Below are positions 1 through 29,486 of a stretch of DNA of 29,486 bases, piece by piece. The notes under the pieces were generated by a model. The model was not told the DNA's origin and did no database searches. It saw only the letters and a list, made by a program, of their open reading frames with translations. Numbering within the stretch: the first letter of the stretch is position 1; each line of letters begins with the position of its first letter. The translations under genes were made by a program, and so were the position numbers. This stretch comes from a virus, in IMG/VR virus record IMGVR_UViG_3300032242_001301, positions 1 through 29,486 of that record; one strand, 5' to 3'.

Positions 1-2
1 CT

Positions 3-416
3 GCGGAAACATTTGCAGAACTTAGCCATGCACGTAGACTTCATGTAGGTGCTATTGTTGTAAAAGATGATAGGATTATTAGTATCGGCTATAATGGTAT
101 GCCTGCTGGTTGGGATAACAACTGTGAAGAAAAAGTATACAAGATTGATGGGTGGCTTGTCGATGAACAAGGCTGTTACGAACTTAAAACTAAACCAGAG
201 GTGTTACATGCCGAAACGAATGCGATTGCAAAACTGGCTAAGTCTAACGAATCTGGTATGGGTGCTACTATGTTTATTACCCATGCTCCATGTTTGGACT
301 GTGCCAAACTTATATACCAAAGCGGTATTAGCAGTGTTCTATATAGGGACGCTTATAGGGATACTAGTGGTGTCTCGTTTTTGGAAAAGTCGGGGATACA
401 GATAACACAAGTATGA
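3..416 (+). CDS. dCMP deaminase, 5' end cut off by the window
   Basis: This is a zinc-dependent deoxycytidylate deaminase, which converts dCMP to dUMP to feed dTMP synthesis during phage replication. The reading frame is open from base 3, and the first residues seen (HARRLHVGAIVV...GYNGMPAG) already belong to the core fold, so the true start lies upstream of the window. The zinc and catalytic motifs are visible as HAE (His ligand plus proton-shuttle Glu) and PCLDC (the two Cys ligands). T4 gene cd has the same role. The stop codon overlaps the next ATG as ATGA, so the HNH gene downstream is probably translated by coupling. A general cytidine or tRNA deaminase is less likely because of the GYNGxPxG signature typical of dCMP deaminases. 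Confidence 0.88.
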   Translation, partial: AETFAELSHARRLHVGAIVVKDDRIISIGYNGMPAGWDNNCEEKVYKIDGWLVDEQGCYELKTKPEVLHAETNAIAKLAKSNESGMGATMFITHAPCLDCAKLIYQSGISSVLYRDAYRDTSGVSFLEKSGIQITQV

Positions 417-1270
417 TAAACTGGCCTATAGAAATAATAGAAAACAAATACTCTCGATGGTACGAACAAATTGTTACCCGAGCAAAATCTCGGACTCTTT
501 CCAACGACGTATATACTGAAAAACATCACGTTATACCAAAAAGTATTGGCGGAACTAATTTAAAAGACAATCTTGTAGTACTGACAGCTAGGGAGCATTT
601 TATATGCCACTGGCTTTTAATTAAATTTACTACTGGTCGATTTAAACTTAAAATGGCGGCGGCACTAAGTATGATGCATCGTACAAACAACGATCAGATC
701 AATCGATATAAAAGTGTAAACTTTTCTAGAATATATCAATCTATTAAAATTTTAAATAGTGAATTTGCATCTGATAGAAACTCCGGAAGAACATATAGTC
801 CTGAAGCAAAAGCAAGAATGAGTGAAGCTCAAAAAAAAGCCTATAGAGAAACATGGACTCCGGAGATGAGGGCTAAAAGAAATGCCGCGGTAGCCGAAGC
901 TAACCGTAATAGAGTTTATACTGATGAAATGCGAGCAAACAGAAGTAGAGGTTTGAAAGGTATAAAACGTAGTCCAGAATATTGTGAGATGCTATCTAAA
1001 AGATCAAAAGGGAAAAAACTTCCTCCATTATCAGCAGAGACTAAAAAGAAAATTAGTGAAAAAACTAAAGGAGCAAATAATCCCAATGCTAAAACATGGG
1101 AAATTATATCACCTGATGGCAACATATACACAACTACTGGAAATTTGAAAGAACTGTGTAGTACGTTACCTATAAGTATAGATTCTATTAAAACACTAGC
1201 AAGCGGTAAAAAAAATCAAATTAAAGGATGGCAAGCTAAAATAATACCAAAACAACATTGCTCACTATAA
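413..1270 (+). CDS. HNH homing endonuclease with NUMOD3-like DNA-binding repeats
   Basis: This 285 aa protein looks like a free-standing HNH homing endonuclease. The HNH core is at residues 37-70: EKHHVIPKSIGG, then DNLVVLTAREHFICH, with H38/H39, N53 and H62/H66 as likely metal and catalytic residues. Residues about 125-230 hold several short basic segments (YSPEAKARMSEAQKKA, YTDEMRANRSRGLKG, LSAETKKKISEKTKG) that match the NUMOD3 DNA-binding motif in style. The C-terminal part (WEIISPDGNIY...) resembles the NUMOD1-like tail of these enzymes. Such genes are selfish and spread by cutting cognate sites in phages that lack them. Its ATG overlaps the dCMP deaminase stop (ATGA) and it is followed directly by a terminator. 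The exact start is supported only by this overlap. Confidence 0.88.
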   Translation: MINWPIEIIENKYSRWYEQIVTRAKSRTLSNDVYTEKHHVIPKSIGGTNLKDNLVVLTAREHFICHWLLIKFTTGRFKLKMAAALSMMHRTNNDQINRYKSVNFSRIYQSIKILNSEFASDRNSGRTYSPEAKARMSEAQKKAYRETWTPEMRAKRNAAVAEANRNRVYTDEMRANRSRGLKGIKRSPEYCEMLSKRSKGKKLPPLSAETKKKISEKTKGANNPNAKTWEIISPDGNIYTTTGNLKELCSTLPISIDSIKTLASGKKNQIKGWQAKIIPKQHCSL

Positions 1271-1291
1271 AGGCTATACTATAGTAAAACA

Positions 1292-1317
1292 AAAAAGGAC
1301 TCCTAAGAGTCCTTTTT
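1292..1317. terminator. Bidirectional intrinsic terminator between HNH and phoH
   Basis: The stem AAAAAGGACT / AGTCCTTTTT is perfect over 10 bp, and one more C-G pair closes it over a CTAA loop. It has a T run on the + side and, through the A run on the left arm, on the - side as well. It lies between the convergent HNH gene (+) and phoH (-), so it can end both transcripts. Confidence 0.85.
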
Positions 1318-1343
1318 CTGTGACAATCTAAAGTATTGCTACT

Positions 1344-2063
1344 TTATTCTCCATAAACCGCTAACACCTCCTTCACGGCATTATGGCGTTCGATGTCCTT
1401 GGCGTCAAATCGGATAATATCGATATGCTCCAAATATTCCTTTTGTTCGAGTAGATTGCAAAAATCAATCAGACCATTATCGCTCACTCGGTCTGCTTGT
1501 GCTAGATCGCCTGTCACTACCATCTTGGAACCCTCTCCTAAACGGGTTAGTAGCATCTTCATTTGATTCTGTGTAGCATTTTGCATTTCATCTGCAACTA
1601 TGTAAGCGTTTTTAAATGTACGTCCTCGCATATAAGCGAGCGGGCTTATTTCAATAGTACCTTCCTCTAGCATATTTGCTATTTCTTTTTTCTGATAATA
1701 TTCGCCCAAGACATCAAATATAGGTCTCGTCCATGGTGCCATCTTTTCATTTAAGTCACCTGGTAAAAATCCTAAATCTTCGTCTACGGACACGGCGGGT
1801 CTGGTTACCACGATCTTGTCAACTTTACCTTCCTGAAACAACTTAATCCCATATTGTACAGCCAACATAGTTTTACCTGTACCGGCTGGGCCGATAGCAA
1901 GCACTATGCTAGTTTGTTCTGCGTACAATTTACTGAGATATAGCTTCTGATTAGCGTTACGTGCATTAATACTCACACGTTGCTTTTTTGCCGGAAGATA
2001 CGGCTGAAAATCAATGATATTAACTTCTGATGTAAAACGCTTTTTCACTCGTTGTTTACTCAT
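1344..2063 (-). CDS. phoH: PhoH-like P-loop ATPase
   Basis: This 239 aa PhoH family protein is the only gene on the - strand. PhoH is a cytoplasmic P-loop NTPase related to the helicase/RNase-associated PhoH2 ATPase domain and is very common in marine and other T4-like phages; its phage function is not settled. Walker A is GPAGTGKT at residues 58-65 and Walker B is YIVADEMQNAT with D158 and E159. Further family motifs are VVTRPAV (about 86-92) and MVVTGDLAQAD (sensor region). The length matches the single-domain phage form. A good Shine-Dalgarno sequence, AGGAG, lies 8 nt before the ATG, but it is also part of a hairpin in the leader (see the 2073-2154 entry). The gene has its own - strand transcript between two + strand units. 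Confidence 0.93.
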   Translation of the reverse strand: MSKQRVKKRFTSEVNIIDFQPYLPAKKQRVSINARNANQKLYLSKLYAEQTSIVLAIGPAGTGKTMLAVQYGIKLFQEGKVDKIVVTRPAVSVDEDLGFLPGDLNEKMAPWTRPIFDVLGEYYQKKEIANMLEEGTIEISPLAYMRGRTFKNAYIVADEMQNATQNQMKMLLTRLGEGSKMVVTGDLAQADRVSDNGLIDFCNLLEQKEYLEHIDIIRFDAKDIERHNAVKEVLAVYGE

Positions 2064-2072
2064 CTAGTTTGC

Positions 2073-2134
2073 TCCTACTCTTATAAAAAAGTAGGACTTG
2101 TAGTGACCGCCCTTGATAACTACAGAGGTCCTAC
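2073..2134 (-). promoter_or_regulatory. phoH leader: attenuator-like hairpin overlapping an SD-sequestering hairpin
   Basis: Read on the - strand, bases 2134-2091 fold into a hairpin, with GTAGGAC and CTGTAG pairing to CTACAAGTCCTAC apart from a small bulge. It is followed at once by six T residues (2090-2085), the form of an intrinsic terminator. The last arm, TCCTAC (2096-2091), can instead pair with GTAGGA (2078-2073), which contains most of the AGGAG ribosome binding site of phoH. The two folds exclude each other. The pairing is read directly from the sequence; a regulatory role is inferred. Confidence 0.55.
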
Positions 2135-2148
2135 ACTATTATTTAACG

Positions 2149-2154
2149 ATTATA
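2149..2154 (-). promoter_or_regulatory. Possible -10 element for phoH
   Basis: On the - strand this is a perfect TATAAT preceded by TTCTG. No convincing -35 box is found 16-18 bp upstream, so it would be a weak or activator-dependent promoter. A start about 7 bases downstream would put the RNA 5' end just ahead of the attenuator-like hairpin. Confidence 0.35.
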
Positions 2155-2190
2155 CAGAATAATAAACTAATACGTTATGAATTTAAACCA

Positions 2191-2198
2191 GCTAAATA
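2191..2198 (+). promoter_or_regulatory. Late-promoter-like octamer GCTAAATA
   Basis: This octamer is one mismatch away from GATAAATA, which recurs before other late genes in this window, and close to the T4 late consensus TATAAATA. It lies 26 bp before the ATG at 2224, which heads the first late cassette. The rest of 2135-2223 has no gene. Confidence 0.4.
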
Positions 2199-2223
2199 AG
2201 TATAGAAAACTCTGGAAGACATT

Positions 2224-2853
2224 ATGCACCATGACATATTAGACGTGATACAAAACGTTCAAGAACTATACGAAAACAACAGTAATCTAGCCGCGTTAAA
2301 AGACTTTGAGCGTGTACTAGACGAAATGGATATGTACGTATATAAAAACTGGATCGAAGGCGAACTAGCTTACGGACCACGTGTCGAACGCCACTGGATC
2401 ACAGCAGGGTTTATGTGGCCTAAAGATAAAATGCCAGACCCTGAAGCAGGTAAAAGATTGCTAGAATTAGGATGCCGTGTTACATATCAAAAGAGCCATT
2501 TAGTAGAAGCACGTAAAATCCGTAAGCCAGACGATTTACGTCCTGGAACAAAGAAAGGTAAGTTGGATCGCAAACCTGTTTGGGTTGTAGAAGTAACTAT
2601 GCCTAAGAAATTAGTATTCGATGTATACAAAGGTTACATGAACAAGATGCGCGAAGAAATGGGCGCAGATGGATTGAAGACTAATACTCCAACTCCGTTA
2701 GATACTAATGCCGCGCAACAAATTAGCCCGATGCCAAGCGCACCTCCAATGGGTGGTGTACCAGGCGGTGGAGCACCTACACCCGGAGGCGGAGCAGGAG
2801 CACCAATGGGAGCACCTCCAGGAGGCCCAGCGCCAACAGGAGCACCAGCATAA
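2224..2853 (+). CDS. Unrecognised phage protein with a Gly/Pro/Ala-rich tail
   Basis: This 209 aa protein heads the late cassette and has no family I can name. Residues 1-155 look globular and mixed alpha/beta (for example WIEGELAYGPRVERHWITAGFMWP and VWVVEVTMPKKLVFDVYKGYMNKM). From about 158 to the end it is a low-complexity tail rich in Pro, Gly, Ala and Met (GGGAPTPGGGAGAPMGAPPG), probably disordered or collagen-like. A weak GGA ribosome site and a late-promoter-like octamer precede it. The stop overlaps the next start as TAATG. Its place ahead of the lysis genes and behind a late-type promoter suggests a virion or assembly role, but that is inference only. Confidence 0.8.
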   Translation: MHHDILDVIQNVQELYENNSNLAALKDFERVLDEMDMYVYKNWIEGELAYGPRVERHWITAGFMWPKDKMPDPEAGKRLLELGCRVTYQKSHLVEARKIRKPDDLRPGTKKGKLDRKPVWVVEVTMPKKLVFDVYKGYMNKMREEMGADGLKTNTPTPLDTNAAQQISPMPSAPPMGGVPGGGAPTPGGGAGAPMGAPPGGPAPTGAPA

Positions 2854-3596
2854 TGAATATCTCAGAAGCATTACGACCTAATGATTTGAAACATTTAGTA
2901 AAGAATGTTTTTGATATAGATTCGCACAAGAGTAAGATTGGTAACGATAGAGATATTGTTGTACTATCATTTACTGTAGAAAGTAAAGACCCTGCCGATG
3001 ACCTAGAAAGATTCTTCGAAATGGGTTATCAGTTTGTCATGGACGCCGAGGCCACAAGCGGTGAAATGGATGACGGCAAATATCGTGTGTTTGTAGAAAT
3101 AGAACGCAGTAAACATATTGCAGAACAAATTGTAGAGCTAGTCGACGGTCTTAAAAAGATTACAGGAATAGATGATGTCCGTTTTCGTTATCATAAAGAG
3201 TTCAAAAGCCTAGAAGCAACAGAAGAAAATTTAGCTAGTAAAATTCCTATTGATCCTAACAGCTATGATCAACAGGTACAAGAAAGTACGTTGAACAATT
3301 TCAGTAATTTTTTCCGTGATAGCTATGTCGACGACATAAGTTTGCTAGGAGAAAATATTAAATTCAAACGTATATACAAAGATCCTATCGAACTTAAAAT
3401 TGTCGATTTTGGAAATAAACACGACATATACGATTCTATAACCGGTGCAATAAGATTAGAAGGTAAAGACATATCAGAATCTTTATTTTTAACCAAGTAC
3501 ATCGGAGATTTTAATATTACTAAAATCGGTAATCAGTATGTCTTTGAAAAAAACAACCAAGCACTAATATTGGAGAAAGCAAATGTCGGATTTTGA
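2853..3596 (+). CDS. Unrecognised phage protein, 247 aa
   Basis: I do not recognise this family. The protein is soluble-looking, acidic and mixed alpha/beta, with no signal peptide or membrane segment. The N-terminal half (residues 1-120) reads as a compact domain (RDIVVLSFTVESKDPADDLERFFEMGYQF, then YRVFVEIERSKHIAEQIVELVDGLKKITG), which resembles a ferredoxin-like beta-alpha-beta arrangement. The C-terminal half (about 150-247) is a second region with many Ile/Lys/Asp. It starts within the stop of the previous gene (TAATG) and overlaps the endolysin gene by 14 nt, so all three are likely co-translated. The function may be tied to the virion or to the preceding Gly-rich protein. Confidence 0.8.
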   Translation: MNISEALRPNDLKHLVKNVFDIDSHKSKIGNDRDIVVLSFTVESKDPADDLERFFEMGYQFVMDAEATSGEMDDGKYRVFVEIERSKHIAEQIVELVDGLKKITGIDDVRFRYHKEFKSLEATEENLASKIPIDPNSYDQQVQESTLNNFSNFFRDSYVDDISLLGENIKFKRIYKDPIELKIVDFGNKHDIYDSITGAIRLEGKDISESLFLTKYIGDFNITKIGNQYVFEKNNQALILEKANVGF

Positions 3597-4212
3597 ATTT
3601 AACTTTACAAAGGAAAAATTAGCACAAATTATTCCAGGTAATCCTAATTTGGATCATTGGTTCGAAGCACTCTGTGAAATACTTCCAGATTATGAAATCA
3701 ATACACCACAGCGTGTTGCGGCATTTCTAGCACAATGCGCACACGAGTCAGGCGGCTTTCGTGCTATTAAAGAAAACTTAAATTATAAAGCGGCCAGTCT
3801 TAATAAAGTATGGCCTAAATATTTCCCTACAATGGAAATTGCCAATGCTTATGCACAACAACCAGAAAAAATTGCCAACAGAGCCTACGCTAATCGCATG
3901 GGTAACGGTCCAGAAGAGTCAGGCGATGGTTGGAAGTTTTGTGGAAGAGGACTTATTCAATTGACAGGCAAAGACAACTATAGTCGTTATGCGGCCAGTA
4001 CAGAACAAAGTTTAGACGAAGCTAGCGAACACTTAACAACTTTTGAAGGCTGTGTACAAAGTGCCGCTTGGTTCTGGGAAGCAAATAACTTGAATCAGTA
4101 CGCAGACAGTGGTGACATCCTAACAATGACCAAACGTATTAACGGTGGTACATTAGGTCTAGAAGATCGCCAAAATCATTACGCACACGCAATACAAGTA
4201 CTACAAGGATAA
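3583..4212 (+). CDS. Endolysin, GH19 chitinase/lysozyme-like
   Basis: This 209 aa protein matches the phage glycoside hydrolase family 19 type of lysin, which cuts the glycan backbone of peptidoglycan at the end of infection. The clearest motifs are CAHESGGF (about 52-59, with E55 as the likely catalytic acid) and CGRGLIQLTGKDNYSRY (120-136), the substrate-cleft signature of the family. YANRMGNGPEESGDGW precedes it, as in chitinase-like endolysins. There is no signal peptide, so export would need a holin; holin-like and spanin-like genes follow. The ribosome site GGAG lies 8 nt before the ATG, inside the preceding gene. Confidence 0.88.
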   Translation: MSDFEFNFTKEKLAQIIPGNPNLDHWFEALCEILPDYEINTPQRVAAFLAQCAHESGGFRAIKENLNYKAASLNKVWPKYFPTMEIANAYAQQPEKIANRAYANRMGNGPEESGDGWKFCGRGLIQLTGKDNYSRYAASTEQSLDEASEHLTTFEGCVQSAAWFWEANNLNQYADSGDILTMTKRINGGTLGLEDRQNHYAHAIQVLQG

Positions 4213-4215
4213 GCC

Positions 4216-4668
4216 ATGGGGCAACTTACTTGGATGTTTAGCATTATTCCTGATGCAGTGCTCAACTGGGTCTACTGGTTTATCATTGCACTAGGTATTA
4301 CAGGAATGTTTGCCGGGTGGTTTGGAAAGTTCATACCTATGTACGGACGATATATAGGTTTTATCAAACCGGTTGGTATTGCACTTGTAATATTAGGTGT
4401 ATGGCTTCGTGGAGGTTACGACACAGAGCTAGCGTGGAGAGCAAAAGTTGCCGATGCCGAAGCAAAAGTAGCGGCAGCTGAATCTAAAAGTAAAGAAACA
4501 AATACAGTTATACAAACTGAATACCGAGATAAGGTAAAAACTGTCAAAGAAGTTCAAGTAGTTGTTCAAGAACGTATCGTTAAAGAAGCCGCGCAAATGG
4601 ATGCAGAGTGTAAAGTGGATGCAACTGCAATTAGTATTTTAAATCAAGCCGCAGGGGGTAAGAAATGA
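4216..4668 (+). CDS. Two-TM membrane protein with coiled coil, candidate i-spanin/lysis protein
   Basis: This 150 aa protein has two hydrophobic segments at about residues 14-37 (WVYWFIIALGITGMFAGW) and 46-64 (YIGFIKPVGIALVILGVW). A charged alanine-rich region that should form a coiled coil follows (about 72-130, AKVADAEAKVAAAESKSKE...). The soluble coiled coil behind a membrane anchor, together with the lipoprotein gene that starts inside its stop codon (ATGA), fits an inner-membrane spanin subunit (Rz-like). Classic i-spanins have one TM segment, so the second segment is atypical and a holin or holin-spanin hybrid is an alternative. It sits 3 nt after the endolysin gene. Confidence 0.6.
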   Translation: MGQLTWMFSIIPDAVLNWVYWFIIALGITGMFAGWFGKFIPMYGRYIGFIKPVGIALVILGVWLRGGYDTELAWRAKVADAEAKVAAAESKSKETNTVIQTEYRDKVKTVKEVQVVVQERIVKEAAQMDAECKVDATAISILNQAAGGKK

Positions 4669-4931
4669 AATATATTATTATTGCACTAGTATTGTGCTTG
4701 ACTGGATGTGCTACTAGTGTTCCGGTTACAATGAACTTTCCGCAAGTTCCTGAAGAGTTAAAAACAACTTGTCCAGATTTAAAGATGGTTCCTGACGGAA
4801 CTACAAAACTAAGTGACGTCGTCAGTGTTGTTAGTGAAAATTATAGCCAGTATCAAGAATGTAAAATTAAAATAGATGCATGGACACAATGGTATAATAG
4901 TCAAAAGAAAATATTTGAGGGCATCAAATGA
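4665..4931 (+). CDS. Outer-membrane lipoprotein, Rz1-like o-spanin
   Basis: This 88 aa protein starts with a lipoprotein signal peptide whose lipobox, LTGC, puts the acylated Cys at residue 15. The mature part follows the layout of P2 LysC/Rz1-type o-spanins: a short Pro-containing stretch (VPVTMNFPQVPEEL), a first Cys-Pro (TCPDLKMVPDGTTKLSDV), a helix, then a YQECKIKIDAW motif with the second Cys. Such proteins pair with an inner-membrane spanin to fuse the two membranes at lysis. It overlaps the upstream coiled-coil membrane protein by ATGA, as expected for a spanin pair, and overlaps the next gene in the same way. This implies a Gram-negative host. Confidence 0.72.
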   Translation: MKYIIIALVLCLTGCATSVPVTMNFPQVPEELKTTCPDLKMVPDGTTKLSDVVSVVSENYSQYQECKIKIDAWTQWYNSQKKIFEGIK

Positions 4932-5329
4932 AAAAATTACTAGTAATTTTAGCAGTATGGAGTCTTTCAGGTTGTGCATTATTAGATGCTTGGAATATGG
5001 CAAGATTTGACAACAATGAATACATGCTGATAAACCGTGTGCGTACCCAAGCAAATTTAGGTGCCGCTAAGTGCGGTAAGCCTGAAGTAGTCGAAGAAGT
5101 AGATAGTATTTGGCGTACTACTGTAGAGTTAAAAAACTATACACAAAGTATTCCACACAATGAAGAAGCAACTAAAATGAGTGCAGAATTAGCTGAAATT
5201 GTTAAAGGACTTAGTGATCGTTACAAAGGTGCCGAACCAGTTAGCATGATGTATTGTACCACTAAATTTAGCAGTATTGAGCGCAATGCTGTTACTATTC
5301 AAAATGTCATAGGGAAGAAACCAAGATGA
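4928..5329 (+). CDS. Second lysis-cassette lipoprotein, function unknown
   Basis: This 133 aa protein has a short positively charged start, a hydrophobic core and a lipobox LSGC with the Cys at residue 16, so it should be a lipoprotein. The mature part is helical and contains two more Cys (AAKCGKPEVVEEV and MMYCTTKF) that could form a periplasmic disulphide. I know no family name for it. It starts within the stop of the o-spanin gene (ATGA) and ends over the start of the next gene (ATGA), so it is part of the lysis transcript. It could support the spanin complex or act in superinfection exclusion; neither is shown. Confidence 0.7.
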   Translation: MKKLLVILAVWSLSGCALLDAWNMARFDNNEYMLINRVRTQANLGAAKCGKPEVVEEVDSIWRTTVELKNYTQSIPHNEEATKMSAELAEIVKGLSDRYKGAEPVSMMYCTTKFSSIERNAVTIQNVIGKKPR

Positions 5330-5574
5330 GCGTAGAACAACAATTAGAAGCCCTGTTTAATACAGGCAATCCAGATTTACAAGACCTAGCTACTCGTGCG
5401 AACGATTTAAAAAATGCACTGGCAACAGGGCAAATTAGTAAAGGTGAATTCATGGAGATGTTGCAAGACTTAGCCCATGAAAAGAATATTAATGAATCGG
5501 CACACGATTTAGCAGTAAAAGAAGCAGTTAACATGGCGCTGAATGCCTTGGTAGCAGTTGCAAGCAATATGTAA
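5326..5574 (+). CDS. Small helical protein of the lysis cassette
   Basis: This is an 82 aa, mostly alpha-helical, acidic protein with no signal peptide, Cys or membrane segment (for example NPDLQDLATRANDLKNALATGQISKGEFMEMLQDLAHE). It does not match a family I can name. Its start overlaps the stop of the lipoprotein gene (ATGA), and a late-promoter-like AATAAATA lies across its end, so it closes the first lysis transcript. Conserved position and good coding character support it as a real gene. Confidence 0.72.
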   Translation: MSVEQQLEALFNTGNPDLQDLATRANDLKNALATGQISKGEFMEMLQDLAHEKNINESAHDLAVKEAVNMALNALVAVASNM

Positions 5575-5580
5575 TAAATA
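5573..5580 (+). promoter_or_regulatory. Late-promoter-like octamer AATAAATA
   Basis: This is a close match to the T4 late promoter box TATAAATA and to the GATAAATA copies at 10761 and 14838. It overlaps the stop of the preceding gene and lies 27 bp before the ATG at 5607. Confidence 0.45.
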
Positions 5581-5606
5581 CATACATAAAGACAAAGGAG
5601 CGAACT

Positions 5607-6221
5607 ATGTCAGACGAAAAAGAGAGCGGCGGGACAGAATGGATGCAAAAACTGTGGCGTCCGGCAATGGGCTGGATGTACATGATAATATGTCTTGCAG
5701 ACATGATAGTATTTCCAGTACTATGGAGCCTATTACAAGCGGTAACTCATAGCCCTATCACACAATGGAATCCACTAACGCTTCAAGGCGCTGGTTTATT
5801 CCATATTGCTATGGGTGCAGTATTAGGTATCAGTGCGTTCGGTCGTACACAAGAAAAATTAGCAGGCACAGCGGCTAATCCAACATCAACACAAACTATT
5901 AGTACACAAAACATGACTGGTAACGTTGCCGGCGGTTTCGGTAGCAATCAAGGTGGTGGAATGGGCGGCGGCTTTGGAGGAGCATCAAGTGGCGGATTCG
6001 GTTCATCAACAGGCGGGGCTACAGCATTTGGCGCACCTGCGACAGGAGGATTCGGTTCCTCGAGCGGTGGTTTTGGGTCAACAGCACCTTCAGCACCAAG
6101 TAGCTTTGGCGGAGGCGGCTTTGGAGGCGCACCTGCAACAACAAGTTTCAGTTCAACACCAATAGCGACCACGGCTAGTGGTAAAAAGATTGTTCCACTA
6201 GACGATCAACCAGCAATTTAA
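5607..6221 (+). CDS. 3-TM holin-like membrane protein with Gly-rich C-terminal tail
   Basis: This 204 aa protein has an N-terminal membrane domain (residues about 14-85). The phrases WRPAMGWMYMIICLADMIVF, LWSLLQA, PLTLQGAGLFHIAMGAVLG and FGRTQEK resemble the holin family known from gene transfer agents and many proteobacterial phages (3-TM holin, Holin_3TM). A holin would open the inner membrane for the GH19 endolysin. The unusual part is the tail (about 105-185), a run of Gly/Ser/Phe blocks such as GGFGSNQGGGMGGGFGG, probably disordered. The start is well supported by AGGAG 9 nt upstream and a late-promoter-like box. It lies in the same region as the endolysin and spanin genes. Confidence 0.7.
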   Translation: MSDEKESGGTEWMQKLWRPAMGWMYMIICLADMIVFPVLWSLLQAVTHSPITQWNPLTLQGAGLFHIAMGAVLGISAFGRTQEKLAGTAANPTSTQTISTQNMTGNVAGGFGSNQGGGMGGGFGGASSGGFGSSTGGATAFGAPATGGFGSSSGGFGSTAPSAPSSFGGGGFGGAPATTSFSSTPIATTASGKKIVPLDDQPAI

Positions 6222-6232
6222 AGGAAATTAAA

Positions 6233-6457
6233 ATGAAAAAATTCTTAATAGCATTAAACATTGTAGTATGGTCTGTTGTATGCTTTGAAATGGCACACGC
6301 AGAGGCAGTTGTTAAAGAAGTATGTACTCCAAAAGTAGACAAGGCAGGCAAAGCTGTAATGGATAAGAAAACAGGCAAGCAAGCAGAAGAGTGCAAAAAA
6401 ATCAAAACACATAAAAAAGTTGAAGGCGATAAGGTACCAGACGGTAAGAAAAAGTAA
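6233..6457 (+). CDS. Small secreted Lys-rich protein
   Basis: This 74 aa protein has a clear Sec signal peptide (MKKFLIALNIVVWSVVCFEM) with a likely cut after AHA (about residue 23). The mature part is about 50 residues, very rich in Lys, and has two Cys (EVCTPKV and EECKKIK) that could bridge in the periplasm. I do not recognise a family. It follows the holin-like gene by 11 nt, with an AAAGGA ribosome site, and ends just before a strong terminator hairpin, so it is the last gene of the late lysis unit. A role in lysis timing or cell-envelope change is possible but unproven. Confidence 0.68.
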   Translation: MKKFLIALNIVVWSVVCFEMAHAEAVVKEVCTPKVDKAGKAVMDKKTGKQAEECKKIKTHKKVEGDKVPDGKKK

Positions 6458-6465
6458 TCAATTTC

Positions 6466-6494
6466 TTGACAGGCTCCATTTAATATAGTATAAT
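6466..6494 (+). promoter_or_regulatory. Consensus sigma70 promoter for the dnaJ-def-clpA unit
   Basis: TTGACA at 6466-6471 and TATAAT at 6489-6494 are separated by exactly 17 bp, a perfect match to the proteobacterial sigma70 consensus. The start site should fall near 6499-6503. The -10 box sits in the upper stem of the terminator hairpin at 6472-6517, so promoter and terminator share the same DNA. Confidence 0.85.
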
Positions 6495-6517
6495 TAATAC
6501 TATTAATGGAGCCTTTT
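6472..6517 (+). terminator. Terminator hairpin with embedded promoter (PeSL-like)
   Basis: GGCTCCATT (6472-6480) pairs with AATGGAGCC (6505-6513). The stem continues with AATA/TATT and GTAT/ATAC after small bulges, and six T follow. It ends the lysis transcript. A sigma70 promoter lies inside it, as in the promoter-early stem-loops (PeSLs) described for RB49-type T4 phages. Confidence 0.8.
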
Positions 6518-6529
6518 TTACGACTATGA
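6506..6529 (+). CDS. Possible 7-codon leader ORF coupled to dnaJ
   Basis: ATG GAG CCT TTT TTA CGA CTA TGA encodes MEPFLRL and stops over the dnaJ start (ATGA). The predicted RNA 5' end is only 3-7 nt upstream, so it would be read as a near-leaderless start. dnaJ itself has no well-spaced Shine-Dalgarno sequence (GGAG is 14 nt away). Coding status is uncertain. Confidence 0.35.
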   Translation: MEPFLRL

Positions 6530-7392
6530 CTGATTATTACCAAACATTAGGCGTTAGCGAAAATGCTAGCCCAGAAGAAATTAAGAAAGCATACCGAAGC
6601 TTGGCTAATAAACATCATCCGGACAAGGGTGGAGACCAAGCCAAATTCAAAGATATTAGTGTTGCCAATGATGTACTAGGCGATCCGCAAAAACGTGCCG
6701 AATACGATCAACAACGTCGATACGGTGGCGGTCCTCAAGTACGATTTACTACCGAAGGGTTTGACCCATTTGGCCATATGTTCGGCCAACAAAATCCATT
6801 TGGACAAGGACATCCGTTTGCAGATATATTTTCGCAAGTAAATCGTCACCAACAGCGAAGAAACCGAGATCTAAATATTCAATGTCAAGTTACCTTGTTA
6901 GATAGTTTTCAAGGCAAACAGTTAGAAGCACAATATCAACTACCTAGTGGTCGTACACAAACTGTGGTCATTAATGTGCCTGCCGGTATCGATCACGGAT
7001 CAACTATACGTTACCCAGGATTAGGTGACGATAGTATTCCCGGAATGCCTCGTGGTGATTTGAATGTTACTATCCTGATACAAGCCGATCGTAACTTTGA
7101 ACGTAGGGGAGATGATCTATATACCATTGTAGAAATAAGTCCTATTGAAGCAATGTTAGGGTGCAGGAAGGCTGTAAAAACTATTACCGGTGCCACTATA
7201 GAATTAGAAATCCGTGCAGGTGTAGAAACTGGTGTCGAGTTCGCCAGTGCAGGCCAAGGATTTCAAAATGTAAATCATCAAGTCAAGGGTAGATTTGTTA
7301 CTGTAGTAAAGATAAAAACACCTGTAGTAAGAGATCCAGTTTTAATAAATCAACTACGAGAACTAGATGCTATCATTAGTCAAGGATCCTGA
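6526..7392 (+). CDS. dnaJ: DnaJ/CbpA-type (class B) J-domain co-chaperone
   Basis: This 288 aa protein is a J-domain co-chaperone that would stimulate host DnaK and deliver substrates. The J domain is residues 1-65 (DYYQTLGV...IKKAYRSLANKHHPDKGG) with the essential HPD at 31-33. A Gly/Phe-rich linker (about 72-105, GFDPFGHMFGQQNPFGQGHPF) follows, then the two C-terminal beta domains (about 115-285, with VNVPAGIDHGSTIRYPGLG and ITGATIELEIRAGVETG phrasing). The zinc-finger domain of DnaJ is missing, as in CbpA and class B proteins. It is the first gene of a sigma70-driven early unit with deformylase and ClpA-like genes. The start lacks a normal ribosome site and may depend on a tiny leader ORF. 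Confidence 0.93.
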   Translation: MTDYYQTLGVSENASPEEIKKAYRSLANKHHPDKGGDQAKFKDISVANDVLGDPQKRAEYDQQRRYGGGPQVRFTTEGFDPFGHMFGQQNPFGQGHPFADIFSQVNRHQQRRNRDLNIQCQVTLLDSFQGKQLEAQYQLPSGRTQTVVINVPAGIDHGSTIRYPGLGDDSIPGMPRGDLNVTILIQADRNFERRGDDLYTIVEISPIEAMLGCRKAVKTITGATIELEIRAGVETGVEFASAGQGFQNVNHQVKGRFVTVVKIKTPVVRDPVLINQLRELDAIISQGS

Positions 7393-7855
7393 TCCAATCT
7401 TAAAGCAACCAGCAGAAAACTGGGACTTTAAAAACCATGTTAATGCGGCTGTTATAGAGCGTGAAATGTTAGAGCTTATGAATGCCACAGGCGGTATTGG
7501 CCTCGCTGGCAATCAAGTAGGACTATTGCGCAGAGTATTTGTTATAAAACTATCCGACGGTCGTGAACTAGGCTGTTTTAATCCTTGGATTTTGTTTGGT
7601 GATAATGACAAAATTGAAGGTGAAGAAGGATGTTTGAGTTTTCCAAATCTTTGGCTTAAAGTTCCTCGCCACAATAAAATTACTGCCAGCTATCTTGACA
7701 ATACCGGAAAACAATGTATAATAGAACTTGAAGGCCTTGATGCTAGATGTTTCCAACATGAGTTGGATCATTTATCAGGTATTACATTTACAGAATATGT
7801 AAGTGATTTAAAATTAAAAATGGCACGGAAAAAACAAAGGAAATTAAATGGTTGA
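7367..7855 (+). CDS. def: Peptide deformylase
   Basis: This 162 aa enzyme removes the N-formyl group from new proteins. All three family motifs are present: motif 1 GIGLAGNQVG (Q50), motif 2 EGCLSF (C89 as metal ligand) and motif 3 QHELDHLSG (H131, E132, H135). The length is normal for a bacterial or phage enzyme. It overlaps the end of dnaJ by 26 nt in another frame and overlaps the ClpA-like gene by 8 nt. Phage deformylases are known from marine T4-like phages, where they are thought to support rapid protein processing. Here the link to folding and turnover genes points to a protein-quality cassette. Active-site residues are intact, so it should be functional. Confidence 0.95.
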   Translation: MLSLVKDPDPILKQPAENWDFKNHVNAAVIEREMLELMNATGGIGLAGNQVGLLRRVFVIKLSDGRELGCFNPWILFGDNDKIEGEEGCLSFPNLWLKVPRHNKITASYLDNTGKQCIIELEGLDARCFQHELDHLSGITFTEYVSDLKLKMARKKQRKLNG

Positions 7856-10133
7856 ACCAAGCGACAATTTGCAATTAGTATTTGAAAAAGCTATCGAAAC
7901 TGCAAAAACTTACCAACACGAATACTTGACTATTGAGCATTTGCTGTTTGCCATGCTGTTTGAAGAATCGTTTTCAAATACTATACAGGGCTATGGCAGT
8001 GACCCAGAATTTATTAAAAAGAATCTCGAGCACTATTTAAAAACTAAGTGCGACGAAATTACTGCGGCTAGTCCAGTAGCTAAACCTAAAAAGACACAGG
8101 CAGTTGAACGTGTACTTAATAAAGCGTTTACGCAGGTATTATTCAATGGTCGTCAAAAGATTGAGCCAGCAGATGTATTCCTTGCTATGATGGGCGAGAA
8201 ACGCAGTTGGGCGCATTTTTATATTGCACAAGCAGAGATTGATAAAGATAAGTTTGCTGATTATTTGAATAATAGTATTGAAACGCAAGACGAAGAAGAA
8301 CCTGACATGGGTTCTGCACAAGGAAACAAAGCTCTGAAAGCATTTACAACCAACCTTAACGATCAAGTTAAGAAGAATAAAATCGATCCTGTAATCGGAC
8401 GTATTGACGAGCTAGAAAATGTTAGTTTGGCCATGGGTCGACGTAGTAAAAATAATGTGATCCTTGTAGGTGATCCGGGTGTTGGCAAGACTGCCATTGC
8501 CGAAGGACTTGCTTATAATATTGTCAAAGGTGCAGTTCCAGACTTCCTCAAAGAATACACTGTTTATAATCTTGACATTTCAGCCATGCTTGCTGGTAGC
8601 AAATATCGTGGAGACTTTGAAGAACGTTTTAAAATGGTTCTAAAGGGTCTAAACACCAAGGGTAAAACTATCCTGTTTATCGACGAAGCGCACATGATCA
8701 GCGGTGCTGGCTCTGCGAGTAATAGTGCTAACGATTTGTCTAACATGATGAAGCCTGCATTAAGCAAGGGCACCATTAAAGTTATTGCAAGTACTACATG
8801 GGAAGAATATCGTAAACACTTCGAAAAAGACCGTGCCTTGATGCGTCGTTTCCAACGTATCACAGTCGACGAGCCAACTCAAGAAGTAACATTGCAGATC
8901 CTTAAAGGTATTAAAAAGTATTATGAGCAGTTCCATAATACAAAGATTAAAGACGAAGCGTTGCAAACTGCTATTAAACTAAGTGTAAAATATCAAACAG
9001 ATAAAAAATTACCTGACAAAGCTATCGATTTGCTTGACGTGGCATGTTCGAGATTTAATTTAAAACTAGCCGAAGAACGTGTAGTAACATCTGAAAGTAT
9101 TCAATACGAACTTTCTAAAATGATTAACATGCCAGAAGAGCAGGTTGCAGAACAAGAAAGTGAAAACCTTGTTAACTTAGAATCTAAATTGACAACAGAG
9201 GTATACGGGCAGGATCTTGCTATTACCGAAATCGTCGATAAGATTATGGTTGCACAAGCAGGACTGAAGACTGAAAATAAACCCGTTGGTAGTTTTGTAT
9301 TCATGGGCCCGACAGGAACAGGTAAGACTGAAACTGCTAAATCATTGGCTAAGAATTTAGGTGTTAAACTATTACGCTTTGATATGTCAGAGTATCAAGA
9401 AAAACACAGTATCAGTAAGTTGATCGGTAGCCCACCAGGTTATGTAGGGTTTGAAGAAGATGCCGGGCAGTTGATTACACAAATTCAAGAAGCACCTAAT
9501 GCTGTATTGTTGTTAGATGAGATTGAAAAAGCTCATCCTGACGTTATGACTGTATTGTTGCAACTAATGGATAACGGTGCTATCACTGGATCTAATGGTA
9601 AGCGAGCCGATTGTCGTAACATTATCCTTATCCTTACCACTAACGCCGGCGCACAAACAGCAGAAAAGAACGCTATTGGATTCGGCAAACAAGATAAAGA
9701 TTATAGCGATGCAGATTTGAAGAAATTCTTAACTCCAGAGTTCCGTAATCGTTTAGATGGTATCGTTACATTTAATAAACTTGGTAAAGATACGATGATC
9801 AAGATTGTTAACAAGTTTATCGACCAACTTAAAGATCAAGTTAAGGATAAAGCTGTACGTATCAAGATTGATAAAGAAGCAGTTAACTGGCTTATTGATA
9901 AAGGATTCGATGCTAAGATGGGTGCCCGTCCATTGCAACGTGTTATCGACAAAGAGATTAAACGCGATCTTGCTAAACTCATGTTGTTCGGAGATCTAAA
10001 GAAAGGCGGCTGGGTAACTATCACCGTTGATAATGATAAAATTGCTCTTGCAGTTAAACCAAAGACTCCTAAGCTACCATTTGTTACTGCTGATGCAAGC
10101 ATAAGTATTATAGATGATATACAAGGAAACTAA
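7848..10133 (+). CDS. clpA: ClpA-like AAA+ unfoldase
   Basis: This 761 aa protein is close in length to E. coli ClpA (758 aa) and has the same plan. Residues 1-145 form the Clp N domain (YLTIEHLLFAML; then VERVLNKAFTQVLFNGRQKIEPADVFLAMM). The first AAA+ domain has Walker A GDPGVGKT (208-215) and Walker B D279/E280. The second has Walker A GPTGTGKT (487-494), Walker B D557/E558, and the LTPEFRNRLDGIV sensor/arginine region. The long M-domain of ClpB is absent. An IGF tripeptide at 610-612 (KNAIGFGKQ) sits where ClpA has the IGL loop that docks to ClpP. It therefore should unfold substrates for host ClpP rather than disaggregate. It overlaps the deformylase gene by 8 nt. Confidence 0.93.
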   Translation: MVEPSDNLQLVFEKAIETAKTYQHEYLTIEHLLFAMLFEESFSNTIQGYGSDPEFIKKNLEHYLKTKCDEITAASPVAKPKKTQAVERVLNKAFTQVLFNGRQKIEPADVFLAMMGEKRSWAHFYIAQAEIDKDKFADYLNNSIETQDEEEPDMGSAQGNKALKAFTTNLNDQVKKNKIDPVIGRIDELENVSLAMGRRSKNNVILVGDPGVGKTAIAEGLAYNIVKGAVPDFLKEYTVYNLDISAMLAGSKYRGDFEERFKMVLKGLNTKGKTILFIDEAHMISGAGSASNSANDLSNMMKPALSKGTIKVIASTTWEEYRKHFEKDRALMRRFQRITVDEPTQEVTLQILKGIKKYYEQFHNTKIKDEALQTAIKLSVKYQTDKKLPDKAIDLLDVACSRFNLKLAEERVVTSESIQYELSKMINMPEEQVAEQESENLVNLESKLTTEVYGQDLAITEIVDKIMVAQAGLKTENKPVGSFVFMGPTGTGKTETAKSLAKNLGVKLLRFDMSEYQEKHSISKLIGSPPGYVGFEEDAGQLITQIQEAPNAVLLLDEIEKAHPDVMTVLLQLMDNGAITGSNGKRADCRNIILILTTNAGAQTAEKNAIGFGKQDKDYSDADLKKFLTPEFRNRLDGIVTFNKLGKDTMIKIVNKFIDQLKDQVKDKAVRIKIDKEAVNWLIDKGFDAKMGARPLQRVIDKEIKRDLAKLMLFGDLKKGGWVTITVDNDKIALAVKPKTPKLPFVTADASISIIDDIQGN

Positions 10134-10743
10134 AAGTCTCTTTTTAAAAAAGTACCAATACAAAGCTGTATTAGTATGCCCTGCCGCGTCTGGATTTCGC
10201 GGTGGGGATTTTGAAACAGCATTAGATGAATTAAAAAATTTCGAAATAGGCAGTAAGCATCCGTTTTTTGGCTGGCAAAGTAAGATTAAGACTCCGGAAG
10301 ATTTAAAGTATAGCATAGCATTATGTTCAGATCTTAAAAATCTAAACGAGATAGAAGTAAGGGTAGAAAGTCCATTTGTCAGTGTTTATACAAATAATAT
10401 AAGAGACATCAATATACTAGAAAAGAGATATGCAGAACATATAAAGTATATTAGTAAACCTTCAAAACCGGGTGTTTTAGAAGAGGGTGTGATAGTAATG
10501 CCTAAGATGGACTTTGATTATAAAGTTACTCTTTCAGCTACTAAAACAGAGTACAGCGCCTTTATAGAATGGGCTGAAAACAATAGCAAAATTAAGATTA
10601 CTAAAAGTTGTAAACGCGATCTAACTAAAAATCGTAGTTGGGGTGGAACACACTTTTATGTCACAGGCGCCAACAATTTGCTTATGGCAAAGATGCATTT
10701 AGGCGGGTCTATTGCTAAAATACAGCGTATAATTAAAGAATAA
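10114..10743 (+). CDS. Unrecognised early phage protein, 209 aa
   Basis: This protein has no family I can name. It is basic, soluble and mixed alpha/beta (for example LNEIEVRVESPFVSVYTNNIRDINILEKRYAEHIKYISKP and FDYKVTLSATKTEYSAFIEWAEN), with an N-terminal PAASGFRGGDFETALDEL stretch and a C-terminal GGTHFYVTGANNLLMAKMHLGG. The repeated pattern suggests two related alpha/beta halves. It overlaps the end of the ClpA-like gene by 20 nt and is followed by a hairpin terminator, so it is the last gene of the early proteostasis unit. That position allows, but does not show, a role as an adaptor or a nucleic-acid binding protein. No clear ribosome site precedes it, so translation may rely on coupling. 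Confidence 0.72.
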   Translation: MIYKETKSLFLKKYQYKAVLVCPAASGFRGGDFETALDELKNFEIGSKHPFFGWQSKIKTPEDLKYSIALCSDLKNLNEIEVRVESPFVSVYTNNIRDINILEKRYAEHIKYISKPSKPGVLEEGVIVMPKMDFDYKVTLSATKTEYSAFIEWAENNSKIKITKSCKRDLTKNRSWGGTHFYVTGANNLLMAKMHLGGSIAKIQRIIKE

Positions 10744-10760
10744 TTTGCGAACCGTATTAC

Positions 10761-10768
10761 GATAAATA
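10761..10768 (+). promoter_or_regulatory. Late-promoter-like octamer GATAAATA
   Basis: This differs from the T4 late consensus TATAAATA by one base and is identical to the copy at 14838. It starts the left arm of the hairpin at 10764-10795 and lies about 50 bp before the head-protein cassette. This suggests the same close packing of promoter and stem-loop as at 6466. Confidence 0.5.
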
Positions 10769-10795
10769 CTCTAACACCCTTGTGTTAGGGTATTT
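10764..10795 (+). terminator. Stem-loop terminator after the ClpA unit
   Basis: CTAACAC (10771-10777) pairs with GTGTTAG (10782-10788) over a CCTT loop. The stem extends outward through AAATACT/GGTATTT with one T-G wobble, giving about 14 bp. The right side is T-rich (GTATTTTATTG), consistent with intrinsic termination. Confidence 0.7.
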
Positions 10796-10816
10796 TATTG
10801 ATTAATGGGCCATAAT

Positions 10817-11188
10817 ATGCGAATTAAAGAACTGTGTGAAAGCGTAGGACAAGATCTTGATAGAGATATAGAACATCAAGACAAGCACGGATTGGGCTAC
10901 GATTTAAAAGACGATTTACTATTCTTTATGCATCACGACGATGATGCATATCGCCGTCATACATATCCCGGAATTATGAAAGTTAGAGATCACATGGCTA
11001 ACGACAAGGATACTGATATGGCTTTATTCGGAGATGCTGTTAAAGAAGCATACGAAAAATATCGTAATAAATTCCACGAGATTCGTGCATTGCCAGAAAA
11101 ACTTGACGAAGAAACATTAAGCGAAATCTGCGCCCACATGCATGAACACGAAACAAAAAAGATCCAAGACGGTCATTACGAGGACTAA
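10817..11188 (+). CDS. Late phage protein with CTS-like start (MRIKELCE)
   Basis: This protein is 123 aa from this ATG; an in-frame ATG lies 12 nt upstream at 10805, and neither has a strong ribosome site. I prefer 10817 because the resulting start, MRIKELCESVG, matches the M-(K/R)-x-x-E-(F/L) pattern at the heads of neighbouring late proteins. The rest is acidic and His-rich (LFFMHHDDDAYRRHTYPG, EICAHMHEHETKK) and probably alpha-helical. I recognise it only as the type of small conserved protein found in T4-like aquatic phages. If the N-terminal element is a capsid-targeting sequence, this would be an internal head protein cut by the prohead protease at LCE. The function is unknown. Confidence 0.72.
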   Translation: MRIKELCESVGQDLDRDIEHQDKHGLGYDLKDDLLFFMHHDDDAYRRHTYPGIMKVRDHMANDKDTDMALFGDAVKEAYEKYRNKFHEIRALPEKLDEETLSEICAHMHEHETKKIQDGHYED

Positions 11189-11190
11189 TA

Positions 11191-12426
11191 GTGTTACTCC
11201 GTGAATTATTCCTTAAGGAAAATCAAGCAGGGCCGCATCCTACAACAGGTATAGCATTAGGCCGTGCTTTCAATCATCCGGAGCATTTTATTTTATTTTA
11301 CGGACTAACTGGCATCAAAGAAGCTATTGAGCATTTGACAGAAATAGTCGAAGAGCCTAAACAGTTGAGATTTAAATGGGATGGTAATCCTCAGATTTAT
11401 TGGGGACGCGAAAAGAAAAACGGACCGTTAATACTAGCGGGACATAATGGTTGGAGTAAAGGCGGTAGAGGTACCGGTACTACAATAGATGATTTTGCAA
11501 GTCCTAAGGCTATTGAAAATTTTATTATTAATAAAAGTGGTGATCCGCAGACTGAAAAAGAAATTGCAGAACGCCACAGATTCGCCAGCGAGTTCAGTGG
11601 CTTGTATCATATATTTGATGCGGCAACACCTAAAGATTTTGTAGGGTTTGTATATGCCGATGCTTTATTTTTACCTAATACAAAACCTACACCAAATGCT
11701 CAAGGCATCTATACTATGCATCCTAACCCACATAGTAAAACAGAATATCATATAGACTCTAATCCTACAAAAGAAGGTCCGTTAAAATTAGCATCTCGTG
11801 TTCCTGGAGCACAGGCAATGGTAGTAGCACATGGAACTTTTAAATCTTTCGGTGCACCAGATAACGAACAAATTCCAGAAGACGATTTTAGTAAGTTCAA
11901 CGCAACTAAAGGATTAATTGTAGTAAGTCCAATATACAACGATACGGCTCCCGAAGTAGATATGAAAGAAATCAAAGCAGTCAGCGCAGTTGATGGCTAT
12001 ATCGATCAACATGGTGCAAACATACAGAATTTTATAACACATATACCAACCGGTGATAGACAAACGTTCTTTTATAGATTTTTAAATCTGCATAATTCAG
12101 CCAATGATTTTGATACTATTACTCCTCAAATGTTTTATAATTGGATGGCAAGTCCTAAGGATCCTAAAAAGCCAGACAGTCCTCCTATGGTAAGTGTTAA
12201 CAAACAACAACATATTAAAAATACAGATTTAAAATTTAATGCCTTAGCACCAATGTTTCACTTGATGAAAATTATGCGTCGTACACGACATGCTATCAAT
12301 GATAGTATAAACAATGTACAAAAACCAGAGTGCTGGGCAAGTAATCCGGAAGGGTTCGTGCGTTATGCTAGCGGCAAAAAACAGCACGGCCATATTAAAC
12401 TACAAAATGCGGGGTGGAAAGATTGA
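11191..12426 (+). CDS. KxDG ligase-like nucleotidyltransferase (DUF6267-type), CTS-like N-terminus
   Basis: This 411 aa protein starts at GTG with GAGG 7 nt upstream. It reads like the phage DUF6267 family, and I see marks of the covalent nucleotidyltransferase (DNA/RNA ligase, capping enzyme) fold. Motif I is FKWDGNP, with K62 as the candidate AMP-accepting lysine; GFVYADALF (152-160) is at the place of motif III; PEGFV (386-390) looks like motif IV, and HIKLQNAGW (401-409, K403) like motif V. The N-terminus MLLRELFLKE resembles the T4 capsid-targeting sequence with an LKE cleavage site. It overlaps the next gene, a HxGH nucleotidyltransferase. The activity is inferred from motifs only, and the long stretch between the motifs is unusual. 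Confidence 0.65.
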   Translation: MLLRELFLKENQAGPHPTTGIALGRAFNHPEHFILFYGLTGIKEAIEHLTEIVEEPKQLRFKWDGNPQIYWGREKKNGPLILAGHNGWSKGGRGTGTTIDDFASPKAIENFIINKSGDPQTEKEIAERHRFASEFSGLYHIFDAATPKDFVGFVYADALFLPNTKPTPNAQGIYTMHPNPHSKTEYHIDSNPTKEGPLKLASRVPGAQAMVVAHGTFKSFGAPDNEQIPEDDFSKFNATKGLIVVSPIYNDTAPEVDMKEIKAVSAVDGYIDQHGANIQNFITHIPTGDRQTFFYRFLNLHNSANDFDTITPQMFYNWMASPKDPKKPDSPPMVSVNKQQHIKNTDLKFNALAPMFHLMKIMRRTRHAINDSINNVQKPECWASNPEGFVRYASGKKQHGHIKLQNAGWKD

Positions 12427-13877
12427 GTCAAGTAGCAATTATATTCGGGCGATTTAATCCGCCACACAAGGGACATAAAGTTGCATGGAAATGTGCGGCT
12501 ACGATTCCACATTGGTTCGTAGGTACTAACGAAACAACAGTTGGGCCAACCGATCCGTTACCATTTCATATTAAAGAAAAAGCCATGCTGGCAATTTATC
12601 CTGAGATTAAAGGACATTTAATTACACAGCAAAGTTGGTTTACAATGGCATCAGCAATGTATGAACATTATGGTGAAGTTGAACTAATATGTGTAACTGA
12701 TGAAGCATGGGTAGTTCCAGGATTATTAAAATCTAACGGCAGAGAAGATCGCCACGGATATTATAAATTTTCTAATATCAGGTTATTTCATAAAGATGTC
12801 GGAGCCGCTAAGGCAGCTTTGCGTAAAGGTAAGGCAAGCGATTTACGTGCCGCAGTTATGCAAGGCGATCGTGCAAAGTTTTCAGAAGTTGCAGGCGTAC
12901 CAGCAGATACTATGGTTGCTGGGCATCCATTTTTTGATTTAGTAGCGCATTATTTAAAACCGTACGGTGCAAAAGCTGAAAAAGCAAATGCAAAGAAAAT
13001 TGCAACCGCAGAACCGGTAAATAAAGAAGAACCACAGGAACCAGTTATGAAACAAGGACCAGCAAAAGAACTAGCTGAATCTATGCATCGTCGCGATGCA
13101 TACCAACGAGACCAAGATGCTGCCGAATACGGTATGCATGGAGAACATCATAGAGATTTCAAACGTCAAGAAATGGAACACGAGCTTGGTCATGAAACAA
13201 ACAACTATGCTGTTAGCATCGATGGCAGACCGTGGAAAGTATTCGGTTCACGCCAAGAAGCCAATCGTGTGTCACTTAGCATAGAACGTAAGTATCCAAC
13301 TAAGAAAATTAAGGTACACGCAACCGGTGCACCAGTGAGTGAAGGCAAAACTGTAAAAGCCGAAGCTCCTAAACCACGTAACTTTGTTGCTAAGAACGCA
13401 ATTAATACAGGTGCAGGCGCACATAAAGATAAAAAGAAAGCTGCCAAACAAGGCGATACAAAGCATAAAAACAAGTTAGAATTTGCAGAAGGACGTTTGA
13501 GTTCTAGTTTAAACACAATGTTTGAAGAAAAATTCCGTGCTAGTTTAAAAGAAGCAGTATTACGTGCAGACACACAGTACGCAATGCCTAATGTACGTAT
13601 TCACCCAGACTTAGATAATTCTAGTCCATATAAAGCATATCGCTACGGTGTTGCAATGGCTGGTCAGCCAACACAAGATTTTGATCCTAATGGTCCTGTT
13701 GGACAAAAGATGATTACTGTTGGTTATACAGAAGCAGATGACAACATTGTTCGTGCAACTGATAAAGTTATGAAATCTAAAAGCAAGTCTATTACAAGCA
13801 AAGGTAGCAAAGAGTTACCAGATACGTATACAGCTAGTCCGATCGCTAAACGTAAACCTAATCAATACGGTGTATAA
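12414..13877 (+). CDS. HxGH nucleotidyltransferase fused to virion-type C-terminal domains
   Basis: This 487 aa protein has an N-terminal adenylyl/cytidylyltransferase-like domain (about 1-190): VAIIFGRFNPPHKGHK contains the HxGH motif at 18-21, and ASDLRAAVMQGDRAKF resembles the (S/T)xxxR motif of these enzymes. NMN adenylyltransferase is one candidate activity; the substrate cannot be read. A Glu/Lys-rich linker follows, then a small domain around 265-305 (VSIDGRPWKVFGS...ANRVSLSIERKYP), and a C-terminal domain (about 390-487) shared with the 14191 protein and ending KRKPNQYGV. The start is GTG 12414; TTG 12423, overlapping the previous stop as TTGA, is equally possible. Late-cassette position suggests a virion-associated enzyme. 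Confidence 0.72.
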   Translation: MERLSQVAIIFGRFNPPHKGHKVAWKCAATIPHWFVGTNETTVGPTDPLPFHIKEKAMLAIYPEIKGHLITQQSWFTMASAMYEHYGEVELICVTDEAWVVPGLLKSNGREDRHGYYKFSNIRLFHKDVGAAKAALRKGKASDLRAAVMQGDRAKFSEVAGVPADTMVAGHPFFDLVAHYLKPYGAKAEKANAKKIATAEPVNKEEPQEPVMKQGPAKELAESMHRRDAYQRDQDAAEYGMHGEHHRDFKRQEMEHELGHETNNYAVSIDGRPWKVFGSRQEANRVSLSIERKYPTKKIKVHATGAPVSEGKTVKAEAPKPRNFVAKNAINTGAGAHKDKKKAAKQGDTKHKNKLEFAEGRLSSSLNTMFEEKFRASLKEAVLRADTQYAMPNVRIHPDLDNSSPYKAYRYGVAMAGQPTQDFDPNGPVGQKMITVGYTEADDNIVRATDKVMKSKSKSITSKGSKELPDTYTASPIAKRKPNQYGV

Positions 13878-14194
13878 TGAGACAGTATAGAATCACTAGC
13901 CAAGATATAAATCAATACGGTCCCGATGACTGCTATCTTGCGCCGAATGATCCTATACACGAAATGAAAGCTATTGCTCACTTGGGTGGACTAGGTGCAG
14001 ATGCAAGATTACATAAATTACGTGCAGAACAAGGTAGTAACATAAGTGTTACAGGCACAGAAAAAGGCCGTATTCAACGCGAACAAAACATCAAACCCGG
14101 AACCCAAGAATGGTTCCAACTGTGGTTCAGTCTTCCTAAGTTTATGGACGGTGAACGAGCAGTGGGGCCAGGATCCAGAGGAATAAGAAAATGA
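13877..14194 (+). CDS. Small conserved late phage protein, 105 aa
   Basis: This is a soluble 105 aa protein with no membrane segment. The recognisable phrases are INQYGPDDCYLAPNDPIHEMK near the start, HLGGLGADARLHKLR in the middle and NIKPGTQEWFQLWFSLPKF near the end. Such phrases occur in small conserved proteins of T4-like aquatic phages, but no function is known to me. The start overlaps the preceding stop as TAATG and the end overlaps the next start as ATGA, so it is translated as part of the chain. It lies between two genes that share a C-terminal domain, which suggests that it belongs to the same complex. Confidence 0.72.
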   Translation: MRQYRITSQDINQYGPDDCYLAPNDPIHEMKAIAHLGGLGADARLHKLRAEQGSNISVTGTEKGRIQREQNIKPGTQEWFQLWFSLPKFMDGERAVGPGSRGIRK

Positions 14195-14625
14195 GATTAA
14201 GAGAATTTTTCACTAAACTAAACGAAGACAGCGGAGTTGAGTCGGCCACCGATGAAGTTCAGGGCACGTCTACACAAGGCGATAAAAAACAACGTAGTGG
14301 CCGCGGTAAAGTACACGACCATCATTCCAGTGCTATTAAAGGCTTGCAAACTATTCCAGACTGGCCGGGCCAGTACTATAACATGTATCGTATGGGTGTG
14401 CATATGGCAGGGAGCCCAGAAAATCCAAGCGATGATCATGGAGCATTTTCAAACGAAATGGTATTTACTACCTATACTGATATCGAACAAGATATGATTA
14501 ATCATAGTGCTAAACAGCTAGGTGTTAAACTTAAAGCCCTAAGTAGCAATAAAAGTAGTGAGCCAGAAGAAACAAATGTACAAAGTCCGGTTGCAAAACG
14601 CCGTCCTAACCAGTACGGAGTGTAA
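14191..14625 (+). CDS. Late protein with CTS-like start and duplicated C-terminal domain
   Basis: This 144 aa protein begins MRLREFFTKLNE, which fits the pattern of a T4-type capsid-targeting sequence with a possible prohead-protease site at LNE. Residues about 15-50 are polar and likely disordered. Residues about 62-144 match the C-terminal domain of the 12414 protein: shared are YR-GV-MAG-P, a central YT, and the ending SP-AKR-PNQYGV. This is therefore a stand-alone copy of the domain fused there to a nucleotidyltransferase. It overlaps the previous gene by ATGA, and the next gene starts 2 nt after its stop. It is probably an internal head or assembly protein; the function is not known. Confidence 0.7.
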   Translation: MRLREFFTKLNEDSGVESATDEVQGTSTQGDKKQRSGRGKVHDHHSSAIKGLQTIPDWPGQYYNMYRMGVHMAGSPENPSDDHGAFSNEMVFTTYTDIEQDMINHSAKQLGVKLKALSSNKSSEPEETNVQSPVAKRRPNQYGV

Positions 14626-14626
14626 T

Positions 14627-14842
14627 GTGAGAGCCCAGGAATTTTTAGCAGAAGCAGGCGATGCGGCAGGCACGAATTCTGGTGCAATAGCCACCAGCAT
14701 ATCTACTGTGGGAAATAAGCCCGGAAAACAGGGAAAAGCGCCGAGACCATTCAAAGTTAAGAGTGTAAATGCTACTGATTCTAAGGTAAACATATTCGGA
14801 GCCGTGGGCGAAAACCAGGGCATGCCAGTAATCAAAAGATAA
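14627..14842 (+). CDS. Small late protein with the clearest T4-like capsid-targeting sequence
   Basis: This 71 aa protein uses a GTG start supported by GGAG 6 nt upstream; the in-frame upstream ATG at 14558 would overlap the previous gene by 68 nt. It begins (M)RAQEFLAEAG, almost the same as the T4 internal protein leader MKTYQEFIAEA, including the LAE|A site for the gp21 prohead protease. The rest is Gly/Ser/Ala/Lys-rich, has no Cys and is likely disordered (TNSGAIATSISTVGNKPGK), like small internal head proteins. A late-promoter-like box overlaps its end. I infer that it is packaged in the head and may be injected; its activity is not known. Confidence 0.65.
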   Translation: MRAQEFLAEAGDAAGTNSGAIATSISTVGNKPGKQGKAPRPFKVKSVNATDSKVNIFGAVGENQGMPVIKR

Positions 14843-14845
14843 ATA
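14838..14845 (+). promoter_or_regulatory. Late-promoter-like octamer GATAAATA
   Basis: This is identical to the copy at 10761 and one base from TATAAATA. It overlaps the end of the small internal-protein gene and is 22 bp before the ATG at 14867, which has a good CGGAG site. Start near 14852 is expected. Confidence 0.5.
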
Positions 14846-14866
14846 TTAGAACAACGGAGTCCACCC

Positions 14867-15970
14867 ATGGCAAGAGAAGATCTATACAAAACAGCACGTC
14901 AAAGTGCAAAATTATTCAAACTAGTTCAAGAGAATCAAGAATTAGAAAGCTGGGTATCTAAAAAGATTACCAAAGCAGCCGCTGATATCGAAAGTGTTTA
15001 TCAGTACTTGAATTTTGAAAAACATTTCAACGAACAGGAAAAAGCAATTATGTCCAATACAAGTATCAGCGAAGCTACTCGTGAAGAATTGCGTGGTAAA
15101 CTACTAGAAGCAAAAGCTAAAGTAGCCGCAATGAAAAAGAAAGCCGCCAAAGAAAAGTCTGAGAAGATGGACGAAGACAAAGAAATGAAAGTTGGCGATA
15201 CGAAGAAAACACGTACTGGCGAACTAACAAAGACTAGTACAGGTGTTATACATAAGAACACCAGTTATCACGATGACGGTGATGAAATGGCTTCTAATGC
15301 CAAGTCAGGCAAAGGCATCAAGAGCCATGCTAAAGCACAATCAGCCGCTGAGAAGAAAGAAAAAGCTCCAGCACAAAAGATGTCTCCAAAAAGTGCCAAG
15401 ACATGGGGAATGTCAAACAGCGAAAAGTTTGATAATCGTGACAAAGTAGACGAAGCCAAAGCTAAATGTTGCTGTGAAGAAAAAGGCAAAGCAAAATGCC
15501 CAGTACACGGTAAGATGGATGAAGCACAAGAACGCACTATGAGTCGCGCCGCTAAAGGTATGATGAAGTACGGCAAGGACGGAATGAAAGCTCTTGCCAA
15601 AGCTGGTAAAGAAGGCAAGGACTTAGATAAAGTACGCGACAAGTATGACAAGTATGACGAAGCCAAAGAATTAAAAGGCGGTCAGAAAAAATTAGATATG
15701 AATCATAACGGTAAATTAGACGGTGATGATTTTGCTAAACTACGTGCTAAGAAAAAAATCAAAGAAGCTATCGCTCGTGCGCAAATTGCATTGGACGAAG
15801 GCAAAAAGAAATCAGCTGGTAAACCAGCATGGTTAGAAAAAGCTCAAGTTGAAGCCGAAGAAAAAGAAGGCAAGAAAGTTAGTAAAGCAGAAGAAAAGAA
15901 AGTAGGTATTGTTAAAGAGTCTACAGAATTTGACCGCATGAAAACTTTAATGACTCGTTTAAACGGATAA
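14867..15970 (+). CDS. Lys/Glu/Ala-rich late protein with EF-hand-like loop and Cys cluster
   Basis: This 367 aa, highly charged protein resembles prohead-core or structural proteins of aquatic T4-like phages. Residues 2-51 form a helical domain (AREDLYKTARQSAKLFKL...LESWVSKKITKAAADIESV) that is also present at the end of the next protein. Residues 80-200 are a long Lys/Glu/Ala stretch with KSGKGIKSHAKAQSAAEKK. A cysteine cluster at 201-214 (CCCEEKGKAKCPVH) looks like a small metal-binding knuckle. At 277-288 DMNHNGKLDGDD fits an EF-hand or dockerin calcium loop. Several L/V-x-E triplets could be prohead-protease sites. It has its own late-promoter-like box. A scaffold or internal protein role is inferred. 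Confidence 0.75.
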   Translation: MAREDLYKTARQSAKLFKLVQENQELESWVSKKITKAAADIESVYQYLNFEKHFNEQEKAIMSNTSISEATREELRGKLLEAKAKVAAMKKKAAKEKSEKMDEDKEMKVGDTKKTRTGELTKTSTGVIHKNTSYHDDGDEMASNAKSGKGIKSHAKAQSAAEKKEKAPAQKMSPKSAKTWGMSNSEKFDNRDKVDEAKAKCCCEEKGKAKCPVHGKMDEAQERTMSRAAKGMMKYGKDGMKALAKAGKEGKDLDKVRDKYDKYDEAKELKGGQKKLDMNHNGKLDGDDFAKLRAKKKIKEAIARAQIALDEGKKKSAGKPAWLEKAQVEAEEKEGKKVSKAEEKKVGIVKESTEFDRMKTLMTRLNG

Positions 15971-15974
15971 TCCG

Positions 15975-16679
15975 ATGGACATGAAACGCATTTTACAGGC
16001 AATGGACGATGTTGCCACTAAGCCTGTAGAAGGCGGTAATGACATGAAGAAATTTCTTCAAGTTGTTACTGAAGGAGCCAACCCGCATAAAGTTGCATTG
16101 CCAGTACAAATGGCCATGCAACATTATTCAGAAGTAAAAACGGCCGCTCCTAAACCCATCAAAGAAGTTAAAAAATCAGCGATGTCTAGTCTGTTACAAA
16201 AATATGTAGTAGACGCTGAAGAAGAAATCTTAGAAGACAACGCTATACGCAAAGAAATTATTAGCGAACAAGCCCGTCGCATTGCAGATCGCGTACTTGC
16301 AAAAGAATCTCGTGTCGATGAACTTAGTAATCGTGTATTAGGCAATTATAAAAAAGCTGCCGGGGCTGATGCTAAGGCCGCTGACAAAGCTGGAGATTTT
16401 AAACGTGCTGACAAACGTTTTAAAGGTATTGTTAGTGCTACTAAAAAAGAATTTGCCAATGATAAAAAACAAAGTGTATCAGAAGGCATCGATGCAGAAG
16501 GTGGTATGGCTCGTGAACAATTAATTAGCATGGCGCATCATGCATTAGAACTGGCAAAACATCTAGAATCTGATACACAATTAGATGCTTGGGTCCAAAC
16601 AAAAATTGGTCTAGCTAGTGATTATATTCAAACAGTCAGCGACTTTGTTAAATATGGTCATCAGGATGTAAACGATTAA
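15975..16679 (+). CDS. Late helical protein sharing a domain with its neighbour
   Basis: This 234 aa protein lies 4 nt after the previous gene. The N-terminus MDMKRILQAMDD and a second start-like MKKFLQVVTEG at residue 24 resemble the targeting leaders of neighbouring proteins, with VTE as a possible cleavage site. The middle (about 115-165, ELSNRVLGNYKKAAGADAKAAD...KRFKGIVSATKK) is a pattern I have seen in other T4-like aquatic phage proteins of unknown role. Residues 179-234 (MAREQLISMAHHALELAKHL...LDAWVQTKIGLASDYIQTV) align with residues 2-51 of the 14867 protein, with 15 identities in the first 45 positions. It is probably a prohead core or ejected protein. Confidence 0.7.
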   Translation: MDMKRILQAMDDVATKPVEGGNDMKKFLQVVTEGANPHKVALPVQMAMQHYSEVKTAAPKPIKEVKKSAMSSLLQKYVVDAEEEILEDNAIRKEIISEQARRIADRVLAKESRVDELSNRVLGNYKKAAGADAKAADKAGDFKRADKRFKGIVSATKKEFANDKKQSVSEGIDAEGGMAREQLISMAHHALELAKHLESDTQLDAWVQTKIGLASDYIQTVSDFVKYGHQDVND

Positions 16680-16688
16680 GAGAATAAT

Positions 16689-19508
16689 ATGGACTTTAAA
16701 AAATTATTAGAAAACTTGGAAAGAATAGAGAATGAAGCTCTATTAGAACGTTATCATTTAAAAGACGTGGAAGCAACTGCTGACATCGATGATAAAAAAG
16801 AGCGTTATGCCGCATTAGCTAAACTAGCCAAATCAGGCGGTTATGCAGGTATGTTCGATCCGGTAACTGGTAATTTCATCGACACAAATGGTAATGCCGC
16901 TTGGATCGGTGCTTACAAAGCAGAAGTTCAACAACTAGCACAACATCGTTTAATTCCAGCGGCCGCAAGAGAGAAAACTAGTCACTTGCTAGGCTTCATG
17001 GGAATGGATGAAAAAGAAGCAAGTGCTATTCAGAAAGATGTGCAAGCTAGAGAACAAGCTATTGAAAAAGCCACAGGGTTTATCAACAAGGCTTTAGAAA
17101 CTTTTAAGACAGCGGCTCCTAAAACAGCTCCAGGAGCAGACACTCCTAAGGTAGATGCACCCAAGGCAGGTGCTAGCGAATCACTAAACAGGGGTCTTGC
17201 AAAGGCCTTAACAGAATCATTTGGTTATAACTTTGAAAATCTACTTGAAAGTATTACACAATCAGATCACAAATATATTAAACAAGTTGTAGCATTAGTT
17301 AAAGATATTAAAAACGATGACGATGTTCCAGAATTTTTAGGCAAATATAATGTATACATCCAACGTAGAGACATTTTAATCGAACAAATTACTAAACTTG
17401 TTGCTAGAATCAAAGCGAAAAAAATCAAAACAGATGTCAAAGAAAGTACAGGCAATACGTTGGGATTGACAGAACGTACATATTTGTATTGGGAAGGCGG
17501 TAATCAGTTACTAGAATTCCATCTTTACTATACACCTAAAGGTGAGTTGATCGAATACAAGTGGACCGATCGTGAAGATAAACCATTTAACGACAATATT
17601 CTACTTGAAACTAAACCAGGTGAGAAACCAAGTTTCTGGCAAAGTATAAGCAATGGCATTAGTGATACCGGACGTGGTGTTGCGGCTGGCGCTACTTTTG
17701 GTTACAATGATAACATTGTAGCAGGCTTAAAATCTTTATTCAAAGGTACTAAGTACGCCGATGAACTACATCGCGAATTTACAATCACTCAAGAAATTAA
17801 AAAACGCAGTCCCCATCTATACATGACTGGCCAGATAATTGGTAATGTTGCGGCTGGGTTCGCAACTTCTGCGCTAGCAGGACCTGCGGCAGGACTTGCA
17901 TTAACAGCGGCACAAGTTGGAGATGCAGTCACAGGAACTAGCGACAAATGGCATGCACAAACTGATTATGAATATCTGCAAAATAAGAAAAATAAACCTG
18001 TAGATCCAAACAAAAAGAAAAAACAAAATCTGGATTCAAAAGGCCACCCGCAAGGTGGAACCGCAGACATGCCAGTAAGTGTGAATCCTAATACTAAAGA
18101 AAAAACTCCTGTCACAGGAACTAATGCAGGCGCAGGCGATCCAGGTGTTTCAAAACTACAATCGGCATTAATCGGCGCTGGGCTTTTACCAAAAGGCAGT
18201 GCTACCGGTGTACCAAACGATGCAACTATCAAAGCTATACATCAATATGCAAAATCTCTTGGTAAAAATGATGCAGAAGCTATTGCCGCATTGATAGGTG
18301 TAGAAGCTAAAGAAGTAGACTCTGGAAAAGACGTTAAAAAAGAAAGTATTGTATATACTAGCATGTCTGAATCCGAGCGCATGGCTTATATGCGTGATAA
18401 ATTATCATTGTTAGAAGCCGGTGAAGTACTAGCGGCCGAAGCACTACCTATGCTTGCTAGATTTGCAGTAGGTGAAGCTGGGTATGCACGTATTTTAGCA
18501 AGACTTGGTATTACCACTGCCGAGGCCGCTGAAAATATTTTAGCACCTTTAGCTAGAGTAAGTACTATTGTAGGCAGGGGCGGAAGTGGCATACGTACAA
18601 TTAAGGTTGCAGGACAAGAATGGACAGAAGTCGGCGGAATGTGGCATACCACCAAAGCTGGCAAAACATATACACAGAGTGCCCAACAACTTGCATCCGA
18701 AGTAAAATTAGAAGCTGAGGTGGCTGCTGGAAGACTACACCCACCAGGAAATACCCCACACACTGCTCCCCGAACTGGTAATGGTTCTAGTACTAGTACT
18801 GCTAACGGTAATGTTAATAACATTAATATTAATATCGGCGGACAACCGGCAACAGTTGCACAAGCCGCAGAAGCACTCGGTGTACCAGCAGCCGAGGCCG
18901 CTACCACTGTAGCAGCCATAACAAGAACTGCCCGCGGTACACAATTCCTAAGAAGAATCATGCTTATGGCTCGCAGAGGTGTGAGAGGGATAAGAAGATT
19001 TACATGGAGCAGAGCGTTTATTGCAACAGCATTAGCGTTAACTGCATACCACTATATGTTTAATGATAACGGTGATCTCGTTCCGGAAGTTGGCACCGGC
19101 GACGAACCAGAAGTTACTCCAGTTACTCCCGTTACTCCAGTTACTCCCGTTACTCCAGTTACTCCAGTTACTCCAACTCCGCCAACTCCAGTTACCCCAG
19201 TTACGCCAGCTGTAGACGAGGACCTTGAGGAACTTAAACAACTAGTTAAACAATACTTTGATGCATTCCCAGCTGATCCTTTAGATCCAGCATTGGCGGC
19301 CGATCTTGAAAAATTAATTGGTAAACTACCAGCAGTAGAAGTAGGAACCGGCGATCAGCCAGCAAGTGGTCAAACTGTAAATGCTAGCAAAACGCCTGCG
19401 TGGATGAAAGGCGATGACGTTGATGTATCTAAACTAAAATCTTTAGACGCCCAGGGTAAAGTTAACCCAAGTATGGGTACTAATCTAGCAGATAGAAAAA
19501 TCCAGTAA
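16689..19508 (+). CDS. 939 aa multidomain virion/ejection protein candidate
   Basis: This is the largest protein in the window. It starts MDFKKLLENLERIENEALLE, again like a capsid-targeting leader (LLE). Residues about 1-190 are helical. Residues about 379-413 form a hydrophobic Ala/Gly segment (IIGNVAAGFATSALAGPAAGLAL). Around 480-530, VSKLQSALIGAGLLPKG...NDATIKAIHQYAKSLG resembles a peptidoglycan-binding type 1 domain. A basic stretch is followed by a second hydrophobic segment (FIATALALTAYHYMF, about 777-791), then a PVT-P repeat linker (about 808-841) and a polar tail. Membrane-active segments plus a wall-binding motif fit a protein ejected into the cell envelope with the DNA. A terminator follows. 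The function is inferred; no family name is known to me. Confidence 0.72.
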   Translation: MDFKKLLENLERIENEALLERYHLKDVEATADIDDKKERYAALAKLAKSGGYAGMFDPVTGNFIDTNGNAAWIGAYKAEVQQLAQHRLIPAAAREKTSHLLGFMGMDEKEASAIQKDVQAREQAIEKATGFINKALETFKTAAPKTAPGADTPKVDAPKAGASESLNRGLAKALTESFGYNFENLLESITQSDHKYIKQVVALVKDIKNDDDVPEFLGKYNVYIQRRDILIEQITKLVARIKAKKIKTDVKESTGNTLGLTERTYLYWEGGNQLLEFHLYYTPKGELIEYKWTDREDKPFNDNILLETKPGEKPSFWQSISNGISDTGRGVAAGATFGYNDNIVAGLKSLFKGTKYADELHREFTITQEIKKRSPHLYMTGQIIGNVAAGFATSALAGPAAGLALTAAQVGDAVTGTSDKWHAQTDYEYLQNKKNKPVDPNKKKKQNLDSKGHPQGGTADMPVSVNPNTKEKTPVTGTNAGAGDPGVSKLQSALIGAGLLPKGSATGVPNDATIKAIHQYAKSLGKNDAEAIAALIGVEAKEVDSGKDVKKESIVYTSMSESERMAYMRDKLSLLEAGEVLAAEALPMLARFAVGEAGYARILARLGITTAEAAENILAPLARVSTIVGRGGSGIRTIKVAGQEWTEVGGMWHTTKAGKTYTQSAQQLASEVKLEAEVAAGRLHPPGNTPHTAPRTGNGSSTSTANGNVNNININIGGQPATVAQAAEALGVPAAEAATTVAAITRTARGTQFLRRIMLMARRGVRGIRRFTWSRAFIATALALTAYHYMFNDNGDLVPEVGTGDEPEVTPVTPVTPVTPVTPVTPVTPTPPTPVTPVTPAVDEDLEELKQLVKQYFDAFPADPLDPALAADLEKLIGKLPAVEVGTGDQPASGQTVNASKTPAWMKGDDVDVSKLKSLDAQGKVNPSMGTNLADRKIQ
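19112..19210 (+). repeat. Tandem 9-bp repeat encoding (Pro-Val-Thr)n
   Basis: Units of ACTCCAGTT, with variants CCCGTT and CCAACT, run through the 939 aa gene and encode a PVTPVTP linker. It is a coding microsatellite-like tract, likely to vary in length between relatives by slippage. Confidence 0.85.
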
Positions 19509-19512
19509 TAAT

Positions 19513-19538
19513 AAATGGCAAACTAAGGTTTGCCATTT
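19513..19538 (+). terminator. Intrinsic terminator after the 939 aa gene
   Basis: The stem AAATGGCAAAC (19513-19523) / GTTTGCCATTT (19528-19538) is 11 bp and perfect, with a TAAG loop and a T-rich end. A sigma70 promoter begins 13 bp later, so the pair forms a stem-loop plus early-promoter cassette (PeSL-like). Confidence 0.85.
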
Positions 19539-19551
19539 TCACCTCAAAAAT

Positions 19552-19580
19552 TTGACACAGCAAGATAATTAGTTTATAAT
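19552..19580 (+). promoter_or_regulatory. Consensus sigma70 promoter for the dsbA-polymerase unit
   Basis: TTGACA (19552-19557) and TATAAT (19575-19580) are both perfect, with 17 bp between them. It lies just before the 85 aa DsbA-like gene and should also transcribe the DNA polymerase gene. Host RNA polymerase could use it from the start of infection. Confidence 0.9.
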
Positions 19581-19601
19581 AGGCAATATAGGAGATATTT
19601 T

Positions 19602-19859
19602 ATGTCAGGACGTTCATACGGTGCAGAAGAAAAGGCAAAACTAGAAAGACTAATCAACGAAGGTTCGACAGTACTTCGCGAAATGGAAGATTTATCAGTA
19701 GGCTTAAAAGAAACAGTTAAGGCAGTAGCAGAGGAACTCAATATCAAACCTAGCGTTATTAATAAAGCTATCAAGATTGCACATAAAGGCAATTGGAGCG
19801 AGCATAACGAAGACTGGTCTGAAATCGAAGCCATTTTAGATATCACTAAAAAGATTTAA
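19602..19859 (+). CDS. DsbA-like double-stranded DNA-binding protein
   Basis: This 85 aa, all-helical, charged protein resembles T4 DsbA, a small dsDNA-binding protein linked to late transcription (not the thiol oxidase of the same name). The parallel is clearest in the C-terminal half: EELNIKPSVINKAIKIAHKG...EDWSEIEAILDITKK against the T4 pattern DELGVDGKMFNRLLALYHKQ...ETEEVVELYDTVF. The N-terminal part (LERLINEGSTVLREMEDLSVGLKE) fits the same helical layout. The gene starts with AGGAG about 9 nt upstream and sits directly behind a perfect sigma70 promoter. The polymerase gene follows after an 81 nt leader. Confidence in the family is moderate. Confidence 0.62.
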   Translation: MSGRSYGAEEKAKLERLINEGSTVLREMEDLSVGLKETVKAVAEELNIKPSVINKAIKIAHKGNWSEHNEDWSEIEAILDITKKI

Positions 19860-19881
19860 TCTAAATACAGTTAGAAGGCAA

Positions 19882-19927
19882 GCGGGCCATAAACCGCACA
19901 TTAGGTGTTTGTCAGCCCAAAATGACA
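19882..19927 (+). promoter_or_regulatory. Polymerase leader hairpins, candidate gp43 translational operator
   Basis: TGTCA (19910-19914) pairs with TGACA (19923-19927) around an 8-nt loop, GCCCAAAA, ending 3 nt before the TAGGAG ribosome site of the DNA polymerase gene. An upstream hairpin, GCGG/CCGC (19882-19897), also has an 8-nt loop. T4 gp43 represses its own mRNA by binding a 5-bp stem with an 8-nt loop just ahead of the ribosome site. The match in geometry and place is good; the loop sequence differs from T4. Confidence 0.5.
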
Positions 19928-19940
19928 TATAGGAGAAACA

Positions 19941-22607
19941 ATGAGCTATGTAGACGCATGGTTTGACCGCGATAATGACGTTATCAAAGTGGTCGAACGC
20001 AACAAAAAAGGTGAAAGGGAATTTAGAGATATTCCTGTACGCCACACATTTTACTATTCAGATCCTCGCGGTAAGTATCAAAGCATTTACGGCGATCCCC
20101 TTGGCAAGATTGTAGTTAAAAGTACCAAAGAACTACGCAAAGAACAAGCCATACACAGCAATCAAAAATTATTTGAAAGCGATATTAATCCAATCTTTTC
20201 GTGTTTAAGCGAAAATTATCTTAATGCAGATGCTCCAAAATTACATGCGGCATTTTTCGATATTGAGGTAGACTTCGATCCAGAACGTGGCTATGCTAGT
20301 CCAGACGATGCATTCATGCCAATCACTGCGATTGCAGTTTACCTACAATGGTTAGAAACTATGGTATGTTTGGCTATTCCACCTAAAGGTCTTAAGATGG
20401 AAGATGCTAAGGAGATGGTTAAAGACTTTCCTAATACATATTTGTTTGAAAAAGAAGGAGAACTGTTAGACATGTTCCTGGACTTGATCAAAGATGCAGA
20501 CGTGTTAAGTGGTTGGAATAGCGAAGGCTTTGACGTACCATATACAACTAATCGTATTACCAAAGTATTAAGCAAAGAAGATACACGCAGATTTTGTTTA
20601 TTTGATCAATTGCCTAAGAAGCGTGAATATGAAAAATTCGGACGTATTGCCACAACGTATGACTTTGTGGGCCGTGTGCATTTGGATTATCTTGAACTAT
20701 ATCGCAAGTACACGTATGAAGAAAGACATTCATATAGACTTGATGCTATTGCCGAATATGAATTAGGTCAACGTAAAACACAATACGAAGGTACTCTAGA
20801 TCAATTATACAATAATGACTTCCGTACATTCGTAGAATATAACATTAATGACTGTAAACTACTAGATGATCTAGATAGAAAATTAAAATTCTTAGATCTT
20901 GCCAATACACTTGCACATGAAAATACTGTATTGCTACAAACTACAATGGGTGCGGTAGCTGTAACTGAACAGGCTATTATTAATGAAGCACATCGTAGAG
21001 GTTTCCAAGTGCCTAATCGTACTAAGATGGATGATAGAGAAAATAGTGCGGCAGCTGGTGCTTATGTAGCTGTTCCTAAAGAAGGTATACACGATTGGGT
21101 CGGGTCTCTAGATATTAACAGTCTTTATCCAAGTGCCATTCGTGCGTTGAACATGGGGCCGGAAACCATTATCGGACAGTTGCGACAGACTATGACCGAT
21201 GAGTATATTGAAAATAAGATGGCTAAAGGATCTAGCTTTGCGGCCGCTTGGGAAGGCATGTTCGGATCTGTAGAATATACAGCCGTAATGAATCAAGAGA
21301 TTGGAACTGAAATTACCATAGACTGGGAAAATGGCGACAGCGATGTACTAAGTGCGGCTGAAGTTTATAAACTAGTATTTGACAGCCATCAGCCTTGGAT
21401 GTTAAGTGCCAACGGCACTATCTTTACTTATGAAAAGGAAGGTATCATCCCCGGATTACTCAAACGTTGGTATGCTGAGCGTAAAGAGATGCAGGCCAAA
21501 CTTAAAGAGTGTATTAAAACAGGTAATAAGATTGAAGAAGAATACTGGGACAAGCGACAGCTCGTCAAAAAGATTAACCTTAATAGTTTGTATGGTGCCA
21601 TTCTTAACAGCGGTTGTAGGTTTTTTGACAAGCGTATTGGGCAGTCGACTACACTAACCGGCAGACAAATTGTTAAACACATGGCTGGTAAAGTTAATGA
21701 AATCGTAACTGGTGAATATGACTATCGTGGTAAAGCAATTATCTATGGCGATACCGACTCTTGTTATTTTTCAGCATTTAAGACGCTACAAAAAGACATC
21801 GATAATGGCAACATTGAATGGACTAAAGAAAATGTAATTGCACTATACGATAATATCGGGGAAGAAGTTAATACTACATTTCCGCAGTTTATGTTAGACA
21901 CATTCCACTGTCCAAAAACACGTGGTGAGGTTATTAAAGCAGGTCGTGAAATCGTTGGATCAAAGAGTTTGTTTATTACTAAGAAGCGTTACGCTGTGTT
22001 GTATTACGACAAAGAAGGCAAACGTGCAGACGTAGATGGTAAGCCAGGTAAGATCAAAGCTATGGGCTTGGATCTAAAGCGTAGTGATACTCCGGAATTT
22101 ATTCAAAACTTTTTAAGCGACGTTTTAGAAATGGTACTAATGGGTAAACCTGAACAGGAAGTCTTAGACGCAATTAGTGAATTCCGTTTAAGGTTTAAAA
22201 CTCGTCCAGGTTGGGAGAAAGGTAGTCCTAAACGTGCAAACAAAGTTACTGAGTATCAAGCCAAAGAAGCCAAAGCTGGTAAGGCAAATATGCCAGGACA
22301 TGTACGTGCGAGCATTAATTGGAATACATTAAAACGCATGTTTGATGACAAATATAGCATGAACATTACAGACGGTGCTAAGGTTATTGTTTGTAAATTA
22401 AAAACTAATCCGCTTGGGTTTACTAGTGTTGCATATCCGGTAGACGAATTGCGATTACCACAGTGGTTTAAAGATCTTCCTTTTGATCACGCAGAAATGG
22501 AACAGACTATTATAGACAACAAATTAGATAACTTGATCGGTGTACTAAACTGGGATGTTCGCAGTACAGAAGAAAAAAATACTTTTAATAACTTATTTGA
22601 GTTCTAA
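19941..22607 (+). CDS. 43: Family B DNA polymerase (T4 gp43 type)
   Basis: This 888 aa protein is the replicative DNA polymerase with 3'-5' proofreading, close to T4 gp43 (898 aa). Exonuclease motifs are FDIEVDFD (D107, E109), SGWNSEGFDVPY (Exo II) and YNINDCKLLDD (Exo III). Polymerase motifs are SLDINSLYPSAIR (motif A, D391), KKINLNSLYG (motif B, K544 to G552) and YGDTDS (motif C, D604 and D606). No intein, split or frameshift is seen. The TAGGAG site lies 6 nt before the ATG, behind a hairpin like the T4 autoregulatory operator. Unlike T4, it is not next to regA, 62 and 44; a UDP-glucose dehydrogenase-like gene starts 1 nt after its stop. Confidence 0.97.
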   Translation: MSYVDAWFDRDNDVIKVVERNKKGEREFRDIPVRHTFYYSDPRGKYQSIYGDPLGKIVVKSTKELRKEQAIHSNQKLFESDINPIFSCLSENYLNADAPKLHAAFFDIEVDFDPERGYASPDDAFMPITAIAVYLQWLETMVCLAIPPKGLKMEDAKEMVKDFPNTYLFEKEGELLDMFLDLIKDADVLSGWNSEGFDVPYTTNRITKVLSKEDTRRFCLFDQLPKKREYEKFGRIATTYDFVGRVHLDYLELYRKYTYEERHSYRLDAIAEYELGQRKTQYEGTLDQLYNNDFRTFVEYNINDCKLLDDLDRKLKFLDLANTLAHENTVLLQTTMGAVAVTEQAIINEAHRRGFQVPNRTKMDDRENSAAAGAYVAVPKEGIHDWVGSLDINSLYPSAIRALNMGPETIIGQLRQTMTDEYIENKMAKGSSFAAAWEGMFGSVEYTAVMNQEIGTEITIDWENGDSDVLSAAEVYKLVFDSHQPWMLSANGTIFTYEKEGIIPGLLKRWYAERKEMQAKLKECIKTGNKIEEEYWDKRQLVKKINLNSLYGAILNSGCRFFDKRIGQSTTLTGRQIVKHMAGKVNEIVTGEYDYRGKAIIYGDTDSCYFSAFKTLQKDIDNGNIEWTKENVIALYDNIGEEVNTTFPQFMLDTFHCPKTRGEVIKAGREIVGSKSLFITKKRYAVLYYDKEGKRADVDGKPGKIKAMGLDLKRSDTPEFIQNFLSDVLEMVLMGKPEQEVLDAISEFRLRFKTRPGWEKGSPKRANKVTEYQAKEAKAGKANMPGHVRASINWNTLKRMFDDKYSMNITDGAKVIVCKLKTNPLGFTSVAYPVDELRLPQWFKDLPFDHAEMEQTIIDNKLDNLIGVLNWDVRSTEEKNTFNNLFEF

Positions 22608-22608
22608 T

Positions 22609-23376
22609 ATGAAAATACTAATTGCAGGTTACGGATTTGTAGGGAAAGCAGTTGCTAACGCATTACAGACAGAGCATCTGGTTGTTGCTATAGATCCACA
22701 ATATAATGAATATAAAATTTCGGAACATACAGATGCCGATGGCATTATTGTGTGTGTCGGTACTCCCAGTACATTAATGGGTGATTGCGATGCCGAACAA
22801 CTGTTCAATGTACTAGAACAAATTCCAGTGTATATGCCAGTGTTAATTAAAAGCACCGTTACTCCGGATCTTACTAATACAATAATGGAACAATATCCAA
22901 ATCATAGTATTTGTTTTAGTCCAGAATTTTTAACGACCGCTAACGCTGACACTGATTTTTTAAATCAGAAACATATGATTTTAGGCGGTGAGGATCCAGA
23001 AAGTTTTTGGCAAGAACTATTTCAAAGTGTACTAAAAGAATGTAAACTATATTTCTATTGTACACCAACCGAAGCAAGTATGGCCAAATATACTGTAAAT
23101 TCATTCCTAGCAACTAAGGTTGCGTTCTTTAACCAGATACACGAGCTGTGCGAAAATAACGAATTGGATTTCGAAGTTATTCGCAGACTAGTAGCGCATG
23201 ATACAAGGATTGGGCCAAGTCATACATTGGTACCCGGCACTGATGGTCAGATAGGATTTGGCGGTGCATGTTTTCCAAAAGATACATGGGCGTTTACAAA
23301 CTTTGCAAAACGTGCCGGTACACCACTGACTATTATTAATTCAGCTGTTGTATATAATGACAAGATTCGTCGTTGA
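22609..23376 (+). CDS. Short UDP-glucose/GDP-mannose dehydrogenase
   Basis: This 255 aa protein is from the UDP-glucose 6-dehydrogenase family, which oxidises a sugar nucleotide twice using NAD. The NAD-binding start is MKILIAGYGFVGKAVANAL; KSTVTPDLT, FSPEFLT and the central helix EASMAKYTVNSF follow; the catalytic Cys is C221 in GFGGACFPKDT. Full-length enzymes have about 390-450 residues; this one stops right after the central dimerisation helix, so the C-terminal UDP-binding domain is missing. There is no sign of a frameshift, because the next promoter starts at the stop codon. It could be a naturally short phage form. It begins 1 nt after the polymerase stop codon. Confidence 0.87.
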   Translation: MKILIAGYGFVGKAVANALQTEHLVVAIDPQYNEYKISEHTDADGIIVCVGTPSTLMGDCDAEQLFNVLEQIPVYMPVLIKSTVTPDLTNTIMEQYPNHSICFSPEFLTTANADTDFLNQKHMILGGEDPESFWQELFQSVLKECKLYFYCTPTEASMAKYTVNSFLATKVAFFNQIHELCENNELDFEVIRRLVAHDTRIGPSHTLVPGTDGQIGFGGACFPKDTWAFTNFAKRAGTPLTIINSAVVYNDKIRR

Positions 23377-23401
23377 CTTTTAACAAAAACCTAAATATAA
23401 T
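23373..23401 (+). promoter_or_regulatory. Sigma70 promoter for the sliding clamp unit
   Basis: TTGACT (23373-23378) and TATAAT (23396-23401) have the optimal 17 bp spacing, one base from full consensus. The -35 box overlaps the stop of the dehydrogenase gene. AAGGAG precedes the clamp ATG at 23420. Confidence 0.85.
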
Positions 23402-23419
23402 ACACATAAGGAGATTCAT

Positions 23420-24151
23420 ATGAAAGATATTTTACAAGATTTAGTAGCCCATACACACAGCCTGGGCTTTTTGCCAATCATTAAGATTAGCAGTGATGAT
23501 AACGATACTGTTATCGAAGGTATGGCTGAAGATCGTTCAGTTATTTTGCAAGGCAAAACAAAAACACCAGTGCCAGTATTTACTGGTGTATTCGGTATGC
23601 CTAATTTGAACAAGTTAGATTTACATCTTAAGTGTCCAGAGTACAAAGAGGGTGCAAGCATTGATGTTGTTACACAACAACGCAATGGTGAAGATATCCC
23701 AACAGGTTTGCATTTTGAAAATGCTAGTGGCGACTTTAAAAACGACTATCGTTTTATGAATGAAGCTATCATTACTGAGCAAATGAAGTCAGTTAAATTC
23801 AAAGGCGCACAATGGGTTATTGAATTTGAACCAACTGTAGCAAGTTTACAGCGTTTTAAATTCCAAGCGGCCGCACATACTGAAGAGTCCACTTTCCAAG
23901 TTAAAACAGAAGATAATAACCTAGTGTTTAGTTTCGGTGATGCAAGTACACACGCAGGTAACTTTGTATTCCAAAGTGGTATTACTGGAAAACTAAAGCA
24001 ACCTTGGGCATGGCCTGTACAGCAACTTATTAGTATTTTGAATTTATCAGGCGAGTTGACTATGCGTATTAGTGATGCAGGCGCATTGCAAGTAACAGTA
24101 GACAGCGGGCTTGCTGAATATAATTATATTCTTCCAGCACAAGCAAAATGA
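23420..24151 (+). CDS. 45: Sliding clamp, T4 gp45-like
   Basis: This 243 aa protein looks like the T4-type sliding clamp (gp45, 228 aa), the trimeric ring that tethers the polymerase and, in T4, activates late transcription. The sequence is divergent. The best signs are the overall length, PVFTGVFGMPNLNKLDLHLK, which parallels the DLNGFLGILSLV region of gp45, a second repeat (WVIEFEPTVASLQRFKFQAA, then NLVFSFGDASTHAGNFVFQ), and an ending of alternating beta strands (GELTMRISDAGALQVTVDSGLAEYNYILP). The loader genes 44 and 62 are not beside it. It has its own strong early promoter and an AGGAG site. A clamp is the best call, with some doubt. Confidence 0.72.
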   Translation: MKDILQDLVAHTHSLGFLPIIKISSDDNDTVIEGMAEDRSVILQGKTKTPVPVFTGVFGMPNLNKLDLHLKCPEYKEGASIDVVTQQRNGEDIPTGLHFENASGDFKNDYRFMNEAIITEQMKSVKFKGAQWVIEFEPTVASLQRFKFQAAAHTEESTFQVKTEDNNLVFSFGDASTHAGNFVFQSGITGKLKQPWAWPVQQLISILNLSGELTMRISDAGALQVTVDSGLAEYNYILPAQAK

Positions 24152-24309
24152 GTCAAGTAGATCCAAAAATTCTAGAGCTAGAACGTAAAGTTCAGTTTTT
24201 AGAAAATCTGGTAAAGCAACTAGCGAGTCGTGTAGATTATATGGATCGCGAACGTATTCGAACTAAAAATAGTTTGAATACGTTATCTAACGAAATTAAA
24301 AGAAACTAA
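24148..24309 (+). CDS. Small coiled-coil protein, 53 aa
   Basis: This short gene starts inside the stop of the clamp gene (ATGA) and ends over the next start (TAATG). The product is MSQVDPKILELERKVQFLEN followed by LVKQLASRVDYMDRERIRTK and a short polar tail. Heptad spacing of Leu/Val/Ile (ILELERKVQFLENLVKQL) predicts a coiled coil, and there are no Cys or membrane segments. Both overlaps support the reading frame. The function is not known; coupling to the clamp suggests a partner protein of the replication or late-transcription machinery. Confidence 0.7.
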   Translation: MSQVDPKILELERKVQFLENLVKQLASRVDYMDRERIRTKNSLNTLSNEIKRN

Positions 24310-24485
24310 TGGAACTACATAAAAGAACAATAGTAAGAGCATTAAGTTACAGAATTGTAGCACTATTAATAACTGCTATGTGGACTGGTTTAAGTGATGC
24401 CGTAATTATTCATGTTATTTTAACTGCGGTGCATTATGGTATGGAAAGAATATGGTTGAAAATAAAGTGGGGTAAAACAGAATGA
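24309..24485 (+). CDS. DUF2061 small membrane protein, 58 aa
   Basis: This 58 aa protein fits DUF2061: a basic start followed by RALSYRIVALLITAMWTGLS, a second hydrophobic stretch (AVIIHVILTAVHYGM) and the family ending ERIWLKIKWG. It should span the inner membrane twice. DUF2061 proteins occur in many bacteria, often near sulphur genes, and in aquatic phages; the activity is unknown. The ATG overlaps the previous stop (TAATG) and the stop overlaps the next start (ATGA). Confidence 0.77.
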   Translation: MELHKRTIVRALSYRIVALLITAMWTGLSDAVIIHVILTAVHYGMERIWLKIKWGKTE

Positions 24486-24976
24486 GTGCCGCAAGAGAAA
24501 AAGATCAAGCAGATTTTGATTTAGAAACATTTGTAGATTTATTTGATACTGCTATCAGTTCAGATAATCCTGCCGTGCAACGAGCATTGAAAAACTTGTT
24601 GATGATTGCGGCCATTGTCAATGCAGAGGATAAAGAAGCAGGTATGCGTCAAGGTCCTTTGAAAAGAGTATTAGAGGATCAACGAAATATTATCCGTAGA
24701 CTTGATCGTATCGAAAGTGATCGCATTTATCCGCAACGGCCTACTCCATATATTCCTCCCGGTGGCGCAGGAACTCCGTTCGGACCAGTGCCATTAGGAC
24801 CATACATTGGGCCTGCAACAACGTGGCCAACTACAGGTACCGGTAGTCCACCGCCTGGTCAAATTTGGTGTAGTGCGCAAGGCGCAAGCTCAACGGGCTT
24901 TGATGATCAATTCGCTAGCGATCCCGGTGCCAAGTATGCTACACTATTAGATAAATTGGAAACAAAGGTGTCATGA
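24482..24976 (+). CDS. Unrecognised protein with Pro/Gly-rich region, 164 aa
   Basis: I cannot name this protein. Residues 1-80 are helical and acidic (DLETFVDLFDTAISSDNPAVQRALKNLLMIAAIVNAED), ending in a likely coiled helix (RVLEDQRNIIRRLDRIESD). Residues 85-130 are rich in Pro, Gly and Thr (TPYIPPGGAGTPFGPVPLGP) and are probably unstructured. The C-terminal end is polar with one Cys. It starts in the stop of the DUF2061 gene (ATGA) and overlaps the TGT/DpdA-like gene by 4 nt. Tight coupling suggests that it could assist the downstream enzyme, but nothing in the sequence shows how. Confidence 0.72.
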   Translation: MSAAREKDQADFDLETFVDLFDTAISSDNPAVQRALKNLLMIAAIVNAEDKEAGMRQGPLKRVLEDQRNIIRRLDRIESDRIYPQRPTPYIPPGGAGTPFGPVPLGPYIGPATTWPTTGTGSPPPGQIWCSAQGASSTGFDDQFASDPGAKYATLLDKLETKVS

Positions 24977-26676
24977 ATAAAAACTTAACAGCACATCAAA
25001 GCGATTACGCATATTTTTTACCAGCAACGTCTGGCTTTTATAGTACATACATAGGCAAACAACGCTACAGCAATTATGTAGACCCTGCACGTATTCCTGC
25101 TAGCTTCGGCCCTATGGGCGTTGAGGCTATGAACTATTTGAATCCTAATGCGGCATTTTATTTCGATCATTGCCTATACTCTGCGGGTCATGCTAATTTA
25201 GATTTGACTAAGCCCGACCCTAGCGAAGACATGTTTCGTAACAGAGATCGTTCAACTAGTTGGGTATTAGGAGATTCAGGAGGTTTCCAGATTGGTAAAG
25301 GTGTGTGGGAAGGTGAATGGAATGATCCAACTGGGCCTATCGTTGCACAGCGCATGGCTGAGGCTATTGCCAAAGGTGTTGAACTAATACCGCAAGTACA
25401 TCCAACTGGACATCCTAAAACAGATAAGAATGGTAATCCTAAGTACACTAAAATCGATCACGTTAAACTTTATCAAGCCAAACTAGATGCGGCACAAAAG
25501 AAACGTGAACAAGTATTAACTTGGATGGATGCACTTATGGATTATGGTATGGTGCTTGATATTCCAGCCTGGGTCGGTCGTAGTCCGGTAGGTGCTAAGA
25601 ATAGTGGTATTGCTAGTTATGAACAAGCGGTTAGTGCTACAAAATACAATAATGAATATTTTATTAAACACCGTACAGGTGCTTGTAAGTTCTTAAATGT
25701 ATTACAAGGCGAGAATCACGCACAAGCAGAAGATTGGTATCAGCAAATGAAAGACTTCTGCGATCCGACCAAATATGAACGGCCATTTAATGGGTGGGCT
25801 ATGGGCGGGCAGAATATGTGTGACGTAGATTTAGTATTACGTAGATTAGTGGCATTAAAATTCGATGGCTTGCTAGAAAAGGGGCATCAGGACTGGATGC
25901 ACTTCTTGGGCACTTCTAAATTAGAATGGGCATTACTATTAACTGACATACAACGTGCTATAAGGAAATATCATAATGAAGACTTTACCATCTCTTTTGA
26001 CTGCGCCTCACCGTTCCTTGCAACAGCAAACGGCCAAATCTATGTACAAACAGAAATCAAAGACAGAGAAAAATGGCTCTACAGAATGTTGCCGTCTCTT
26101 GATGACAAAAAGTACAGCCAGGACACACGACTCTTCCAAGATGTAGTAGTACAAGATAAACATTTTGAATCATTTACTACTAGTCCATTAATGGATGGTG
26201 TCCAAGTTAAAGACATTTGTATCTATGGTCCTAACGATGTTAACAAAATTGGTAAGGTAGGCAAGACATCTTGGGATAGTTTCACATACGCAATTATGAT
26301 GGGTCATAATGTTTGGTTACACTTGAACAGCGTACAAGAAGCCAATCGGCAGTATGATGCAGGATTATGCCCTGCTATGCTAGTAGACGAAAAATTTGAT
26401 AGAGTATACTTTAAAGACATTGTAGATGCCATCTTTAGTGCTCCAGATAGGGAAACTGCTATTGCTATTATCGACGGCTTTGATAAATTTTGGCAAGCTA
26501 TCCCCGGAACCCGTGGTGCTACTGGCAAGAAAACAGTTAACGCAAGTACCATGTTCTCCACTTTGTTTGACGAAGTAGAGGAAGATAGTGTACAATTAGA
26601 AGACGAAGCAGATTTTGACGAATCTGCAATTGATAAACTAGACGATTTAGAAGCCAGCGTCCATGACATTACCTGA
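24973..26676 (+). CDS. TGT-like transglycosylase, DpdA-type DNA-modification candidate
   Basis: This 567 aa protein belongs to the tRNA-guanine transglycosylase superfamily. It has LGDSGGFQIGKG (D101, matching the TGT general acid/base), LNVLQGENHAQAEDWY (the VQGG region), GWAMGGQ (the AIGG loop), HFLGTSKLEWALLLTDI (the LMGVG region) and SFDCASPF (D343, matching the nucleophilic Asp in FDCVxPTR). Phage TGT paralogues of the DpdA group put 7-deazaguanines into DNA to resist restriction. The CxCxxC-H zinc site of bacterial TGT is not visible, and the spacing between the two Asp is 242 residues, longer than in bacterial TGT. No folE, queC, queD or queE gene is in the window. DpdA is the best guess; tRNA modification is the alternative. 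Confidence 0.75.
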   Translation: MNKNLTAHQSDYAYFLPATSGFYSTYIGKQRYSNYVDPARIPASFGPMGVEAMNYLNPNAAFYFDHCLYSAGHANLDLTKPDPSEDMFRNRDRSTSWVLGDSGGFQIGKGVWEGEWNDPTGPIVAQRMAEAIAKGVELIPQVHPTGHPKTDKNGNPKYTKIDHVKLYQAKLDAAQKKREQVLTWMDALMDYGMVLDIPAWVGRSPVGAKNSGIASYEQAVSATKYNNEYFIKHRTGACKFLNVLQGENHAQAEDWYQQMKDFCDPTKYERPFNGWAMGGQNMCDVDLVLRRLVALKFDGLLEKGHQDWMHFLGTSKLEWALLLTDIQRAIRKYHNEDFTISFDCASPFLATANGQIYVQTEIKDREKWLYRMLPSLDDKKYSQDTRLFQDVVVQDKHFESFTTSPLMDGVQVKDICIYGPNDVNKIGKVGKTSWDSFTYAIMMGHNVWLHLNSVQEANRQYDAGLCPAMLVDEKFDRVYFKDIVDAIFSAPDRETAIAIIDGFDKFWQAIPGTRGATGKKTVNASTMFSTLFDEVEEDSVQLEDEADFDESAIDKLDDLEASVHDIT

Positions 26677-26908
26677 TGAAAGATATAGAGCAGTAGTACA
26701 GACTCAAAGGTTTTTACTAGAAATCTTGACTACTCCTCGAGTTCCAAAAGCAATCAAAGACCAAGCAAGAGCATGTTTGCGTCATTATCCCAGTGACTAC
26801 GATATGAATCGTGCGGCGGAAGATGCGCCGGACGTATTTGCCAAACGTATGGAAGATGTTACTCGAATGTTTAAAAAATATGAAGAGAGTAAAAATGAAC
26901 AAGCGTAG
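26663..26908 (+). CDS. BPSL0761-like small protein
   Basis: This 81 aa protein starts MTLPDERYRAVVQTQRFLLE and continues with VPKAIKDQARACLRHYPSD. The pattern (M-x-x-P-x-E-R-x-R-A-V-x-x-T-x-x-F-L, then LRHYPS) matches the BPSL0761 family, small proteins of unknown function in beta- and gammaproteobacteria. It overlaps the TGT-like gene by 14 nt and the next gene by 14 nt. Its presence hints at exchange with such hosts. Confidence 0.65.
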   Translation: MTLPDERYRAVVQTQRFLLEILTTPRVPKAIKDQARACLRHYPSDYDMNRAAEDAPDVFAKRMEDVTRMFKKYEESKNEQA

Positions 26909-27776
26909 TCTTATCGTAGGCATGGGTATTGGACAGTTATATAAGGCTGTCTTAGAAAAACTTGGGCATGAAGTTATTACAGTCGATCAAGATCTTAGCA
27001 AAGGTGCGAATTACGAATCAGTGGATGCGGCTTTACTAGTTCACGGATTATTTGATACTGCACATATTTGTACTCCAAACTTTACACATTTTGAATTGGC
27101 GGCCAAAGTAGCGCCACATAGTAAAATTGTTTTTATCGAAAAGCCTGGTGTTGCTACCAGCGATACATGGTCTAAGTTAGTAACCACATTTTCACAAACT
27201 CGTTTTATGATGGTTAAAAATAACATGTGGCGCAGTAATATCAACGAACTAAAAGAATTAGCCAGTAAATCTGACACAGTAGATATATTTTGGTCTAGAA
27301 AAAACTGTATTCCTAATCCGGGCAGTTGGTTTACTACTAAAAAATTATCGTTCGGCGGAGTAAGCCGTGATTTGATGCCACACTTGTTAAGTCTTTATAT
27401 TGCTTTAAATCCAGATTGGCGCAAAGAACAAGTAACTGGAAAGCAGGCATTACGATTGCATAATCTAGAAAGTATCAAAAGTACCGAGTATGGTACTATA
27501 AATCCAAACGGAACATATGACGTGGATGATCGTTGCCATATGATATTCGGTAACAAATGGACTTTGCTAGCAGAATGGGCTAATATGCGTGAGGACGACA
27601 GTTCTATCAAATTTAATATGAATGATAGTAAAGAAAGATTCGAATTAGGCTGGTGTCCGGAAGATGCGTACGAATCTATGATAAAAGATGCTATTGCTAA
27701 TATGGATAATTATGAATTTTGGCTTAAACAGTTTGATATAGACATGTGGATACATGAAAGAATAGAAAACCTATGA
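26895..27776 (+). CDS. Gfo/Idh/MocA-type sugar oxidoreductase
   Basis: This protein is 293 aa from this ATG; longer in-frame starts exist upstream but would overlap the previous gene fully. The Rossmann start is LIVGMGIGQLYKAVLEKLGH. FIEKPGV carries the family EKP motif with its catalytic Lys, and GGVSRDLMPHLLSL matches the GG-xx-D-xxx-H signature. These NAD(P) enzymes oxidise sugars or sugar nucleotides. It overlaps the following MDR dehydrogenase gene by ATGA, so the two are co-translated, and a UDP-glucose dehydrogenase-like gene lies about 3.5 kb upstream. Together they point to a modified sugar, perhaps for a surface glycan or DNA. The substrate is unknown. Confidence 0.82.
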   Translation: MNKRSLIVGMGIGQLYKAVLEKLGHEVITVDQDLSKGANYESVDAALLVHGLFDTAHICTPNFTHFELAAKVAPHSKIVFIEKPGVATSDTWSKLVTTFSQTRFMMVKNNMWRSNINELKELASKSDTVDIFWSRKNCIPNPGSWFTTKKLSFGGVSRDLMPHLLSLYIALNPDWRKEQVTGKQALRLHNLESIKSTEYGTINPNGTYDVDDRCHMIFGNKWTLLAEWANMREDDSSIKFNMNDSKERFELGWCPEDAYESMIKDAIANMDNYEFWLKQFDIDMWIHERIENL

Positions 27777-28672
27777 TAGTTAGATGTTTACAAACTACCG
27801 GACAAGGCTTCTTTGAAGAAGTGCCGTATGATAAGCCCGAACCTAATTCATTAGAACTTGAAGTCCGTGCCATCATGACCGGTGTGTGTCGTAGTGACAT
27901 CGATATGATGCAAGGAAACTTCGGTCCATTACCATTAAGTATGCAAGGCCACGAAGGACTCGGAGAAGTAACCAAAGTCGGTGCAAGTATACTTGGAGTT
28001 AAAGTCGGCGATATTATCGCAACACGCGGTGAACCTGCGTATGCAGATTTTTATAATGTACGTTACAATGAATTTGTACGTGTTCCAGAAGCAGATCCAA
28101 AGTTTATATTAGAACCAGTAGCTTGCGGCATTAATCTTATTAATCAAGCTAAGGATTTAATCGAAAAGAAACAGGGTATAGAATCTAAAATGCTTATACT
28201 AGGCAGTGGATTTCTTGCATGGGTCGCTTATCACACCATGCGATTAAATGGATATATCTATCAAGTCGATGTATTAGGATCTAATAATTTAGAACTATGG
28301 CAAGATCGACTACTATTAGGTACTAGCGAAAGTTATGATGTAGTAGTAGACGTCAGCGGAAAATATTCACTAGGTTCAGACATTAATCTAAATAATAATG
28401 CATTAGTTATAGATGCCGTTGGAAAAACTATCGATAAAGCAGAAGCAGAACATTTACTTTGGAAAGCTGTTACTACAGTAAGGCCTAGTCCACGTAATGA
28501 AGAATTTATCAATTGTATGCATTTTGCTAAACATTGGATTGAAAACGGCTATCTAGAGGTTGATTCTTTTTGGACAAAAGCATATAATAGAAATGTGGAA
28601 TGGCAACAGGCGTTTGCGGATGGTACGGATCGTCCAAACGGTTACAGCAGAGGTTATATTAAATGGGACTAA
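27773..28672 (+). CDS. Zinc-type MDR alcohol/polyol dehydrogenase
   Basis: This 299 aa protein belongs to the medium-chain dehydrogenase/reductase family. The catalytic zinc site is visible as GVCRSDI (Cys), GHEGLGEV (His-Glu) and ILEPVACGINLI (Glu). The nucleotide-binding loop is LILGSGFLAWVAYH. The four-Cys structural zinc lobe is absent and the protein is 40-50 residues shorter than typical family members, so it is a compact form. Its start overlaps the Gfo/Idh/MocA gene by ATGA, and its end overlaps the next gene by 10 nt. It likely works in the same pathway as the preceding oxidoreductase; the substrate may be a sugar or polyol and cannot be read. Confidence 0.82.
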   Translation: MIVRCLQTTGQGFFEEVPYDKPEPNSLELEVRAIMTGVCRSDIDMMQGNFGPLPLSMQGHEGLGEVTKVGASILGVKVGDIIATRGEPAYADFYNVRYNEFVRVPEADPKFILEPVACGINLINQAKDLIEKKQGIESKMLILGSGFLAWVAYHTMRLNGYIYQVDVLGSNNLELWQDRLLLGTSESYDVVVDVSGKYSLGSDINLNNNALVIDAVGKTIDKAEAEHLLWKAVTTVRPSPRNEEFINCMHFAKHWIENGYLEVDSFWTKAYNRNVEWQQAFADGTDRPNGYSRGYIKWD

Positions 28673-29202
28673 ACACTGAAGAACGACAGGGCGTCGTTTA
28701 CTTTACAGGTTATGAAGTTGAACATACGATTTGTTATGGTATGTTTACATTATTTGTTGTTGGTACTCCCCCTCTTGAAGAAATTTTTGCTAAAGTTGCA
28801 GAATCACAATCGATGCTAGACGAAACAAAACGCATTCGACATATTTACTTTGGTACAAGCCAGAGTTTCAATCCTACCTCCATCTCCCAAGAGCAATATA
28901 GACCGTGGGATGATGTCATTTTACCTTTCTTAAAGCAAGGCTATTGGGTAACTTTAGACTTTGACGTTCAGCACATAGAAGGTATCCTAGAATCTAGTTA
29001 TTGCGAATATGACAAATTTGTTCCAATGATTAGTGTCAAACTGCCGTATATTAATCAACTTAATTATAATGCAACACTTAAATTAGACGACCGTACTTGG
29101 GGTGCCACTAACCCCGGTGTATGGACACATCAACTGCATGACTTGATGAGTAAGGACAAATATACTCATTGGGAACAATATACACAAGACAAAACATTAT
29201 GA
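28663..29202 (+). CDS. Conserved phage protein of unknown function, 179 aa
   Basis: I recognise no named family, though the style (EVEHTICYGMFTLFVVGTPP, IYFGTSQSF, VTLDFDVQHIEG, ISVKLPYINQLNYNATLKLDD) is that of proteins conserved among T4-like aquatic phages. It is soluble, mixed alpha/beta, with no signal peptide. It overlaps the dehydrogenase gene by 10 nt and the next gene by ATGA. The motif YNATLKLDDRTWGATNPGVW near the C-terminus is highly specific-looking and could be an active or binding site. Confidence 0.78.
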   Translation: MGLNTEERQGVVYFTGYEVEHTICYGMFTLFVVGTPPLEEIFAKVAESQSMLDETKRIRHIYFGTSQSFNPTSISQEQYRPWDDVILPFLKQGYWVTLDFDVQHIEGILESSYCEYDKFVPMISVKLPYINQLNYNATLKLDDRTWGATNPGVWTHQLHDLMSKDKYTHWEQYTQDKTL

Positions 29203-29486
29203 TTATCCGACAAGACATTAGACCAAATAAAATGATTTGGGTTACCTTTCGCAAAGAAGGTATCCACTGCTATCCAGCGGCCGCTACAGATCCAAATTTA
29301 GCTACAGGAGATGAATACGATGTATCGTTTTTGGCTACTCCTCACCGTCACATCTTTCATTTCAGGGTGTGGATCAGTGTGCAACATAATGACAGGGACA
29401 TCGAGTTCATCCAATTCAAACGATGGCTCGAGTCGCTGTATAATGGTCAAGGTTCCACTTTAAGCCTTGACTACAAGAGTTGTGAA
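29199..29486 (+). CDS. Conserved phage protein, 3' end beyond the window
   Basis: The ATG overlaps the previous stop (ATGA), and 96 codons are open to the end of the window without a stop. The product starts MIIRQDIRPNKMIWVTFRKE and contains FRVWISVQHNDRDIEFIQF and GQGSTLSLDYKSCE. It is alpha/beta with no visible signal or membrane segment in the part seen. I do not know its function; such a pair with the preceding gene is plausible for an uncharacterised T4-like phage module. Confidence 0.72.
   Translation, partial: MIIRQDIRPNKMIWVTFRKEGIHCYPAAATDPNLATGDEYDVSFLATPHRHIFHFRVWISVQHNDRDIEFIQFKRWLESLYNGQGSTLSLDYKSCE

Follow-up and report, generated by a model that had tools for sequence, protein, structure and literature searches.

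Why does a T4-like myovirus carry, one overlapping the other, a gene with a ligase-like KxDG motif and a gene with the HxGH motif of another nucleotidyltransferase class, and might their products travel in the phage particle? The window analyzed here, the whole 29,486-base virus record of such a phage, encodes PhoH, structural and lysis proteins, DnaJ (read from sequence), peptide deformylase, a ClpA-like protein and a B-family DNA polymerase. The polymerase gene follows the pair, and the genes for virion structure, lysis, DnaJ, peptide deformylase and ClpA precede it. The pair and its neighbors are located as follows:

10805..11188, + strand: conserved upstream neighbor, with the leader-like internal start MRIKELCES
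11191..12426, + strand: DUF6267 gene (gene 1, ORF1), 411 aa, GTG start, Shine-Dalgarno (SD) GAGG at 11180-11183
12414..13877, + strand: HxGH nucleotidyltransferase gene (gene 2, ORF2), 487 aa from GTG 12414
14191..14625, + strand: neighbor gene, whose product starts with a similar leader (MRLREFFTKLNE) and shares the ORF2 tail domain

Both ORFs were found where the original prediction had placed adjacent, overlapping KxDG and HxGH genes, and they overlap by 13 nt if ORF2 starts at GTG 12414. An alternative TTG at 12423 overlaps the ORF1 stop as TTGA and has the same position as the start in several relatives, so that, judging from the sequence, the true ORF2 start may be 12423. The pair had also been assigned to a late, head-type block. 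The structural and lysis genes in front of it agree with that assignment, whereas the DNA polymerase gene behind it, and the gp41 helicase gene in front of it in marine relatives, do not.

Gene 1 is a member of the Pfam family DUF6267 (PF19782), with 38 bits against a curated cut-off of 27 (E 1.6e-9), and the same model is matched by 22 of 22 relatives of this gene; family membership is thereby established. Its candidate active-site elements and an inserted domain are distributed along the gene in the following order:

11368..11394, + strand: motif I, RFKWDGNPQ, with the candidate nucleotide-accepting lysine K62; invariant
11641..11661, + strand: motif III-like strand VGFVYAD, D157 invariant; beta strand in both models
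11965..12318, + strand: helical insertion, placed after the IIIa-like strand and before motif IV, helices 259-376 in the window model
12346..12360, + strand: motif IV, PEGFV, residues 386-390; E, G and V invariant
12391..12402, + strand: motif V, HIKL, residues 401-404; K403 invariant

FKWDGNP occupies residues 61-67, and the motif III-like strand reads QGDLL in marine members. A single sequence with the three motifs has no significance alone, because the loose motif I-IV-V pattern often arises by chance: it was present in about 5% of shuffled copies and in 6% of control ORFs. It is invariance that carries the argument. Motif I (K-x-D-G), motif IV (EGxV) and motif V are kept in 245 of 245 full-length relatives examined, and K62, D64, G65, E387, G388, V390 and K403 are invariant in alignment A1. 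Alignment A3, made of 92 diverse sequences with a mean column identity of 36%, has 20 invariant columns, in order H, E, G, G, K-W-D-G-x-P, G, D, P, Y, H, N, E-G-x-V, K and a final W. These columns include every one of the catalytic-type residues (K, D, G, E, G, V and K), and the invariant D behind motif I sits at the motif III place. Motif invariance is thus established for the key residues that the original prediction had named in motifs I, IV and V, including the equivalent of K62, to be read with the caveat that motif-like residues had been picked and that G, D and K are often conserved anyway. The chain of DUF6267 proteins stops about 8-30 residues past motif V. Gene 1 showed no Pfam match to ATP-dependent DNA ligase (PF01068) and no OB domain with motif VI, and neither it nor its relatives gave an HMM match to the T4 Rnl1 and Rnl2 families (PF09511 and PF09414).

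Predicted models reached a pLDDT of 85 for the window protein (22 sequences) and of 90 for the marine protein L217 (92 sequences), in which the equivalent of the helical insertion lies at 214-342. In both models the strand order around motifs I, III, IIIa, IV and V fits the ligase core, the helical domain precedes motif IV, and the chain past motif V contains no OB domain. When the window model was compared with the PDB using Foldseek, T4 Rnl1 came first and the first 15 hits were all DNA or RNA ligases or ligase-containing complexes, at E 0.02-0.5 and TM about 0.2, none being significant alone. The marine model gave no significant PDB hit and almost no ligases, the helical bundle dominating its matches, so the ligase-like fold that had been anticipated was supported by one model and not by the other. 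Among viral models it found its own family, including the 591-aa DUF6267-HxGH fusion of S-PM2, and a first T4-type RNA ligase at rank 21 (E 0.28, without significance). A fold match of the DUF6267 model to PA5oct gained no confirmation from sequence comparison.

Rnl1 was also the best ligase in profile comparison by hhalign (E about 0.01-0.04), where its score of 23-27 against DUF6267 stands beside a null maximum near 22 and resembles the score between Rnl1 and T4 DNA ligase, which are known members of one superfamily. The alignment pairs EGYVAVMKDGSHFKIKSDW with EGFVAIKSGKALKLVDRLEF. No hit was obtained by hhalign with the T4 Rnl2 and gp30 profiles, which is no counter-evidence because Rnl2 against gp30 itself scores only 13 with such shallow profiles. 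PDB sequence searches with single proteins and with both alignments matched no ligase. DUF6267 shares with T4 Rnl1 (gp63) the order of KxDG, a motif III-like acidic residue, EGxV and K, as well as the lack of an OB domain. Nevertheless, its helical domain is inserted before motif IV and that of Rnl1 lies after motif V, it has a conserved HxE[HD] region ahead of motif I, and detection by sequence stays below significance.

Since the sequence and structure matches to ligases are all without significance, KxDG, EGxV and KL could in principle be structural residues of an unrelated fold, DUF6267 then being no nucleotidyltransferase. This is very unlikely, considering that every residue named in advance is invariant, that these residues follow the order seen in ligases, that motifs IV and V are 12-16 residues apart where T4 Rnl1 has 13, and that ligases are the top fold matches of the window model. 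Motifs and models make it highly probable that DUF6267 belongs to the covalent nucleotidyltransferase superfamily, within which it is likely nearest to T4 RNA ligase 1; because the agreement of fold and profile searches is weak, its class is regarded as likely rather than proven. That it seals nucleic-acid ends appears somewhat probable.

ORF2 had been predicted to encode an HxGH nucleotidyltransferase, and three of its segments are relevant here:

12456..12476, + strand: NPPHKGH motif, residues 15-21 of ORF2
12837..12857, + strand: second nucleotide-binding motif SDLRAAV, residues 142-148 of ORF2, aligned with SASKMRAAA of marine members
13629..13874, + strand: ORF2 C-terminal domain, resembling the 14191-14625 product (blastp 39% over 82 aa, E 1e-17)

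The two motifs and a match of the N-terminal domain to the cytidyltransferase family phrog_3041 (E 3.6e-11, residues 5-158) are in agreement with that prediction. Weak matches to CTP_transf_like and cyt_tran_rel were also obtained, and PF01467, which scores 13.7 against a cut-off of 21 for the window ORF2, is above cut-off in several relatives. ORF2 resembles the PF01467 HxGH enzymes, NMNAT, NadR and T4-GC190 in its NPPHKGH and SxLR motifs and its PHROG cytidyltransferase match, whereas marine members of the HxGH family read NPPTxGH. Among 196 partner proteins, gathered by a pattern demanding PPxxGH, PPHxGH is present in 70 and PPTxGH in 126. The extra domains vary: the window ORF2 has the tail domain, and other members carry a zeta/AAA_33 kinase or a Pol-beta domain.

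The partner is possibly of the NMN/nicotinate-adenylyltransferase type, for which the models gave a domain-level TIGR00125 match short of its cut-off and NF000845 with an E of 0.13. A module devoted to NAD+ or another small-molecule cofactor might be envisaged, in which an NMNAT-like HxGH enzyme restores NAD+ depleted by host defense and DUF6267 either adenylylates a helper molecule or consumes NAD+, releasing NMN for recycling. Salvage of NAD+ by phages is established (PMC9503650), HxGH proteins of relatives weakly match the PHROG nicotinamide-nucleotide adenylyltransferase, and in some relatives HxGH-P-loop kinase fusions have a NadR-like architecture. However, no NMNAT family model reaches its cut-off, DUF6267 neither matches the adenylation domain of NAD+ ligases (PF01653) nor has a recognizable Ia domain, and no phosphoribosyltransferase was recognized among the neighbor clusters inspected by eye. 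Such a module is considered quite unlikely.

Linkage of the two genes in relatives had been set beforehand as a refutation test. Scans of IMG/VR returned 40, then 374, then at least 589 encoding stretches, up to 80 per scan being taken. An HxGH ORF lies downstream on the same strand in 163 of the 182 loci with at least 1.5 kb of downstream sequence (two fusions counted; the loci are not independent of each other), and in 138 of those 163 it is at most 150 nt from DUF6267, frequently with an overlap of a few nt. Among 99 non-redundant loci (80% identity), a neighbor from an HxGH-containing cluster is kept in at most 77, an upper figure given that this cluster also chained in some other domains. 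Further DUF6267-HxGH fusions occur in PHROG 455 and S-PM2, and linkage and fusion are established. On the upstream side, 51 of the 99 loci have a family with a gp41-type-helicase-like representative, and UvsX-like and MazG-like families are common (names given from sequence and annotated cyanophage synteny); in marine relatives the pair lies directly behind the gp41 replicative helicase. A family similar to the 10805..11188 product is found upstream in 22 of the 99.

Other enzymes accompany the pair in places. In some marine loci an adenylate kinase and a zeta/AAA_33 kinase lie between DUF6267 and HxGH, or an HAD protein is nearby, and the HxGH protein of such loci has an N-terminal Pol-beta-type domain; in the freshwater locus L015, HxGH is fused to a zeta/AAA_33 kinase. 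T4 PseT consists of AAA_33 and HAD domains, and by analogy these neighbors, which are not universal, are the company expected of end repair. It could be argued that the locus is an unpackaged RNA-end repair cassette, in which DUF6267 seals RNA, e.g. tRNA, cut by host defense, with kinase, HAD and Pol-beta helpers. Its proximity to T4 Rnl1 would suit this, as would the occurrence in some loci of the PseT-like AAA_33 kinase, HAD and Pol-beta nucleotidyltransferase, RNA ligases with Pol-beta partners having been described in phages (PMC7824862). The helpers are nevertheless confined to part of the DUF6267 family, and phages with T4-type RNA ligases retain DUF6267 too. In addition, we know of no HxGH enzyme that acts on RNA ends, and an unpackaged cassette of this type seems unlikely.

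Whether the pair could enter the particle depends on the start of gene 1:

11191..11220, + strand: CTS-like leader MLLRELFLKE, residues 1-10 of gene 1, predicted prohead-protease cut after E10

Capsid-targeting sequences (CTSs) of T4 comprise 10 residues and are cleaved after L/I-x-E, and L8-x-E10 (LKE) of gene 1 falls at the positions of the processing residues of the IPIII CTS (PMC9026906). The capsid-targeting-like start that had been noticed in gene 1 is hence recognizable as T4-like, with a 10-residue leader and L/I-x-E at 8-10 as in the internal protein IPIII. It also shares the MxLxxELF start of T4 Alt (MELITELFDED), unlike which it has no ADP-ribosyltransferase domain match. The leader region of the window model has a pLDDT below 50.

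Many non-cyanophage DUF6267 members begin with a T4-like leader, relatives reading for instance MLLRELFIRE, MRINEFLKEAE, MKFTEYLTEAK and MQDFKDYIVED. L/I-x-E ends at residues 7-13 in 45 of 80 DUF6267 proteins with a leader (56%, p 5e-13) and 33 of 62 HxGH proteins with a leader (53%, p 2e-9), against 191 of 1049 control genes (18%), p-values that overstate independence because the sequences are related. Leader enrichment in both families is established. The same strong leader is found on some control genes, among them adenylate kinases beside DUF6267 and window gene 14191, and in some marine loci the adenylate kinase, zeta/AAA_33 kinases, HAD and Pol-beta-HxGH proteins carry similar leaders. 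Under a strict L/I-x-E rule, 52 clusters divide into 9 with leaders on both proteins, 7 on gene 1 only, 9 on gene 2 only and 27 on neither; strict partner-by-partner co-occurrence is imperfect. A leader on the HxGH protein alone was seen in three clusters. The window ORF2 has no obvious leader at its N-terminus, and strict cyanophages such as P-HM2 lack one on both proteins.

The cyanophage HxGH family T4-GC190 was detected in S-SM1 virions (PMC3037559). In S-CREM2 virions a cytidylyltransferase was identified by 3 peptides, with a warning by the authors of possible co-purification, and the virion list has no ORF immediately upstream of it (PMC10665884). Because these published detections are from cyanophages and strict cyanophages have no leaders, the leader is not yet tied to packaging. 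Particle delivery of the pair is plausible, the virion peptides being those of the HxGH partner only, in other phages.

DUF6267 is present in about 466 annotated phage records, mostly of T4-like cyanophages, and in Methylophilales, Pelagibacter, Vibrio, Stenotrophomonas and Pseudoalteromonas phages. In cyanophage P-HM2, for instance, P-HM2_162 matches DUF6267 at 1e-124 and overlaps P-HM2_163, which is annotated as a cytidyltransferase. A tblastn search of 50,697 phages with the window protein gave no match because this protein is too divergent, and the connection was bridged through metagenomic relatives, the window and marine clades being homologous by hhalign (99.1%, E 1.1e-18). A cellular origin was rejected, as the genome-collection matches lay mostly on contigs of environmental MAGs that are probably phage DNA, and none fell in 14 control genomes.

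A homologue of g30 was not found in cyanomyoviruses, although distant ones might be unidentified, and the host ligase could substitute for it (PMC2984593). The ligase assignment of DUF6267 would address this gap, noted in 2010. In a survey of 22 records, 21 with DUF6267 and T4 without, no PF01068, PF01653, PF09414 or PF09511 was found in ten complete Kyanoviridae with DUF6267 (P-HM2, S-PM2, P-SSM2, Melnitz, C48C1, HTVC008M, P-TIM40, S-CAM9, S-RSM4 and P-RSM4). An ATP-dependent DNA ligase accompanies DUF6267 in six records: S-CRM01 and two freshwater contigs, which have PF01068, and Vibrio EniLVp02, Vibrio 2.275.O and Pseudoalteromonas XG4. The Vibrio and Pseudoalteromonas phages possess T4-type ligases for RNA as well as for DNA.

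DUF6267 could be viewed as an ordinary intracellular replication ligase that replaces T4 gp30, missing from cyanophages and their relatives, and joins Okazaki fragments, any leader being incidental. The ligase-free Kyanoviridae and the reviewed absence of g30 would be accounted for, as would the position of the marine gene directly behind gp41 helicase, MazG and UvsX. Plain gp30 replacement as the sole account was rejected in view of the six genomes with both enzymes, and a replication ligase leaves the HxGH partner, the enriched leaders and the window context unexplained; overall, it is an unlikely explanation. DUF6267 may fill the ligase gap of cyanomyoviruses, yet not only that, because of those six genomes.

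The explanation preferred here, tentatively and with somewhat less than even confidence for the whole, is a linked ligase and HxGH module that is often capsid-loaded and injected. DUF6267 would be a divergent polynucleotide ligase that lacks an OB domain, has an all-helical insertion and stands closest to T4 RNA ligase 1. Its K62 would accept AMP from ATP (or NAD+) and pass it to a 5'-phosphate end, after which a break in RNA or DNA would be sealed, and the HxGH partner, working in the same compartment, would make or restore a nucleotide cofactor. One or both proteins would, in many lineages and in that of the window too, bear a T4-type capsid-targeting leader; such proteins would be packed into the prohead, have their leader removed by its protease and be brought into the cell with the DNA, where they would act ahead of phage gene expression. 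For this module we infer the catalysis, substrate, DUF6267 packaging, timing and coupling of the two reactions.

A more specific scenario, rather doubtful as it stands, is that marine and freshwater T4-like phages package and inject a repair kit mending cut phage DNA or host tRNA at the onset of infection, the same ligase also supplying the apparently missing DNA ligase of the replisome in cyanophages. The kit would comprise the DUF6267 ligase and HxGH, joined in some lineages by adenylate kinase, zeta/AAA_33 kinase, HAD and Pol-beta nucleotidyltransferase. If the pair is injected, nucleic-acid or cofactor repair would join the few activities known from phage-head delivery.

The original prediction had stated that no described system of this kind was known. 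This holds for the function, and a full-text literature search for 'DUF6267' returned no paper; the genes themselves are already catalogued as T4-GC71/T4-GC190, DUF6267 and PHROG 455. The pair thus represents known conserved cyanophage genes rather than a newly discovered gene set, and a real, widespread, uncharacterized two-enzyme module for which a virion-delivered ligase is a plausible reading. The window pair agrees with the catalogued one in its full family match and in the same order with a cytidyltransferase, both domains being held by phrog_455. It differs in that the freshwater clade of the window is remote from the marine reference (18-23% identity in A3) and adds a leader on gene 1 and a long C-terminal region on gene 2.

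Several neighbours of the DUF6267 (PF19782) gene in the window begin with a stretch resembling the T4-type capsid-targeting sequence (CTS):

10805-11188, CTS-like start MRIKELCES
14191-14625, CTS-like start MRLREFFTKLNE
15975-16679, CTS-like start MDMKRILQAM
16689-19508, CTS-like start MDFKKLLENL

These N-termini suggest that the neighbours may form a block of head-targeted proteins. About 80 residues of the 14191-14625 product (window 14377-14622) are also common to the C-terminal domain of ORF2, the HxGH nucleotidyltransferase (window 13629-13874), with 39% identity (E 1e-17), and in both proteins the shared stretch terminates in SP(I/V)AKR(K/R)PNQYGV.

In marine phages (L228, L246, L254, L258, L269 and L278), adenylate kinase and zeta-toxin/AAA_33 kinase genes lie between DUF6267 and the downstream HxGH gene. 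PF00406 was found in both adenylate kinase genes tested from these loci, and several of these kinase genes have leader-like starts. Additionally, the second gene downstream of DUF6267 in S-CRM01 (L290, 4667-7132) is kinase-like, its product giving weak Pkinase/APH matches. A kinase has been reported in the S-CRM01 virion (PMC10665884) and may or may not be the product of this gene. Three HxGH proteins carry a Pol-beta-type nucleotidyltransferase domain at the N-terminus:

L228, 4208-7600
L242, 5046-7262
L254, 8428-10830

In S-PM2 (L095, NC_006820, 103037-104222), DUF6267 is divided between two reading frames, the second half being fused to the cytidyltransferase, while the structure library includes an S-PM2 fusion protein of 591 aa (A0A0M6VVW4). 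Either the split stems from a frameshift error in older sequencing, or the two versions genuinely differ. DUF6267 also occurs on a 188 kb Nonlabens xiamenensis contig (L341) from the assembly of a cultured bacterium, possibly a co-sequenced phage, and, together with a PF01068 DNA ligase, on a jumbo-sized phage contig of 383 kb (L066).
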